A stretch of 64,000 nucleotides of DNA from Acidobacteriaceae bacterium (GTDB taxonomy: Bacteria > Acidobacteriota > Terriglobia > Terriglobales > Acidobacteriaceae), in NCBI GenBank assembly GCA_030038195.1, contig JASHPJ010000078.1, positions 62,001 through 126,000 on the forward strand. Reading direction: 5' to 3'. The position numbers and the translations under genes were made by a program. The notes under the pieces were generated by a model. That model searched no databases. It worked only from the letters and a program-made list of their open reading frames with translations, and was not told where the DNA came from. How positions within the stretch are numbered: position 1 is the first letter of the stretch; each line of letters begins with the position of its first letter. This document shows positions 1 through 64,000 of this stretch, piece after piece.

Positions 1-663
1 AAGCGAGATGCGAAACGGCTCCTGGTTGAAGTGGTAGCGGCCCTGCTGGCTTTGCATATTCACCTTCACCAGGGCGAGAGTGAGGCGATTGGAGGAGTTG
101 AGGTCATTATCTTTCCTGCGCGTGGTCCGGATGGCGCATTCGATGAAGCCATCGACTGCGGAGGCATCAACTTGGATAACAGCGCCCACGCCGGAGGTGG
201 CGGCAGCGGTTTCGATGGCCGCGGCAAGCGCCTGCGCCATCCGCCGCCGGTCGCCCAGCGCGCGGCCCATCCCGTCGGTAGCCGGCGCGGTGATTCCGAT
301 GCCGAGCGTATCGAGAGCCCCGATGCGGTCTTGGATCGTCTCTGCCAGCAGGCTTTCCAGCTCGATCGGTTCTTCTTTTGCAGGTATCAACTGCGAGGCA
401 ACAAGATCCTGCAGAGAAGCGAAGATTTGGCACGCGCGGTCGATCTGCCGCGTGGAAAGCTCCACATAGCGCACGCTGTCCGTCTCGCCGCCGCCGGCCA
501 TGGCCAGCAACGCAACGGCCGAGCGCAGGATGGTGAGCGGCTGGGCCATCGCGTGCAGGCCGTTGGCCATGTCGGCGCAGAACCGCTCGTGCTCCTCGCG
601 CTCGCCGCGACAAGCGGCTTCAGTGGTCGCTTCTGTGTTGTGGCTAGGCTTCGCGCAGCTCAT
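1..663 (-). CDS. Sensor histidine kinase-like protein, C-terminus beyond window edge (partial)
   Basis: An open frame of 221 codons starts at ATG 663 and runs off the left end with no stop. It overlaps the end of the upstream response-regulator gene by 20 nt, so the two are probably co-translated as a two-component pair. Residues 35-46 (GLHAMAQPLTIL, His37) resemble the phospho-accepting H-box of a DHp domain. The following region (GDRRRMAQALAAAIETAA) sits where an ATPase N-box is expected but has no Asn in the usual NLLxNA position. No signal peptide or membrane segment is visible in the N-terminus, so it looks cytoplasmic. Calling it a kinase is inference from the H-box and the neighbour. 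The missing Asn suggests weak ATP binding or a phosphatase/phosphotransfer role. Proximal G boxes, if any, may lie outside the window. Confidence 0.6.
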   Translation of the reverse strand, partial: MSCAKPSHNTEATTEAACRGEREEHERFCADMANGLHAMAQPLTILRSAVALLAMAGGGETDSVRYVELSTRQIDRACQIFASLQDLVASQLIPAKEEPIELESLLAETIQDRIGALDTLGIGITAPATDGMGRALGDRRRMAQALAAAIETAAATSGVGAVIQVDASAVDGFIECAIRTTRRKDNDLNSSNRLTLALVKVNMQSQQGRYHFNQEPFRISL

Positions 664-1441
664 ATCCGAATCCGCGAATGGTGTGGGCGAGCCGCGGTTC
701 ACCGGGCAGGTCGATCTTGTCGCGGACGTACTTCATGTACACATCGACAATATTGGTAGACGGCTCACCGGGCATGTTCCACACCTCGGCCAGCAGCGTT
801 GCCCGCGAGACCGGACAGCCCGCGTTACGCATCAGCACGTCCAGAATGGCGAACTCGCGCGGCGTCAATTCGATCTTGCGGCCGTTCCGCTCCACGCGCC
901 TCTCTTCGCGCTGCAGCATGAGGTCTGCGACCCTGGAAACATTGGGAATCACGCCGGAGTTGCGGCGCAGCAAAGCCTGCACCCTGGCCAGAAGCTCCAT
1001 CAGCGAGAATGGCTTGGTCAGGCAATCGTCCGCGCCGGTATGGAAGGCTTTCACCTTGTCTTCAATGCCCGTCCGCGCCGTCAGCACCATCATGGGCAGC
1101 CTGGGCTGCGAGGGACGCACGCGCTCGATCAGCGCAATCCCGTCCAGCTTGGGCAGGTTGAGGTCGAGGATCAGCAGATGATAGCGGGTCTTGTCTTCGA
1201 GAGCGGCCAGGGCCGCTTCGCCGTCGTGAATCACGTCTACGCTATATCCCTGGGCGTCCAGCTCGCCGGAGAGAAATCCCGCCAGGTCGATATCGTCCTC
1301 CACGATCAGGACGCGCCGGCCGGCCGGGTTGCTGAATCCCCGGAGAGCCTTTTTATTATTGAGTTGATTATTAACCACAGAGGCAATTGCACTCGCTGGA
1401 GCTTCGGTCGTCTCATCCAGCGAGAAAGCTGTAACTTCCAT
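644..1441 (-). CDS. OmpR/PhoB-family response regulator
   Basis: 265 residues. The receiver domain spans about 42-160, with acidic pocket E48/D49/D50, phospho-acceptor Asp93 (LILDLNLP), Thr121 (VLTA) and Lys143 (TKPF). The winged-helix transcriptional regulatory domain spans about 165-262 and ends in the typical IRGFGYEL. The N-terminus has about 40 extra low-complexity residues before the receiver. I kept ATG 1441 because a good Shine-Dalgarno (GAGAGGGTGA) lies just upstream and no better start follows. It is expected to be a DNA-binding activator or repressor phosphorylated by the overlapping kinase-like gene downstream. The target genes are unknown; the divergent PilZ/stator locus is a plausible but unproven candidate. 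Confidence 0.9.
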   Translation of the reverse strand: MEVTAFSLDETTEAPASAIASVVNNQLNNKKALRGFSNPAGRRVLIVEDDIDLAGFLSGELDAQGYSVDVIHDGEAALAALEDKTRYHLLILDLNLPKLDGIALIERVRPSQPRLPMMVLTARTGIEDKVKAFHTGADDCLTKPFSLMELLARVQALLRRNSGVIPNVSRVADLMLQREERRVERNGRKIELTPREFAILDVLMRNAGCPVSRATLLAEVWNMPGEPSTNIVDVYMKYVRDKIDLPGEPRLAHTIRGFGYELREA

Positions 1442-1604
1442 TTCACCCTCTCGTGCAGCGGCTGTTGGAGTTCTGTCTGAGCCTGGTAATCGGGGCCCAT
1501 AACTTTAGTAATTTGTGGCTTGTCTGGATAGTCTCTCATAGGAATCCAATGAGCAATACATACTAAGTGTCATCGGGACGGCGGGGAGTGCTACCCATAT
1601 GACT

Positions 1605-1633
1605 TTCCGAATGAGCAAAATGACGGCTATACT
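1605..1633 (+). promoter_or_regulatory. Candidate promoter for the PilZ gene
   Basis: TTCCGA (1605-1610) and TATACT (1628-1633) are separated by 17 bp and resemble sigma-70 -35 and -10 boxes. The resulting 5' leader would be very short, because the PilZ ATG is at 1653 and no clear Shine-Dalgarno precedes it. The match is modest and unverified. Confidence 0.3.
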
Positions 1634-1652
1634 CTGGATTTGACCCACGCCT

Positions 1653-1991
1653 ATGCAGAAGTTCGAATATCGGACGCCGCGCTACAAGGTGGACCTGCCG
1701 GTCCTGCTTATTCTTGCGGACTCGCGCATCACCGGGCGGTGCCGGGAGATCAGCAAGGAGGGGATGAGCGTGGAGTTTCCCGAGCCGCTGGCGACAGACT
1801 CCGCCGGCACGGTCTCGATCCGCTACAGGAATCTGGCCCTGGAGCTGCACGTCGAAGTGGCGCACAGCGGCACGCGGACGGATGGGTTGAAGTTCGTCTT
1901 TGCAACCGATCAGGACAGGGCCGATGTCGAGAGACTGGTGGCGCTCGTCGCCGGCTCTACAGGCCAGCGCGGCCCGGTGCTTGTCCGCTAG
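1653..1991 (+). CDS. PilZ-domain protein (putative c-di-GMP receptor)
   Basis: 112 residues, a single-domain PilZ-like protein. The N-terminus has RTPRYKVDLP, matching the RxxxR arm that holds c-di-GMP. A later EISKEGMS corresponds to the (D/N)xSxxG motif with Glu in the first position. The rest reads as the short PilZ beta barrel. Its 3' end overlaps the 3' end of the convergent motB gene by 35 nt. Next to two stator operons and an EAL phosphodiesterase, a role in c-di-GMP control of motility is likely. Pseudomonas FlgZ, a PilZ protein that acts on MotC, is the known precedent. The Glu substitution could weaken ligand binding. No Shine-Dalgarno is obvious, so the start is less certain than the family assignment. 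Confidence 0.75.
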   Translation: MQKFEYRTPRYKVDLPVLLILADSRITGRCREISKEGMSVEFPEPLATDSAGTVSIRYRNLALELHVEVAHSGTRTDGLKFVFATDQDRADVERLVALVAGSTGQRGPVLVR

Positions 1992-2793
1992 CCGCCGGGG
2001 CGGGTTTCGGGTTGGCGGAAGTGTCCGCGTTCTGGCCGGTGATGGAGCCGGGAAGCGCCACTTCCGATCCGCCAACCACCTGGTATTGAACAATCAAGGT
2101 CACGCGGCGGTTCGAGGGATCCTGCGGATTCTGGAGCAGGCGCGGCTGGGTGTCGGCAAAGCCCCGCACCTGGGCAATCTGCTCCGGCCTCACGCCTTCT
2201 GACACCATCAGGCGTCTGGCTTCATTGGCGCGATCGGTTGAGAGGTCCCAGTTGTCATAGTCTTTCGTCTGGGAGTAGACCATCGAATCGGTATGCCCCT
2301 CAATCGAAATTTTATTGGGTAGCTGCCCTAGGTTCACCGCCAGGGCCTGCAACAGGTCGCGTAGCGCGGGCGTGGGAGCCGCGCTGCCCAGCTCGAAGAA
2401 TGTTCCCTTGGACGACTCCATCAGCTCGATGCGCAGTCCTTCGGCCGTAACCGTGATTTCGATCTGGTTTTTGAGCTTGTCGTGCGGGTCGAGATGGTGG
2501 ATGGACTGCAGCAGCTCGTCCTTGAGCTTGTTCATGTCCTCTTTTTTCAGGGCCACAAAGGTGTCGCTGCCGTTCTTGTTGCTGCCCACCCGCTTCGAGG
2601 TTCCGCGCGGATCTTTGAAGTAGCCGCCTACCGCTTCCTGCACCTGTTTGCTGGCGTTCATCAGCCACAGCACGATAAACAGCGCCATCATGGCGGTGAC
2701 AAAATCGGCGTAGGCCACCTTCCACGCGCCGCCGTGGTGTCCGCCGTGTCCCTTTTTCTTCTTGATGACGATAATGGGCGCCGAAGCTTCCAT
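1957..2793 (-). CDS. motB: Flagellar motor stator protein MotB
   Basis: 278 residues. A basic, His/Gly-rich N-terminus is followed by one membrane helix (about 26-46, AYADFVTAMMALFIVLWLMN) carrying the proton-channel Asp30. A linker follows, then an OmpA/MotB peptidoglycan-binding domain at about 140-255 with SIEGHTDS and NRRVTLIV motifs. The Pro/Ala-rich tail is variable. The start has AAAGGAA upstream. The gene follows motA by 21 nt, so the pair forms one transcription unit. The protein anchors the MotA ring to the cell wall and couples proton flow to flagellar rotation. The last 35 nt overlap the opposing PilZ gene. Confidence 0.93.
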   Translation of the reverse strand: MEASAPIIVIKKKKGHGGHHGGAWKVAYADFVTAMMALFIVLWLMNASKQVQEAVGGYFKDPRGTSKRVGSNKNGSDTFVALKKEDMNKLKDELLQSIHHLDPHDKLKNQIEITVTAEGLRIELMESSKGTFFELGSAAPTPALRDLLQALAVNLGQLPNKISIEGHTDSMVYSQTKDYDNWDLSTDRANEARRLMVSEGVRPEQIAQVRGFADTQPRLLQNPQDPSNRRVTLIVQYQVVGGSEVALPGSITGQNADTSANPKPAPAASGQAPGRAGL

Positions 2794-2814
2794 CGTGGTT
2801 TCCTTTGCGGCCGC

Positions 2815-3693
2815 TTACGCCGCCGCTGCGTCAGCCGCGCCATCTTTCTGGCGGCAGGCCTGTTCCACTTCCTTAAACGAGGGGCGAACGTGCTCGGGAA
2901 CCGCGCGCCGTCCTACCTCGACGGCCAGGGCGGGGGACATGCCCTTCAGAAACGAGAGCATCACCACGCGCAGAACGTGATAGTACGCATGTTCGTCGTC
3001 GATCAGCTTGCTCATGTTCGACGAGAGCGGGCCCACCACTCCGTAGCAGAGCAGGATACCCAGGAAAGTTCCCACCAGGGCTGCGGCTACCTTGTGACCA
3101 ATCTCCTCCGGAGGGCCGCCGAGCGCGCTCATGGTTACCACAACGCCCAGCACGGCGGCCACGATACCCATGCCCGGCAGCGCATCGGCCACGGTGGAGA
3201 GCGCCGTGGCGGGCTGCGTGGCCGAGGCGTGGTGAACCTCCATGTCGAGCTCCATCATCTGGTCCACGTCAAACGGCGTGGCGCCGCCGGTAATAGCCAT
3301 GCGCATGGTGTCGCACACAAAGTCGCGCGCATGATGGTTGTGAAGAAAGTCGGGATACTTCGTGAAGAGCGGGCTCTTTTCCGGCTCTTCGATGTCGGAC
3401 TCGATACCCACCAGTCCCGCCTTGCGCGCCTTGTTGAAGATCTGGAACATCATCTTCAGCGAGCTGAGGTAGCGCTGCCTGGTGTACTTCGATCCCTTGA
3501 GTACCAGCAGCACGCAGCCCACGATCTTTTTGAGGATGAACATCGGGTTGCCGACCAGCATGGTGCCCAGGGCCGCACCGGCGATGATGATGAACTCGGA
3601 GGGCTGGATCAGCACCGGCAGCGGACCCTTTTCCATCAGGAAGCCGCCCAGCACCGCGCCGAAGACAACGACAATGCCAATGATCGAAAACAT
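2815..3693 (-). CDS. motA: Flagellar motor stator protein MotA
   Basis: 292 residues from ATG 3693 (MFSIIGIVVV). An ATG 63 nt further upstream is open, but the chosen start has GGAGGAG nine bases ahead and begins exactly at the first membrane helix, as in the family. Four helices are visible: about 2-22, 31-50, and two near the C-terminal half (LPGMGIVAAVLGVVVTMSAL and the AALVGTFLGILLCYGVVGPL segment). The two functional prolines lie in LPGMG and VVGPL. A long cytoplasmic loop with charged residues, expected to contact FliG, separates helices 2 and 3. It forms a stator ring with MotB encoded just downstream. No flagellin or hook genes are in view. Confidence 0.93.
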   Translation of the reverse strand: MFSIIGIVVVFGAVLGGFLMEKGPLPVLIQPSEFIIIAGAALGTMLVGNPMFILKKIVGCVLLVLKGSKYTRQRYLSSLKMMFQIFNKARKAGLVGIESDIEEPEKSPLFTKYPDFLHNHHARDFVCDTMRMAITGGATPFDVDQMMELDMEVHHASATQPATALSTVADALPGMGIVAAVLGVVVTMSALGGPPEEIGHKVAAALVGTFLGILLCYGVVGPLSSNMSKLIDDEHAYYHVLRVVMLSFLKGMSPALAVEVGRRAVPEHVRPSFKEVEQACRQKDGAADAAAA

Positions 3694-3856
3694 CTTCTCA
3701 ATCTCCTCCGGGGAAGCGTGCTGGACAGCCCGGCTCCCGCCAGCTGTCTTCGGCATTACGTCGTGCTCACCCCACTATCGGCATTCCGGATGCCGATTTT
3801 CAGCCGGGGCCGGTTAGGAAAAATGACCCTGGAGCGGGCAGCCGCGCGGGCCGCTG

Positions 3857-5764
3857 CTACTGGATAAACGTGGTCTGCAACTGCTCCACCACCTGGTCCA
3901 CCGCGACCGGCCGGCTGAAGTAGTAGCCCTGGATCTCGTAGCAGTTCTGGGCGCGCAGAAAGTCCAGTTGCTCTATGTTTTCAACCCCCTCGGCCAGCAC
4001 GTCCAGGTTGAGCGCCTTGGCCATATTGATAATGGCCGTGGTAATGGCCGCATCGTCGGAGTTCTCCGGCACTTCGCGGACAAAGGATCGGTCGATCTTG
4101 AGCCGGTTCACTTTGAACTGCCGCAGGTAGTTCAGGCTGGAGTAGCCGGTGCCGAAGTCATCGATGGCCAGCTTCACGCCCATCTCGCGCAGCTCCTGGA
4201 TGAGCAAGAACATCACGTCGACGTTGCTCATCAGCAGCCCCTCGGTCAGCTCCAGCTCGAGGTACCTGGCTTCCAGCCCGGTTTCGCCGAGCACGCGCCG
4301 GATCAGCTCGCAAAAGCCGTGATGGCGCAATTGGATGGCCGACACGTTCACCGCGACCGGCACTGCTGGCAGCCCTGCATCCTGCCAGCGCCGCGCCTGC
4401 GTGCAGGCCGTGCGCAGCACCCACTCCCCGATGGGCAGAATCAGGCCGCTGCTCTCGGCAATGCCAATAAACTCCGAGGGCGGCACCTGGCCCAGCTCCG
4501 GATGCTTCCAGCGCAGCAGGGCCTCAAGCCCTGAAACTCCGCCCGTCCGCGTGTTCACCTGTACCTGGTAAACCAGGAAGAGTTCGTTGCGCTCCAGCGC
4601 CAGCCGTAGCGCATTTTCCAGCCGCAGCCGTTCGCGAATCTGGTTGTCTATCTCCGAGGAGAAGAACTGGAACTCGTTTGGCCCGTGCTCCTTGGCCGAG
4701 TACAGCGCTACGTCGGCCCGCTCCACCAATGTGTGGCTGTCGCGCCCGTCGCCGGAGAACATGCTGATGCCCATGACGCAGGAGACATTGAAGGAATGGC
4801 CGAGGAAGGAATACTCCGAGCCAACCTTGGCAATCACCTGCCGCGCGATCGGTTCCACCTCGCGCGCCGTCTTCACTTCTTCAAGAATGATTGCGAACTC
4901 TGCTCCGCCCAGCCGCGCCACCGTGAGGTTGCGGCCCGCCACGGTCCTGATCCGCTCGGCGATCTCCTGCAGCAGCCGGTCGCCGAAGATCTTGCCCAGC
5001 GAGTCGTTGATCATCTTGAACCGGTCCACTTCCAGCAGCAGCAGGGCTACTCCCTGGCCCTTCCACCGCGCGGCGGAAAGCGCCTCGGTCAAGCGCTCCT
5101 CAAACAGCGGGCGATTGGGAAGGCCGGTGACCAGGTCGTAGTAAGCCAGTTGCCGGATCCGCTCCTCGGCCTTCTTGCGGTCGGTAATGTCTTCGGCTGT
5201 GCCCTCGTAGTGGACGATCCGTCCTTCTTCGCGCACCGCGCGCACGTTCAGTTGCACCCATTTCCGCGCCCCGCTGCGGACGTTGATCTCCGCCTCGATA
5301 CCGCATTGCAGCCCCGTTGCATGGAGCACGCGCATGAAATTGCTCCACCGCTCGTGATCCACAAACATCTGCTCACCGATATTGGACACCTCGGCCAGCA
5401 TCCGCTCCGGGGAGTCGTAACCGCAGATCGCCGCCATCGCATGGTTCACGATCGCCGGGTTGCCGCCGGAGCCGATCCGGAAGATCCCGATGGGAGCACT
5501 CTCAAACAGGCTGCGATAGTTCTCCTCCGCTTCTGTCAGAAGCCGATTGGTCTCTTCATAGCGGATGAGAAGCCGATGGACGGATTCGAGCGCCTCGTGC
5601 CATGCGTGTTCCATGGGGCGCTGGCGCCGGCGTTCGACGAACGGACGCGCCGGCGAGGTCTTCGCCCGTCCGCGGCCATCTTTCCGGAGAACTGCTGAGG
5701 AGCCGGAATCCATACTCAGTTCTGCATCCAGAGGCGCGGGATTGCCGGTACCCAGGGAGTGCAT
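3857..5764 (-). CDS. PAS-GGDEF(degenerate)-EAL protein, probable c-di-GMP phosphodiesterase
   Basis: 635 residues, no membrane segment. Domain order: a basic N-terminus (1-70), a PAS domain (about 80-195, NYRSLFESAPIGIFRIG to EDITDRKKAEE), GGDEF (about 205-365) and EAL (about 380-630). The signature loop reads GGAEF (286-290), so the catalytic Asp/Glu is Ala, and LEVD replaces the usual LDLD. Cyclase activity is therefore unlikely, and no RxxD I-site precedes it. The EAL part looks intact: EALLRW (414-419), NVS (473-475), ELTE (505-508), DDFGTGYSS (535-543), LKID (555-558), AEGVE (591-595). The start has AGAGGGAC directly upstream. It probably hydrolyses c-di-GMP under control of the PAS signal and a regulatory GGDEF. 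It lies between two stator operons and upstream of motAB, suggesting motility control. Confidence 0.9.
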   Translation of the reverse strand: MHSLGTGNPAPLDAELSMDSGSSAVLRKDGRGRAKTSPARPFVERRRQRPMEHAWHEALESVHRLLIRYEETNRLLTEAEENYRSLFESAPIGIFRIGSGGNPAIVNHAMAAICGYDSPERMLAEVSNIGEQMFVDHERWSNFMRVLHATGLQCGIEAEINVRSGARKWVQLNVRAVREEGRIVHYEGTAEDITDRKKAEERIRQLAYYDLVTGLPNRPLFEERLTEALSAARWKGQGVALLLLEVDRFKMINDSLGKIFGDRLLQEIAERIRTVAGRNLTVARLGGAEFAIILEEVKTAREVEPIARQVIAKVGSEYSFLGHSFNVSCVMGISMFSGDGRDSHTLVERADVALYSAKEHGPNEFQFFSSEIDNQIRERLRLENALRLALERNELFLVYQVQVNTRTGGVSGLEALLRWKHPELGQVPPSEFIGIAESSGLILPIGEWVLRTACTQARRWQDAGLPAVPVAVNVSAIQLRHHGFCELIRRVLGETGLEARYLELELTEGLLMSNVDVMFLLIQELREMGVKLAIDDFGTGYSSLNYLRQFKVNRLKIDRSFVREVPENSDDAAITTAIINMAKALNLDVLAEGVENIEQLDFLRAQNCYEIQGYYFSRPVAVDQVVEQLQTTFIQ

Positions 5765-6125
5765 GTCCCTCTATCGGCAGGTCGGGCGGCAAGTTACAGG
5801 GCCGGAGCCTGAAAAATCACCCCGGCGCGGCAAATCCTGCAGCGCAACCTGTGCGACCCCGGCAAAAGCTGCCCATCGGCGCGCTGCGCATTCTGAGCCT
5901 GATCGGGCAAGTAATAGATGATCAACAACTTGCCGCAATCGCATCACGGCGTTCGCGGATGGCGCTTCAACTGCAAGCTATGACAGTTCTCCAATGGGTG
6001 TAGAGCGAAGCCGCAGTTCCAAGGCGGCTCTTTCCTTAGGAAAGAGCCGCCTGGCCATCTGTTCAAACTGCACACAAATTGGAGAACCGCTCTAACCAGG
6101 CAAGATCGTCATCCAGGAGATTGTC
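5765..6125. other. Divergent intergenic region with foldback element
   Basis: This is the upstream region of both the EAL gene and the small gene at 6126. It contains a GGCAAGT/ACTTGCC inverted repeat at 5906-5934 and the foldback element at 5986-6087. No protein-coding frame in it is convincing. Confidence 0.6.
5986..6087. repeat. Foldback element, 82-nt-core family, copy 1
   Basis: Outer arms GTTCTCCAAT (5986-5995) and ATTGGAGAAC (6078-6087) pair perfectly and enclose 82 nt. Inside is a perfect 14-bp hairpin, AGGCGGCTCTTTCC (6022-6035), with a TTA loop and its complement at 6039-6052. The sequence after the right arm is CGCTCTA, as in the copy before priA. No T-tract follows the inner hairpin, so a simple terminator is not the best reading. 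Confidence 0.75.
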
Positions 6126-6563
6126 ATGCACATTCCGAGCCTTCCGGCCCATGTGTTTACCAGCGCCGCATCCCAGGCGCTGAACGGAGCCGCCAGCCGC
6201 GCCTCGTCCACCGTAAAGAGCTTCGCCTCCGACCTCGACTCCGGCGACATCGCCGGCGCGCAGTCGTTTCTGTCTGCACTGCAACAGAAGCTCTCGCTCA
6301 GCGGAGCGGGCTCCGCTGTCTCCGCGCAGCTTGCCCAGGTGGGCAGCGATCTGGGCGCCGGCAACGTGACCGCAGCCAAGACCGACTTCACCCAGCTTCA
6401 GGACTCGATTGCGCAATGGAAGCAGACCCAGCTTCCGCCTGGCTCCGGCGCTGGCTCCGGCGGTCTGCTGGCAGCCGGCAACGACATTCTGCAGAGCGCC
6501 TACGCCGCCGCTGCGAATCTTGCTCTGCCGGCGAGCCTTCCGTCGCTTTCCCTGAGCCTGTAG
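6126..6563 (+). CDS. Small Ala/Ser-rich protein of unknown function
   Basis: 145 residues, starting at an ATG with a clear AGGAGA six bases upstream. It is low in charge and rich in Ala, Ser, Leu and Gly. An internal duplication is visible: DLDSGDIAGAQSFLSALQ near 37-54 and DLGAGNVTAAKTDFTQLQ near 75-92, two copies of a helical L-x2-G-(D/N)-(I/V)-x2-A-x3-F-x2-L motif. There is no signal peptide, membrane helix or catalytic motif. I do not recognise a named family. It sits between the EAL gene and the second stator operon on the stator strand. A structural or partner-binding role is conceivable but not shown. Confidence 0.65.
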   Translation: MHIPSLPAHVFTSAASQALNGAASRASSTVKSFASDLDSGDIAGAQSFLSALQQKLSLSGAGSAVSAQLAQVGSDLGAGNVTAAKTDFTQLQDSIAQWKQTQLPPGSGAGSGGLLAAGNDILQSAYAAAANLALPASLPSLSLSL

Positions 6564-6768
6564 CCGGCTCGGAACCGCGTGCTTCGCGGCCGTCGCGCCG
6601 CGCCGGAATTCACAGGGATTGCCGCCTGAAAATCTTTTGCATAGATGCCGATGAAACTCACGCCCGATTCGTCCGCGAAGTTGGATCGGCGAGTGAGGAT
6701 GGCTCCCGGTGGGTGACCAGCTTGGCCACAGATCGCGGATGCCTGCATCCGGACTTTGTGGAGTTCAC

Positions 6769-7566
6769 GTGGATAAAAGCACCTTTACCGGTATCCTGAT
6801 TGCCCTGGCAGGTATCGGAGCCGGCCTGGTCATTGAGGGAGGCAAGCTGGTCCAGGTGCTGCAGCCCACCGCGGCTCTTATCGTCTTTGGCGGCACGCTC
6901 GGGGCGGTGATGGTGCAGTTTCCGCTCAAGGTGGTCGGGCTGGCATTTCGCCATCTCAAGGACATCTTCTGGGGTGCGGAGCCGGAGCCGGATGCTCTCG
7001 TCAAAAATCTGCTGCGCTACGCCTACACGGCGCGTAAAGAGGGGCTGCTCTCGCTCGACTCGGAGCTGGGCAAGATCCAGGATCCGTTCCTGAAGGAGAG
7101 CCTGATGCTGGCCATTGACGGCGCCAGCGCCGAAGATCTGCGCCGGATGATGGAGCTGCAGATCGACTATCGCGGCGAAAAGATGGACCGCATTCCCAAG
7201 GTCTTTGAGGCCGCCGCCGGCTACTCGCCCACCATGGGCATCCTGGGCGCCGTGCTGGGGCTCATCCAGGTGATGCAGCATTTGCAGGACATCAATGAGG
7301 TGGGCCGCGGCATTGCCACCGCGTTTGTGGCCACCATCTATGGAGTGGGCGCGGCCAATCTTCTGTTTCTGCCCTGGGCCGGCAAGCTCAAGATCAGGAT
7401 GCGCGAGCGACAGGTGATCCGCGAAATGACGCTGGAAGCGGTCCTGGCCATCATGGACGGCGTCAACCCGCGCGCTCTGGAGATGCAGTTGGGCAGCTAT
7501 CTGCCGGCGCCCATCCGCACCGGAACCGGCGGAGCGGGCGCGCCCACCGTGGTGAAATCGCGATGA
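6769..7566 (+). CDS. motC: MotA-family stator protein, MotC type
   Basis: 265 residues from GTG 6769, which has GGAG five bases upstream. An ATG 60 nt earlier is open but has no ribosome site and adds a non-family N-terminus. Four membrane helices are visible, the first at VDKSTFTGILIALAGIGAGL and the third at SPTMGILGAVLGLIQVM with the conserved Pro. The loop between helices 2 and 3 is charged, as in MotA/MotC/PomA. It shares an ATGA overlap with the next gene, so the two are translationally coupled. It is clearly distinct from the MotA at 2815-3693. The MotC label rests on the partner's MotD-like N-terminus and is partly inference. Confidence 0.85.
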   Translation: MDKSTFTGILIALAGIGAGLVIEGGKLVQVLQPTAALIVFGGTLGAVMVQFPLKVVGLAFRHLKDIFWGAEPEPDALVKNLLRYAYTARKEGLLSLDSELGKIQDPFLKESLMLAIDGASAEDLRRMMELQIDYRGEKMDRIPKVFEAAAGYSPTMGILGAVLGLIQVMQHLQDINEVGRGIATAFVATIYGVGAANLLFLPWAGKLKIRMRERQVIREMTLEAVLAIMDGVNPRALEMQLGSYLPAPIRTGTGGAGAPTVVKSR

Positions 7567-8345
7567 GAAGATCGCGCGCCATCGAGGAAGAGCAGGCAAG
7601 CCGCGACCGGTGGCTGGTCTCGTATGCCGATTTCATCACGCTGCTCTTCGCCTTTTTCGTGGTGCTCTTCGCCTCGGCCTACCGCGACAAGCAGGCCATC
7701 ATCCGCGTCTCCAACGCCGTGCACGACGGTTTCCAGGCTCTTGGCGTCATGCCGGGAGGCAGCGCAAAGAACGCGATTGCTTACTCCGGCAGACCGGTGG
7801 AGGCCCCCGAAGCTCCTCCGCCCGGCGTGAAGAGCAAGGACACCAATGGTTCCCAGCCCGCCCTCTCTTCCGCCGGTCTGCTGCAACTGCGCAAGCAACT
7901 GCAGCAGGCGATGGGCGACGAATTAAAGAACCATGAGATCGAGATGCGCTTCACTCCCGAGGGCTTCGTCATCAGCCTCAAGGAGCTTGGCTTCTTCAAC
8001 AGCGGCCAGGCTGAGCTGCTTCCCGGAGCCGCGGAGAAGATCAAGCGCATCGCAGGCATCCTGTCGCAGCACGGGCTGGAACTGCGCGTGGAGGGCCACT
8101 CGGACAATCAGCCCATTCACAACGCGCAATTCCGCTCCAACTGGGAGCTTTCCACGGCCCGCGCCATGTCTGTCCTGCTGCTTCTGGCGAACGATGCCGG
8201 ATACGACCCGAAGAAGATTTCTATCGCGGGCTACGGACAATATCGTCCTATTGCCGACGACTCCACGCCGGAGGGCCGCAGGATGAACCGCCGCGTCGAT
8301 CTTGTGGTGCTAGGCGCTGCGCCTCCGCGTCTCGCTGGACAGTAG
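7563..8345 (+). CDS. motD: MotB-family stator protein, MotD type
   Basis: 260 residues. A short charged N-terminus is followed by RWLVSYADFITLLFAFFVV, the pattern typical of MotD rather than MotB, with the proton-accepting Asp23. An OmpA-like peptidoglycan-binding domain covers about 150-255 (RVEGHSDNQPI, ISIAGYGQYRPIADD, NRRVDLVVLG). The start codon overlaps the motC stop (ATGA). With motC it forms a second stator set, so this organism may swap stators under different load or c-di-GMP levels, as pseudomonads do. Ion specificity cannot be read from the sequence with confidence. Confidence 0.87.
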   Translation: MRRSRAIEEEQASRDRWLVSYADFITLLFAFFVVLFASAYRDKQAIIRVSNAVHDGFQALGVMPGGSAKNAIAYSGRPVEAPEAPPPGVKSKDTNGSQPALSSAGLLQLRKQLQQAMGDELKNHEIEMRFTPEGFVISLKELGFFNSGQAELLPGAAEKIKRIAGILSQHGLELRVEGHSDNQPIHNAQFRSNWELSTARAMSVLLLLANDAGYDPKKISIAGYGQYRPIADDSTPEGRRMNRRVDLVVLGAAPPRLAGQ

Positions 8346-8466
8346 CTGTTGAGTCCGGTCCTAAGCTTTGCATGCGTGCTTGCTGCGCTGTTGTCGCGCA
8401 TTGCAACGCAGCGCTGGCCATGTGATAGCATTCCGTCGTTACGCCATTCGACAGGCAGGAGCGGAG

Positions 8467-9636
8467 ATGCGCGAGCGCAGGGTTGGAGTCATCATGAACG
8501 GCGTCACCGGGCGCATGGGGCTCAACCAGCATCTGGTCCGCTCGATCCTGGCCATTCGCAAGCAGGGCGGCGTGAAGCTGCATGACGGAAGCGTGCTGGT
8601 GCCCGAACCGGTCCTGGTTGGCCGCAATGAAGAGAAGCTACAATCCATCGCGGCGGCGCACGGCATAACGCGCTGGAGCACGGACCTCACCGGGTGTCTC
8701 AAGAATCCCGATGACGTTATCTACTTCGACTCCGGCGCAACCGGCCTGCGCGAGCAGAACGTGCTGCAGGCGATCGAGGCAGGGAAGCACATCTATTGCG
8801 AGAAGCCGCTTTCCACTACGTTTGCCAGCGCCATGGCGCTGGCAAACGTCGCGGAAAAAGCAGGCGTGAAGCACGGCGTTGTGCAGGACAAGCTTTTTCT
8901 GCCCGGCATGCGCAAGCTGCGCCGGCTCATCGACGCGGGATTTTTTGGCCGCATTCTTGCGGTGCGCGGCGAGTTCGGCTACTGGGTCTTTGAAGGCGGC
9001 TGGCAGACTGCGCAGCGCCCTTCGTGGAATTACAAAAAAGAGCTCGACGGCGGCATGATTCTCGACATGTTCTGCCACTGGCGCTACGTGCTCGATCACC
9101 TCTTCGGCGCCGTGCGTTCCGTCTCCTGCACCGGCGCAACGCACATCTCCGAGCGCGTGGACGAGAACGGCGTGCGCTACAAGTGCACCGCGGACGACGC
9201 GGCCTATGGCATGTTCGAGCTTGACGGCGGCATCTTCGCGCAGATCAATTCGTCGTGGGTCACGCGCGTGTATCGCGACGAGCTTTTCATGTTGCATGTG
9301 GATGGCACGGAGGGCAGCGCCGTGGCCGGGCTGCGCGAGTGCAAGGTGCAGCACCGCGTGAGCACGCCGCGCCCGGTGTGGAATCCCGACCTGCCGAACC
9401 CATTCGATTTCCGCAGCCAGTGGGCCGTCGTTCCTGACAATGCTGATTTCGACAATGCATTCAAGGTCCAGTGGGAGATGTTTCTGCGCCACGTCGCATC
9501 GAACAAGCCGTTCGCGCACAACTTCCTCGACGGTGCGCGCGGGGTGCAACTGGCGGAGCTGGCCACGGCTTCATGGCGCGAGCGGCGCTGGATCGACGTG
9601 CCGGCAATCTCTCTCGACACGCAGAGCGCGGCGTAA
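8467..9636 (+). CDS. Gfo/Idh/MocA-family oxidoreductase
   Basis: 389 residues from ATG 8467, which has AGGAG five bases upstream. An earlier in-frame ATG lacks a ribosome site. The N-terminal Rossmann fold has GVTGRMG (12-18), followed by the family's EKPLS (112-116), whose Lys is usually catalytic. The C-terminal alpha/beta domain has DGGMILDMFCHW, where an Asp/His pair commonly lies. It is likely an NAD(P)-dependent dehydrogenase of a sugar or sugar acid. It is first in a run of closely spaced genes with a TIM-barrel isomerase and a GH88-like hydrolase, suggesting processing of uronate-type or related sugars. The exact substrate cannot be deduced. Confidence 0.88.
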   Translation: MRERRVGVIMNGVTGRMGLNQHLVRSILAIRKQGGVKLHDGSVLVPEPVLVGRNEEKLQSIAAAHGITRWSTDLTGCLKNPDDVIYFDSGATGLREQNVLQAIEAGKHIYCEKPLSTTFASAMALANVAEKAGVKHGVVQDKLFLPGMRKLRRLIDAGFFGRILAVRGEFGYWVFEGGWQTAQRPSWNYKKELDGGMILDMFCHWRYVLDHLFGAVRSVSCTGATHISERVDENGVRYKCTADDAAYGMFELDGGIFAQINSSWVTRVYRDELFMLHVDGTEGSAVAGLRECKVQHRVSTPRPVWNPDLPNPFDFRSQWAVVPDNADFDNAFKVQWEMFLRHVASNKPFAHNFLDGARGVQLAELATASWRERRWIDVPAISLDTQSAA

Positions 9637-9654
9637 TTACAAAGGCAGAACGGG

Positions 9655-10467
9655 ATGGCGGACAAGGCAAGGCTCTCGTTGAACCAGATGACGACGGCCA
9701 ACTGGAGCGTGGCGCAGGCGGTGGACGGATGCGTGCGTCATGGCGTGCCCGCGATTGCGTTGTGGCGGCACAAGATTCAGGACGCCGGCATCGATGCGTG
9801 CGTGCGGCTGACGCGAGACGCGGGCCTGCATGTGTCGAGCGTCTGCCGCGGCGGCATGTTTCCTGCGCCGGCGGAGCAGGAGAGGCGGAAGAAGATTGAG
9901 GACAACTTGCGCGCGGCCGATGAAGCCGCCGCGCTGGGCGCAGACTCCCTGGTCATGGTGGTCGGCGGCTGCGCGGGCATCGATCTCGATGACGCCCGCA
10001 AGATGGTCGCCGACGGCGTTGCGGCGTTGGTTCCTTATGCGCGCGAGCGCGGAGTGCGCATCGGGCTCGAACCGCTGCATCCCATGTACGCGGCCGACCG
10101 CTCGGTGCTGAATACGATCGGCCAGGCGCTGGAGATGGCCTCCTATTACACGGCGAACGAGGTCGGCGTCATCCTCGATACGTTTCACATCTGGTGGGAC
10201 CCGCGCGTTACCGAGTTGATTGCGCAGGCCGCCGGCAGGATCTATGGATTTCATGTTTCCGACTGGTTGAATCCGCTGCCCGACGTGCTGCTGGGCCGCG
10301 GGCTCATGGGCGATGGCGTGATCGACAACCCCGGATTGCGCGCACTCGTGGAGCAGGCGGGCTACAGCGGGCCGATCGAGGTTGAAATCTTCAACCAGGC
10401 GTTGTGGGACGCCGATCCGGATGCCGTGCTTGCGCAGGTGATCGAGCGATTTGAAAAGTTCGTATAG
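9655..10467 (+). CDS. Sugar phosphate isomerase/epimerase-like TIM-barrel protein
   Basis: 270 residues, AP-endonuclease-2/xylose-isomerase-like fold. Likely metal-site motifs along the strands are GLEPLHP (Glu/His), VILDTFHIWWDP (Asp, His), GFHVSDW and the C-terminal PIEVEIFNQ (Glu). The start is 18 nt after the oxidoreductase gene, with AAGG upstream, so the two are probably one operon. Genes of this type often accompany Gfo/Idh/MocA dehydrogenases in inositol or sugar catabolism and catalyse isomerisation or epimerisation of a keto-sugar. The substrate is unknown. Confidence 0.83.
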   Translation: MADKARLSLNQMTTANWSVAQAVDGCVRHGVPAIALWRHKIQDAGIDACVRLTRDAGLHVSSVCRGGMFPAPAEQERRKKIEDNLRAADEAAALGADSLVMVVGGCAGIDLDDARKMVADGVAALVPYARERGVRIGLEPLHPMYAADRSVLNTIGQALEMASYYTANEVGVILDTFHIWWDPRVTELIAQAAGRIYGFHVSDWLNPLPDVLLGRGLMGDGVIDNPGLRALVEQAGYSGPIEVEIFNQALWDADPDAVLAQVIERFEKFV

Positions 10468-10481
10468 CGGAGAAGATTCGA

Positions 10482-11852
10482 GTGCAGGTGAATGAAGCGC
10501 TGACGCCGCAGGCTCTTGCCGCCGGCATACAACGCGCAGCCGCCCTGGCTGCGGAAAAGACTCTGCGCCTCGATCGGCACTGGCGCGCGGCGGATGGCGC
10601 GCCGGTCTTCACCGCTGCGGGCAGATACACGGCACGCAGTTGGACGCAGTGGACGCAGGGCTTTCAATACGGCAACGCGCTGCTCTGTTTCGACCTCACC
10701 GGCGATCCGGAACTGCTGGCGCTCGCCCGGCGTCACGTGGTGGCCGGCATGGCCGAACACCTGACCCACACCGGCGTGCACGATCACGGCTTCAACAACA
10801 TATCGACGTATGGCCAGTTGCGCCGGCTCATGCTGGAAGGACGCATCGAGCGCAACGAGTGGGAGCTGCGCTTCTATGAGCTGGCATTGAAGGTGAGCGG
10901 GGCAGTGCAGGCTGCGCGCTGGACGAGCCTGCCCGGCGGCCGCGGCTATATTCATTCGTTCAATGGCAGCCACTCCCTGTTTATTGACACTATGCGCACG
11001 CTGCGCGTCTGCGCCGTTGCTCACCAGCTTGGCCATGCGCTGCTGGGCGAGCAGGACGCGCGCGTCAACCTGCTGGGCCGTGTGCTTGCGCACGCAGAGA
11101 CCTCGGCGCAGTTCAATATTTATTACGGCGAGGGGCGTGACAGCTACGACGTGCCTGCGCTGCGCGGACGCACGGCGCACGAGGCGATCTTCAATCCGGC
11201 CGGCGGCGCATTCCGCTGCCCGTCTTCGCAACAGGGTTACTCGTCCTTCACCACGTGGACGCGCGGGCTGGCGTGGGCGATGCTGGGTTTTGCCGAGCAG
11301 CTCGAGTTCGTGCGGGCGCTGCCTGCGAGCGAGTTTGAATGCGGCGGCATGCCGGGCCCGTCCGAGGCCTGCGCCATGCTGGAGCGGGCCGCGCGCGCCA
11401 CCTGCGACTTCTATATTCATCAGGCCAGCGCGCTGGACGGTATCTGCTACTGGGATACCGGCGCGCCGCAACTTGACCGGCTTGGCGACTGGCGCAGCAA
11501 TCCCGCCGAGCCGTACAACGATTATGAGCCGGTGGACTCTTCCGCGAGCGCCATTGCCGCGCAGGGGCTCATCCGTCTCGGTCATGTGTTCGGTGATGCG
11601 GGGCGCGATTACACCCAGGCCGGGCTCGCCGTGGTTCATCGGCTACTCGATGAACCGTATCTCTCGACCGATCCCGCTCATGAAGGCATTCTGCTGCACA
11701 GCGTCTATCACCGGCCCAATGGATGGGACTATGTTCCGCCTTCGGCGAAGATTCCCTGTGGCGAATCGTGCATGTGGGGCGATTATCATTTGCTGGAAGT
11801 TTTGCTGCTTGTGGCCAGGCTGGCGGACGGACGCTATTATACGTTTTTCTAG
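10482..11852 (+). CDS. GH88-like unsaturated glucuronyl hydrolase family protein
   Basis: 456 residues from GTG 10482, with GGAGAAGA five bases upstream; the gap to the previous gene is 14 nt. It has the alpha6/alpha6-barrel signatures of GH88: HDHGF (Asp101) and FIDTMR (Asp169), matching the two functional Asp residues of unsaturated glucuronyl hydrolase, then WTRGLAWAMLGF, YWDTGAP, DSSASAIAAQGL and MWGDYHLLE. No signal peptide is apparent, so it probably acts in the cytoplasm on oligosaccharides imported after lyase cleavage. GH105-type activity is also possible. The stop codon TAG (11850-11852) lies inside the left end of a MITE-like repeat, so the native C-terminus may have been altered by that insertion. 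Confidence 0.75.
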   Translation: MQVNEALTPQALAAGIQRAAALAAEKTLRLDRHWRAADGAPVFTAAGRYTARSWTQWTQGFQYGNALLCFDLTGDPELLALARRHVVAGMAEHLTHTGVHDHGFNNISTYGQLRRLMLEGRIERNEWELRFYELALKVSGAVQAARWTSLPGGRGYIHSFNGSHSLFIDTMRTLRVCAVAHQLGHALLGEQDARVNLLGRVLAHAETSAQFNIYYGEGRDSYDVPALRGRTAHEAIFNPAGGAFRCPSSQQGYSSFTTWTRGLAWAMLGFAEQLEFVRALPASEFECGGMPGPSEACAMLERAARATCDFYIHQASALDGICYWDTGAPQLDRLGDWRSNPAEPYNDYEPVDSSASAIAAQGLIRLGHVFGDAGRDYTQAGLAVVHRLLDEPYLSTDPAHEGILLHSVYHRPNGWDYVPPSAKIPCGESCMWGDYHLLEVLLLVARLADGRYYTFF

Positions 11853-12002
11853 TGTGGTGTCCCAAAAGTTCACCGCATAATTCGCTTTGTCATCCTGAGC
11901 GAAGGTCGTCCGCTGCGGCGGACGACTGGAGTCGAAGGTCAAAGATCCGCCGTGGCGGAACCTGCGGTTGTTTTTGTACGAATTTTCAGATTCACCACAC
12001 TA
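11850..12002. mobile_element. MITE-like element with TA-flanked inverted ends (153 bp)
   Basis: TAGTGTGGTG (11850-11859) and CACCACACTA (11993-12002) are perfect inverted ends. Similarity continues inward as AAAGTTC versus AAAATTC, giving imperfect terminal repeats of about 22 bp. The outermost TA on each side could be a TA target duplication, as in IS630/Tc1-mariner derivatives. Inside is a block from GTCATCCTGAGCGAAGG to CCTGCGGTTG with a GTCGTCCGC/GCGGACGAC stem (11905-11926). A shorter related block occurs at 55290-55340. It has no coding capacity. Confidence 0.6.
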
Positions 12003-12004
12003 TA

Positions 12005-12112
12005 GCATTTTCAGAGATGATGTAATCCGAAGCCGAGAAGCCAAGCCGACGCGACCATCAGGGAGCAGCGACCTTGCACGATATGAAAAGGCCACACTCT
12101 CTCTGAAAATGC
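12005..12112. repeat. Foldback element, 82-nt-core family, copy 2
   Basis: GCATTTTCAGAGA (12005-12017) pairs perfectly with TCTCTGAAAATGC (12100-12112), enclosing 82 nt. The arm begins like that of the priA copy (AGCATTTTC versus AGCGTTTTC). This copy has no strong inner hairpin. It directly abuts the MITE-like element and ends 35 bp before the SDR start codon. Confidence 0.7.
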
Positions 12113-12147
12113 CGTAGGATACGCGCCTGCGTGGGAAGGGAACCGGA

Positions 12148-12927
12148 ATGCCGAACGAAAACAGGGTCGCGCTGGTTACGGGCGGGTCGCGCGGCATCGG
12201 CTTGGGCATCGCCCTCCAGCTTGCGGAGGCAGGCTTCACGCTGGCAATCTGCGGCAGGCGCGCGCCGGAGCAGGTGCGGCCGGCGCTCGACGCTCTTGCC
12301 GAGCGCAGCTCCGGCTCCATCTACGTGCAGGCCGATGTGTCGAACGGCGCGGAACGCGCGCGCCTGCTGCTGGCTGTCGAAGAGCAGCTCGGTCGGCTTG
12401 ACGTTCTGGTGAACAATGCGGGCATTGCGCCGCGGGTGCGCGCCGACATTCTCGAAGCGCAGGAAGACAGCTTCGACGCGCTGATCGCGACCAATCTCAA
12501 GGGACCGTACTTTCTTACGCAGGCCGTCGCCGCATGGATGATCCGCCAGCGCGCGCACGATGCCGCGGCGCATCGCGCCATCATCAACATCGGCTCGGTT
12601 TCGGCCACGGTGGCCAGCGTGAATCGCGGCGATTATTGCATCTCGAAGGCGGGCATTGCCATGGCGACGCGCCTGTGGGCCGCGCGGCTGGCGGAATACG
12701 GCATCGGCGTATACGAGGTGCGCCCCGGCATCATCGCCAGCGACATGACAGCCGGCGTGCGCGCCCGATATGACGCGCTGATCGAAGGCGGCCTGCTGCT
12801 GGAAAAGCGCTGGGGCACGCCGGACGATGTGGGCCGCGCCGTGCGCGTGCTTGCCTGCGGCGAGCTGCCGTATGCAACCGGAGCCGTGCTGGTGGTGGAT
12901 GGCGGCCTGACGCTGGAGAGGCTGTAA
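12148..12927 (+). CDS. SDR-family NAD(P)-dependent oxidoreductase (FabG-like)
   Basis: 259 residues, a classical short-chain dehydrogenase. It has TGGSRGIG in the nucleotide-binding loop (about 11-18), NNAG near residue 90, a catalytic Ser in NIGSVSA, Tyr-x3-Lys in DYCISKAG, and a C-terminal VVDGGLTL typical of 3-oxoacyl-ACP reductase/sugar dehydrogenase SDRs. The start is preceded by GGGAAGGGAACCGGA. It is followed after 25 nt by an MFS transporter on the same strand. In this carbohydrate cluster it more likely oxidises a sugar or sugar acid than serves fatty-acid synthesis, but that is inference. Confidence 0.88.
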   Translation: MPNENRVALVTGGSRGIGLGIALQLAEAGFTLAICGRRAPEQVRPALDALAERSSGSIYVQADVSNGAERARLLLAVEEQLGRLDVLVNNAGIAPRVRADILEAQEDSFDALIATNLKGPYFLTQAVAAWMIRQRAHDAAAHRAIINIGSVSATVASVNRGDYCISKAGIAMATRLWAARLAEYGIGVYEVRPGIIASDMTAGVRARYDALIEGGLLLEKRWGTPDDVGRAVRVLACGELPYATGAVLVVDGGLTLERL

Positions 12928-12952
12928 TCATGCGCTACTGCGAGGACCGCGC

Positions 12953-14176
12953 ATGAGCCAGCCGGGAGCGAGCGCTTCAAACAACTCCATCGTTATGCAG
13001 CGCGGATGGCAGTTCGCCGTCGCGTCGGGAATCCTGGGATGGATTCTCGACGCCTATTACTTCTTCGTTCTCATCTTTCTTGTCGATGTGCTTGCAGCCG
13101 GCTTTCACGTTTCCAAGGCGGCCATCGTCTGGTCCATCACCGTTACGCTGGCCACGCGTCCGCTGGGCGCGCTGATCCTTGGCTCGCTTGCGGACCGCTA
13201 TGGACGCCGCCGCCCGCTGATCGCCTGCGTGCTGTTCTTCTCCATCGTCTCCGCGCTTACGCCGTTTGCGCCCAACTACGCGGTGTTTCTGATCCTGCGC
13301 GCGCTCTACGGCGTCGGCATGGGCGGCTACTGGGGCATTGGCGCATCGCTGGTCATGGAAAGCTCGCCGGCGCGCTGGCGCGGGCTGTTTTCAGGCATTC
13401 TGCAGTCGGGCTACTCGCTGGGCTACCTGCTGGCCGCGGCCGCCATCCCGCTGGTTGTGCCGCGCTTCGGCTGGCAGTGGGCCTTTCTCGGCGGACTCTT
13501 CATCGCCGCGCTGGTTGCGGCTCTCACGCTGCTTTCGCCCGAGTCGCAGGCGTGGAAGAAGACGCAGGCCGCCGGCCTCGGCAACATTGTGCGCGTTGTT
13601 CTGCATCACAAAAAGGATTTTGTCTATCTCGTGCTGCTGATGACCGTGGTGACCTGCCTCTCGCACGGCACGCAGGACCTCTATCCCGATTTTCTGAAGA
13701 GCGTGCATGGCTTTTCGGCCGCCATGGTCTCGAATCTTGCCATTCTGTACAACGTGGGAGCGATTCTTGGCGCGCTGGCCATCGGCCATCTCTCGGAAAA
13801 GATCGGCCGCCGCAAGTCGATCCTGGTTGCGCTCGCGCTTGCCGCCGTTTCCATTCCGTCGTGGGCGTTTGGCGGCTCGCTGCTCCTGCTCGCCGCCGGC
13901 TCGTTCGCAATGCAGTTCGGCGTGCAGGGCGTCTTCGGCGTGATTCCTGCGCATCTGAACGAGCTTGCGCCGGCCAGCGTGCGCAGCCTCTTTCCCGGAG
14001 TGGTTTACCAACTTGGCGTTTTACTGGGTGCGCCGTCAGTGAGCATCGAGTTCGCGCTGCGCCGCAATCTGGGCTACGCGTGGGCGCTCACCGCCTTCGA
14101 GCTGTGCGTGATCGCCGCGCTCTTCGTCATCTGCGGCCTGGGACCGGAACGCCACGGACGCGACCTGGCGAGCTGA
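12953..14176 (+). CDS. MFS transporter, sialate/carboxylate-type
   Basis: 407 residues with about 12 hydrophobic segments. The GWILDAYYFFVLIFLVD opening resembles the SHS (sialate:H+ symporter) family. The loop 2-3 motif reads GSLADRYGRRRPL, and a second-half equivalent reads GHLSEKIGRRKSI. The segment ALYGVGMGGYWGIGASLVME is also typical. Start ATG 12953 has GCGAGGA upstream. It is the last gene of the plus-strand carbohydrate cluster and probably imports the sugar acid or oligosaccharide handled by the GH88-like, SDR and Gfo/Idh/MocA enzymes. The substrate is not determinable. Confidence 0.85.
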   Translation: MSQPGASASNNSIVMQRGWQFAVASGILGWILDAYYFFVLIFLVDVLAAGFHVSKAAIVWSITVTLATRPLGALILGSLADRYGRRRPLIACVLFFSIVSALTPFAPNYAVFLILRALYGVGMGGYWGIGASLVMESSPARWRGLFSGILQSGYSLGYLLAAAAIPLVVPRFGWQWAFLGGLFIAALVAALTLLSPESQAWKKTQAAGLGNIVRVVLHHKKDFVYLVLLMTVVTCLSHGTQDLYPDFLKSVHGFSAAMVSNLAILYNVGAILGALAIGHLSEKIGRRKSILVALALAAVSIPSWAFGGSLLLLAAGSFAMQFGVQGVFGVIPAHLNELAPASVRSLFPGVVYQLGVLLGAPSVSIEFALRRNLGYAWALTAFELCVIAALFVICGLGPERHGRDLAS

Positions 14177-14196
14177 CTGCGCTGCAATCTACGGGC

Positions 14197-14234
14197 GTAA
14201 AAAAGATCGAGCCCTTCCCAAGGGAAGGGCTCGA
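14197..14234 (-). terminator. Intrinsic terminator of the S53 protease gene
   Basis: A perfect 13-bp stem, TCGAGCCCTTCCC (14207-14219) with its complement at 14222-14234 and a 2-nt loop, lies 21 nt after the protease stop. Read on the minus strand it is followed by TCTTTTTTAC, a proper U-tract. It may also slow plus-strand transcription leaving the MFS gene. Confidence 0.85.
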
Positions 14235-14255
14235 CACGCTGCTCGTGAAGCCCAG

Positions 14256-17200
14256 TTAATTCACAGTGACCGTAAAGGTGGTGCTCTCGGATGTGCTGGC
14301 CGGATCGCTGCCCTGTCCGGTTACCGTGAAGGTATAGGTTCCGGCGGATGTGCTGGAACCTCCGCCACCACCGCCGCTGCTCGATCCGCCACCGCACGCC
14401 GAGAGTCCGCCGAGCGAGGCCAGCAGGATCACCATTCCCAGCAGTCCGCGCCAACTGCGCCGCCGGGCCGGAATGCCAAAGAACAAGAGGAACGCGAGCG
14501 CCGTCCCACCTGCTGCTCTCAGCCAGCCTTTGCTGCCCGGCCTGATGTTGAGCATCGCGGTGGTGTTCGTCGTGGTGACTGTGGCTGTTCCGCTGCCGGT
14601 TGCCGTGCCGTTGGCATAGGTGATGGTTCCGGTGATGGAGCACGACGGCGGATCAGTGGGATTGGTCACGCTCGACGTAGTCAGCGTGCACGAGTTCAGG
14701 GTTACGGTACCCGTGTAATCCGTGCTGCTTGTGTTGCCGGTGATGGTTGAGGTTGCCGTTGAGCCGGGTGAAATTGCCGCGGGAGTTGTTGCCGTTAGCG
14801 CGTAAGCCGAAGCGGTTACGGTGACGCTGGCGCTACCGGTCCCTGCGGCATAAACTGCATCGCCGGAGTAGGTCGCTGTGATAGTTGCCGAAGGCGCAGA
14901 CAGGCTATTGGCCGGGATGGTGAAGCTGGCATTGGCATTGCCGCTGCCCAGTGCGGTCACAGCGCACGCCGCAGTGGAAGCTGTGCATGTGCCGGCGCTG
15001 AGAGACACGGTTCCGGTGGGGACTGCTCCCGATCCGCTCACATTGACGACTACGGCCAGAGATTGACCGGAATCGATGCTGGTTTTAGCCGGAGTAACGG
15101 TGATGGTCGGAGTCAGCAGAGTCACTGTTACAACCGTGATTGGTTCACTACCTGTAGCCGAGGTGTAGGTTGTGTCGCCGCTGTAGGTTGCAGTCAGCGT
15201 TACGGCACCAGCGGAAAGAGTATTGGCGGGTATGGTAATGGAGGCTGTCCCTTGGCTCGACAGAGTGGCTGCGGAGGAGCTGTACGATCCCGCCGTCAGG
15301 GTCACTGTGCCGGTAGGAGTTGCTGAGCCCAGAGGCCCGCTTACAGTAACTGTGACTGTTAAGGCGTTCTCTGAATTTACGGTTGTGGGTGCGTTCACTG
15401 CTACCGTCGGAGCAATGGCAGAGACCGTTACGCTGGCGGTAGTGTTCGCCGAGGCGTAGGTGCTGTCACCGCCGTAGGCGATGGTGAGCGTATCGGAGCC
15501 GACGGCCAGGCTGTTGGCTGGGATGGTCACCGTGGCGACACCGCTCGAGTTCAATGTTCCTGTCCCGTTCGCCCCTCCGCCGGAGACCGTTACATTGCCG
15601 GTAGGCGGTCCATCGTTCCCGGTGACGGTTACTGTGACGGTGAGAGCCGTATTGGCCGCGATTTTCGTGGCTGAGAGCTGCGCAGTCACCGTTGCCGTGT
15701 GCGTGCCTGCATTGGAGACCCATGCATTGACCACGTTGGCTACGTTGAGCGAGCCAAGACCAGTAGCCAGGTTATAGCCAGCGGTAGCGTTATAGGCCGG
15801 CGTAGTGCCGGAACTGATCAGCGTGCCGATTCCACCTGCGTCTGCAGAGTTAATGGCCGTGCAATTCGGAGAAATTGCTCCGGTGTACGCAGAGTCAGGA
15901 TCAACGTACCAGCCATTGCCGGTATAAATCGCTCCACCTTCTGCGCCTGCTTCTCCCAGGCTGCAGGGCATGGCGTTGGTACCCTCATCGATGCTCTGGA
16001 AGTAGCAACTGCTGGAAGTGGTCACCGATTCGGCGCTGCAACTGGAGTAAGTCTGCTTGGTTGCCAGCTCGTACAACTGCTTGTTCGGCAGACCCTGTGA
16101 CGCTCCGGCCTTTTGATTGATGAGAGCCATCACGCCGGCCATCTCCGGCGTGGCGACAGATGTTCCACCGATTTCGAGGGCCGTATCGGCCACGGTAGAC
16201 GCGGTGCAATCACCCCCAGTAACCGTCTCAAGGCAAATCAGCGTTGCGCTATCCAATGCGCCGTCGCCGGAGAAGAAACTCACGTCTGGAATGCCGCGCG
16301 AGGTCAGACTGCTGGTTCCCGTGATGCCTGTCTGCCAGGAAGGAACAGGCCAGCCGTCATTGGACAAGTTTACGGTGCTGCTGCCGACGTTCACTGACGT
16401 TGCGCTGGTTGTGCAACTCGGGTTGTCTTGATCCGAACTGTCATTATTGACGACGCAGTTGCTTTCACCGCCGCTGCCGCCCACCGTGTCTACATATCCA
16501 GCTAGCATGCTTTCTTGAGCGTCTTGTTCCCCGTATTGGTCAAGGATTGACTCGTAAATCTCATACCAGTCATTCTCAACAAAGTTGCAGGCTTCCTCAG
16601 GGGTGGATACACCGGAGATGCCGCTTGCTGAGGCGTAGGTTTCCAGGTATTTGCCTAAGATTGGATTTTCGCAGGTATCGTTCCACGGAATTTCTGGAAC
16701 ATAACCCTTTGCGCTGGAGTTGTTTGAGTTGTTGCTAGTGTAGTTCCAGTCGTTACTGGCGGCGCTTGTCGGGCAGTTGTCGACATTGCTGCCGCTGACC
16801 GTCGGTTGGCACCAACTGAAGTCCGTGCCGCCCACAGCGGTATTGAAGGGTGTAGAGGCCAGGCCGCTTACCGAAAGCCCGTACTGTGCGGAATAGGGAT
16901 TTCCGTAAGTATCTCCCCCATCGTCACAGGAAGGCGAACCGGAGTCGCCTGAGGCCACAAATACCGCGAGCCCCTCAGCCGCGGCCGTCTGCCATAGGTT
17001 GTAATAGTCCACGTTGCCTGTAGTGCCTTCGCCCAGTTCGCACTGCCCGTAGCTCACGCTCATGATGCGCGCGCCGTTGAGCGGCGAAGAAGAGTTGTTG
17101 ATATTTTCCTCGATATACTGCGCGTCATCTTGAATCGGGTCATTCGTTGCATCGGTGTTATAGCCCGAAGTGACCAGCACGACCTGCGCGCCTGGAGCCA

Positions 17201-18332
17201 CGCCGCCGGAGACTTCTACGTCAAGCGTGTTCTCTTCGAGGTCATTGATGCTGCACACAGCGGTGGAGGACGTGCTGGTACACACCCCGGGATCGTAACC
17301 ATTGGCGCCTTTGATCTCTTCCGGAGTTGTGCCGGCCGGCAGACTGAAGGCGCTCTTATAGCTGCTTACGTCGTTAGTCGAATTACACGGAGAACCGGAT
17401 TGACCGAGGCAGATATCGCTGGTTCCAGCAATGGCGATGATCTGGTTCGTTCCTGTGATATCTGCGTTCCACAGCGGCTGCACGTTGTAGATTGTGGCAA
17501 AATCGTTCGGGGAGACATCTTCTTCCGCGAAAGTGTCGCTGGTGGCCGGAAAGGTGAACAGTGGACGCGGCCCGGCCGTCTTGGCGGAAGCCGACGCGCC
17601 GATGGAAAGCGGACTCAATGAAGCCGCGCTGCCCCCCGGGCTCCCTACACGCTGCCATTTGCCCAGCTCGTGGTTGAATTGCACCACGCTGCCCACCTTG
17701 TGCAGCGGATGCGGATGGAAGTCGTGAAGCTGCTTGATGCCCACCACCACTGGCGCCAGCGCGGCCGGAATCTGTGGATTGATCATGTTGGCGATGTGCG
17801 CGACGCCGTTGACCGAGAGATGGTGAATCGAGGTATGGAAGGCGCTCTGCACCAGACCGGCCGTGCCGCTGAAGGTGATCGACATGCGGTCCTTGGCCGT
17901 GTGGGAAACGGTAAATCCCTGGCTGGCGAGCCAGTTGGTGATGGTGGCAATGTCGGCGAGCGAGGGGCCGAACCGCTCGCCGATCTGGTCGGCCGTGAGC
18001 CACTGGTGGAAGTAAGGCGAGCCCGAATCGTATTCGCCTTGCACATAGGCGTCGAAGGCCGCCTGCTGCTCAGGGCTGCGGCTCAGCACCAGGACCAGGT
18101 CCTGCATGGGCAGGGAAGAACTGACCGGGCCGCGGTCGTTGTGCGCGTTCGCAGCCGGGATCACGTTCCCGTGGAGCGTAACCAACTGGTTCTCGTCGAT
18201 GGGAGTGACAATGCGGACTTCAGGGCGGACTTCAGGCGCGGCCTGCTGGGCGATGGCGGCAACCGAAAACGACACGGCCGTAAGCGCCGCGCCAGCAAGG
18301 GCGCGCAAGGGGAGCGAACGCAAATTTGTCAT
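14256..18332 (-). CDS. Secreted S53 (sedolisin/kumamolisin) protease with Ig-like repeats and C-terminal membrane/lipobox-like tail
   Basis: 1358 residues from ATG 18332, where a signal peptide begins (about 1-29, ending SFSVAAIA-QQ). A longer in-frame start upstream gives a basic non-family extension. The pro-domain is at about 40-215. The S53 catalytic domain is about 265-875, with Glu367/Asp371 (ENTLDVE), oxyanion Asp463 (SGDSG) and nucleophile Ser725 (GGTSVATP). Many Cys and low-complexity Asn/Ser loops suggest disulfides and an extracellular site. Three Ig-like (Big_3-type) repeats of about 100 residues follow, then a beta-rich module. The tail has two hydrophobic stretches (about 1275-1289 and 1297-1311) separated by RRRSWR, then LSAC (Cys1313), a Gly/Ser run and a final beta strand. 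It is predicted to degrade proteins at acidic pH outside the cell, possibly while tethered. Confidence 0.92.
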   Translation of the reverse strand: MTNLRSLPLRALAGAALTAVSFSVAAIAQQAAPEVRPEVRIVTPIDENQLVTLHGNVIPAANAHNDRGPVSSSLPMQDLVLVLSRSPEQQAAFDAYVQGEYDSGSPYFHQWLTADQIGERFGPSLADIATITNWLASQGFTVSHTAKDRMSITFSGTAGLVQSAFHTSIHHLSVNGVAHIANMINPQIPAALAPVVVGIKQLHDFHPHPLHKVGSVVQFNHELGKWQRVGSPGGSAASLSPLSIGASASAKTAGPRPLFTFPATSDTFAEEDVSPNDFATIYNVQPLWNADITGTNQIIAIAGTSDICLGQSGSPCNSTNDVSSYKSAFSLPAGTTPEEIKGANGYDPGVCTSTSSTAVCSINDLEENTLDVEVSGGVAPGAQVVLVTSGYNTDATNDPIQDDAQYIEENINNSSSPLNGARIMSVSYGQCELGEGTTGNVDYYNLWQTAAAEGLAVFVASGDSGSPSCDDGGDTYGNPYSAQYGLSVSGLASTPFNTAVGGTDFSWCQPTVSGSNVDNCPTSAASNDWNYTSNNSNNSSAKGYVPEIPWNDTCENPILGKYLETYASASGISGVSTPEEACNFVENDWYEIYESILDQYGEQDAQESMLAGYVDTVGGSGGESNCVVNNDSSDQDNPSCTTSATSVNVGSSTVNLSNDGWPVPSWQTGITGTSSLTSRGIPDVSFFSGDGALDSATLICLETVTGGDCTASTVADTALEIGGTSVATPEMAGVMALINQKAGASQGLPNKQLYELATKQTYSSCSAESVTTSSSCYFQSIDEGTNAMPCSLGEAGAEGGAIYTGNGWYVDPDSAYTGAISPNCTAINSADAGGIGTLISSGTTPAYNATAGYNLATGLGSLNVANVVNAWVSNAGTHTATVTAQLSATKIAANTALTVTVTVTGNDGPPTGNVTVSGGGANGTGTLNSSGVATVTIPANSLAVGSDTLTIAYGGDSTYASANTTASVTVSAIAPTVAVNAPTTVNSENALTVTVTVSGPLGSATPTGTVTLTAGSYSSSAATLSSQGTASITIPANTLSAGAVTLTATYSGDTTYTSATGSEPITVVTVTLLTPTITVTPAKTSIDSGQSLAVVVNVSGSGAVPTGTVSLSAGTCTASTAACAVTALGSGNANASFTIPANSLSAPSATITATYSGDAVYAAGTGSASVTVTASAYALTATTPAAISPGSTATSTITGNTSSTDYTGTVTLNSCTLTTSSVTNPTDPPSCSITGTITYANGTATGSGTATVTTTNTTAMLNIRPGSKGWLRAAGGTALAFLLFFGIPARRRSWRGLLGMVILLASLGGLSACGGGSSSGGGGGGSSTSAGTYTFTVTGQGSDPASTSESTTFTVTVN

Positions 18333-18802
18333 GGTGGCTGTCCTGGTCCTCTTCCTTCGGAGAAACCCTCGAGTTGAAGAAAAGTTGTGTTGCCGCGGCG
18401 GGTTGCGGCAATCTGAGTGATGAGGCTGAGTGATGACTCGCGGCGACGCCCTTACGCACAGCCATCCGCGCCCACGGCGCAGAGTCCTGCGCGGAGAGGG
18501 TGTGCGCAACCGCACGGGCCGAAGATCGTACGCCCAAGTTCATTCCTGCACATTTCGCACTGCAGAACCGCAAAAATCAGGAGAAACTGGGAAAAGACAA
18601 GTTGTCGCAACCAAATGACCGGCGCATCTGGTCTGCTTAGACGATGCCTGTCTTTAAACGTTGACCGCATGAGGCAAATCGGCATGCTCCACTTTGCCGG
18701 AAAGACCTGAGCAGAAATGGATCAGCAGGTTTCCGATTGCAATAGACAATTCATTTCGGATTGTATATTATTCGTTTTCCTGATCATGCCAGGAGCCCCG
18801 TG
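18333..18802. other. Divergent intergenic region between S53 protease and lutA
   Basis: It carries the leaders of both genes. Visible features are a TTGCCGC/GCGGCAA stem (18390-18411), two direct copies of TGAGTGATGA (18414-18423 and 18427-18436), and the pair of TTTC-type repeats listed separately. The lutA-proximal part is distinctly AT-richer than the surroundings, as expected for a promoter. No gene is seen. Confidence 0.55.
18730..18765 (+). promoter_or_regulatory. Direct repeats upstream of lutA, candidate operator
   Basis: TTTCCGATTGCA (18730-18741) and TTTCGGATTGTA (18754-18765) match at 10 of 12 positions, 24 bp apart, about 40 bp before the lutA start. They lie in the AT-rich promoter zone, so they may be regulator sites for the lut-rha operon. 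A TATATT at 18764-18769 could serve as a -10 box. This is pattern only. Confidence 0.3.
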
Positions 18803-19555
18803 ATGCGCGCCTCTCTCTTCATTACCTGTTATAACGATACACTCTTTCCCGAGACGGGACGCGCAGTGGTTACCTTGTTGGAAAGACTGGGTGTTGGGCT
18901 GGAGTTTCGCCCGCAGCAGACCTGCTGCGGGCAGATGCACGCCAACACCGGTTTCCGCACCGAGGCCTTCAGCCAGGCCAGGCGTTTTGTGCGGATGTAC
19001 CAGGATGCGGAGACGGTGGTGATTCCGTCGTCCTCCTGCGTGGCCATGATCCGCGACCAGTATCCGGGACTGTTTGAAGAGCTTGGCGACGAGACGCTGC
19101 GCCGGCAACTGGCTGCCCTGGTGCTGCGCGTCCATGAGCTGAGCGAATTCCTCATCGACGTGCTGGGCGTGGAGGATGTGGGAGCCTATTTCCCGCACCG
19201 GGTGACTTATCACGCCAGTTGCCACGGGCTGCGCAGTCTGCATCTGGCTGACCGCCCGGCCCGGCTGCTGGCCAAAGTACGCGGCATCGACCTGGTTCCT
19301 CTGCCCAACCTCGATCGCTGCTGCGGTTTTGGCGGCACATTTTCCGTCAAGAACGGCGAGGTCTCCTCCGCCATGCTGGCCGTCAAGCTGCAGGACGTTG
19401 CGTCCACGTGCGCCGAGTTCTGCACTGCTCTGGACAATAGCTGCCTCATGCACCTGGGTGGCGCCATGCATCGGCAGTATGCCGGCATGCGAACCATCCA
19501 CATGGCCGAGATTCTGGCCAGCACCGAGTCGGCTCCGGCGGAGGCGTTGAAGTGA
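18803..19555 (+). CDS. lutA: L-lactate utilization protein LutA (Fe-S oxidoreductase subunit)
   Basis: 250 residues from ATG 18803, which has AGGAG seven bases upstream. A start 42 nt earlier is open but has no ribosome site. Two cysteine-rich CCG-type domains are visible: TCCGQMHANTG (Cys41/42) after FITCYND, and YHASCHG followed by LDRCCGFGGTFSVKN. This matches the YkgE/LutA family. LutA, LutB and LutC form the non-flavin L-lactate dehydrogenase that oxidises L-lactate to pyruvate. The stop overlaps the LutB start (GTGA). This is the first gene of the lut-rha run. Confidence 0.93.
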   Translation: MRASLFITCYNDTLFPETGRAVVTLLERLGVGLEFRPQQTCCGQMHANTGFRTEAFSQARRFVRMYQDAETVVIPSSSCVAMIRDQYPGLFEELGDETLRRQLAALVLRVHELSEFLIDVLGVEDVGAYFPHRVTYHASCHGLRSLHLADRPARLLAKVRGIDLVPLPNLDRCCGFGGTFSVKNGEVSSAMLAVKLQDVASTCAEFCTALDNSCLMHLGGAMHRQYAGMRTIHMAEILASTESAPAEALK

Positions 19556-21012
19556 CCCACGCCGTGGCTGACCATCCGGTTCTCGATCCCACGGTTGCGC
19601 CGCCGTTCCCGGTGGCGGCGCTGCCGGTCCTGCGCAATCCGCAACTGCGCAAGAACGTGGCCCACGCCATGGACGTGATCCAGGCCAAGCGCGCCCGGCT
19701 GGTGGAGGAAAAAGCCGACTGGCAGGCGCTGCGCTCGGCCGGAGCGGCCATCCGCGACCATGTGCTTGAAAACCTGGGCGCGTATCTCGAGCAGTTCGAA
19801 GAGCGCTGCACGGCTGCCGGCGGCGTGGTGCACTGGGCCGCGGATGCCGCCGGCGCCCGGCGCATCGTCCTGGAAATTCTGCGCGCAGAAAAAGCCGCCG
19901 AGGTCATCAAGATCAAGAGCATGACCACGGCCGAGATCCAGCTCAACCCCTATCTCGAGGCCGCGGGCGTGGGCGTCTTCGAAACCGATCTCGCGGAGAT
20001 CATTCTGCAGCTCGGCAGGGAAGAGCCCTCGCATATCGTCGTGCCCGCGCTGCACGTCAACCGCAGCCAGGTGCGCGAAATCTTCGCGCGCAGCATGGGG
20101 ATCAGGGATCTCTCCGACAATCCGCAGGCGCTCACCGCCGCCGCGCGCAATTATCTGCGCCGGAAGTTTCTCACCGTGCCCACGGCCATCAGCGGCGCGA
20201 ATTTCCTGATCGCTGAAAGCGGCGGAGTTGCGGTGGTCGAGTCCGAGGGTAACGGCCGCATGTGCCTCACGCTGCCGCGCACCATGATCACCGTGGCTGG
20301 CATCGAGAAGGTGTTGCCGCGCTACCAGGACCTCGAGGTGATGCTGCAGGTGCTGGCGCGCTCGGCTACCGGCGAGCGCATGAACCCTTACACCTCGCTC
20401 TGGACTGGCGTAACGCCGGGCGATGGCCCGCAGCGCTTCCATGTGATCCTGCTTGACAACGGCCGCTCGCAGATTCTTGGCCGCAAAACCGAGCGGCAGA
20501 CGCTGCGCTGCATCCGCTGCGCGGCCTGCATGAACGCCTGCCCGGTCTATCGGCAGACGGGCGGCCACGCCTACGGATCGGTGTATCCGGGCCCCATTGG
20601 CGCCATCCTCACGCCGCAGCTCATGCAGATGCACCATGCGCAATCGCTCCCCTATGCTTCGTCGCTGTGCGGAGCCTGCTACGAGGTCTGCCCGGTCAAG
20701 ATCAACATTCCCGAAGTGCTGATCGAGCTGCGCGCGCAGGTGACGGACCAGGAGCGCAGACAGGTGCGGCGTTTCTTCGATCCCATGTACCTAGGCATGC
20801 GCATGGCCGGCCTGCTGCTTTCGCGCGCGTGGCTCTTCCATGCCGCGCAGCGGATGGGCCGCCTGGGGCTGCGGTTCTTTACCGGCAAGGACGGATGGAT
20901 TCACTCCCTGCCCGGCATGGGTGCCCAATGGACCCAGACCCGCGACCTGCGCGGCATGCCGGGCGAGACCTTCCACGAGTGGTGGACGAAGCACAAAAAG
21001 GAGGCACGATGA
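19552..21012 (+). CDS. lutB: L-lactate utilization iron-sulfur protein LutB
   Basis: 486 residues from GTG 19552, overlapping the lutA stop by 4 nt. The N-terminal two thirds is the LUD (DUF162) domain. The C-terminal part carries ferredoxin-type clusters: CIRCAACMNACP (Cys320, 323, 326, 330) and CGACYEVCP (Cys373, 376, 380). Length and order match LutB/YkgF. It transfers electrons in the three-subunit lactate oxidation system. The stop overlaps the LutC start (ATGA), so all three subunits are translationally coupled. Confidence 0.94.
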   Translation: MTHAVADHPVLDPTVAPPFPVAALPVLRNPQLRKNVAHAMDVIQAKRARLVEEKADWQALRSAGAAIRDHVLENLGAYLEQFEERCTAAGGVVHWAADAAGARRIVLEILRAEKAAEVIKIKSMTTAEIQLNPYLEAAGVGVFETDLAEIILQLGREEPSHIVVPALHVNRSQVREIFARSMGIRDLSDNPQALTAAARNYLRRKFLTVPTAISGANFLIAESGGVAVVESEGNGRMCLTLPRTMITVAGIEKVLPRYQDLEVMLQVLARSATGERMNPYTSLWTGVTPGDGPQRFHVILLDNGRSQILGRKTERQTLRCIRCAACMNACPVYRQTGGHAYGSVYPGPIGAILTPQLMQMHHAQSLPYASSLCGACYEVCPVKINIPEVLIELRAQVTDQERRQVRRFFDPMYLGMRMAGLLLSRAWLFHAAQRMGRLGLRFFTGKDGWIHSLPGMGAQWTQTRDLRGMPGETFHEWWTKHKKEAR

Positions 21013-21707
21013 ACGCAGCGGCCTCGCCGCGCCAGCAGGCGCTCGAGCGCATTCGCGCCGCCACGCGGAACCCTGCCGCCTCGGTCGAGCCGGCGGGTTC
21101 TTACGCAAGCCTGCGCCGCGACTACATTGGCCACGGCGCGCTGCCTGCCGAGTCGCGCATCGCGCTCATGCTGGAGCGGCTGCGCGAGTACGACGCCGAG
21201 GTGACCGAATGCCCGCCGGAAGCGCTGCCGGCGACGATTGCCGCGCAGTTGCTGGCCAGCGGCCGTCACGCGTTTGTGGCTCCCGCAGGACTGCCCCAGG
21301 AGTGGCTCGCGCCGCAGTTCGCGTGGAAGGTGGATCGCGATCTGCCGGCGGCCGAGATCGAGCAGGCAGAAGGGGTGGTGACCACCTGCTTCTGCGCCAT
21401 CGCCGACTCCGGTACCATCGTCCTGCATCACTCCGCTTCGGAGGGCCGGCGCGTGCTGTCTCTGCTGCCCGACTGGCACCTGTGCATCCTGCGCGCCAGC
21501 CAGGTTGTGGAAACGCTGCCCGAGTATTTCAGCCTTTGTAAGCAACCGCCGCGCCTGGTTACCTGGATCTCCGGGCCCAGCGCCACGGCGGATATTGAGA
21601 TGACCCGCATCAAGGGGGTTCACGGGCCCCGATTCCTACATGTAATCTTGGTCCGCGACCCTGTCGCCGACCCAACATCGAATTTGCAACCGGACCAGGC
21701 GAGATAG
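21009..21707 (+). CDS. lutC: L-lactate utilization protein LutC
   Basis: 232 residues from ATG 21009, with AAGGAGG upstream and an ATGA overlap with lutB. The same frame is open further upstream inside lutB, but that part is only a shadow. LUD-domain features are CFCAIADSGTIVL, LPDWHLCILRASQVV and the C-terminal ISGPSATADIEM with KGVHGP, typical of LutC/YkgG. It is the third subunit of the lactate oxidation complex. rhaI follows after 21 nt, tying lactate oxidation to rhamnose catabolism. Confidence 0.93.
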   Translation: MNAAASPRQQALERIRAATRNPAASVEPAGSYASLRRDYIGHGALPAESRIALMLERLREYDAEVTECPPEALPATIAAQLLASGRHAFVAPAGLPQEWLAPQFAWKVDRDLPAAEIEQAEGVVTTCFCAIADSGTIVLHHSASEGRRVLSLLPDWHLCILRASQVVETLPEYFSLCKQPPRLVTWISGPSATADIEMTRIKGVHGPRFLHVILVRDPVADPTSNLQPDQAR

Positions 21708-21728
21708 GGCCGGCTAGGGGAAACAGCA

Positions 21729-22922
21729 ATGACACTTTCTGACTCGCAAACCCGCGATCTGGCATTCAAGGCCCTCGATTCGTTTCAGATCGAGATTCCT
21801 TCCTGGGGATTTGCCAATACCGGCACACGCTTTGGCAAGTTCGTGCAGGCAGCCGCAGCCAGCACCATCGAGGAAAAGTTCGCCGACGCAGCCGAGGTGA
21901 ACCGGCTCACCGGCGCTACGCCCACCATGGCGCTCCACGTTCTCTGGGACCTGCCCAACGGCCTCAGGGACGTGCCCGAAGTGCGCGCGCTCGAACGCCG
22001 CTTCGGCATCCGCTCCGGCTCTATCAATCCCAATCTCTTCCAGGACCAGGAGTACAAATACGGCTCGCTCTGCAACCCCTCGGCGGCCATCCGCGAGCAA
22101 GCTCTCGATCACATGCTCGTGTCGATCGAGATCGGCAAGGCGCTCGGCTCGCGCGACGTCTCGCTGTGGATGGCCGACGGCTCGAACTATCCCGGCACGC
22201 AGAGCATCCGCAAGCGCATTGGCTGGCTTGAAGACGCGCTGCGCGCCTGCCACGACCGGCTTGCGCCCAACCAGCGCCTTCTGGTCGAGTACAAGCCCTT
22301 CGAGCCGGCCTTTTATCACACCGATATTGCCGACTGGGGCATGTCTTCGCACTTTGCGCGCCACGCCGGGCCGCAGGCCTGCGTGCTGGTGGACACCGGC
22401 CATCATTATTCGGCGCAGAATATCGAGCAGGTCGTGGCCTGGCTGCTGCACACCGGCATGTTGGGCGGCTTCCACTTCAACGACCGCCGCTATGCCGACG
22501 ACGATCTCACGCTCGGCTCCATCGATCCCTACCAGATCTTCCGCATCTTCCACGAGATTCACCAGGCAGCAAGTGACGGCCTGGCCCTCGATGTGGCTTA
22601 CATGATCGACCAGAGCCACAACCTGAAAGGCAAAATCGAGGCCGTGGTGCAGACCGTGGTGACGGCGCAGGAACTGTATCTGAAGGCTGCGCTGGTGGAC
22701 CGCGAACGGCTGGCTGGATACCAGCAGTCCTGCGACCTCGTCGCCGCCGAGGAGCTGTACCGCGGCGCGTTCTGGCGCGACGTGCGTCCGCTCACCGCCG
22801 CATGGCGCGCGGCGCGCGGCCTGCCCGCCGATCCGATTGCCGCGTTGCGCGCCAGCGGCTACGTGGAGCGCATCGCCGGCGAGCGCGGCAGCCGCAGCTC
22901 CGCGGTGAGCAGCTATGCCTGA
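21729..22922 (+). CDS. rhaI: L-rhamnose isomerase, RhaI type
   Basis: 397 residues, close to the Pseudomonas stutzeri/Bacillus RhaI family rather than E. coli RhaA. Recognisable stretches are IPSWGFANTGTRF near the N-terminus, YKYGSLCN, WMADGSNYPGTQ, VEYKPFEPAFYHT (metal Glu), CVLVDTGHHYS (Asp/His), GFHFNDRRYADDD and YMIDQSHN. It is a metal-dependent TIM-barrel enzyme converting L-rhamnose to L-rhamnulose. AGGGGA lies seven bases before the ATG. It is placed between lutC and the regulator, probably in the same transcript. Confidence 0.93.
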   Translation: MTLSDSQTRDLAFKALDSFQIEIPSWGFANTGTRFGKFVQAAAASTIEEKFADAAEVNRLTGATPTMALHVLWDLPNGLRDVPEVRALERRFGIRSGSINPNLFQDQEYKYGSLCNPSAAIREQALDHMLVSIEIGKALGSRDVSLWMADGSNYPGTQSIRKRIGWLEDALRACHDRLAPNQRLLVEYKPFEPAFYHTDIADWGMSSHFARHAGPQACVLVDTGHHYSAQNIEQVVAWLLHTGMLGGFHFNDRRYADDDLTLGSIDPYQIFRIFHEIHQAASDGLALDVAYMIDQSHNLKGKIEAVVQTVVTAQELYLKAALVDRERLAGYQQSCDLVAAEELYRGAFWRDVRPLTAAWRAARGLPADPIAALRASGYVERIAGERGSRSSAVSSYA

Positions 22923-22985
22923 GCGCGTTGTTCTATGATATTGGTCGCGCTTTGCGCGGGGTGATTTTCGACACGGGGGGCGAGG

Positions 22986-24122
22986 TTGGCCAAGGCAAAG
23001 ATCAAGCGGCTTTACCTGATTCCGATTCTTTCCAAAGCGCTCGATGTGATCGAGCTGCTGGAGCGGGACCACGCGCCGCTGACCCTCGAAGACGTCTACC
23101 AGAAGACCAATATCTCCAAGACCAGCGTCTACCGCATCCTCAAGACGCTGGTGCATCGCGGCTACCTGGCCCAGACGCAAAGCGGCCAGTACCGGCTGGT
23201 TTCGCGTCCGCGCCGCCTGCACTTCGGCTTTGCGGTGCAGAGCGCGGAGATGCCGTTTTCGCAGGCTGTGGGCCAGAGCGTGGCCGCGGCCGCGGCCGCC
23301 TCCGGCGTTGAGCTGATCACGCTCGACAACCGCTACGATCCCGACGTGGCCGTGCGCAACGCCGAGGAGTTTGTGGCCAAGCGCGTTGACCTGGTGCTTG
23401 AATTTCAGGTGGAAGAAGCGGTGGCGCCGCGCGTGGCTCACATCTTCAAGAAGGCTGACATTCCGCTGATCGCCATCGACGTGCCGCACCCCAACGCCAC
23501 CTACTTTGGCGTGGACAACTTCGAGGTTGGCCACGAGGCCGGCTCGCTGCTGGCGCAGTACGCGCAGCGCAAGTGGAAGGGCAAGGTGGAGCGGGTTGTC
23601 GGCGTGGGATTCAGCGAGGCCGGCAGCTTCGTGCAGAGCCGCATTGCCGGCGCATTCGACGGCATCCGCGAGCGGCTGCCCGATCTGGCTGCCGACCGCT
23701 TTCATCAGATCGAGGGCCGCGGCATGCGCGAGCCCAGCCGCCGCGCCATGGCCGACTTTCTGCGTGCGGCCCGCCATGGCGAGCACACGCTGGTGGCCGC
23801 GGCCACTGACTCCAGTGCGCTCGGCGTCCTTGACGCCATCCGTGAGGCGGGCCATGAGCCGAACTTCGCCATCGTCGGCCAGGACTGCATTCCAGAAGTC
23901 CTCGAAGAGATGCGCAAAGGATCAAGCGCATTGATCGGGTCTATCTCTCACGAAGCGGAGAGCTACGGCCCGCGGCTGATCCAGCTCGGCATTGCGCTGC
24001 TGCGCGGCTACAGCGTTCCGCCCTACAACTACGTGCACCATCGCGCCGTGACCGCGGAGACGCTGGCCTCCGGCCAGGGCGTGGCAGCATCCCGCGCGGC
24101 TTCGTCCTCGGATTCCCTCTGA
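22986..24122 (+). CDS. Transcriptional regulator with IclR-type HTH fused to a sugar-binding (periplasmic-binding-like) domain
   Basis: 378 residues from TTG 22986, preceded by a G-rich GGGGGGCGAGG. Residues about 8-75 form an IclR-style winged helix (LSKALDVIELLERD, KTNISKTSVYRILKTL). Residues about 90-365 look like a type-I periplasmic sugar-binding fold (DPDVAVRNAEEFVAKRVDLV, FGVDNFEVGHEAGSLLAQ, FAIVGQDCIPEVLEEM), as in LacI-family effector domains, not the GAF-like IclR effector domain. It lies between rhaI and rhaEW and likely controls this operon in response to rhamnose or rhamnulose. No signal peptide is present, so it is cytoplasmic. Function by context; the domain combination is unusual. 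Confidence 0.85.
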   Translation: MAKAKIKRLYLIPILSKALDVIELLERDHAPLTLEDVYQKTNISKTSVYRILKTLVHRGYLAQTQSGQYRLVSRPRRLHFGFAVQSAEMPFSQAVGQSVAAAAAASGVELITLDNRYDPDVAVRNAEEFVAKRVDLVLEFQVEEAVAPRVAHIFKKADIPLIAIDVPHPNATYFGVDNFEVGHEAGSLLAQYAQRKWKGKVERVVGVGFSEAGSFVQSRIAGAFDGIRERLPDLAADRFHQIEGRGMREPSRRAMADFLRAARHGEHTLVAAATDSSALGVLDAIREAGHEPNFAIVGQDCIPEVLEEMRKGSSALIGSISHEAESYGPRLIQLGIALLRGYSVPPYNYVHHRAVTAETLASGQGVAASRAASSSDSL

Positions 24123-24199
24123 GAAAAGAATTTTCTATTGTTCCAAGCTGTATGATGGTAGTTGAGCTTGCAACAAATTCCCTTCAAAGACTGGTTCTT

Positions 24200-26413
24200 A
24201 TGACAACGGCAATTGCAGTATCTTCCGCACTGAAGTTTCTTGAAGACCGCTGGGATGCCAGCGTCGCCGCCACGCTCGACGAGCCCGAGCTTCTGCGCTA
24301 TCGTTCGAATCTGTTTGGCTCCGACCTGCGCCTGACCAACTTTGCCGGCGGCAATACCAGCTCCAAGATCACTGAGATCGACCCGCTCACCGGCGAGCCG
24401 GTGCAGGTGCTGTGGGTGAAAGGCTCCGGCGGCGACCTGGGCAGCATCAAGCGCGCGGGCTTCGCCACGCTCTACCAGGAAAAGCTGCTCGCGCTCGAGC
24501 GCAGCTACAAGGGCGTGGACACGGAAGACGAGATGGTGGCGATGTATCCGCTCTGCGCCTTCCGCAACAATCCGGTGGCGGCCTCCATCGATACGCCGCT
24601 GCACGGCTTTCTGCCGTTCCCGCACGTGGACCATCTGCACCCGGACTGGGGCATCGCGCTGGCCGCTTCGGCCAACGGCAAAGCCAAGATGGAGGAGTTC
24701 AACCGCGAGTTTGGCCACCACCTGGTGTGGTTGCCCTGGCAGCGCCCCGGCTTTGAGCTGGCCATGATGATGAAACGCGCCATCGCGGAGAATCCCGGCT
24801 GCGACGGCATCGTTCTCGGCGGCCATGGACTCTTTACCTGGGGCCAGACGCAGCGCGAGTGCTACCTGAACACCATCACCATCATCGACAGCATCGGCCA
24901 GTTCATCGAGCGCCACGGCAAGGGCAAGGTGCGCTTTGGCGGCGAAGTGATTCCTGCGCGCGAAGACCGCAGGGCGCTGGCCGTGAAGATCGCGCCGTAT
25001 CTGCGCGGACGCATCAGCGCGCAACATCGTTGGATCGCCAGCTTCTCCGACGCACCCGACGTGCTGCAGTTCGTGAACTCCGCGCACGCCAAGGAACTGG
25101 CGTTTCTGGGCACGAGTTGTCCCGATCACTTCATCCGCACCAAGATTCGCCCGCTGTTTATTCCGTGGGCTGCCGACGAGGGCCTTGACTCACTGCGCCA
25201 GCAGATCGAGCGCTCGCTGGCCGAGTATCGCAAGCAGTACCGTGCCTACTATCGCGCCTTCGCCACGCCCACGTCGCCGGCCATCCGCGATGCCAGCCCG
25301 ACCGTCGTTCTCATTCCCGGCCTGGGCATGTTCAGCTTTGGCAAGAACAAGACCGAGGCGCGCATCACCGGCGAGTTCTACACCAACGCCATTCACGTGA
25401 TGGAAGGCGCCAGCCTGCTTGCCGAAGGCCCGGTTTCGGGTCCGGTTCCGCAATGCCAGCCGGGGATGGATCCGGCCAGCTTCAAGGTCTTCAGCAATTA
25501 CGTGGCACTACCGGCGCTGGAAGCTTTCAAGATCGAGTACTGGGCTCTCGAAGAAGCCAAGATTCGCCGCCAGCCCCCGGAAAAGGAATTGAGCCGGCGC
25601 GTGGCGCTGGTGATCGGCGGAGCCAGCGGCATTGGCCGCGAGGTAGCGCGGCTGGCCGCTGCGCGCGGCGCGCACGTGGTCGTCGCCGACCGCGATGCCG
25701 AAGGCGCAGCCCGCGTGGCCGAAGAGCTGGCAACGCTCACCCCGGCGGAGTTCGTCACCAGCGCAGCGGTCGATATCCGCAGCCGCGATGCCATCCGCAC
25801 CGCCATCGATGCGGCCACGGCAGCCTTCGGCGGCGTGGACATCCTGGTGAACACCGCGGCGCTGTTTCCGTCTTCGCCAGACGGCGTGATCGCCGACAGC
25901 GCGTGGGCCACCACGCTCGACGTCAATGTGACGGCGAATTACCTGCTGGCTTCGGAGATCGCCAAGCTGTTTGAGGACCAGGGGCTGCATGGCAACATCG
26001 TCTTCACCAGCTCGGCCAACGCCGTTGTAGCCAAACGCGGCAGCGAAGCCTACGACGTAAGCAAGGCTGCGCTCTCGCACCTGGTGCGCGAGCTGGCTGT
26101 TTCGCTGGCGCCCAATGTGCGCGTGAACGCGATCAGCCCGGCGACTGTGGTAAAAGGCTCGACGATGTTCCCGCGCGACCGCGTGCGCGCCTCGCTCAAG
26201 AAGTACAACATTCCCTTCCAGGAGTCGTTCAGCGACGAGGAGCTGCGCAGCCGTCTGGCGGCGTTCTACGCCGAGCGCACGCTTACGCTCAAGACCATCG
26301 ATCCGGCCGACTGCGCCGAGGCCATCCTGTTCCTGGCCAGTCCCCGCGCGCGCTGCACCACCGGCCACGTCATCCCGGTGGACGGCGGCCTGACCGATGC
26401 TTTCCTGCGGTAA
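24200..26413 (+). CDS. rhaEW: Bifunctional L-rhamnulose-1-phosphate aldolase / L-lactaldehyde dehydrogenase
   Basis: 737 residues from ATG 24200. An ATG at 24152 is in frame, but the intervening DNA is AT-rich and the extension is not family-like; neither start has a good ribosome site. The N-terminal class-II aldolase part (about 1-430) has TNFAGGNTSSK, HGFLPFPHVDHLHP and LGGHGLFTWG, supplying metal-binding His. The C-terminal SDR domain (about 450-737) has VIGGASGIG, NTAALFP, SSANAV and YDVSKAA (Tyr-x3-Lys). This fusion is known from rhamnose regulons: cleavage gives DHAP and L-lactaldehyde, and the SDR part oxidises lactaldehyde to L-lactate. LutABC, upstream, can then make pyruvate. Confidence 0.93.
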   Translation: MTTAIAVSSALKFLEDRWDASVAATLDEPELLRYRSNLFGSDLRLTNFAGGNTSSKITEIDPLTGEPVQVLWVKGSGGDLGSIKRAGFATLYQEKLLALERSYKGVDTEDEMVAMYPLCAFRNNPVAASIDTPLHGFLPFPHVDHLHPDWGIALAASANGKAKMEEFNREFGHHLVWLPWQRPGFELAMMMKRAIAENPGCDGIVLGGHGLFTWGQTQRECYLNTITIIDSIGQFIERHGKGKVRFGGEVIPAREDRRALAVKIAPYLRGRISAQHRWIASFSDAPDVLQFVNSAHAKELAFLGTSCPDHFIRTKIRPLFIPWAADEGLDSLRQQIERSLAEYRKQYRAYYRAFATPTSPAIRDASPTVVLIPGLGMFSFGKNKTEARITGEFYTNAIHVMEGASLLAEGPVSGPVPQCQPGMDPASFKVFSNYVALPALEAFKIEYWALEEAKIRRQPPEKELSRRVALVIGGASGIGREVARLAAARGAHVVVADRDAEGAARVAEELATLTPAEFVTSAAVDIRSRDAIRTAIDAATAAFGGVDILVNTAALFPSSPDGVIADSAWATTLDVNVTANYLLASEIAKLFEDQGLHGNIVFTSSANAVVAKRGSEAYDVSKAALSHLVRELAVSLAPNVRVNAISPATVVKGSTMFPRDRVRASLKKYNIPFQESFSDEELRSRLAAFYAERTLTLKTIDPADCAEAILFLASPRARCTTGHVIPVDGGLTDAFLR

Positions 26414-26524
26414 TTCGGCACTTCTGCACCGTGCCCCGTCCTTTCGTCTTTATTTCTGACGAAAGGGCGGAGTACACGGCACGAGGATTTGCGCGAGACC
26501 ATTCGCGGCTGCGGTGCTGAATTA
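26411..26524. repeat. Nested inverted repeat between rhaEW and rhaB
   Basis: The outer arms TAATTCGGCAC (26411-26421, including the rhaEW stop codon) and GTGCTGAATTA (26514-26524) pair with one G-T wobble. A middle GTGCC/GGCAC pair (26431-26435, 26478-26482) and an inner 13-bp hairpin (26436-26448 with 26458-26470) nest inside. There is no U-tract after the inner stem. It could be a processing or stability element, or a foldback repeat insertion. Confidence 0.6.
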
Positions 26525-26555
26525 TGGATAATCGATACGGAGTTCAACTTCCGCC

Positions 26556-27974
26556 ATGCAACAACCCGCCCGCGTTGCCATTGATTTAGGCGCTGAAAGC
26601 TGCCGTGTGTCTCTCCTCCGCTGGGATGGCGGCCAACCAGCCGTTCAAGTCATTCATCGCATCTCCAACGGCCCCGTGCATCGCGGCGGTTCGCTGCACT
26701 GGCCCATCGTATCGATTCTTGCCGGTCTCGAAGAGGGTCTGCGCAAGGCCGCAGCCGCGGCTCCCGAAGGCATCGCATCCATCGGCGTCGATAGCTGGTC
26801 GGTCGACTACATGCGCTTGGCGCCCGACGGCAGCCTGCTGCGCGAGCCCTTTTGCTATCGCGACGAGCGCACCATCGCCAGCAAGGAAAAGGCCGACGCG
26901 ATCATCGCGCCGCTCGCGCTTTTTCGGCGCACCGGCACCCTGCCGCATCGCATCAACACCGTTTACCAGTTGCTCGCCGATCCCGCAGCCGGCATCGACG
27001 TGCGCGCACCGTGGGTCATGTTTCCCGAGTACGTGCTTTACTGGCTCAGCGGCCGGCGCGTGGGCGAGTACACCAACGCCACGCATACGGGACTGGTGAA
27101 TCTGAAGACCGGCGACTGGGACGCGGATGTGTTTCGCGAGCTGGGGCAGGCCATCGAAGCCGCTCCTCCGCTCGTTCCGACAGGCACTGTTCTCGGTCCG
27201 CTCAGGGGGCCGCTGGCCGTGCTTGATGCGTTCAAGCAGACGCAGATCGTTGCGCCGGCCACGCATGACACGGCTTCGGCTATCGCTGGCATTCCCAGCG
27301 AGATGGCCACAACGGCCTACATCAGCTCCGGCACCTGGTCGCTGGTGGGCGCAGTGACCGCCGTGCCGGTCACCACGCAAAGTGCATTGGACGCGGGCCA
27401 CACCAATATCGGCGCCGCGGGCGGCAATCTGCTCTTTCACTCGCTCATCAACAGCATGTGGGTGTTGAAGCAGTGCATGGACGGCTGGGCCGCCGAGGGC
27501 CGCCCGTGGCCTATCGAAACACTCGTCCAGGAAGCTGCCGTGCGCAGTACAACCGGCGTGCTTGATATGGACGCCGAAGCCCTGATGCTCGACAGTGAGA
27601 TGCCGCGCCGCATCAACGGCGAGCTCACGCGGCGCGGCTTCGACGCAATTCCCGATGTGGCCGGCAACGAGCCGGTCTTTGCGCGGGTGATCTTCGAGAG
27701 CCTGGCGGTGCGCTACGCGGCGGCGCTGGCCAACCTCGAAAAGATGCTCGGCCGCAAGCTCGAGCGCATTCACATGATCGGCGGCGCCACGCGCAACAAG
27801 CTGCTGGTCGGGCTTACGGAACAACGCGCAAGCCTGCCGGTCGAGATCGGCCAGGGCGAAAGTTCAACTGTAGGCAATCTCGCGGTGCAGTTGGCTGCGA
27901 GCGAAGCGAACGGCTCAGCCGTGACGCCGGAAGCTATTCGTCGCTGGGCCAAGCTGCTCTGCGAGCACCGCTAA
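26556..27974 (+). CDS. rhaB: L-rhamnulokinase RhaB (FGGY family)
   Basis: 472 residues. ASKHA-fold kinase signatures: RVAIDLGAESCR phosphate-binding loop at the N-terminus, GVDSWSVDYMRL, YRDERT, THDTASAIAGIP, ISSGTWSLVG, and the C-terminal HMIGGATRNKLL adenosine-binding motif. Length and motif wording match rhamnulokinase among FGGY kinases. It phosphorylates L-rhamnulose at O1. It follows rhaEW on the same strand after a 142-nt structured gap, so its expression relative to rhaEW may be tuned there. Its stop codon overlaps the stop of the convergent lactonase gene. Confidence 0.94.
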   Translation: MQQPARVAIDLGAESCRVSLLRWDGGQPAVQVIHRISNGPVHRGGSLHWPIVSILAGLEEGLRKAAAAAPEGIASIGVDSWSVDYMRLAPDGSLLREPFCYRDERTIASKEKADAIIAPLALFRRTGTLPHRINTVYQLLADPAAGIDVRAPWVMFPEYVLYWLSGRRVGEYTNATHTGLVNLKTGDWDADVFRELGQAIEAAPPLVPTGTVLGPLRGPLAVLDAFKQTQIVAPATHDTASAIAGIPSEMATTAYISSGTWSLVGAVTAVPVTTQSALDAGHTNIGAAGGNLLFHSLINSMWVLKQCMDGWAAEGRPWPIETLVQEAAVRSTTGVLDMDAEALMLDSEMPRRINGELTRRGFDAIPDVAGNEPVFARVIFESLAVRYAAALANLEKMLGRKLERIHMIGGATRNKLLVGLTEQRASLPVEIGQGESSTVGNLAVQLAASEANGSAVTPEAIRRWAKLLCEHR

Positions 27975-29176
27975 ACAAAGAACACAATCATCGCCGGGCT
28001 GCCGACGGCTGCATACCTTCCCATAAACGTCAGCATGCCGCTCGCGCGATCCACGCGAAATGACGCAATGGAGTCGCTGCGCTGATCGCAGGCAAAGAGC
28101 AGGTTTCCACCGGGATCGAAGGCGAAGTAGCGCGGGTAATCGCCCATGGTGGACTGCTCGCCGATCAGAGTGAGCCGGCCATCGCCGGCAATCGAGCAGA
28201 TGGAGATCGTGTCGTGCAGCCGGTTGCCGCTGTAAAGGAACCTACCGTCCGCCGACACCTGAATCTCCGAGCCGAAGCTCGTGCCTGCGAAGCCGGCAGG
28301 CAGAGCGGAGATGGTCTCTGCGGCGGTGAGCGTTTCGCGCTCGGCGTCGAAGTGAAAGAAAACGAGTGTCGAGGATTCTTCGCAGAGCAGATAGAGCCAG
28401 CGTCCGTTGGGATGGAAGACGAAGTGGCGCGGCCCGTCTCCCGAAGGCAGTGAGACCGGCTCGCCGGCGGGCGTGAGCTTTCCGGTTGCCGTGTCAAAGC
28501 GATAAAGATAGATGCGGTCCTGGCCGAGATCGGTATTCAGCACGAATTTGTTGCTTGGATCGGCGGCGATCATGTGCGCGTGCGGCTTGTCGTGTCCGCT
28601 GATGGCGAAGTTGCCGCGTGGTCCGCTCGCCGGGTGCAGCGCGCCCACGGAGCCGCTGTCCTGGCGCACATCGACCGCATCGCCCAGCCGGCCGTCGGCG
28701 CCGATAGGCAGCACCGCGATGTTGCCGCCCATGTAATTGGCGACGAATGCGAACTTACCCGTCGCATCCAGGCTCATATGCGCCGGTCCCGCGCCTGCGG
28801 AGCTCACCGTGTTGAGCGGAGCCAGGTCGCCGGTCGCCGCGTCTATGGCAAACGCGCTGACCGATCCGTTGCCGCCCGCAAAGTTCGTGACTTCGTTAAT
28901 GGCGTAGAGATATTTCTTGGAAGGATGGATCGAGATACACGAAGGATTCGGCGTCCTGGCAACAAGCCTGCGGTTCGTTAGTGCGCCCGCCTGCGTGTCG
29001 ACATCGAAGAGATAGATGCCTTCGCCATTGCCGTTGCCGTCGGTCGCCGTGGTATAGGTTCCCACGTAGGCGCGCAGCTTGCCTGCCGTATCCTGCGCGC
29101 GCAGCGATGAGCCGCGCAGCACCGTGTGAGCCACGGCTGCCGCGCCTGCATTCTTCAGAAAGCTTCTCCGCAACAT
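27971..29176 (-). CDS. Lactonase family protein (YbhE/Pgl-type beta-propeller), probably Tat-exported
   Basis: 401 residues from ATG 29176. An ATG 12 nt upstream is in frame, but GAGG six bases ahead favours 29176. The N-terminus MLRRSFLKNAGAAAVAH is a twin-arginine-like signal, so the mature protein is likely periplasmic. The rest forms repeated propeller blades (SCISIHPSKKYLYAINE, GPRHFVFHPNGRWLYLL, GDYPRYFAFDPGGNLLFACD) of the seven-bladed 6-phosphogluconolactonase-like fold. It may hydrolyse a sugar lactone outside the cytoplasm. The downstream partner of the gntP gene (27-nt gap), it fits a lactone-to-sugar-acid uptake pair. Substrate unknown. Confidence 0.88.
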   Translation of the reverse strand: MLRRSFLKNAGAAAVAHTVLRGSSLRAQDTAGKLRAYVGTYTTATDGNGNGEGIYLFDVDTQAGALTNRRLVARTPNPSCISIHPSKKYLYAINEVTNFAGGNGSVSAFAIDAATGDLAPLNTVSSAGAGPAHMSLDATGKFAFVANYMGGNIAVLPIGADGRLGDAVDVRQDSGSVGALHPASGPRGNFAISGHDKPHAHMIAADPSNKFVLNTDLGQDRIYLYRFDTATGKLTPAGEPVSLPSGDGPRHFVFHPNGRWLYLLCEESSTLVFFHFDAERETLTAAETISALPAGFAGTSFGSEIQVSADGRFLYSGNRLHDTISICSIAGDGRLTLIGEQSTMGDYPRYFAFDPGGNLLFACDQRSDSIASFRVDRASGMLTFMGRYAAVGSPAMIVFFV

Positions 29177-29203
29177 TCTTTGCCTCATTCCGTTTTTTAA
29201 GCG

Positions 29204-30559
29204 TTATGCAAAATGCCAGAGAATGGCCGTGAAGAACAGCCCCATCACGGCGATGATCGTTTCACTCACTGACCAGGTCTTCATCGTCTGGCCCACGCTC
29301 ATGTTGTAGTACTCCTTTACGAGCCAGAAACCGCCATCGTTCACGTGCGAAAAAATCAGCGCGCCCGCGCCGGTGGCGATGGCCAGCAGCTCGGGATGCA
29401 TGCCGGCCGAGTGCAGCGCGATGGGCGCAACGATGCCGGCCGCCGTGGTCATGGCTACAGTCGATGAGCCGGTGGCGAGCCGGATGAGCGCGGCCAGCAG
29501 CCAGGCCAGCAGCAGCAGCGGCACGTGCGCGCCCAGCGCCACGGTCATGATGGCGTTCGATACGCCGCAGTCCTGCAGCACGCGGCCGAAGCCGCCGCCC
29601 GCGCCGATCAACAGCGTGATAGCCGCCGTAGGAGCCAGGCACTCGGTGCTGAAGCGCAGGATCATCTCGCGCGAAAAGCCGCGCATGGTGCCCAGCGTGA
29701 TAAAGCTGAAGAGCGCGCCGATGAGCAGGGCCATGTCGTCGTTGCCTACCAGCCGTATCGCGTTGTTGACGGTGCTTCCTGGTGGAGAGAAGACGTCGGC
29801 CCAACTGCCCACCAGCATGAGAATCACCGGCAGCACGATGGTGAGCACGCTCAGCCAGAATCCGGGCAGCTTGTGGCTTTCATCGTGGCCGGAGAGCTGG
29901 TCGGCCATCGGGTTTTCTTCCGGCAGCTCGATGTGCGGCGCAATCAGCTTCGCGTAGAGCGGTCCGGCGATGATGGCCGTGGGCACGCCGACGATCAGCG
30001 CGTAAAAAATCGTGCGTCCCACGTTGGCTCCGAATGCGGTGACAGCCAGCATCGCCGCCGGATGCGGAGGCACGAGTCCATGCACCACGGAGAGCCCGGC
30101 AACCATGGGCATGCCGGCCAGCACCAGCGATGTGTTGGTGCGCCGCGCAACCGTGAACAGGATCGGCACGAGCAGCACGAAGCCAACCTCAAAGAACGCC
30201 GGCAAGCCGACAATAAGCGCAATCACCACCATGGCCCAGGGCACGTTCTTTTCGCCAAAGGCGCGGATGAGCGTGTAGGCGATGCGGTCCGACGCTCCGG
30301 ACTCGGCCATCATCTTGCCCAGCATGGTGCCCAGCGCCACGATGATGGCGATGTGTCCCAGCACGCCTCCCATGCCGGTTTCGAAGGAGCGAATCACCTG
30401 CGTCATGGGCATGCCGGTCACCACGGCCAGCGAAAGCGCGGTGACAAACAGCGTGATTACCGGATTGAGCTTGACCACGGCGACCAGGACAATGAGCCCG
30501 ATGACCGAAACCAGCGCCGCGATGAGCAGAAACATGCTGTGAGGATCGATGACCGGCAT
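29204..30559 (-). CDS. GntP-family gluconate/sugar-acid:H+ symporter
   Basis: 451 residues with 12 or more hydrophobic segments. Typical GntP wording: GGVLGHIAIIVALGTMLGKMMAESG, PAFFEVGFVLLVPI, HGLVPPHPAAML, GAGGGFGRVLQDCGV and ALIFSHVNDGGFWLVKEYY. AGGAG lies about 12 bases before the ATG. It is expected to import gluconate or a similar aldonate. The lactonase gene lies directly downstream on the same strand, and a divergent PLP-enzyme gene is on the other side. Regulation is not visible. Confidence 0.92.
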   Translation of the reverse strand: MPVIDPHSMFLLIAALVSVIGLIVLVAVVKLNPVITLFVTALSLAVVTGMPMTQVIRSFETGMGGVLGHIAIIVALGTMLGKMMAESGASDRIAYTLIRAFGEKNVPWAMVVIALIVGLPAFFEVGFVLLVPILFTVARRTNTSLVLAGMPMVAGLSVVHGLVPPHPAAMLAVTAFGANVGRTIFYALIVGVPTAIIAGPLYAKLIAPHIELPEENPMADQLSGHDESHKLPGFWLSVLTIVLPVILMLVGSWADVFSPPGSTVNNAIRLVGNDDMALLIGALFSFITLGTMRGFSREMILRFSTECLAPTAAITLLIGAGGGFGRVLQDCGVSNAIMTVALGAHVPLLLLAWLLAALIRLATGSSTVAMTTAAGIVAPIALHSAGMHPELLAIATGAGALIFSHVNDGGFWLVKEYYNMSVGQTMKTWSVSETIIAVMGLFFTAILWHFA

Positions 30560-30818
30560 GAAACGAACTGGCTCCTGTGGCTACAAAGATGGGAGAGAAG
30601 GGAATCGGAGAATGATGGAGTTCACCTGGTCTTTCCGCGTTCAAAATATCGTCGGCACGCCACCTCGCTGCTCCTTCGGCAGTATAGGAGAGGACATCGC
30701 ACGTCCACCATCAACCGCGCAGCCAACCTCGTCTCGCCTGGCAAGCACCGCGACGATTCAGGCTGATACCATTGCATCTTACGTTTTACCATCTTCACTG
30801 CAGGTGTGGTGCCGGCCC

Positions 30819-32117
30819 ATGAACAACAGTCTTTCCGCGCAGGCTGCAAATGCTTCGCCGATCTCTCCATTGAACAAGGGGCTGGGCCGTCTCGATGGTC
30901 CGCTGGCGGCGAGCGGGATAGCTGCGCTGGGATGGAACCTGCTCAACGAAGATTTAAGCCTTCCCGTCGCCGTGCTCTACCAGGACAGGATCGAGCACAA
31001 TCTGCGCTGGATGCAGCAATTCATGGACGCCTATGGCCTGCGGCTTGCGCCACATGGCAAAACCACCATGGCGCCGCGTCTCTTTGCGATGCAATTGCAG
31101 GCCGGCGCGTGGGGCATCACGCTGGCCACGGCGCAGCAGGCACATGTGGCTTATCGCCACGGCGTGCGCCGCGTGCTCATGGCCAACCAGCTTGTGGGTC
31201 GGCAGAACATGGGCCTGATCGCGCAGCTCATTGAGGATCCCGGCTTCTCTTACTATTGCCTCGTCGATTCGGCGGACGGAGTGAACCTGCTGGGCGAGTT
31301 TTTCCAGGAGCGCGGATTGCGGCTTGAGGTGCTGCTGGAGCTGGGCGTGATGGACGGCCGCACCGGCGTGCGCGACGACGCGCAGCTCGAATCGGTGCTT
31401 GCGGCCCTGGCGTGCTGGCCGCAGTCGCTGGCTCTCGCCGGCGTCGAGGTGTACGAAGGCATTCTAAAAGACGAGGCCGAGGTGCGCGCATTCCTGGACC
31501 GTGCGGCCGGCGTTACGCGGCGGCTGGCGAACGAAGATCGCTTTCAGCGCACGCCGTTTCTGCTCTCCGGTGCCGGCTCCATCTGGTATGACGTGGTGGC
31601 CGAGGTCTTCTCGGCGGCCGGCTTTGGCCCGAGCGCGGAGATTGTCCTGCGGCCGGGCTGCTACCTTACCCACGATGTGGGCGCCTACCGCGAGGCGCAG
31701 GCCAGAATCCTGGAGCACAACCCGGTGGCGCGCCGCATGCAGTTGGGCCTGCAGCCCGCTATCCATATATGGGCTTATGTCCATTCCATCCCCGAGCCGG
31801 GCCGGGCTATCGTCGGCCTGGGCAGGCGCGACGCCGCTTTCGACTCCGGCCTGCCCACGCCCGCGCTGCACTTCCGGCCGGGCCAGCCCGCCGCGGGGGA
31901 TCAGCCTGTGCCCACACCGGCGCCAGCGCACTGGACACTTTCGAAGATGATGGACCAGCACGCCTACCTCGACATCGCCGCCGGAGATCGGCTCCGTTCT
32001 GGCGACATGATCGGCTTCGACATCTCCCACCCCTGCCTCACCTTCGACAAGTGGCGGGTCCTGCCGATTCTTGACAGCCGCTATCGCGTCGTCGATCTCA
32101 TAGAGACCTTCTTTTAA
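30819..32117 (+). CDS. PLP-dependent D-amino-acid deaminase/aldolase-like protein (D-serine dehydratase type)
   Basis: 432 residues from ATG 30819. The frame is open further upstream but reads as non-coding promoter DNA. An alanine-racemase-like TIM barrel carries the PLP Lys in LAPHGKTTMAP; LLELGVMDGRTGVR and LSGAGSIWYDV follow. The C-terminal domain has FDISHPCLTFDKW, whose His and Cys match the Zn site of eukaryotic-type D-serine dehydratase. It probably removes ammonia from D-serine/D-threonine or cleaves a beta-hydroxy D-amino acid. Ribosome site weak. It is divergent from gntP; a link to sugar-acid metabolism is not obvious. Confidence 0.82.
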   Translation: MNNSLSAQAANASPISPLNKGLGRLDGPLAASGIAALGWNLLNEDLSLPVAVLYQDRIEHNLRWMQQFMDAYGLRLAPHGKTTMAPRLFAMQLQAGAWGITLATAQQAHVAYRHGVRRVLMANQLVGRQNMGLIAQLIEDPGFSYYCLVDSADGVNLLGEFFQERGLRLEVLLELGVMDGRTGVRDDAQLESVLAALACWPQSLALAGVEVYEGILKDEAEVRAFLDRAAGVTRRLANEDRFQRTPFLLSGAGSIWYDVVAEVFSAAGFGPSAEIVLRPGCYLTHDVGAYREAQARILEHNPVARRMQLGLQPAIHIWAYVHSIPEPGRAIVGLGRRDAAFDSGLPTPALHFRPGQPAAGDQPVPTPAPAHWTLSKMMDQHAYLDIAAGDRLRSGDMIGFDISHPCLTFDKWRVLPILDSRYRVVDLIETFF

Positions 32118-32365
32118 CGGACAAACTGTCCCATCCTTTACCGGCCCGGATTCTTCAACGCTATAGCCGGCGTCTCCAGCGGGATGGCCATGCCTGGCGC
32201 ACGCGCTTGCACCACGAAGAGACACGTTTCTGTCTGCGCCGTCGTTACTAACGATAGGGAATCTCCTGCCTGGTTCACGGGTTACTAAAAGCCAACTCCT
32301 TCATTACCCAAGATATAAATCCGCCAACTCCTGCGTTTACCAGCGCGAAATTCAGAAAATTTCAC

Positions 32366-32395
32366 TTGCATTTAGGATTTTGGCTTTCATACAGT
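32366..32395 (+). promoter_or_regulatory. Candidate promoter of the giant gene
   Basis: TTGCAT (32366-32371) and TACAGT (32390-32395) are 18 bp apart in an AT-rich stretch. The match to sigma-70 boxes is moderate and no other evidence is available. Confidence 0.3.
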
Positions 32396-32480
32396 CCCCC
32401 TCACCTGAATAGTGAAATATCCGCAACGGTTAGAGGCAAGTTATTTCTTTTGAACGGTATGTAAATTGTGCAGGGGGACG

Positions 32481-32507
32481 GCTGCGGAGCAGGATCCGCT
32501 CCGCAGC
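32481..32507 (+). promoter_or_regulatory. Leader hairpin upstream of the giant gene
   Basis: GCTGCGGAGC (32481-32490) pairs perfectly with GCTCCGCAGC (32498-32507) around a 7-nt loop. No T-run follows, so it is not a standard terminator. It may stabilise or regulate the long leader. Confidence 0.5.
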
Positions 32508-32645
32508 CTGGCTGCTTGCTGCTTAACCGCCTGGAAATCAGCGAATTAACGATCAGCGTCGATCGAAATCCGGACCAGCCCAGAAGCGGCGGACGTCAAT
32601 CACGCCCGTTTTGGCTCGTGATGAGTGCCATTGGAGGCTTGTGTA

Positions 32646-35600
32646 ATGTCCAGTCACAAACAGACTCTCAAATGCTCCCTGAACAACTTTTTGGCTTTTC
32701 TGTTTGCCTCGGTTCTCTGCTTCGGTTCCTCGGTTCTCGCTGGCGCGCAAACCACCGTTTCACCCTCGTCGCTGAGCTTCGGCAGCGTGGTGGTGGGTTT
32801 TTCCAGTCCGGTCAAAAATGTCACGCTCAAGAACACCCAGGCCGTCCCACTTACGATTAACTCGCTCGCGGTTACAGGCGGGGGCTTCGCTCTCGATCCC
32901 TCCACCACCTGCGCCAATCCCGGAACCCTGGCCGCCGGGGCCAGTTGCACGATCGGCATCACCCTCGCGCCGACGTCGGCCGTGGTGCAGGCCGGCACGC
33001 TGACCATCAGCACCGATGCCAGCAACAGCCCCCAGACCGTCACGCTCACCGGCAACGGGCTGGCCCAGGCCTCGCTTTCCCAGGCGACCATGTCTTTCGG
33101 CAACGTCGTGGTCGGCACCACCAGCCCCATCCAGAGCCGCACTCTGACCAACAATCTGCCCACCACGCTGACCATCAACCCCATCACCCTGCCGGCCGGC
33201 GGTTACGCACTCGATCCCTCCACTACCTGCGCCAACCCTGGAACCCTGGCTTCCCACGCGAGCTGCACGATTGCCGTAACCTTCACGCCTGCGACCGTGG
33301 GCGCGGCGCCCTCCGGATCGCTCGTCGTGAACACCTCTGCCAGCAACAGCCCGCAGAGCATTCCTCTCACCGGGGCCGGCGTCGGTCCCACCTCGGCTTC
33401 GCCTGCCTCGGTGAGCTTCGGCACCCAGGTAGTCGGCCTGACCAGCCTGATCAAGACGATCACCTTCTCAAACAACGCGGCTGCCGGTATTACGATCAAC
33501 TCGATCGTTGCGCCGTCTGGCGGCTTCGCCGTCGATCCCTCCACCACCTGCGCCAATCCCGGAACCCTGGCTGCGGGCGCTTCGTGCACCATCGGCATTA
33601 CCTTTACGCCTACCGTGGCAACAGTTGTGCCGGCGGGCACGGTGTTGACCATCAACACCACCGCGAGCAACAGCCCGCTGACCGTGACCCTGACCGGCAG
33701 GGGCATCGCAGCCACCACGCTCTCTGCCACCACGGTCGCCTTCGGCAACGTAGTTCTGAATCAGACCAGCACCATCCAGGCCGTCACCCTCACCAACAAT
33801 CAGCCCACCACGGCGCTCACCTTCACATCCCTGCCGCTGACCGGCGACAGCCAATTTGCGCTCGATCCTTCCAGCACCTGCGCTGCGAGCCTGGCTCCCG
33901 GCGCGAGCTGCACACTCGCTTTTACGTTTACTCCCACCGCGAGCGGAGCGCAGCCCAAAGGCACGCTGACCATCAATGACAGCGCCAGCAACAGCGGACA
34001 AACCATTACGCTTACCGGCTCCGGCGTAGCGGCCACGACGCTCACTCCATCCAGCCTCGCTTTCGGATCGGTGGTCGTAAACACCGTGAGCGCCACCAAG
34101 ACGCTCACGCTCAGGAACAACCAGTCCAGTGCGCTCACCATTACTTCGGTAGTTTTTGGCGGACCCTTTGCGCTGGACACCAGCGCCAACACCACCTGCC
34201 CGATGGCGGGCGGCACGGTGAGCGGCACGCTGGCCCCGAATGCAAGCTGCGTCATCGGCGTTACCTTCGATCCCACCGCTACGGGCGCCACAACCGGCGG
34301 CCAGGTGACGGTCATCGATTCGTCTTCGATGGGGCCGGTGCTGGCTACTCTTTCCGGCAGCGGAGTGCTCCCGGCCACGCTCTCCGTGTCTTCTGTCGCC
34401 TTTGGCAGCGTGGTGCAGAACGGGACGAGCGCGGTGAAGAACGTCACGCTCACCAACAATCAGACCGTCAATCTGAATATCTCGGCCATTACCGTGCCGG
34501 CTCCCTTTGCCGTTTCCGCCGGCACCACCACCTGCGCCGTCGGGACGCCCGTCCTGCCCGGCAAGAACTGCAATATCGCCCTCACATTTACGCCCACGGC
34601 CCTGGGCGCGGCGCCGGCCAGCTCCCTTACCGTAACGGACGACGCGGCCAACAACCCGCAGTCGGCTTCGTTGACGGGCACCGGCATTGCGCCCGTGACT
34701 TTCAGCCCTTCGTCGGTCAGCTTTGGCGCGGTGGTGGTGAACGAGTCCACAATCAAAACCACCACGCTGACCAACAACCAGGCGACGGCCCTGACCATTA
34801 CGTCGATTGGCAGCTTTACCTCCGGCTACTCTCTCAACCCGGCCGGAACCACCTGCCCGCTTTCGCCCAACACGCTGGCGGCCGGCGCGCACTGCGTGAT
34901 CGCCGTGAGCCTGGACGCGACGGCAACCGGATTGCAGCCCGGCTCGATGACGGTTGCAGACAGCGCTCCGGGCGGCTCGCAGGCGATTCCGTTCACCGGC
35001 AACGCCTCGCAGCCGGTGGTGCTGTCTCCAGGCGTTCTGTCGTTCTCAGCGCAGCTTGTGGGAACTACCAGCGCGTCCAAAACCATCACGCTGACCAACG
35101 AGCAGGCTGTTCCGCTGAACATCTCGGGGGTGACGATCACCGGCAGCAATCCATCGGACTTCGGCGTCACCAGCCTGTGCCCCACCCTGCCCACGCCGGT
35201 TGCCGCCACTTCGCATTGCACGCTCTCGATTACCTTCTCGCCGACCGCTTCAGGAACCCGCACGGCCACGCTCAACGTTGCCGACGATGCCGCCGGCTCG
35301 CCGCAGACGGTTTCGCTCGCCGGATCGGGCAACGCGCCTGTCTCCGTCTCGCCGACTTCGATCACCACCTTCAGCGCGCCGGTGGGAACCGCGAGCGCCT
35401 ACAGGACCGTCACCCTCAAGAACAACGATACTGCGCCTCTGACCATCAGCAGCTTCCAGTTCAGCGGTGATTTCATCCAGACCTCGACGACCTGCGGCTC
35501 CGCGCCTCCGTATACTCTGGCCGCCGGCAGCTCCTGCAACGTGACGGTGAGCTTCGACCCGACGATCGGAGGCATGCGCGCCGGCCAGTTGCAGATCTAT

Positions 35601-38600
35601 GACAGTGCCCTTACCAGCCCGCAGGTGGTGAATCTCTCCGGCAACGGTACCTCGCCACTCACGGTTTCTCCGGGTTCGCTCGCGTTCAGCACGCAGCTCG
35701 TGGGCACCACCAGCACCGCCAAGCCGGTAACGCTCACCAATCACGAGTCCGAATCCGAGACATTCACGCTCACGCCTTCCGGCGACTTTACCGCGGCCAG
35801 CAACTGCGCCACAGGTGTCATTGCAGCCAATTCAGCCTGCACCATCTTCATCAACTTTGTGCCTAGCAGCACCACGCCCGCTGCGCGCACCGGCTCGCTG
35901 GTGATTGCGGATTCTGCGCCGGGCGGCTCGCCGCTCGCGGTTTCTCTTACCGGCTCGGCCACGGCAACCAATCCCGCCGCGGCCGTAGCCGTGGTTTCGC
36001 CCGGAGCCGGCGCGGCCGGCTCGGTGGTTCCGGTGACCATCACCGGCAACGGCTGGACACACTTCAGCACGTCTTCGGTCATCACGTTCACTGACACGGC
36101 CAGCGGCAGCAATCCAGCCGACATTACGGCCGTCATCACCAGCGTTCCATCGCCGAATACGATCAGCGCCAACCTCACCCTGGCGGGCGGTTCGGGCGTG
36201 GTGTACGGCGCGCGCAATATCAAGGTGGTCACGCCGCTCTCCGGCGGAGGCAACGAAACCGCCTCGCTGAACTCGGCCTTCATCATTGCCGATCCGTCGC
36301 AGACGCACCAGATCACCGCCGTCTCGCCGGCATTCGGCTCACAGGGCCAGACGCTTACGGTGAATCTGACGGCCAGCGGCACGAACTTTGTGCAGGGCAC
36401 CACCTTCGCCAACTTCGGCGACGGCATTACGGTGGATCAGCTTGTCATCAACAGTTCCACCACGGCGACCGCGACCATCACCATCAGCAACACCACGCCC
36501 ATCGGCTATCGCACCATCACCATGGTTACGGGCGGCGAGGTTGCCACGTCGATCACCACGCCGCAGGGCAATCCCATCTTCCAGGTCGGGCCGAATAACG
36601 CCACGCTGGTGAGCGTAAGCTCCACCACGCCCGCGGTCACGCCGGTCTCGGTGCCGCAGAGTTTTGCCGGGCCCATCTATCTGACCGCGACAGGCACGCA
36701 CTTCCTGCAGAACGCCACCACTGTATCCATTAGCGGCGGCGTAACGGTGGGTGACGTTCTGGTGACTTCGCCGACCACGGCGACCGCGCAGGTAGTGGTG
36801 CCGGCCAATGCGGCCATCGGCGTGGACAACGTGACGGTTGCGACGGGCGGCGAGATCGCCAGCCTGGTCAACTCGTTCACCGTGACCGGATTGACGCCCG
36901 CGCTGGTTTCCGTCGCGCCGGCTTCGGCGCAGCAGGGCCAGTCGACCACGGTCGTGATCACCGGCAACGCCTACACCGCGTTCAACGCGTGCCCCGGCGG
37001 CGTGCTCACGGCCGACTTTACCGGCGAGATTGCAAGCCCGACCGTGAACGTGATCAGCGCCAACCAGGTTTCCGTGCCGATTACCGTGGCGCAGGACGCC
37101 AGCGTGGGCGGCATCACGGCCAACCTCATCTGCGGCGGATCGGGACAGGCGACGATCTTCCCGTTCAGCTTTACGGTTACGCCATCGGCGGCGGCGATCG
37201 TGAGCGTCTCGCCCAACAGTGTGCCGCAGGGCGGCCAGGTGACACTCAACGTCACGGGCGTGAACACCAACTGGATCCAGGGCACCACGACAGCGGCCTT
37301 CTATCCGGGCGGCGTTCCCGTGCCGCAGGTGAACGAAGTCACCGTCAACAGCGCGACGAGCGCGCAGCTTGCCATTTCCGTGCCCACGAACACGCCGCCG
37401 GGAACCTATGGATTCTACATGGCGACGGGCGGGCAGATTGTAAGCTCTTCGATCGGCGTGTACGCCAACACGCCCACGCTGACCATGAGCCCGGCCAACG
37501 GACTTGTGCCCGCGACCGGCACCAGCAGCTTCAGCGTAAGCTTCACCGGCCAGTTCACGCACTTCTCGCAGTCGGGCACGCTGCCGGTCATCGCTGGCCA
37601 GGGCGTCACGCTGACCAACTTCACGGTCAACAGCCTGGTAAGCGCGACCGGAACCATCAACATTGCGGCCGGCGCGGCGACGGGAGCGCGTCTCGTCACC
37701 TTCACCACCGGCGGCGAGATTGTGACCACCTACTTCAACGCGACCAGCACGCCGGTGGGCATCGTGAGCATCTCGCCGTATCACGCGCCGCAGAGCACTA
37801 CGCTCAACGTGGAGATCGTTGGCCTGAACACGCACTTCACGGCCGGAACCACGCAGGTGATCTTTGGCGGACCGCAGATCACGGTGAACAGCGTCACGGT
37901 GAACAGCGCGACCGACCTGGTGGCGAACATCACCACCAGCTACACGCCCACGGGCGGATCGCTCACGCCCACGCCTCCAGGATGGAATGCGGTCTACGTC
38001 AACACCGGCGCGGAGATGCTCATCACCGGCTTCTCAGTGGATGCGCCGGCTACGCCGACCATCCTGAGCGTGAGCCCGAGCAGCGCGCCGCAGGGCTCGA
38101 GCGGCAACTCGGTGACCATCACCGGCTCGCTGACCAACTGGGTGCAGGGCCAGTCCGAGCTGATCCTCGGCGCGGGCATTACCGTCGCCAACCTGACCAT
38201 CACCAGCCCGACCACGGCGACCGCTACGATCAGCGTGTCTCCGACGGCACCGGTGGGCGGCAACAGCGTCATCATGATCACCGGCTCGGAGTACGACTCG
38301 GGCACCGGCTTCAGCGTGACGCCGAGCGCGGCCTACATCTCCGCCATTGCGCCGAACGTCACCTGCCAGGGCAACTTCATCGCCTATTGCGGCGGATCGT
38401 CGGGCACCGCGGGTCCGTGGGTGGTGGCGCAACTGCAGACCACCACGCTCAACATCACCGGCGTGGGCACACACTGGCTGCAGGGCGAAACCACGTTCAA
38501 CTTCGGCCCCGGCGTGATCGTCGACCAGGTGACTATCAACAGCCCCACCAGCGCAACGGTGCAGATCACCGTACTTTCGACGGCGCCTGTCGGCTTCGCG

Positions 38601-41600
38601 GCGGTTTCGGCCAATACCGACGGCGAGACTGCATCGATCCAGCAGGGCATCGATATCGAGGAAGGCTCGCCCACGCTGCTGGCTATCTCGCCGGGCTCCG
38701 CGCAGCAGGGCGCAACGCTCAATCTCGAGGTGCTGGGCCGGTTCACCAACTGGCCGGTCGGCATGAACACGGTCAACGCGGCCTTCAATCAGGACATCAC
38801 GGTGAATTCGGTCAACGTGATCGACTCCGAGACCCTGGTGGCCAACATCACCGTGAGCCCGTGGGCCTATGTGGACTTCGGCAGTCCGTGCGGCCACGTG
38901 CTGACCATCACGTCGGGCAGCGAGCAGGTATCGACTGCGTCCATCAATGACAATTTCTGCGTCGCGCAGGGCGGCGAAGAGATCACATCGGTCATCAACC
39001 AGACTTCGGGCACGGCATCGGCGGTGCAGGGATCGACGGAGACGGTAGCCATCACCGGCATGTCCACGAACTTCCTGAATGGCCAAACGCAGGTGAGCTT
39101 CGGCGACTCCGGCATCCAGGTGGGCGTCGCGCAGGTCATCGACAGCACGCACCTCACCGTGCCTGTCGCTGTCTCCACCGCGGCCACTGACGGATACAAG
39201 ACCGTCACGGTCACTACGTATGGCCAGGTCGCCACGCAGCAGTTTGCCTTCCAGGTGGTGCCGGGCGTTGCGCAGCTTACTGAGGCCATCCCCAACGAGG
39301 CTGAGCAGGGCGTGCAGAACCTGACCGTCAAGCTGATCGGCCAGTACTCGCACTTCAGCGCCGACAGCACGGCGACCTTCGGCGCGGGCATCACCGTGGT
39401 CGGCACGCCGACCTACGTGAGCCCGACGGAGATCGACGCGGTCATCAACATCGATCCGCTCTCTTACCCCGGCAGCCGCAATGTAACGGTGACCACGCCC
39501 GATGTGTCGTGCGCCAATCAGCCGCCCATCGCCACCACGGGCGTTACATACGCGAACTGCACGCCGGGCAATCCGAACGGAACGGGCAGCGAGATCGTCA
39601 ACGCCAATGTCTTCCAGATCATTCCGGGTCCGGCGATCATCAGCAGCGTTTCGCCGAATACGGGCAACGAGGGCCAGGAGATCGTCTTCACCATCACCGG
39701 CTCGGCTACGCACTGGCAGCAGAACTTTACGCAGTTCTACATTGCCGGCGGCGGCTCCGACATTACGGTGAACGACGTCATCATCAACAGTCCCACCAGC
39801 GCCACGGTGGATATGACCATCTCGCAGACGGCCAATCCCGGAACGCGCTCGGTCTACATGGTGACGGCGGGCGAGTCCCTGTCAGATGCCGGCGCGTTTG
39901 TGGTGACCGGCGGCGTGCCTGCCATCAGCTATATAACGCCGGGCAGCGCGCAGCCGGGAACCACTGAGCTGCAGACAACCATCGTCGGCAATGCCTACAC
40001 GCAGTGGACCGCGGGCACGACGACGGTCAACTTCGGCCCCGGCATCACTGTCGATCAGTACACGGTCGATGACGCGTCGCACATCAGCGCGGACATCGAC
40101 ATTGGCCCAACCTGCACCAGCCCCGGTGTGCCTGCGGGCTGCGCGCAGTACGGTTATCGCACGGTTGTGGTGCAGACCGGCACGCAAGGGCTTACGGGCA
40201 GCTTCAACGTGGTGGCTCCGCCTCCACCGCCTACGCCTTATGTGTGGTACGAGTCGCCGACCACCGGCATTCCGGGCCAGACGCTGACCATCCACTTCTC
40301 CGGCGCGAACACCGAGTGGAACCCCGATCCAGTGACCGGCACGCAGCTTACCGGTTGGAACGCGGCCATCACGGTGAACTCGTTCCAGATCACCAGCGCG
40401 ACCTCGGCGATTGCCAACATCACCATCGCCGCCAACGCGACCGCCTCCACCAGCGCGCTCACCTTTACTACCAACGGAACCGCGTCCTACGGAACCGAGG
40501 TGGACAACGCGCAGTTCACGGTGGTCATCGCGCAGCCGGTGCTGAGCATCGTCGATCCGGGCTCGGGCATGCAGGGCGCGCAGAACATTACGGTGAACAT
40601 CCTCGGCCAGTTCACGGCCTTTGACAGCACCACCACGTTCAACTTCGGACCGGGCGTCACGGTCAACGGTCCGCCCACCGTTCTTGGGCCTACGGTGGCG
40701 CAGCAGAGCATCAGCATCGGCCAGGAGACGCCGACGGGCGGCTACGCCGTGACAGCCACCACGCCCGACGCTCCTGCCATCGCGCAGGTTGTGGGCGGTG
40801 CCGGATTCAGCGTTACGCCCAGCCTGGCGCTGATCTCCGCGGTCACGCCCAACACCTCGCCGCAAGGCACCACCATCACCGTCGATGTGCAGGGCTCGAA
40901 TACGCACTGGAACGGCTCGACCGTGTTCAGCTTCGGCGCGGGCATTGTCGTCACCAGTGCCGTGGTGAACAGCGAGACGGATGCCACGCTCACGCTGGCG
41001 ATTCCGCCGCTTGCGTCCGAGGGCACCACCTATGCGCAGGCGCGCACCGGCGGCGAGGTGGCCACGCTTAACCAGGCCTTCGTGGTCACGGCTGGCACAC
41101 CGCTGCTTCTGTCTTCGGGTCCGGGCTCGGTGCCGCAGCAGGGCAGCGCCGTGTTCACCATCCTGAGCCAGGCCACCAACTGGTCCAGCGCCAATCCGCC
41201 GGCCGTGAGCTACGGGACAGGCATCACGCTGACCAACGTCAACGTGACCGGGCCGACGTCCATGACCGTGGATGGCTACGTGCAGCCGACTACCAACACC
41301 GGCTACCGCAACCTGACCGTCACTACCGGCACGCAGACGCTGAGCATTGCCAATGCCGTCTACGTGAGTCCCGGACCGGCGGTCATCAACAGCGTTTCTC
41401 CCAACACCGGCGGGCAGGGCGTGACCCTGGCCAACGTGGCCATCAACGGCATCAATACGCACTGGCAGCAGGGTGTCACCACGCTCACTTTCCCCGGCGT
41501 TCTGGTGAACAGCTTCGTGGTGAACTCGCCTACGTCCATCACGGCCAGCATCACCGTCGATCTGAACGTGACTCCGGGACAGGTGTCGGTGACCACCGTG

Positions 41601-44600
41601 ACCGGCGGCGAAATGGCCACCGAGGTGAATGCATTCACCATCACCCAGACCCAGGCCGAGCTGGCGTTCGTGAGTCCGCCCAGCCTGCAGCAGGGGCAGA
41701 CGCAGAACATCGCCATCACCGGCATTGACACCAGCTTCAGCACAAGCAGCACCGTGACTGCGGGCACGGGCGTTATCGTCAACTCCGTCACCTACACCAG
41801 CGCCACCTCGCTCACGGCCAGCGTAACCGTGCAGCCCACGGCTGCGCTCGGCTATCGCACCATTACTGTCACCACCGGCACGCAGGTGGTTGCCAGCTCG
41901 TCGCTCTTCCAGGTAGAGGCAGGCCCGGCGGCGATCGCCAGCCTGAGCCCGAATACCGGCGGCCAGGGCCAGTCTGTCACCATGCTGGTCACGGGCAGCC
42001 AGACGCACTTCTCGGGCGGCACCGCGGCCAGCGTCAGCGGCGGAATCTCCGTCACCGGCATCAGCGTGGTGGACGGCCTGCACGCCAACGTCACCGTGTT
42101 CGTCCCCAACACGACGCCGCTGGGCGCTTACAACGTAACGCTCACCACCGGCGGCGAAGTGGCGACCATCCTGGGCGGATTCACCGTCACCACCGGCTCG
42201 CCGCAGATCTCGGCCGTCAACCCGCCCACCGGCAACCAGGGCGAGACGAACCAGAACGTGACCATCACCGGCCTGTTCACGAGCTTTGTGAACGGAACCA
42301 GCGTGGCCAGCTTCGGCTCGGACATCACGGTCAACTCCACCACGGTGACCGGCCCCACCCTTGCCGTGGCGAACATCACCATCAGCAACACGGCTGCGCT
42401 CGGCTCGCGCAACGTGACCGTGAACACCAGCGGCCAGATAGCCAGCATTACTGGCGGATTCACCGTGCTCGCCGGTATTCCGGCGCTCACCACGGTCTCA
42501 CCGACCATGGGCCAAGCCGGCACCACGGTGAACCTCGTGGTCAACGGCGCGTTCACCACCTTCCAGCAGGGCTTTACGTCTGTCTCGCTGGGTGATGGCA
42601 TTGTGACCAACTTCGTCACAGTGAATTCGACTACGCAGTTGACGGCGAACATCACCGTCCCGTCGAACGCATCGGTGGGCAATACCTACGTCTCGGTCAC
42701 CGCCAACGGCCAGACGCTCACGCTCAACAATGCCTTCGCCGTAACGCCCGGAACGCCGGCGATCGCGCAGATTAACCCGAACATCGGCACGCCGGGCAAC
42801 AACGTGACGGTGACGATTACCGGCCTGTACACCAACTGGGTGAACGGCACCACGGTTGCGAACTTCGGCCCCGGCATCAGCGTGGGCGGAGCTGCGGCCG
42901 GCACATCGGGACCGGTGACAGTGAACAGTCCCACCAGCCTGACCGCGCAGCTCAGCATCCTGGCGAGCGCCGCACTCGGTCCGGTGACCGTGACCACCAC
43001 CACCGGCGGCGAAGTGGAAAACGTGCCCGGCGGCTTCACCATCCAGGCGGCTACCGTGCCTGCGCCCACGATCATCTCGCTGAGCCCCGGCTCGAACGCC
43101 AGTGGCATGCCTATCAACAGCGACATCATCGCGGTGTTCAGCGAGCCGATGAACCGCACCACGATCAACATCAGCACGGTGCTGCTCTATCTCACCAGCA
43201 ATCCGAACCAGGGCAACGTTCCGGTTACGGGCACGGTCACCGTCGATCCGACCGGGCGCGTAATGACCTTCGCGCCATCCAGCCTGCTGGCGGTCAACTC
43301 CACCTACTACCTGCAGATGACCAATGCCATCAAGGATGCGACCGGCAATACCTTCAGCCAGTACACGACTGATCTCTACACCACGTCCACGGCCAACTCG
43401 ATTGCGCCCACGGTGATTGCGGTCAATCCGCCGCCTTCGAGCACGGTTGGCACCAATGTGCCGGTGCAACTCGAGTTCAGCGTGCCCATGGATCAAGCCA
43501 CGCAGGCGGGCATCACCGTGTCCACCGGTGGCAACCCGGTTGCGGGCACATACACCTGGAACGCGCCCATCAACTGCTGCTCGTGGGGGCCGGGAACCAT
43601 CGTGACCTTCACGCCGACCACGGCGTACACGCCCGGCACCACGTACACCGTGGCCTGGTCGAATACCGTGACCGACACGGCCGGCAACGCGCTTACGCCG
43701 GGCTCGTTCACCTTCACCACCGGCAGCGGTCCTGACAGCACGAACAACGTGCCGAGCACGAACTTTAACAACCAGACCAACGTGGGCACCAACTTTGCGC
43801 CTATGGTTACCTACTCCAAGCCGGTCAATCCGCTCGACATCAACACCAGCACGCTGCTGCTCTACAACTACGACAGCGGCAAGTACGTGGGTGGAACGGT
43901 GAGCGTTGCCGCCAATGGACTGAGCGCAACCTTTACGCCGTCTATTCCGCTGCTGCCCGATACGTACTACCGGCTCGTGCAGTCGGGCGGCAACTACGAC
44001 GCGGACGGCATCAGCCTGAATGGAAACACCTGGTACTTCACCACCGGCAGCGGAGAAGATCTGACCGCGCCGACGGTCGCCTCGATTTCGCCTTCGAACA
44101 ATGCCACGTCCGTGCCGCTGAACGCCCTGGTGACAGCGCACTTCAGCTCGGCCATCAACCCGTCGAACGTGAACGTGATCACGGTTACGCCTTCAGGCGG
44201 CTCGCCGATCGCGGGGACTGCGACCCTGGGAAGCGACCTGGTGACGCTCACCTTTACGCCTACCGACCCGCTGCTGAGCAACACCGTGTACACCGTGCAG
44301 GTGAGCGGATACACCGACCTGGTGGGCAACTCCGGCTCGACGTTCACCAGCAGCTTTACCACCGCCAGCTCGGGAGTGGTCATCAACGTCTCCACCGGAA
44401 TCGACGCCTCCGGCAATGTGATTCTTACCGGCAACACGGTCGATCCGCACTGGAGCTACTATCCGACCAGCGGCACCTCCGGCGAGACGAACTTCCAGTA
44501 TCCGGGCACGCAGCCGCTGGAGGTTGTGGCGCCCAACGATGCCGACTGGTACAGCGGATGGGACAGCAACGGTCCTAGCTCGTCCTGGATTGCGATCAAT

Positions 44601-47600
44601 CCCAACAGTACTTCAGGAAATACTTACGGCTTCTACTCGACAGCGTTCCTTCTGCCGAATCCGCTGCCCAGCGGCCATCTCTGCCTGGCGGGTGCCATGA
44701 GCCACGACGATAACGGCCTGCTGGCCGTCAACGGCACGGCCATCATGGCCGACCAGGGATACACGGGCGGCTCCCTGGTTCCGCTCAATATCGACATCAC
44801 CAGCGAGGTGACGCCGGGAACGAATTACCTGATATTTGGCTTCGGCTCTACAGACAACGACCTCGAGGGCCTGCGCCTGCAGGCTGCCGTGGAAAGCTGC
44901 GGCGCCAGCCTCACCGGCGGGCTGACGCTGACCAGCGCGACGCCGAGTAACGGCGCGACCAACGTGGCCACCAACACCACCATCACCATGACCTTCAATA
45001 ACCCGCTCGATCCGGCGACGGTGAACCCCACCACGCTGCCGGTGATGGTCGGCTGGAACAGCAACCAGGAGATTACGGGCAGCTACGCGGTTTCAGGCAG
45101 CCAGGTCGTGTTTACGCCGGCCAGCCCGTTCCCGACCAACACGCAGATCTACGTGGGCGCTTGCGGCGGACCGCTCGACCTGGCCGGCGACTCGGCCGGC
45201 GGCTGCTACACGCAGTTGATGAGCTTTACCACCGGCAGCACGAGCACGCCTGCGGCCAATCCACTGCAGGTGATCGCCTTCACGCCGGCGGCAAACGCTA
45301 CCAACGTGGGCCTGCGCGCTCCGGTGACGGCGACCTTCAACCGGTCCATCAACCTGGGCACGGTAAACCAGAACAACGCCAGCAGCGACTTTGCTCTCTT
45401 TGCCGGCGATGGCCAGAGCCCATGGTGCACCAGCTACTCGCACTCGCAAGACGATGCAACCCTGTCGTTTACCTGCTACGCGTTGCCGGCCAGCACCAGC
45501 ATGACCATGATGCTCAACAGCAACATCGAGGACTGGCAGAGCAACCCGCTCCAGAACTTTACCAGCCAGTTCACCACCAGTCCGGCCGATTCGAATACCA
45601 ACGGAACGATCATCACCACGCGGCCGGGCAGCGGCGCCAGCGGCGTGAATCCGAACATGCCCATCGTGCTCTACAGCAATCTGCCCATCAACGCGGCCAC
45701 GGCGACGGGTGGCATCCAGGTGACGCAGAACAACGTGCTGATTCCCGGCACGGTGCAGGTGCTCGATAGCGGCTACACGCTCGAGTTCACGCCCAGCGTG
45801 CCATTTACGGCGGGCGCGCTCATCCAGTGGTGGACGAACACCTCGTTGATGGAGTCCACCTACAACACGCCAGTCAACGCCACGTCGGGCTACTTCTACG
45901 TGGCGGCCAGCACGGCCACGCTTGCGCCGACGGTGCAGACCACTTCGCCCCCGGCCAACTCCAATCCGGTTCCGCTCAATACGGTCTTCGACGTGCAGTT
46001 CAACACGCCGCTGAATCCGAGCACCATCAACTCGAGCAATATCTACCTCTACGACGGAACCACCGGCCTGAATGTGACCGCAAACTACTCACAGCCGCAG
46101 CCCAACGAGGTGCTGATGGTGCCCACCAGCGCGCTGCCTGTCAACCACTACATCTACGTCTACGTCAAGAGCGGATTGCAGAGCACCACCAGCGTGCCCG
46201 CAACAGCTACCAACTGGTACGAATACACCGGCACCGCTGCCGATTCCACCACTCCCACGGTAATCAGCGCCGTGCCCTATAACGGCGCCGGCAACGTAGG
46301 CGTCAATATCTCGCCGGGCGTGGTCTTCAACAAGGCTATCGACCAGGTGAGCCTGAACAGCAATACCTTCCAGGTGCTGAATGGAAGCACGCCGCTGGCG
46401 GGCAGCTACTTCTTCAACTCCGCGGACACGCGCATCGAGTTCGTGCCCAACGCACCGCTGCCGCCGAGCACGGCACTCACCATGAAGATCAACGGCGTCA
46501 CCGACCGCGTCGGCAACCCGGTGAACTTCTCATCCACATTCCAGACCGGCACAGGCCCTGACTTTACCGCGCCGTCGGTCGTGTGGAGCAGCGTCACCAG
46601 CAACGGCAGCATTCCCACCAACTCGACCATCACCGTGCAGTTCAGCGAGTCGATGGACGTTACAACCTTTACCGCCGGCCAGCCGGGCGCGTGCGGCGAC
46701 TTCTACCTCTACGATGACCTGAACGGTAACTGCATCGCCACCACGCTTACCTGGAGCGCGGACCAGTCCACGGCGTACCTGACGCCGAGCGCGCCGCTGT
46801 GGGCCGGCGACGAGTATCGCCTGGCGATCAATAGCGGTACTGATCTGGCCGGAAACACGGTGAACGGCATCAATCTTTCGTTCTACGCCGACTTCACCAG
46901 CTCATCCGCCGCTCCCACGGTGATCAACTTCAACCCCATCGGCGGCAAGACCGGGCTGGGCACCAACGCGATCGTGGAAGCGCAGTTCAGCGCGCCCATC
47001 GATCCCAACAGCGTGTCGGGTGTGACGCTGTCGGCCAGCGGAACGACGGTCCCGACCACGCCGATTCTGAGCGCGGGCAACACCGTGCTGCAACTGCTGC
47101 CCGCCACGCCGCTCACGGCCAATACCACCTACACGACGACGATTGCCGGCGTGAAAGACCCGGCCGGCAACCTGGTGGCGACGGTGAACAACAGCTTTAC
47201 CACCGGCGCCACCTACGACATCGCCGCGCCTTCGGCGGTCACCTCCGATCCGCCGAGCGGCTCCACGGTCGGCACCAACGTGGTTCCGAAGATCGTCTTC
47301 AACAAGCCGCTCAACCCGATCACGGTAAGCAACAGCACGTTCCGGATGTATCTGAACGACAGCGGGCAGTTCATCCCGCTCACCGTAACTCCGTCGGCCG
47401 ACGGGCTTACGGTGACCATGACGCCGCAGGTCGCGCTGCTGCCCAACACTTACTATCACTTCCAGGCCTGCTGCGGCTACCAGGACCAGGATGGCAACAA
47501 CGGCAACCAGGCAGACCTCTACTTCTACACCAACGGCGGCACGGATACGACCGGTCCCACAGTGGTTGTGACGCCGCTGGCCGGCGCTACCGGCATTCCG

Positions 47601-50600
47601 CTCAATGCGCAGGTGACGGCGACGCTGAGCGTGCCCATGGATCCGACAAGCTGGAGCCAGGGATCGATCCAGCTCCTGAATGGCTCCACGCCTGTGGCTG
47701 GAACGGTGAGCTTCACCAACAACCAGACATTGACCTTCGTGCCCGCGGCAAACCTTGCGCCGAGCACGACCTACACCATCAACGTAAGCGGATTTACCGA
47801 CGCGAACGGCAACGCCGTGGTGCCTTACAGCAGCACCTTCACCACGGGCACGGCCGCGGTCTCCGGTGGATTGACCGTTGTGAGCACCAACATCTCCAAC
47901 GGCTCGACCGGCGTGTCGAGCACGCAGCCGATCATCATCAACTTCAGCCAGATTCTGGATCCGGCAACGGTGAACAGCGCCACGCTGAAGGTGATGAACG
48001 GCTGGAACAGCAACAATGCCATCGCCGGCACATACACGGTAAGCGGCAACAGCGTCACGTTCGCGCCTCTCAGTCCGTACCCGGCCGGCGCCACCATCTA
48101 TGTGGGCGAGTGCGGCGGTCCCACGGATGTTGTGGGCGATGTGTTCCAGAACGGCAATTGCTACAGCCAGCAGATCGTCTACTTCACGGTGAGCAGCGCT
48201 ACGCAGAGCCCAATCCCGCTGCAGGTGATCTCGGTGAGCCCGTCCGACGGCGCCACGAACGTGGGCCGCGACCAGGCGGTGGCTGTTACCTTTAACAACT
48301 CGATCCTTTCCGGCAGTGCCAACAGCTACAACTCGCAGTTGTACTCCGGCCAGGATCTGCAGGACGCAGGCAGCTACAGCCTGTCTGCCGACAACCGCAC
48401 GCTCACTTTCAACGTGGGCTCGCTCACGAACAACGCCACGTACACCATCGCCTTCCCGGCGGGCGGCATCAGCGACATGGCGGGCAACACGCTGGCGACG
48501 GCGTTCACCAGCACGTTCTCGACGGTGGCCGATCCCACCACCGGCAACGGCGGCGTAAGCAGCACGGCGCCGGGCACCAACGCGACCGGCGTGCCCACCA
48601 ACACGCTGCTGACGCTCTATCTCAACCGCCAGGCCAATCCATCCACGGTTGCGGGCAGCCTGACCGTGGTAGTGAACGGCCAGGTGTACGCCGGAACTGT
48701 GCAGGCCGATGCAAGCGGCTACCAGATCCAGTACACGCCAACGGCTGCCTTCCCGAGCGGCGCGACGGTGGAGTGGTTCTTCTCCGGCGCGAGCGACGTG
48801 TATGGCAACGCGTTGAACTCCACCAGCAGCTACTTCTACACTGCGCCGGTGGTCAATCCGGCCACGGCGCAGCCAACGGTCGTTGCCGTGAGCCCGACCT
48901 GCTGCAACCTGCAAAACGTGCCCACCAACGGCGAAGTCGATATCCAGTTCAGCCAGCCGCTCAACCCGGCGACGGTGACCACCACGAACTTCTACGAGAA
49001 CACCGGACCGGCGATCGCGTACACGGTCACACTGCTGTCGCCGACCGAGGTGCAGATCAAGCCCACGTCCAGCTTTGCTGCATCCACGCAGTACGGATTC
49101 TGCATGAACAGCTCGGTGCAGGGGACCAACGGGGTGAATGCGCCGTCCGACTGCTGGCTCACGTACTTCACCACCACCGCCGGCTCGGATTCGACTTCGG
49201 GCACGGTGACGGTGGGCCCGCCAAACGGCTCGCAGAACGTGGGCACCAACGCCTACATCCGCCTGCAGTTCTCCAAGCCCGCGGACCGCACCACGGTGAA
49301 CTCGGCCAGCGTCCAGATCACCACCGGTGGCAATCCGATTCCGGGCTCGTGGACTTACAACTACAGCAACAGCAACCTCGTGGGCGCCAACTTCTACCCG
49401 CTGAATCCGCTGCCGCAATCGAGCGCCATCCAGGTGGCCGTGAGCGGCATTCTGGATTACGCAGGCAACGAGTTCAGTGAGCCCACGGCGCAGTTCACCA
49501 CCGCGGCGCAGCCCGACTACACAACGCCCACGGCCACGCTCGACTTCGGCAGCAACACGAGCGGCATCGCCACGAACGCGTCGTTCACCTGCCGCTACTC
49601 GGAGCCGATGGACCCGAGCAGCATTACGCCGAGCGGTACCTACCTCTACAGCTACGTCACCAATGCAAGCGTGCCGGTCACCTACAACATCGCGCCAGAC
49701 ATGATGTCGGTGACCATGATGCCGGTGAGCCCGCTGCTGCTCAACTCCGAATACTTCTACTACTGCGACAACGCCATCGATCTGACCGGCAACGCGCAGT
49801 CGAATAACAGCTCTTACTTCTACACCGGCAACAGCGCCATTGGTGCAGGCCCGCAACTGGTGCAGGCCAACCCGCCGAACGGTATGACCAATGTACCCAT
49901 GAACACCAGCGAGGGACCGTGGTACGGCTCCAGCCTGGGCCTGCTGTTCAACGAGCCGGTAGCCAGCGCTTCGCTGGGCAATATCACGCTCACCCCGCAG
50001 GGAGGCAGCCCGATCCCGATCAGCGTGTACTCAGAGGACGGAAACTACATAGCCTGGGTGCAGTTGCCCTACGCTCTGCAGCCCAACACTACCTATGCCT
50101 ACAACGTAACCGGCGTGACCGATCTGAATGGCAACGCAATGACGCCGGTGACCAGCAGCTTTACCACCGGCGGCAGCTTCGACTTCAGCGGTCCAAGCGT
50201 GGCGTCTACGGTGCCGGCCAACAGCGCGACGAACGTTTCGGTGACCACACCGCTTTCCATCACCTTCAGCGAGGCGATGGACCCGGTGCTCATCGACTCG
50301 AACCACGTGTATCTGCGCACGCACAACACGCAGACCACGGTGCCCACCACGTTCACCCTCTCGCCGGACTACGAGACGGTGACGCTCACGCCCACGGTGT
50401 CGCTGGCCGCCAGCACCATCTATGACCTGGTGACCAACAATCCCAACTGGTGCATGACCGATATCGCCGGCAACAACTTCAACAACTGCGGGCTGGTGGT
50501 GCAGGCGAGCTTTACTACCGGAACGCCTGCGCCGGTGAACGGCGTGTGCGGCTCGTCCAACGGAGGCACGTTCGCCACGCCGCCCACCACCAACCTGTGC

Positions 50601-51428
50601 TCCACGGGCACGGTCTCCGGCCTTACCAACAACGGCACGCTGAGCTGGACCTGCAATGGCCAGTACGGCGGCGCCAACGCCTCGTGCTCAGCTACCATCA
50701 CGCCGGCGCAGGCCTGCGTTACGCCGCCTTCCGGCTTGGTCTCGTGGTGGACCGGCGACGATACCACCAACGATGTCGTCGGCGGCAACAACGGGACGCT
50801 CGAAAACGGTGCTACCTATGGGCTGGGCGAGATCAACGACGCCTTCAGCCTGAATGGCAGTAATCAGTATGTGCTGATCGGCCAGCCGGTGCCAACCAAC
50901 CTGCAAATCCAGGACGCGATTACCCTCTCGGCCTGGATTTATCCAACTGCGTACCCGACTGATTACGGCTCGGGCGCCATCGGCATCATCGCCGGCAGCC
51001 AGCACGATGGCAACTTTGCCGGCGCGACCATCTACTACGATGCGCGCGTGAATCCTGATAACGTCACTGGGGCTCCGATTGGCCACATCGGCTTCAATCT
51101 CGGCGACGGCACAAACTGGCACGTGCAGGACACGCTTACCCAGGTGCCGCTGAACCAGTGGACCCTGGTTACGGCCACGGCCACGGCCGGCGGCTCGGGC
51201 CAGGTCTACTACAACGGCGTGCTGCAACCCTCCAGCTCAGGCGAGTACCCGGCTACGTGGAGCGGAACCATCTCTTACAGCGGCTCGTGGTTCGCCATCG
51301 GGCAGGAGGTCAACGAGAACCGGCCATTCACCGGATTGATTGACGACGTGCAGGTGTACAACACCGCGCTCACCGCGGCGCAGATTCAGTCCATCTACAA
51401 CGCAGGCAACGCCGGCATGTGCCAATAA
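32646..51428 (+). CDS. Giant secreted modular protein (anchor-D, IPT/TIG-like, Big_5-like repeats, C-terminal LamG)
   Basis: 6260 residues from ATG 32646, with GGAGG eight bases upstream. A GTG 21 nt earlier has no ribosome site. A signal peptide (about 1-36, hydrophobic LNNFLAFLFASVLCFGSSVLAGAQ region) implies Sec export. Then come about 10 choice-of-anchor-D/ASH-like repeats (about 36-1110), about 24 IPT/TIG-like repeats (about 1114-3470), and about 21 Big_5-like Ig domains (about 3473-5958) interrupted by one unique domain. A Cys-rich linker (about 5960-6020) and a LamG/concanavalin-like domain (about 6024-6255, SGLVSWWTGDD to FTGLIDDVQVYNTAL) follow. No transmembrane helix, LPXTG, autotransporter barrel or T9SS tail is seen. 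Very rich in Thr, Ser, Asn, Val and Gly. Most likely a surface or extracellular adhesin/carbohydrate-binding fibre. It has its own terminator. Confidence 0.9.
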   Translation: MSSHKQTLKCSLNNFLAFLFASVLCFGSSVLAGAQTTVSPSSLSFGSVVVGFSSPVKNVTLKNTQAVPLTINSLAVTGGGFALDPSTTCANPGTLAAGASCTIGITLAPTSAVVQAGTLTISTDASNSPQTVTLTGNGLAQASLSQATMSFGNVVVGTTSPIQSRTLTNNLPTTLTINPITLPAGGYALDPSTTCANPGTLASHASCTIAVTFTPATVGAAPSGSLVVNTSASNSPQSIPLTGAGVGPTSASPASVSFGTQVVGLTSLIKTITFSNNAAAGITINSIVAPSGGFAVDPSTTCANPGTLAAGASCTIGITFTPTVATVVPAGTVLTINTTASNSPLTVTLTGRGIAATTLSATTVAFGNVVLNQTSTIQAVTLTNNQPTTALTFTSLPLTGDSQFALDPSSTCAASLAPGASCTLAFTFTPTASGAQPKGTLTINDSASNSGQTITLTGSGVAATTLTPSSLAFGSVVVNTVSATKTLTLRNNQSSALTITSVVFGGPFALDTSANTTCPMAGGTVSGTLAPNASCVIGVTFDPTATGATTGGQVTVIDSSSMGPVLATLSGSGVLPATLSVSSVAFGSVVQNGTSAVKNVTLTNNQTVNLNISAITVPAPFAVSAGTTTCAVGTPVLPGKNCNIALTFTPTALGAAPASSLTVTDDAANNPQSASLTGTGIAPVTFSPSSVSFGAVVVNESTIKTTTLTNNQATALTITSIGSFTSGYSLNPAGTTCPLSPNTLAAGAHCVIAVSLDATATGLQPGSMTVADSAPGGSQAIPFTGNASQPVVLSPGVLSFSAQLVGTTSASKTITLTNEQAVPLNISGVTITGSNPSDFGVTSLCPTLPTPVAATSHCTLSITFSPTASGTRTATLNVADDAAGSPQTVSLAGSGNAPVSVSPTSITTFSAPVGTASAYRTVTLKNNDTAPLTISSFQFSGDFIQTSTTCGSAPPYTLAAGSSCNVTVSFDPTIGGMRAGQLQIYDSALTSPQVVNLSGNGTSPLTVSPGSLAFSTQLVGTTSTAKPVTLTNHESESETFTLTPSGDFTAASNCATGVIAANSACTIFINFVPSSTTPAARTGSLVIADSAPGGSPLAVSLTGSATATNPAAAVAVVSPGAGAAGSVVPVTITGNGWTHFSTSSVITFTDTASGSNPADITAVITSVPSPNTISANLTLAGGSGVVYGARNIKVVTPLSGGGNETASLNSAFIIADPSQTHQITAVSPAFGSQGQTLTVNLTASGTNFVQGTTFANFGDGITVDQLVINSSTTATATITISNTTPIGYRTITMVTGGEVATSITTPQGNPIFQVGPNNATLVSVSSTTPAVTPVSVPQSFAGPIYLTATGTHFLQNATTVSISGGVTVGDVLVTSPTTATAQVVVPANAAIGVDNVTVATGGEIASLVNSFTVTGLTPALVSVAPASAQQGQSTTVVITGNAYTAFNACPGGVLTADFTGEIASPTVNVISANQVSVPITVAQDASVGGITANLICGGSGQATIFPFSFTVTPSAAAIVSVSPNSVPQGGQVTLNVTGVNTNWIQGTTTAAFYPGGVPVPQVNEVTVNSATSAQLAISVPTNTPPGTYGFYMATGGQIVSSSIGVYANTPTLTMSPANGLVPATGTSSFSVSFTGQFTHFSQSGTLPVIAGQGVTLTNFTVNSLVSATGTINIAAGAATGARLVTFTTGGEIVTTYFNATSTPVGIVSISPYHAPQSTTLNVEIVGLNTHFTAGTTQVIFGGPQITVNSVTVNSATDLVANITTSYTPTGGSLTPTPPGWNAVYVNTGAEMLITGFSVDAPATPTILSVSPSSAPQGSSGNSVTITGSLTNWVQGQSELILGAGITVANLTITSPTTATATISVSPTAPVGGNSVIMITGSEYDSGTGFSVTPSAAYISAIAPNVTCQGNFIAYCGGSSGTAGPWVVAQLQTTTLNITGVGTHWLQGETTFNFGPGVIVDQVTINSPTSATVQITVLSTAPVGFAAVSANTDGETASIQQGIDIEEGSPTLLAISPGSAQQGATLNLEVLGRFTNWPVGMNTVNAAFNQDITVNSVNVIDSETLVANITVSPWAYVDFGSPCGHVLTITSGSEQVSTASINDNFCVAQGGEEITSVINQTSGTASAVQGSTETVAITGMSTNFLNGQTQVSFGDSGIQVGVAQVIDSTHLTVPVAVSTAATDGYKTVTVTTYGQVATQQFAFQVVPGVAQLTEAIPNEAEQGVQNLTVKLIGQYSHFSADSTATFGAGITVVGTPTYVSPTEIDAVINIDPLSYPGSRNVTVTTPDVSCANQPPIATTGVTYANCTPGNPNGTGSEIVNANVFQIIPGPAIISSVSPNTGNEGQEIVFTITGSATHWQQNFTQFYIAGGGSDITVNDVIINSPTSATVDMTISQTANPGTRSVYMVTAGESLSDAGAFVVTGGVPAISYITPGSAQPGTTELQTTIVGNAYTQWTAGTTTVNFGPGITVDQYTVDDASHISADIDIGPTCTSPGVPAGCAQYGYRTVVVQTGTQGLTGSFNVVAPPPPPTPYVWYESPTTGIPGQTLTIHFSGANTEWNPDPVTGTQLTGWNAAITVNSFQITSATSAIANITIAANATASTSALTFTTNGTASYGTEVDNAQFTVVIAQPVLSIVDPGSGMQGAQNITVNILGQFTAFDSTTTFNFGPGVTVNGPPTVLGPTVAQQSISIGQETPTGGYAVTATTPDAPAIAQVVGGAGFSVTPSLALISAVTPNTSPQGTTITVDVQGSNTHWNGSTVFSFGAGIVVTSAVVNSETDATLTLAIPPLASEGTTYAQARTGGEVATLNQAFVVTAGTPLLLSSGPGSVPQQGSAVFTILSQATNWSSANPPAVSYGTGITLTNVNVTGPTSMTVDGYVQPTTNTGYRNLTVTTGTQTLSIANAVYVSPGPAVINSVSPNTGGQGVTLANVAINGINTHWQQGVTTLTFPGVLVNSFVVNSPTSITASITVDLNVTPGQVSVTTVTGGEMATEVNAFTITQTQAELAFVSPPSLQQGQTQNIAITGIDTSFSTSSTVTAGTGVIVNSVTYTSATSLTASVTVQPTAALGYRTITVTTGTQVVASSSLFQVEAGPAAIASLSPNTGGQGQSVTMLVTGSQTHFSGGTAASVSGGISVTGISVVDGLHANVTVFVPNTTPLGAYNVTLTTGGEVATILGGFTVTTGSPQISAVNPPTGNQGETNQNVTITGLFTSFVNGTSVASFGSDITVNSTTVTGPTLAVANITISNTAALGSRNVTVNTSGQIASITGGFTVLAGIPALTTVSPTMGQAGTTVNLVVNGAFTTFQQGFTSVSLGDGIVTNFVTVNSTTQLTANITVPSNASVGNTYVSVTANGQTLTLNNAFAVTPGTPAIAQINPNIGTPGNNVTVTITGLYTNWVNGTTVANFGPGISVGGAAAGTSGPVTVNSPTSLTAQLSILASAALGPVTVTTTTGGEVENVPGGFTIQAATVPAPTIISLSPGSNASGMPINSDIIAVFSEPMNRTTINISTVLLYLTSNPNQGNVPVTGTVTVDPTGRVMTFAPSSLLAVNSTYYLQMTNAIKDATGNTFSQYTTDLYTTSTANSIAPTVIAVNPPPSSTVGTNVPVQLEFSVPMDQATQAGITVSTGGNPVAGTYTWNAPINCCSWGPGTIVTFTPTTAYTPGTTYTVAWSNTVTDTAGNALTPGSFTFTTGSGPDSTNNVPSTNFNNQTNVGTNFAPMVTYSKPVNPLDINTSTLLLYNYDSGKYVGGTVSVAANGLSATFTPSIPLLPDTYYRLVQSGGNYDADGISLNGNTWYFTTGSGEDLTAPTVASISPSNNATSVPLNALVTAHFSSAINPSNVNVITVTPSGGSPIAGTATLGSDLVTLTFTPTDPLLSNTVYTVQVSGYTDLVGNSGSTFTSSFTTASSGVVINVSTGIDASGNVILTGNTVDPHWSYYPTSGTSGETNFQYPGTQPLEVVAPNDADWYSGWDSNGPSSSWIAINPNSTSGNTYGFYSTAFLLPNPLPSGHLCLAGAMSHDDNGLLAVNGTAIMADQGYTGGSLVPLNIDITSEVTPGTNYLIFGFGSTDNDLEGLRLQAAVESCGASLTGGLTLTSATPSNGATNVATNTTITMTFNNPLDPATVNPTTLPVMVGWNSNQEITGSYAVSGSQVVFTPASPFPTNTQIYVGACGGPLDLAGDSAGGCYTQLMSFTTGSTSTPAANPLQVIAFTPAANATNVGLRAPVTATFNRSINLGTVNQNNASSDFALFAGDGQSPWCTSYSHSQDDATLSFTCYALPASTSMTMMLNSNIEDWQSNPLQNFTSQFTTSPADSNTNGTIITTRPGSGASGVNPNMPIVLYSNLPINAATATGGIQVTQNNVLIPGTVQVLDSGYTLEFTPSVPFTAGALIQWWTNTSLMESTYNTPVNATSGYFYVAASTATLAPTVQTTSPPANSNPVPLNTVFDVQFNTPLNPSTINSSNIYLYDGTTGLNVTANYSQPQPNEVLMVPTSALPVNHYIYVYVKSGLQSTTSVPATATNWYEYTGTAADSTTPTVISAVPYNGAGNVGVNISPGVVFNKAIDQVSLNSNTFQVLNGSTPLAGSYFFNSADTRIEFVPNAPLPPSTALTMKINGVTDRVGNPVNFSSTFQTGTGPDFTAPSVVWSSVTSNGSIPTNSTITVQFSESMDVTTFTAGQPGACGDFYLYDDLNGNCIATTLTWSADQSTAYLTPSAPLWAGDEYRLAINSGTDLAGNTVNGINLSFYADFTSSSAAPTVINFNPIGGKTGLGTNAIVEAQFSAPIDPNSVSGVTLSASGTTVPTTPILSAGNTVLQLLPATPLTANTTYTTTIAGVKDPAGNLVATVNNSFTTGATYDIAAPSAVTSDPPSGSTVGTNVVPKIVFNKPLNPITVSNSTFRMYLNDSGQFIPLTVTPSADGLTVTMTPQVALLPNTYYHFQACCGYQDQDGNNGNQADLYFYTNGGTDTTGPTVVVTPLAGATGIPLNAQVTATLSVPMDPTSWSQGSIQLLNGSTPVAGTVSFTNNQTLTFVPAANLAPSTTYTINVSGFTDANGNAVVPYSSTFTTGTAAVSGGLTVVSTNISNGSTGVSSTQPIIINFSQILDPATVNSATLKVMNGWNSNNAIAGTYTVSGNSVTFAPLSPYPAGATIYVGECGGPTDVVGDVFQNGNCYSQQIVYFTVSSATQSPIPLQVISVSPSDGATNVGRDQAVAVTFNNSILSGSANSYNSQLYSGQDLQDAGSYSLSADNRTLTFNVGSLTNNATYTIAFPAGGISDMAGNTLATAFTSTFSTVADPTTGNGGVSSTAPGTNATGVPTNTLLTLYLNRQANPSTVAGSLTVVVNGQVYAGTVQADASGYQIQYTPTAAFPSGATVEWFFSGASDVYGNALNSTSSYFYTAPVVNPATAQPTVVAVSPTCCNLQNVPTNGEVDIQFSQPLNPATVTTTNFYENTGPAIAYTVTLLSPTEVQIKPTSSFAASTQYGFCMNSSVQGTNGVNAPSDCWLTYFTTTAGSDSTSGTVTVGPPNGSQNVGTNAYIRLQFSKPADRTTVNSASVQITTGGNPIPGSWTYNYSNSNLVGANFYPLNPLPQSSAIQVAVSGILDYAGNEFSEPTAQFTTAAQPDYTTPTATLDFGSNTSGIATNASFTCRYSEPMDPSSITPSGTYLYSYVTNASVPVTYNIAPDMMSVTMMPVSPLLLNSEYFYYCDNAIDLTGNAQSNNSSYFYTGNSAIGAGPQLVQANPPNGMTNVPMNTSEGPWYGSSLGLLFNEPVASASLGNITLTPQGGSPIPISVYSEDGNYIAWVQLPYALQPNTTYAYNVTGVTDLNGNAMTPVTSSFTTGGSFDFSGPSVASTVPANSATNVSVTTPLSITFSEAMDPVLIDSNHVYLRTHNTQTTVPTTFTLSPDYETVTLTPTVSLAASTIYDLVTNNPNWCMTDIAGNNFNNCGLVVQASFTTGTPAPVNGVCGSSNGGTFATPPTTNLCSTGTVSGLTNNGTLSWTCNGQYGGANASCSATITPAQACVTPPSGLVSWWTGDDTTNDVVGGNNGTLENGATYGLGEINDAFSLNGSNQYVLIGQPVPTNLQIQDAITLSAWIYPTAYPTDYGSGAIGIIAGSQHDGNFAGATIYYDARVNPDNVTGAPIGHIGFNLGDGTNWHVQDTLTQVPLNQWTLVTATATAGGSGQVYYNGVLQPSSSGEYPATWSGTISYSGSWFAIGQEVNENRPFTGLIDDVQVYNTALTAAQIQSIYNAGNAGMCQ
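32751..35975 (+). repeat. Array of about 10 choice-of-anchor-D (ASH-like) protein repeats
   Basis: Each unit of about 105 residues opens with a variant of SPSSLSFGSVVVGTTS and contains CANPGTLAAGASCTIGITFTPT and a closing LTGxG. The first four are nearly uniform; units 8-10 drift (LSFSAQLVG, ITTFSAPVG). Each carries a pair of Cys that could form a disulfide. Confidence 0.8.
35980..43060 (+). repeat. Array of about 24 IPT/TIG-like protein repeats
   Basis: Units of about 85-100 residues open with SVSPNSxxQG and carry TxxxxGTTxxxFGxGIxV and a closing TGGExxxxxxxFxV. They contain few Cys. Some units carry insertions, for example around 38370 and 39500. Confidence 0.8.
43065..50525 (+). repeat. 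Array of about 21 Big_5-like Ig protein repeats
   Basis: Units of about 105-115 residues open with PTVxxxxPxxGATNVxxNT, carry (V/I)xFSxPxNPxTxN, and close with (D)xxGNxxxxxxxxFTTG. The block from about 44919 to 47860 and the block from about 47866 to 50520 match unit by unit, so the array grew partly by a large internal duplication. Confidence 0.78.
44380..44910 (+). other. Unique domain inserted in the Big_5-like array
   Basis: About 175 residues (roughly 3912-4087) that do not follow the repeat pattern. They contain WSYYPTSGTSGE, DADWYSGWDSNGPSSSWIAI, CLAGAMSHDDNGLLAVNG and NYLIFGFGSTDNDLEGLRLQ. The pattern suggests a carbohydrate- or ligand-binding beta-sandwich (jelly-roll-like). No family is assigned. 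Confidence 0.55.
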
Positions 51429-51439
51429 GTTTCATAGCC

Positions 51440-51482
51440 AAGAGCGGGGATCATCCCGGTGGTTCCCGCTCTTCTTTTTTTA
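51440..51482 (+). terminator. Intrinsic terminator after the giant gene
   Basis: AAGAGCGGG (51440-51448) pairs with CCCGCTCTT (51465-51473), followed by CTTTTTTTT. It begins 11 nt after the stop codon and lies between convergent genes. Confidence 0.85.
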
Positions 51483-51487
51483 ACTTT

Positions 51488-52078
51488 TTACTTGTAGAGA
51501 ATTGCCTTAACCGCCGCTCTCAGAGAAGAACAGGACAGATCCGCCAGCGATGCCGCCTTCTGCAGGCCGGGCGAAAGCTGCGCCCAGGGATCGTGATTGG
51601 GGTCGCGAACCAGGATGGTTTTCATCCCCAGTCTGCGGCCAAACTCCACATCGACAGCAGAGTCGCCGATGATCACGCTGGTCTGGGCAAGAATCTCGGG
51701 AAAGTCAGCCTTGGCCTGCGCGAACAATCCCGGCAGCGGCTTGCGGCAGTTGCACTCGCTGTGATTGTGCGGGCAGACGTAGAAAGCATCGATGCGGGCG
51801 CCGTGTTCCGCCAGAAATCTTTGGGCCTCTGCATGGAGCGCTTCAACGTCAGCCAGCGTGTAGCGGCCCAGCGCCACGCCGCGCTGGTTGGTGACGACGA
51901 CGACGCGCAATCCGGCGCGATTCAGCCGCATGATGGCATCCGGCACGCCGTCGAGGATGCGAAAATCCTCCCAGCGCCAGACATATTCGCCCTCCGGAGC
52001 TTTCTTGTTGAGCACGCCATCGCGGTCGAGAAAAACCGTGCGCAGGTGGCTCCCTATTGGTCCGCCATCGCTTGTCAC
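51488..52078 (-). CDS. gmhB: D-glycero-D-manno-heptose 1,7-bisphosphate 7-phosphatase (HAD family)
   Basis: 196 residues from GTG 52078; longer starts give a non-family N-terminus. HAD motifs: FLDRDGVLN (nucleophile and acid Asp), VVVTNQRGVA (motif II), a Zn-finger-like CPHNHSECNCRKPLPG with the motif III Lys, and IGDSAVDVEFG (motif IV). This Zn-binding insertion is characteristic of GmhB. The enzyme makes heptose-1-phosphate for ADP-heptose and LPS core synthesis. It is divergent from an MsbA-like exporter gene, so an envelope-lipid theme is likely. Histidinol-phosphatase-type HADs are a less likely alternative. Confidence 0.87.
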   Translation of the reverse strand: MTSDGGPIGSHLRTVFLDRDGVLNKKAPEGEYVWRWEDFRILDGVPDAIMRLNRAGLRVVVVTNQRGVALGRYTLADVEALHAEAQRFLAEHGARIDAFYVCPHNHSECNCRKPLPGLFAQAKADFPEILAQTSVIIGDSAVDVEFGRRLGMKTILVRDPNHDPWAQLSPGLQKAASLADLSCSSLRAAVKAILYK

Positions 52079-52337
52079 ACCGTTATCATAGCAACGCGTC
52101 AATGCATGGCCGGCACATGGCCGGGCGCGGCCCATGTGGATACATCGGGGATTGCGGGCTTTCCCTCGGGGGCTGAAGCCCGTACCCTTCAAGCAAAAGC
52201 TGCGCTCTGCAAGCGGAAACCGTACCCCTCAAATTGACCGGCTGCGCGCGTGACGCGTTCGCCATGTCCCCCGGATACAATACTGGGATGGACTCCTGCA
52301 CCCATCCGCGGCTCGGATTTCAGGCGGGTCCGTGCGC

Positions 52338-54206
52338 ATGAAGAACTTTCTGCGCCTGCTGCGCTACGGGCTGCCCTACACGCTGCAGTGGATACCGGGC
52401 GTGTTGCTGCTGGCGGCCGTGGGCGCGCTGGATGCCTTTCGCGTGCTGCTGCTGCAGCCCATCTTCGACCAGGTGCTGCGGCCCGACACCCCCGACGGGC
52501 CGATTCTTCTGGGCCTTCCCAGCAGTCGCTGGCACTTCGATCTGCGCCAGCTCGTTCCACACTTCCTGCATATGCACAATGCCTGGGTCGTTGTAGCCTT
52601 CGCGCTGGTGCTCTCCACGCTAGGCAAGGGACTTTGCGATTACACCGGCACCTACCTGGTGAACTATGCCGGCTTCGGCCTGATCACCGACCTGCGCAAC
52701 GATCTGTATGAAACCACGCTGCGCCGCTCGTCGAGCTTCTTTCACCGGCATCCCACCGGCACCATCCTTTCCACGCTCATCAACGATGTAGACAGGGTGC
52801 AGACCGCCGTCAGCTCGGTCATCGGCGATTTTCTGCAGCAGTTCTTCACCTTCGTCGTCGGGCTGGCCTTCGTCATTCGCATGGGCGGAGAGCTGAGCTG
52901 GGCGCTGCTGCTGTTTATTCCGGTGGTGGTTACATCGGCGCGCAAGATCGGCAGCGAGGTGAGGAGCCGCACCCGCACCGGCCAGGACAAGCTCGCCGAG
53001 ATTCAGAATATCCTGCACGAAACCGTTACCGGAAACCGCATCGTCAAGGCTTTCAATACCGAGCTGTGGGAGATTCTGCGCTTCAGGAAGGCCGCGCGGC
53101 GGCTGTTCCGCGCCAACCTGCGCAGCGTGCGCATTCAGTCCATCAGCTCGCCGCTGATGGACACCATCGGCGCCATCGCCATCGCCATGTTCCTGCTCAT
53201 CGGGCGCAACGAAATTCTGCACGGCCGCATGACCATGGGCCTCTTCGGCGCGTTCATCGTGCTGCTGTTCAAGCTCTACGATCCGGTGCGCAAGTTTGCG
53301 TATTTCTATAACAGCTTCCAGCAGGCCATGGGCGCATCGTCGTCGATGTTCGTCTTCTTTGACGCCGAGGACGACGTGAAGGAGCGGCCGCGCGCGGTTA
53401 CGCTTAGGAGCTTCCGTCAATCCATCCGGTTTGAAAAGGTCGGCTTCTCTTACAGCACCGATGAGGGCGAGCACCAGATTCTGCACGACGTGGATCTCGA
53501 AGTCCGCGCCGGCGAGGTGCTGGCGCTGGTGGGTCCCAGCGGAGCGGGGAAATCGACCCTGGTCAATCTCATTCCGCGATTCTTTGACGTGACCTCGGGC
53601 CGCATCCTCATGGACGGCCAGGACCTGCGCAGTCTTACGCTGGCCTCGCTGCGTGGGCAGGTGGCGCAGGTGACGCAAGAGACGATCCTCTTCAACGACA
53701 CGGTGCGCAACAACATCGCTTATGGTCAGCCGGACGTGAGGTTTGCGCTGGTGGAGAGCGCGGCGCGCAACGCGCTGGCCCATGACTTCATCCTGCGCAT
53801 GCCGCAGGGATACGACACGGTGATCGGCGAGAAAGGCTTTCGGCTTTCCGGCGGCGAGCGCCAGCGCATGGCCATTGCGCGCGCCATTCTGAAGAACGCG
53901 CCGGTGCTGATTCTCGACGAGGCCACCTCGGCGCTCGATTCCGAGAGCGAAGCGCTGGTGCAGGCCGCACTGGCCAACCTGATGAAAGACCGCACCGTGG
54001 TGGTGATTGCACACCGGCTCTCCACCATTCGCCGCGCCAATCGCATTGCCGTGCTCGAAGGCGGGCGCATCACGGCCATCGGCTGCCACGAAGAACTGCT
54101 CAATACCTCGCCCACCTATCAGAAGCTCTATCAACTGCAGTTTATCGACATGCCGGAAGCGCAGCCGCACGATCCGCTTGCGTTTGCCGTATCGCCAGAG
54201 GTTTAG
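52338..54206 (+). CDS. ABC transporter, MsbA-like lipid exporter (TMD-NBD fusion)
   Basis: 622 residues from ATG 52338, with AGGCGGG nine bases upstream; a GTG two codons earlier is too close to that site. The N-terminal half has six membrane helices, beginning RYGLPYTLQWIPGVLLLAAVGAL. The C-terminal ATPase has GPSGAGKST (Walker A), QETILFND (Q-loop), LSGGERQR (signature), VLILDEATSALD (Walker B) and IAHRLST (H-loop). It is a homodimeric half-transporter, probably flipping lipid A or another lipid-linked envelope precursor. yicC follows after 5 nt. The exact substrate is inferred from family and the gmhB neighbour. Confidence 0.9.
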   Translation: MKNFLRLLRYGLPYTLQWIPGVLLLAAVGALDAFRVLLLQPIFDQVLRPDTPDGPILLGLPSSRWHFDLRQLVPHFLHMHNAWVVVAFALVLSTLGKGLCDYTGTYLVNYAGFGLITDLRNDLYETTLRRSSSFFHRHPTGTILSTLINDVDRVQTAVSSVIGDFLQQFFTFVVGLAFVIRMGGELSWALLLFIPVVVTSARKIGSEVRSRTRTGQDKLAEIQNILHETVTGNRIVKAFNTELWEILRFRKAARRLFRANLRSVRIQSISSPLMDTIGAIAIAMFLLIGRNEILHGRMTMGLFGAFIVLLFKLYDPVRKFAYFYNSFQQAMGASSSMFVFFDAEDDVKERPRAVTLRSFRQSIRFEKVGFSYSTDEGEHQILHDVDLEVRAGEVLALVGPSGAGKSTLVNLIPRFFDVTSGRILMDGQDLRSLTLASLRGQVAQVTQETILFNDTVRNNIAYGQPDVRFALVESAARNALAHDFILRMPQGYDTVIGEKGFRLSGGERQRMAIARAILKNAPVLILDEATSALDSESEALVQAALANLMKDRTVVVIAHRLSTIRRANRIAVLEGGRITAIGCHEELLNTSPTYQKLYQLQFIDMPEAQPHDPLAFAVSPEV

Positions 54207-54211
54207 CCAGG

Positions 54212-55120
54212 ATGCCCTTGCATTCCCCGTCTTTGTATTCAATGACCGGCTTTGCGCGGGTCCAGGTCCGCGTCAACGACCAGCTCAGCTACACGCTCAG
54301 CCTCAAGAGCGTGAACCACCGTTTTCTCGATCTCCAGTTCCGGCTGCCCTCCGGTTTCGACGCGCTGGAAATGGATCTGCGCAAGACGCTGAAAGACGCG
54401 CTCATGCGCGGGCACGTGGAGCTGACGCTCTCCATTGACCGCAGCGCGCAGCAGCGGGCGGGCTATAACCGCGAGCTGGTTTTGAGCTTCCTTGCGGCCT
54501 TTCGCGAGGCGCAGCGAGACCACGCGGTGATGGGTGAGCCCGACCTGAATGCGGTGTTGCGTCTACCCGGCGCACTGCAGTCCGAAAGCCGCGGCGACGA
54601 CGATCTGGCCGCGATTGCCGCCAGCGTGGCTGAACAGATCGGTCCGCTTCTCGATCAACTGAAGGCCATGCGCGCACGCGAGGGCGAGGCACTGGCCGCC
54701 GTGCTGCATGGCACGCTGGACCGGCTGGCGGAAGCGACCGAGGGCGTGGCGTCGCTGCGCCCGGAGATCGAGCAGCGCTATCACGAACGATTGGCCCAGC
54801 GGCTCACAGCCACGGTGGGTTCGGAGTTCAGCCAGCAGCGTCTGCTCGAAGAGGTGGCCGTGCTGGTGGAGCGCAGCGACGTTTCGGAAGAGTTGGCGCG
54901 CATGGCCACGCACATCGGACACTTTCGCGAGCTGCTCGACTCCGGCGGCGAAGCCGGCAAGAAGCTCGACTTTCTGCTGCAGGAGATGAATCGCGAGGCC
55001 AACACACTGCTCTCCAAGACCAGTGGCATAGGTGGAAAGGGGACCCGCATGACCGAACTTGGACTGGCGATGAAAGCCGAGATCGAGAAGGCGCGTGAGC
55101 AGATCCAGAACGTGGAATGA
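54212..55120 (+). CDS. yicC: YicC family endoribonuclease-like protein
   Basis: 302 residues. The N-terminus MPLHSPSLYSMTGFARV contains the family's SMTGFAR. KSVNHRFLDLQFRLP, FLLQEMNREANTLLSKT and the final KAEIEKAREQIQNVE are also characteristic. E. coli YicC acts as an endoribonuclease. It starts 5 nt after the ABC transporter gene with an adjacent AGCCAGG, so it is probably co-transcribed. In many bacteria yicC precedes gmk, as here, though a 383-bp repeat-filled gap separates them. Confidence 0.92.
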   Translation: MPLHSPSLYSMTGFARVQVRVNDQLSYTLSLKSVNHRFLDLQFRLPSGFDALEMDLRKTLKDALMRGHVELTLSIDRSAQQRAGYNRELVLSFLAAFREAQRDHAVMGEPDLNAVLRLPGALQSESRGDDDLAAIAASVAEQIGPLLDQLKAMRAREGEALAAVLHGTLDRLAEATEGVASLRPEIEQRYHERLAQRLTATVGSEFSQQRLLEEVAVLVERSDVSEELARMATHIGHFRELLDSGGEAGKKLDFLLQEMNREANTLLSKTSGIGGKGTRMTELGLAMKAEIEKAREQIQNVE

Positions 55121-55127
55121 TTTTTGA

Positions 55128-55169
55128 GGGAATAGGGAATAGGGAATAGGGAATAGGGAACAGGGAACA
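55128..55169. repeat. Heptanucleotide tandem repeat (6 units)
   Basis: Four GGGAATA units are followed by two GGGAACA units, 42 bp in all, starting 7 bp after the yicC stop codon. Confidence 0.9.
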
Positions 55170-55289
55170 GAGCCAGTGGAAGAATTCGTTACGCAGATTT
55201 GTTTTGTAGCAGCACACGACTTTAGTCGTGCCGAAAAGGGCGCATACAACCTGGGGTTTTATTGATCGCTGCATAAAGAATGTCCGGTT

Positions 55290-55340
55290 GTCGTCCTGAG
55301 CGAAGTCCGCCGCGGCGGAGAGTCGAAGGACCTGCGGTTG
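55290..55340. repeat. Interspersed repeat with GCCGCGGC palindromic core
   Basis: GTCGTCCTGAGCGAAG, then the 14-bp palindrome TCCGCCGCGGCGGA (55306-55319), then GTCGAAGGACCTGCGGTTG. It matches the interior of the MITE-like element at 11850-12002, with a shorter middle. Confidence 0.7.
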
Positions 55341-55503
55341 CCTTTCTTCCGCCGACAGGATATTACTTTTGCAGTATTCAATAGCCCCTGTGGGATTTTT
55401 ATTTGCGCTCTGCACGGAATGGACGCAACCGGATCGAAGAACAACAGACTTGCACCGATTGAACGGCGCAGATCGATACTGAAACGAAAGGGAAATTCGA
55501 ACC

Positions 55504-56247
55504 TTGGCAGGGATTCTCTTCATTATCTCGGCGCCTTCGGGCTCAGGCAAAAGCACGCTGGTGAGCGAGCTGCGCAAGCAGGTGAGCGGCGTGGACTTCT
55601 CAGTCTCGTGGACTACGCGCCAGCCGCGCGGATCGGAAGAAAGCGGGCGCGAGTACCACTTCACCACGCGCGAGGAGTTCCTGCGCATGGTGGATGCGGG
55701 CATGTTCCTTGAATATGCTCAGGTCTTTGGCAACCATCTCTACGGCACCGCGCGCCAGTCGCTGGATGAGGCGCGCGCGCAGGGGCACGACCTGCTGCTC
55801 GACATCGACGTGCAGGGTGCGGCGCAGGTGCGCGCCAAGATGCCGGAGGCGGTGAGCATCTTTGTGCTGCCGCCCAACCCCAAGGTGCTGCGCACGCGGC
55901 TACGCAACCGCTTCCGTGCGGAAGGTGCTGTGAATGAGGCGGAACTGTATCGCCGGCTCTCCGAGGCCAGCAAGGAGATTGAGAATTACCGCCAATACGG
56001 GTATATTCTGGTCAACGACATCCTCGACCGGGCGGTAGCGCAGTTGGAAGCCATTGTGCTGGCCGAGCGCTTCTACAGAAACGGCGAAGCGATTGCATAC
56101 CGTTCGCGCAGGGTGTTGGAGGTCGCCGCAGCCTGCCTGCAACAGAACTCGCAGGAGCGGCTCAAGCCTGTGCTGGAGGCCTTTGGTATTCTGGGCGAAT
56201 CCGGCCAGCAGCAGTTGCCCTTTGGAGATGACCCCGATGACGATTGA
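55504..56247 (+). CDS. gmk: Guanylate kinase
   Basis: 247 residues from TTG 55504, with AAAGGGA upstream. P-loop APSGSGKST, GMP-binding SVSWTTRQPRGSEESGREYHF, EYAQVFGNHLYGT, LLLDIDVQGAAQVR and the lid region RLRNRF are all present. It phosphorylates GMP to GDP. It is about 40 residues longer than usual at the C-terminus (acidic PFGDDPDDD end). The 3' end overlaps rpoZ by 11 nt, an arrangement common for gmk-rpoZ. Confidence 0.94.
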   Translation: MAGILFIISAPSGSGKSTLVSELRKQVSGVDFSVSWTTRQPRGSEESGREYHFTTREEFLRMVDAGMFLEYAQVFGNHLYGTARQSLDEARAQGHDLLLDIDVQGAAQVRAKMPEAVSIFVLPPNPKVLRTRLRNRFRAEGAVNEAELYRRLSEASKEIENYRQYGYILVNDILDRAVAQLEAIVLAERFYRNGEAIAYRSRRVLEVAAACLQQNSQERLKPVLEAFGILGESGQQQLPFGDDPDDD

Positions 56248-56467
56248 GACCAGCTTCGACTCAAACTACCGCAAGGTTTTGGTCGCTGCGCGCCGCGCTC
56301 GCCAGTTGCAGAGCGGTTCTCACGCTCTGATCCCCAGTCAGTCCACCAAAGCATGCCGCATTGCCCAGGAAGAGATTGAGGCAGGCAAGATTGCTTATGT
56401 CAAGGCCGATGTGGCCGTGACGAAGCCGCTGGTGGAAGGACCGGCCGTTCCTATCCTGCTCGGCTGA
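56237..56467 (+). CDS. rpoZ: RNA polymerase omega subunit
   Basis: 76 residues from ATG 56237, chosen because GGAG lies nine bases upstream; an ATG three codons earlier is too close. The sequence has SNYRKVLVAARRARQLQSG, then IAQEEIEAGKIAYVK, matching the short omega family. It assists assembly of RNA polymerase. It overlaps the gmk end and is followed by coaBC after a long repeat-filled gap, the common gmk-rpoZ-coaBC gene order. Confidence 0.88.
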   Translation: MTIETSFDSNYRKVLVAARRARQLQSGSHALIPSQSTKACRIAQEEIEAGKIAYVKADVAVTKPLVEGPAVPILLG

Positions 56468-56793
56468 GTTTTCTTTTCGCTCCTCCATGCCCGCTTTGGC
56501 GGGCAGTGCGTAGCTGTGCCCATTGCGGTTGCAGAGAAAGATCTGCGCGTCAGCACGATGCCTTTCCGTCTGATCCCAGGGCAATCGCAGGCGAGAGAAG
56601 GTTCACACTACCCCTACGGGGCGGTTCAAATCTATTTCTCCGTTTCCCAGGGTTCCGTCCGCCTCAGCAGACTTCACCCTGGGCTATTTTCCGCTCGTCC
56701 CTCCGGGACGAAGGGACGATGTTGCCTGATCGGACGTTCAAAAGCCAACCCAATCTGTGAAACCCACTGCATTTTGCAACTGCCTGATCTAAA

Positions 56794-56931
56794 GAAGCTC
56801 TGATTCAGTCACTCACTCATCCCTCAGGGATTAAAGCCCCATTTCTTTTACGACGCTTGCGGCACCCTTCGACAAGCTCAGGGCAGGCTCGAAGCCGTGC
56901 CCTTTCAAAACGACGACCGAATCAGAGCTTC
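56794..56931. repeat. Foldback element with 112-nt core
   Basis: GAAGCTCTGATTC (56794-56806) pairs perfectly with GAATCAGAGCTTC (56919-56931). Inside, GGCAC...GTGCC and TTCGA...TCGAA nest. It has the same design as the 82-nt family but a different core length and arm sequence. Confidence 0.6.
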
Positions 56932-56933
56932 CC

Positions 56934-56975
56934 TAACCCCGACCTCCGATCCCTGATCCCTGATTCCTGACCCCT
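56934..56975. repeat. Heptanucleotide tandem repeat (6 units)
   Basis: Units TAACCCC, GACCTCC, GATCCCT, GATCCCT, GATTCCT, GACCCCT: 42 bp, ending 16 bp before the coaBC start. On the other strand it is A/G-rich like the repeat after yicC, and it has the same unit and array size. Confidence 0.8.
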
Positions 56976-56991
56976 GTTCTACAATCGAGTC

Positions 56992-58308
56992 ATGCGCGTT
57001 ACGGTGGCTGTCTCCGGTGGCATTGCGGCGTACAAGGCGGCGGAGCTGGTCCGCGCGCTGCAGCGGCAGCAGGTGGAAGTGCACGTGGTCATGACTGCTG
57101 CGGCGCAGCGCTTCGTGCAGCCCATGACCTTTGCGGCGCTCACCGGCCATCGCGTGATCACCAGCCTATGGGAGGAAGCCGGCTCGCAGGAAGCATCATC
57201 CGAGCAGAACGGCATCGACCACATCGCCGAAGCGCAGTGGACGGATGCTCTCGTGGTCGCGCCGGCCACGGCCAACATCCTGGCCAAATTTGCGCACGGC
57301 ATCGCCGATGATTTTCTTTCTACGATGTACCTGGCCACGACCGCGCCGGTGCTGGTTGCGCCGGCGATGAATGTGAATATGTGGCATCATCCGGCGACGC
57401 GAGCGAACCTGGAAACGCTGCGGCAGCGCGGCGTGCGCATCATCGAGCCGGGCACGGGCGATCTGGCCTGTGGCATGGTGGGCGCAGGACGCATGGCCGA
57501 GCCGGAGGCGATTGCCGCGGTGGTGCTTTCGGCCGTCCATCGCCGCCATGACCTGGCCGACGAAGTAGTACTGGTCACTGCCGGCGGCACGCGCGAGGCG
57601 CTTGACCCGGTGCGGTTCATCGGCAACCGCTCGAGCGGCAAGATGGGTTATGCGCTGGCTGAGGCGGCGCAAGATCGCGGCGCGCGTGTAATCCTGGTGA
57701 GCGGGCCGTCAGCGCTGCATCCGCCGATGCACTGCGAGCTGGTGAAGGTCACCACTGCCGACGAGATGCGCAACGCGGTGCTGGAGCGGATGAACGACGC
57801 TACGCTGGTGATCAAGGCCGCGGCGGTGGCCGACTACCGGCCCAGGGTCGTGGCCGAGCACAAGCTCAAGCGCAGCGGTCCGCTGACGCTGGAGCTTGCG
57901 CCCACCGAGGACATCCTGGCCGAGGTGGTGCGGCGGCGGCGGCCGGGGCAACTCATCGTGGGCTTTGCCGCGGAGACCCAGAACCAGATGGAGAATGGCC
58001 GTGCCAAGCTGCTCAAAAAGGGTGTGGACGCGATCGTGGTGAACGATGTCGCCGGTGGTGGCGCGGGCATCGATGCGGACACGAATGCGGCGACGTTTCT
58101 GACGCCGACCACGGCGATTGATCTGCCCGAGATACCCAAGCGCGAGCTGGCCGATCGCATCCTCGACGAGATTCTTACGCTGCGGCGTCCACGGCCGATG
58201 GTGCTGGAACTGGATGCGCAGGAGAGCGCGGAGCCGGCCCGCGAGGCTGCGCGCGAGGACGAAGTCATCGTTGCCGGTTCCGGCCGCCGCCAGTTGATTG
58301 TGGAGTAG
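56992..58308 (+). CDS. coaBC: Bifunctional phosphopantothenoylcysteine decarboxylase/phosphopantothenate-cysteine ligase
   Basis: 438 residues. The N-terminal CoaC flavoprotein has SGGIAAYKAAEL, catalytic His in GIDHI, PAMNVNMW and the substrate-clamp Cys in LACGMVGAGRM. The C-terminal CoaB ligase has VTAGGTREALDPVRFI, NRSSGKMGYALA, KAAAVADYRP, KLKR and VGFAAET. It makes 4'-phosphopantetheine in CoA synthesis. The C-terminal 45 residues are variable and acidic. The gene starts just after a 7-bp tandem repeat with no strong ribosome site. The glycosylase gene follows after 3 nt. Confidence 0.95.
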   Translation: MRVTVAVSGGIAAYKAAELVRALQRQQVEVHVVMTAAAQRFVQPMTFAALTGHRVITSLWEEAGSQEASSEQNGIDHIAEAQWTDALVVAPATANILAKFAHGIADDFLSTMYLATTAPVLVAPAMNVNMWHHPATRANLETLRQRGVRIIEPGTGDLACGMVGAGRMAEPEAIAAVVLSAVHRRHDLADEVVLVTAGGTREALDPVRFIGNRSSGKMGYALAEAAQDRGARVILVSGPSALHPPMHCELVKVTTADEMRNAVLERMNDATLVIKAAAVADYRPRVVAEHKLKRSGPLTLELAPTEDILAEVVRRRRPGQLIVGFAAETQNQMENGRAKLLKKGVDAIVVNDVAGGGAGIDADTNAATFLTPTTAIDLPEIPKRELADRILDEILTLRRPRPMVLELDAQESAEPAREAAREDEVIVAGSGRRQLIVE

Positions 58309-58311
58309 CCT

Positions 58312-59250
58312 GTGCCACGCCCGCTCGATGCTGCACTGCGCAACGCTCTTGCGGAGCGGATGCGCTTCTATCGCGACCTGGGACTGACGGAGTTCTATCG
58401 CCGGCCGGTGGAAGAGACCACCGAAGAGCCGGGGTTATCGGCAGAACTCGCACCTGCAACCAGCGGAATCGCGCCTGATTCCGCACAAAGTCCGGGCGCC
58501 TCATCTTCGCCGATGCGCGCTATGAGCGAATCGGCGAAGGTGGAAGAGCGCCATTCTCAACCAGCCATGCCATCACCGACCCAGACGAATTTCTTTGGAG
58601 AGGAGCCAGCCGCTCCTGCGCGCAAATCGCCGTTTCCTGCGCCCCCTGCGCAGGCGCTTAACATCGTGCCGCCGGCGGAGCGGCCCGCGGCGCTCGAACT
58701 GATCCGCGAAGACATTGGCGACTGCACCCGCTGCGAGCTGCACAAGGGCCGCAACAAGATCGTCTTTGGCGACGGCTCGCCCACCGCGCGGCTGATGTTT
58801 GTGGGCGAAGGTCCGGGCGCAGACGAGGACGCGCAGGGACTGCCGTTCGTGGGCCGCGCCGGGCAACTGCTCAACAACATGATTGCCGCGATGGGCCTGA
58901 AGCGCGAAGAGGTGTATATCGCCAACGTAGTCAAGTGCCGTCCGCCGGGCAACCGCACGCCCGAGCCCGCGGAGGCCAACACCTGCTCGCCGTTTCTCTT
59001 TCGCCAGATCGACGTGGTGCGGCCGCAGGTGCTGGTGGCGCTGGGCGCAACGGCAGCCACCTATCTGCTGGGACAGCGCCAGCCGCTAGCCGGGCTGCGC
59101 GGATGCGTGCACGTAGTGCGCGGATGCCAGTTGATCGTGACCTACCATCCGGCGTTCCTGCTGCGCGATCCGCGGCAGAAGAAGGAAGCCTGGGCCGACC
59201 TGCAGATTGCCATGCGCGAGCTGGGGTTGAAGTCGCCGGCGCGGGGGTGA
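58312..59250 (+). CDS. Type-4 uracil-DNA glycosylase (Fe-S)
   Basis: 312 residues from GTG 58312, with GGAG seven bases upstream, 3 nt after coaBC. The first 115 residues form a variable Pro/Glu-rich extension. The catalytic domain has [12 protein letters not shown] (two cluster Cys), [23 protein letters not shown] split over the uracil-binding motif, [13 protein letters not shown] (third Cys), NTCSPFLF (fourth Cys) and [12 protein letters not shown] (catalytic His). Such enzymes remove uracil from DNA. The long N-terminal extension is seen in some family members; its role is unknown. Confidence 0.92.
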
Positions 59251-59270
59251 GAGCGGGTTGCGGCTGGTTT

Positions 59271-59341
59271 GGGTTCGTGCTTTCCCAGGTTAGGTGCAAA
59301 GATAAAAACGCGCCGAACCTGGGGCACCCATTTTCGTGCCT
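59271..59341. repeat. GTGCTTTC...GGGGCACCC repeat, copy 1
   Basis: TTCGTGCTTTCCCAGGTTA ... CGAACCTGGGGCACCC ... TTTTCGTGC. The CCAGGTT/AACCTGG and GTGC/GCAC pairs make a hairpin. It lies between the glycosylase gene and the convergent glucokinase gene. Confidence 0.65.
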
Positions 59342-59362
59342 GGGTTGAGTACGCTGATTTTG

Positions 59363-60076
59363 TTATTTATCGCGCCAGAGAGCGACACCGCCCAGCAGGC
59401 CGGCTTCGTTGGAGACGATCTCTACGTCCTTCGGCGGGGTGAAGTCGATCTTCTTGGCGTTGCCGCCGCCTAGATACAGATGGTCCCAGTTGAAGAGCTT
59501 TGCGGTTTGCTCGATGGCTTCCTGCAGGTGCTTGTTCCAATCCTTCTTGCCGTGCTTTTCCAGGCCGCGCTTGCCCAGGTAGTCCTCGTAGGTCTTCTTC
59601 TTCCAGGGGTGATGACCCAGTTCGAGGCCGGGGCAGAGCTTGCCGTTGGTAAACAGGGCTGAGCCCATGCCGGTGCCGAGGGTGAGGATGAGCTCAACGC
59701 CGTCGCCCTTGACGGCGCCGTAGCCCTGCACGGAGGCATCGTTGGCGACGCGGACCGGCTTCTTCCAGCGCTTTTCCAGTTCTTCCTGGAAGTGGAAGTT
59801 CATCCAGTCGGGGTGGAGGTTGACGGCGGTGTAAGTGACGCCGCGCTTGGTGACGCCGGGAAAGCCGACGGAGACGCGGTCGAACCTGGCGAGGGGCTGG
59901 ATGAGCTGGTCGAGCGCGATGAGGACGGCCTTGGGCGTGGGCACGGCGGGCGTTTCGACGCGCTGGCGGTCGCTGACAGGTTTGCCGGCGGGCGAGAGAA
60001 GCATGGCCTTGAGGCCGGTGCCGCCGATGTCGATGGCGAGAGTGATGGGAGATTTGCGCGAGGCCGTGGTGGTCAT
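59363..60076 (-). CDS. ppgK: ROK-family polyphosphate glucokinase-like kinase
   Basis: 237 residues from ATG 60076; the frame is open further upstream but that part has repeat-derived sequence. ROK motifs: LAIDIGGTGLKAML phosphate loop, VANDASVQGYG with catalytic Asp, LTLGTGMGSALF, and LELGHHPWKK. As in polyphosphate-dependent glucokinases, the usual ROK CxCGxxGC zinc motif is missing. It phosphorylates glucose, probably using polyphosphate and possibly ATP. Ribosome site not evident. It is convergent with the glycosylase gene and divergent from priA. Confidence 0.87.
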   Translation of the reverse strand: MTTTASRKSPITLAIDIGGTGLKAMLLSPAGKPVSDRQRVETPAVPTPKAVLIALDQLIQPLARFDRVSVGFPGVTKRGVTYTAVNLHPDWMNFHFQEELEKRWKKPVRVANDASVQGYGAVKGDGVELILTLGTGMGSALFTNGKLCPGLELGHHPWKKKTYEDYLGKRGLEKHGKKDWNKHLQEAIEQTAKLFNWDHLYLGGGNAKKIDFTPPKDVEIVSNEAGLLGGVALWRDK

Positions 60077-60167
60077 CAGGAATGAATTGTAACTGTGCAA
60101 AGTGGGAGGGTGCACGGAGTGGTCCGTATGGAGAGAGGGTGGTTGAGGGAAGTTTGCGATGGGTTGG

Positions 60168-60240
60168 AGTTCGTGCTTTCTCACCTTAGCCCATTCGCGA
60201 AGAACGCGAATTGCCGAAGGTGGGGCACCCGTTTTCGTGC
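60168..60240. repeat. GTGCTTTC...GGGGCACCC repeat, copy 2
   Basis: AGTTCGTGCTTTCTCACCTTA ... GAAGGTGGGGCACCC ... TTTTCGTGC, with CACCTT/AAGGTG and an inner TTCGCG...CGCGAA pairing. It is close to copy 1 in both flanks but differs in the loop. Confidence 0.65.
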
Positions 60241-60314
60241 TTCGTTGAGAGTGTGCGAGTTGCGCGAGCTGGGCGAAGAGGCGCGTGCGGGGCGGACAGT
60301 ACACTGAAGACTAC

Positions 60315-60424
60315 AGCGTTTTCGATTCTGCTGTGGACAGAACGTGCGATGCTGAGCGGCTTTTTCCCCAGAAAAAGCCGCCTTTCACGGCTCCAAAGAT
60401 GTCAACATGTGAATCGAAAACGCT
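60315..60424. repeat. Foldback element, 82-nt-core family, copy 3
   Basis: AGCGTTTTCGATTC (60315-60328) pairs perfectly with GAATCGAAAACGCT (60411-60424), enclosing 82 nt. Inside, GCGGCTTTTTC (60356-60366) pairs with 60371-60381 around CCCA, at almost the same offset as the inner hairpin of copy 1. The sequence CGCTCTA ends both copies. Confidence 0.8.
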
Positions 60425-60432
60425 CTAGTCCC

Positions 60433-62967
60433 ATGCCTGTCTGCTGCGAAGTCGCGCTGCCGGTTCCGCTTGACCGCACGTTTACCTATGCGGTGCGGGA
60501 GGGGCAGCGTGTGGGGCGCGGGGCGCGGGTAATTGCGCCGTTCCGTAACGAGAAGCTGATCGGGGTGGTGACGGCGGCGGATGTTCAGGAGCCGGCGGAG
60601 TTCGAGGTCAAGTATCTCGAAGCCGTGCTGGACGAGGAGCCGCTGTTAAGCGAGCAGTTACTGGAGCTGGCGGAGTGGACGGCGCAGTATTATCTGGCTC
60701 CGCTGGGCGAGGTGCTGCGGGCGATGCTGCCGCTAATGGCCGAGGTGCGGCGCACGGTATATTACCGGATCACCGATCTAGGCCGAGATGTGCTGGCGCG
60801 GGCTGTGGAGGGGGATGACAGGTCGGGGTCCGTGCTTTCCAACCTTTCTTCCGCCGCGGCGGATGAGAAGGATGGGGCACGGGCGCATGCGCGCAGCAAG
60901 AAAAAACTTTCGCGGGAAGAGTGGGACATGGAGCGCCGAGTGCTTTCGCGGCTGGCGGAAGGCGAGCCGGTAAAGGTGTCTGTGCTGCGCTCGGCGATGG
61001 GGGCTTCGCTGCCGGTGCTTGCGGGGCTGACGCGCAAGAAGTGGATTGCGCGCGAAACGGCGGCGGTCGAGCGCGATGCGCAGCGCACGGAGCGGTTCGC
61101 GGTTTTACTCCCTGAGGCCCGGTTGCCCAAACTGACAGAGAAGCAGCAGGCGATCCTGGCGGAGCTGGCGGCGTGCAATGGCGAGCTGCCGCTGGCGGAG
61201 CTGCGGAAGAAGGACTTGTCTTCATCCACGCTGCAGACGCTGGTGCGGCGCGGGCTGGTGCGGATCGAGGAGCGGGCGGCGGCGTTTCACCTGGGCGGGC
61301 TGACGCCGGCGGCTGCGCCTTTTGCGCTGAATGCGGCGCAGGCCGCCGCGCTGGCTACGCTGACGGCTTCGCTGGGGGCGTTCCACGCCTTTTTACTTTT
61401 TGGAGTCACGGGCTCAGGAAAGACGGCGGTGTATCTGGCGACGATGCACGCGGCGCTGGAGCGCGGGCTGGCGTCGATCCTGCTGGTGCCGGAGATCGGG
61501 CTCACACCACAGACGGCGGGGCTGCTGGACCGCGCCTTTGGGCAGCGCGTGGCGCTGCTTCATTCTGCACTGACGCCGGAGGAGCGCAGCGAGCAGTGGC
61601 GGCGGATTCGCTCGGGCGATGCACCGATCGTGGTGGGAACGCGGTCGGCGATCTTTGCGCCTGCGCCGAACCTGGGCTTGATTCTTGTGGACGAGGAGCA
61701 CGACCAGAGCTACAAGCAGGAGGAGACGCCACGCTATAACGCGCGCGATATTGCGGTAATGCGCGCCAAGCTGGCCGGCGCGGCGGTGGTGCTGGGGTCG
61801 GCGACGCCGTCGCTCGAAAGCTGGCAGAACGCAGAGAATGGAAAGTACGCGCGTATCGAGCTGCGCGACCGGGTGATGAATCGGCCGCTGCCTGAAGTGG
61901 AATTGGTGGACATGCGGAAGGAGTTTCAGGAGACCGGCCAGGAGCAGCTTTTTTCGCGGTCGCTGGTGGAGCAGACCAGGAACGCACTGGAGCGCGGCGA
62001 GCAGGCGCTGATCCTGCTTAACCGGCGCGGCTACTCGTTTGCCGTGATCTGCCGCGCCTGCGGAGAAAAGCTCGAGTGCCAGAACTGCGCGATTGCGCTC
62101 ACGCATCACAAGCCGGTGGGTGAAGATTCTCTGGCCCACGCCGGCCAGCGGCTGGAGTGCCATTACTGCGGCTTCCGGCGCATGGTTCCGGACAGGTGTC
62201 CCAAGTGCGACAGCGAGTATCTCTACTACCTGGGCGCGGGATCGCAGCAGGGCGAAGAGCGGCTGGCGGAGATATTCCCTGGGGCGCGCATCGGGCGCAT
62301 GGATCGCGACACGGTGCGCGGGCGGCACGACCTGGAACGGCTGCTGGCGCGGCTGCACTCGGGAGAGATCAATCTGCTGGTGGGCACGCAGATGATTGCC
62401 AAGGGCCACGACATTCACGGCGTCACGCTGGTGGGCGTGGTGGGCTGCGACCACGCGCTTTCCATGCCGGACTTTCGCGCGGCGGAGCGGGTGTTTCAGT
62501 TGATCTCGCAGGTTTCAGGACGCGCGGGCCGCGGCGCGCTGGCCGGGCGCGTGGTGGTGCAAACGTATTATCCCGACCACTACGCGATTCTGGCGGCCAC
62601 GAAGCACGACTATGCGGCCTTTGCGGAGCGGGAGCTGAAGTACCGGCGATGGATGCACTATCCGCCGTTTGGGGCGCTGGCCAATGTGCTGGTGCAGTCG
62701 GCCAAGCTGGAGGAAGCGGCGGGGTGGTCGTCTGTCCTAGGCAAGTATTTCGTCCAGAACGAGAACAGCGGAGCTGTGCGCGTGCTGGGGCCGTGCACCG
62801 CGCCGATTGCGCGCATCAAGGGCGTGTACCGCTTCCACCTGATTCTGAAGGCGAGCTCGCGCAAGGCGTTGAATGCGGCGCTGCGCGGCATGCTGGCGCA
62901 TGCCGAGACGGCCGGCGTGCCGCGGCGCAATGTGACGGTGGATGTGGATGCGCTGCGGCTGATGTGA
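60433..62967 (+). CDS. priA: Primosomal replication restart helicase PriA
   Basis: 844 residues from ATG 60433, where the family N-terminus (CCEVALPVPLDRTFTYAV) begins. No Shine-Dalgarno is visible, and the preceding 118 bp is repeat DNA. The 3'-end-binding domain is at 1-105. A winged-helix region contains a foreign-looking stretch at about 132-150. The helicase has GVTGSGKT (324-331) and DEEH (420-423). The zinc-binding region has four CxxC pairs (CRACGEKLECQNC and CHYCGFRRMVPDRCPKC). SGRAGR-type motif VI and the C-terminal domain follow. It reloads the replisome at stalled forks. Residues 132-150 are encoded by an interspersed repeat (see copy 3). Confidence 0.95.
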   Translation: MPVCCEVALPVPLDRTFTYAVREGQRVGRGARVIAPFRNEKLIGVVTAADVQEPAEFEVKYLEAVLDEEPLLSEQLLELAEWTAQYYLAPLGEVLRAMLPLMAEVRRTVYYRITDLGRDVLARAVEGDDRSGSVLSNLSSAAADEKDGARAHARSKKKLSREEWDMERRVLSRLAEGEPVKVSVLRSAMGASLPVLAGLTRKKWIARETAAVERDAQRTERFAVLLPEARLPKLTEKQQAILAELAACNGELPLAELRKKDLSSSTLQTLVRRGLVRIEERAAAFHLGGLTPAAAPFALNAAQAAALATLTASLGAFHAFLLFGVTGSGKTAVYLATMHAALERGLASILLVPEIGLTPQTAGLLDRAFGQRVALLHSALTPEERSEQWRRIRSGDAPIVVGTRSAIFAPAPNLGLILVDEEHDQSYKQEETPRYNARDIAVMRAKLAGAAVVLGSATPSLESWQNAENGKYARIELRDRVMNRPLPEVELVDMRKEFQETGQEQLFSRSLVEQTRNALERGEQALILLNRRGYSFAVICRACGEKLECQNCAIALTHHKPVGEDSLAHAGQRLECHYCGFRRMVPDRCPKCDSEYLYYLGAGSQQGEERLAEIFPGARIGRMDRDTVRGRHDLERLLARLHSGEINLLVGTQMIAKGHDIHGVTLVGVVGCDHALSMPDFRAAERVFQLISQVSGRAGRGALAGRVVVQTYYPDHYAILAATKHDYAAFAERELKYRRWMHYPPFGALANVLVQSAKLEEAAGWSSVLGKYFVQNENSGAVRVLGPCTAPIARIKGVYRFHLILKASSRKALNAALRGMLAHAETAGVPRRNVTVDVDALRLM
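60827..60880. repeat. GTGCTTTC...GGGGCAC repeat, copy 3, in frame within priA
   Basis: GTCCGTGCTTTCCAACCTT, then the palindrome TCCGCCGCGGCGGA (60850-60863), then GAGAAGGATGGGGCAC. It matches the start and end of the two nearby intergenic copies and encodes PriA residues of about 132-150 (GSVLSNLSSAAADEKDGA). The frame is kept. Confidence 0.6.
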
Positions 62968-63082
62968 TGAAGGCAGCGGGTTAGCGAGTTCGCAAGTCAG
63001 CGGCGATGTGCCAGGATTGGTGATTGTGGGTTCGCAAAGAGTGTTCGAGAGCACGATGACCCATGCGGCATGTCGCACATTC

Positions 63083-63114
63083 GCTAACCTGCTAACCTGC
63101 TAACTCGCTAATGC
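63083..63114. repeat. Octanucleotide tandem repeat at the end of the site-2 protease gene
   Basis: GCTAACCT, GCTAACCT, GCTAACTC, GCTAATGC run into the protease stop codon. AACTCGCTAA (63102-63111) is the inverse of TTAGCGAGTT (62981-62990), so the priA-protease gap is closed by an inverted repeat. Confidence 0.7.
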
Positions 63115-64000
63115 AGCAACTGCAGCAGCGAGCTGTCGTAAAACGGCGTGGGCGTGAAGGTGAGCAGGAAGAGCGCGAGGCCTATTGCGCCGAGGGCGGT
63201 TCGGGTGCGGCTCAAGTGCGTTTCAGCGGGGATGCGCGGATGGCGCATGGCGGGGATAAGCAGGATGAGTCCCCACAGCGCCCACCCGGCCCAGTAGCGC
63301 AGGCCGGCGAGGATTAGCACCAGCGGCAGCAGGCGCGTGCAGATGCGGTGCAGGCGCGGAGAGATGGCGAAGAGGATGTGTCCGCCGTCGAGCTGGCCGC
63401 CGGGGATAAGATTGAGCGCGGTGATGAAGAGGCCGATCCAGCCGGCGATGAGCACGGGGTGCGGCGCGATCTGCTCAAAGGACGGAAGCTGCGGATTCCA
63501 GTGAAGCAGCAGCGCGTGAAGCGCGCGGATGGTGAGTGGCTGGCCGCCGAAGCGGACGATGGTGGCGGAGACCTTGGCCGGGTTCGCGCTGCTGAGCAGG
63601 AACCCTGCGGCGACGGCCAGGACGGAAGCAGCGTAGCCGGCGAGCGGGCCGTAGATGCCTACGTCCATGAGCGCGTCGCGGCCGGGGATGCGCGAGCGGA
63701 TGCGGATGACGGCGCCCATGGTGCCGCTGAGGGTGGGCGCGGGCAGCACCCAGGGCAGCGTGGAATCGATGCCGTGAGCGCGGCAGGCGAAGTAGTGGCC
63801 CAGCTCATGGGCAAGCAGGATGCCCAGTAGCGTGAGCGAGAAGGCGAAGCCGCTGGCAAAGAGGCCAGGGTGGTTGCTGAGCCATCCCCAGGGCCAGAGG
63901 TCGCTGTCGCTGACCACCGGAGGCATGCCTTCGAGGAAGTTCTGCATGAAGCGCGCGCCGTTGGCGGTGGTAGTGATCGCGCTGGCGGCCAGCAGCAGAA
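63108..64000 (-). CDS. Site-2 protease family (M50) membrane metalloprotease, N-terminus beyond window edge (partial)
   Basis: The frame is open to the right end. An ATG at 63947 exists, but the upstream codons (LLLAASAITTTANGARF) continue in the same frame as a typical membrane segment of the family, so the true start lies outside. Zinc motif HELGH is in LLAHELGHYFACR, and the third ligand is in NLIPGGQLDGGHI. At least six hydrophobic segments are visible. Such proteases cut substrates within the membrane. The specific substrate is unknown. The stop codon overlaps an octamer repeat. Confidence 0.9.
   Translation of the reverse strand, partial: LLLAASAITTTANGARFMQNFLEGMPPVVSDSDLWPWGWLSNHPGLFASGFAFSLTLLGILLAHELGHYFACRAHGIDSTLPWVLPAPTLSGTMGAVIRIRSRIPGRDALMDVGIYGPLAGYAASVLAVAAGFLLSSANPAKVSATIVRFGGQPLTIRALHALLLHWNPQLPSFEQIAPHPVLIAGWIGLFITALNLIPGGQLDGGHILFAISPRLHRICTRLLPLVLILAGLRYWAGWALWGLILLIPAMRHPRIPAETHLSRTRTALGAIGLALFLLTFTPTPFYDSSLLQLLH

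Follow-up and report, generated by a model that had tools for sequence, protein, structure and literature searches.

We propose that the C-terminal tail of an S53-type protease, encoded in a 64,000-nucleotide stretch of DNA from an Acidobacteriaceae bacterium (hereafter the window), is a lipid-anchor module built into an Ig-like domain. Taken as a whole, this is the best explanation of our results, and we give it a probability of about three in four. It is carried by what was computed here: the tail recurs on unrelated proteins, its Cys and its charged loop are conserved, and its two halves match complementary parts of an Ig-like domain.

The tail closes a 1419-codon frame that is open throughout (Table 1). 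Within this frame an ATG at 18332 (residue 62), chosen by inspection, is the likelier start, and the signal-peptide-like MTNLRSLPLRALAGAALTAVSFSVAAIAQQ follows it. Pfam finds Big_3_5 Ig repeats in the protease, and ENTLDVE at 428 and GGTSVATP at 783 agree by eye with what we take to be the S53 catalytic Glu/Asp/Ser motif. The tail itself reads ...GWLRAAGGTALAFLLFFGIPARRRSWRGLLGMVILLASLGGLSACGGGSSSGGGGGGSSTSAGTYTFTVTGQGSDPASTSESTTFTVTVN-stop (14256-14530, minus strand). The layout first noted from the letters is all there, in the order hydrophobic stretch, RRRSWR, second hydrophobic stretch, LSAC (codon of Cys1374 at 14394-14396), Gly/Ser run and beta segment, and the stop codon directly ends this C-terminal hairpin. 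Assignment of the N-terminal Ig part in Table 1 also draws on AlphaFold2 (AF2) strands and a VIA-align match, and its edges are approximate. The hairpin has an HMM match of 11.5 bits and AF2 strands at 163-173 and 180-189, and VIA-align agrees.

Table 1. Features of the S53-type protease gene and its tail (positions in the window)
Feature	Residues	Coordinates	Strand	Basis
S53 (kumamolisin-type) protease ORF, 1419 aa from GTG		14256..18515	-	Sequence, Pfam
Pro-kumamolisin activation domain	126-266	17718..18140	-	PF09286, E 3.3e-25; coordinates calculated from residue numbers
N-terminal part of the proposed split last Ig-like domain (strands before the insertion)	~1236-1322	14550..14810	-	HMM, 16.9 bits
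TM1, first hydrophobic stretch, AAGGTALAFLLFFGIP	1334-1349	14469..14516	-	Sequence; AF2 helix, model 102-117
Basic loop RRRSWR	1351-1356	14448..14465	-	Sequence
TM2 / putative lipoprotein h-region	1357-1373	14397..14447	-	Sequence; AF2 helix, model 126-141
Lipobox LSAC		14394..14405	-	Sequence; conserved in relatives
Gly/Ser linker	1375-1390	14346..14393	-	Sequence; AF2 pLDDT <50 at model 144-156
C-terminal beta-hairpin, last two strands (F, G) of the proposed split Ig	1391-1419	14259..14345	-	HMM 82-111

By its sequence the window tail is a member of a family already modelled at NCBI. It scores 62.5 bits against NCBIfam NF058595, 'invert_tail' (cut-off 37; E 4.1e-17), and the match spans positions 3-113 of the 113 in the profile and residues 1309-1419 of the protein. 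NCBIfam describes the model as a lipo-invert putative C-terminal anchoring domain. Because of this E value, the same order of elements in the relatives and a Cys in 102 of 102 copies, we judge the arrangement to be far beyond chance. The tail had been put forward as a possible novel sorting or anchoring signal. The anchoring half of that idea holds up, as the module is portable and its lipobox is oriented for the lipoprotein enzymes; the novelty does not, since NF058595 exists. A literature search found no paper with the invert_tail name or the accession NF058595. Nothing in the sequence sets the window tail apart from NF058595, and the split-Ig anatomy described below was set beside the model's name and description line alone. 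We offer this anatomy as the new part; the tail family itself is known.

The original prediction called for a search for the same tail on other exported proteins, and took restriction of the tail to this one protein as an argument against it. The tail is not so restricted. The genome of the window (G000) has 14 NF058595 matches at E<=0.01, with 11 above the cut-off; one of the three under it, L031, is an internal match and not a tail. In six relatives of the same family, with all candidates scored, we found 13, 10, 17, 28, 6 and 2 matches at E<=1e-6, counts that include some partial or under-cut-off matches. Scored in the same way, two genomes of the class that belong to other families had no match at E<=1e-6.

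The phylum was surveyed in 396 genomes at E<=1e-7, with up to 11 candidates scored per genome, and 51 genomes had a match. All 44 sampled genomes of the window's family matched, none of the three other genomes of the same class did at this threshold and depth, and matches were found in seven of the 349 genomes in the rest of the phylum, two of them strong (G216 and G272, one other family). These strong tails from outside the family, L134 (G216, 81.1 bits) and L135 (G272, 75.5 bits), are the one match in each genome and may mark transfer or an older origin. Fourteen control genomes gave no match at E<=1e-7; at the looser E<=0.01, 11 of the 14 gave weak matches, none above the cut-off. A plasmid collection did not match the tail at E<=0.01. 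When species genomes were scanned with the TM1 pattern, nine of the 104 matched stretches encoded a relative of the query, and the full tail was present in all nine, which come from Acidobacteriaceae, Acidobacteriales, Terracidiphilus or 'Acidobacteria' records.

The exported proteins that carry the tail are of unrelated kinds. We scanned 26 tail-bearing proteins, picked for variety, with Pfam, and three had no Pfam match. The domains found were the S53 pro-domain, multicopper oxidase, NHL propellers, DUF7948 with SBBP propellers, FG-GAP, PNGase A, glycosyl hydrolase 71, Vps10/BNR, Big_1 and several Ig types. Given this variety of N-terminal domains, the tail is, on these domain assignments, a portable C-terminal module on unrelated exported proteins. 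It has the look of a surface anchor that a single family of soil bacteria reuses from protein to protein. Its breadth bears on protein display in these bacteria: every one of the 44 sampled family genomes has it, the count in a single genome reaches 28 matches in the six fully scored relatives, and its carriers are large exported enzymes and repeat proteins.

The membrane hairpin and lipobox look like an insertion within the last Ig-like domain, and the short piece after the Cys would therefore be the missing part of that domain. The final beta-rich segment of the first description is then not an element of its own: its match is to the two closing strands of the Ig domain begun before TM1. By eye across tails, the stretch before TM1 looks like an Ig domain minus its last two strands, and the C-terminal GTTAGTYTVTVTGTSG...TVTLTVQ resembles those strands. 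In searches with profiles of both halves, the spacing between the halves is bimodal. The gap was less than 15 aa in 33 places, all internal and none C-terminal, and the halves were 60-119 aa apart in 125 places (106 distinct), of which 118 were C-terminal. The seven split cases away from the C-terminus comprise four in which adjoining internal repeats were merged by the script and three that stop 5-7 residues before the stop codon.

An Ig HMM of 111 positions, built from 31 uninterrupted internal domains, was then matched to both halves; the comparison is partly circular, as the uninterrupted domains were located with the tail profiles. The tails came from a list of 124 ORFs, for which a Cys was required and in which antisense and unrelated frames were included. 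A composition rule dropped 17 to leave 107, and restoring L047 and L053 and removing five named non-tail ORFs gave 104. The HMM matched the part before TM1 in 103 of the 104 tails (iE<0.1), with the match ending at 81-89 in 96, and matched the part after the Cys in 94. Counting post-Cys matches of any strength there were 98, and 69 of these begin at 79-85. The post-Cys piece alone scored at least 10 bits in 98 of 104 tails, compared with 5 of 1040 shuffled pieces. Coverage of the HMM is thus complementary, with positions 1 to ~85 before TM1 and ~81-111 after the Cys. Because the edges of both matches cluster across the 104 tails, the insertion appears to fall at almost the same point each time, in the loop that leads into the final two Ig strands. 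The junction is less sharp in the window protein, where the first match runs on to 99, beyond the proposed junction, and the second covers 82-111. Ten of the 104 tails had no separate significant post-Cys match, and several of these read as normal hairpins. L011, from the S53 paralog in G000, has an end that is clearly different. Partial NF058595 matches (74-113, 76-112 or 82-111) lie inside proteins (G257:C1, G084:C9). In L146 (upstream of 3647) and L125, intact Ig copies of the same type stand directly before the split copy, in tandem in L146, where they are a possible substrate for the spread of the insertion between proteins.

Structure models are consistent with a split domain. The window tail and the L146 tail were each modelled with AF2 over 190 residues from 10 sequences, with a mean pLDDT of 72.9 and 75.6, respectively, and a pTM of 0.58 in both cases; among the five models for the window tail, two scored poorly (pLDDT 54.7 and 47.8). 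In both tails the Ig strands are followed by a helix pair and a disordered linker, and the chain closes with two strands predicted with confidence; the Ig parts are mostly at pLDDT 77-92. VIA-align, used as a second look at the candidates of Foldseek, placed residues 7-190 of the window model on the Ig domain of the Micromonospora sialidase (Z 10.4, rmsd 2.2 A, 98 residues) and did the same for residues 11-190 of the L146 model (Z 12.2, rmsd 2.1 A, 97 residues). Only ~80 residues precede TM1 and the alignment extends as far as residue 190, so part of the C-terminal hairpin is included in it. The target is one contiguous Ig domain (chain residues 404/405-502). Across entries of the Micromonospora viridifaciens enzyme (PDB 2ber, 1wcq, 1eut) the same predicted fold extends over 97-98 residues at 2.1-2.3 A, except that the sialidase domain is continuous whereas that of the tail is, on our reading, split. 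Foldseek itself gave no match for the L146 model at E<=0.001. Many unrelated Ig-like chains fill out the VIA-align lists at lower Z, which is no surprise for so common a fold. We presume the sialidase domain to be of the NEW3 type; one uninterrupted Ig domain of L067 matches PF10633 weakly, under its cut-off.

Conservation around the Cys was determined in 102 distinct hairpin-ending ORFs for which a Cys was not required; these loci were picked by tail similarity and are not fully independent. All 102 C-terminal copies have a Cys in the interval from the last hydrophobic stretch to the hairpin (one in 90, two in 12), and the overall Cys content of these ORFs is 1.1%. Position -1 is G, A or S in 97 of the 102, and in 57 the Cys is 1-2 residues past the hydrophobic core. 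The -3 position of the lipobox is loose (L in 34 of 102), and the distance from the Cys to the hairpin is 10-34 in the relatives. In 96 ORFs there are at least two hydrophobic stretches, and in 92 of these the loop that joins the last two carries a net charge of at least +3. In the window protein this loop, RRRSWR, is predicted to be cytoplasmic and to double as the n-region of an internal lipoprotein signal. The Gly/Ser run was rejected as a signal in itself, since its length and letters vary among tails.

These figures bear on the simplest competing explanation, which is that the tail is a plain two-TM anchor at the inner membrane, its Cys unlipidated or else lipidated without cleavage, and its chain whole. 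Two hydrophobic stretches and a charged loop would be sufficient for such an anchor on their own, and both halves could complete the Ig fold without any cleavage. However, it leaves unexplained why the Cys, and nearly always a G, A or S before it, is kept in tails that are otherwise divergent (34-46% identity between the window tail and ten aligned tails). We consider a plain anchor unlikely, while still regarding lipidation of the Cys without cleavage as possible. A lipoprotein simply fused to the end of a secreted protein, with the post-Cys piece an independent lipopeptide unrelated to the Ig before TM1, is very improbable. TM2, the lipobox and the Gly-rich linker do resemble an ordinary lipoprotein signal, but the pieces before and after the insertion cover the two parts of one Ig profile and superpose together on a single Ig domain.

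The enzymes that could process the tail are present. G000 has two matches to Lgt (PF01790; contigs C132 and C104) and one to LspA, and LspA was found in 44 of 44 family genomes, in single copy in 42. Within the searches for LspA, exosortase and rhombosortase, a dedicated sorting peptidase was rejected as the tail is not accompanied by a second LspA, and exosortase was rejected as a requirement because PF09721 is absent from five tail-bearing genomes (G000, G007, G023, G321 and G394). Since LspA is mostly single-copy, exosortase is missing from these five and no rhombosortase scored above its family cut-off in 21 family genomes, the general lipoprotein pathway is the simplest candidate for tail processing. 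Sortase-like processing, with TM1 and the Arg loop acting as a GlyGly-CTERM/PEP-CTERM/MYXO-CTERM-like signal and the remainder discarded, gains something from the TM-then-arginines order, from a GG that 25 of 104 tails have close to where TM1 begins, from exosortase in 10 of 21 family genomes and from rhomboid-like matches under the rhombosortase cut-off in 20 of 21. We hardly credit it, because the five tail-bearing genomes named above have no exosortase, none of the 21 genomes has a rhombosortase over the cut-off, and the sequence after the loop is conserved and finishes as an Ig strand.

Our model for the Ig-embedded lipid anchor goes beyond what was computed, and we infer from it how the tail would insert into the membrane, its topology, lipidation and cleavage, and its final location. 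We propose that, in the exported protein as synthesised, the membrane hairpin, lipobox and flexible linker break up the last Ig domain in the loop that precedes its final two strands. TM1 would enter the membrane, the short arginine loop would remain cytoplasmic and TM2 would exit, leaving both Ig halves outside and free to co-fold. As TM2 and the preceding arginines are laid out like a lipoprotein signal peptide, the Cys would be processed at the outer face by the general enzymes, first Lgt and then LspA. Thanks to the linker, the final beta-hairpin could fold back onto the Ig domain and complete it, which would keep both this domain and the enzyme at the membrane surface.

Cleavage by LspA at the tail Cys is plausible. 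If it occurs, Cys1374-Asn1419, the last 46 residues, would form a lipopeptide of their own that stays bound through the Ig fold, and TM1-TM2 would remain on the main chain unless another protease took them off. We put forward only tentatively, at somewhat less than even odds, the full form of this idea, in which there are two mature chains and strand complementation with the enzyme's Ig domain is all that holds the lipidated hairpin (F, G). If it is true, a large exoprotein would be held by a lipid without a covalent link, and the enzyme would be set free or sorted elsewhere once the strand contact or the TM hairpin is lost. With LspA cleavage, lipid anchoring would work through non-covalent strand complementation, from which surface display could also profit. 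Read as a split Ig, the 'putative anchor' becomes a mechanism that can be put to the test, in which a loop of an Ig domain has received a membrane hairpin and a lipobox. We know of no described anchor of this kind, and a literature search found none.

N-terminal lipoproteins, which are processed by Lgt, LspA and Lnt, have basic residues, a hydrophobic stretch, [GAS]-C and a Gly/Ser linker, in the in-to-out direction. The window tail is like them in RRRSWR, GLLGMVILLASLGG and LSAC, taking that consensus from general knowledge. Its lipobox is unlike theirs in being internal, with the Cys at 1374 of 1419, ~45 residues from the C-terminus and behind another TM. Cleavage would also make the C-terminal fragment the lipoprotein and not, as in N-terminal lipoproteins, the main body.

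MYXO-CTERM offers a second comparison. Many exported proteins of a single lineage end in this module, which has an invariant Cys, a TM and arginines, and lipidation followed by intramembrane cleavage has been proposed for it (PMC11980579). That proposal is a useful parallel for the tail. The order differs: as described there, MYXO-CTERM runs Cys-TM-Arg and has a cytoplasmic end (PMC11980579), whereas the tail runs TM-Arg-TM-Cys-linker-hairpin and would end in an extracytoplasmic Ig strand.

Two further observations concern the S53 genes. A second S53 protease of the same genome, outside the window (L132:3476-7321, contig C6), has the membrane hairpin and SCGGG; its last segment is unusual, without the standard hairpin pattern, and it scores 32.2 bits, under the NF058595 cut-off. 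L137 is another S53 gene of G000. In the window, a 13-pair stem with a T-run (14206-14235, minus strand) lies between the S53 gene and a convergent MFS-transporter-like gene (12953-14176, named by inspection), and is likely a terminator.
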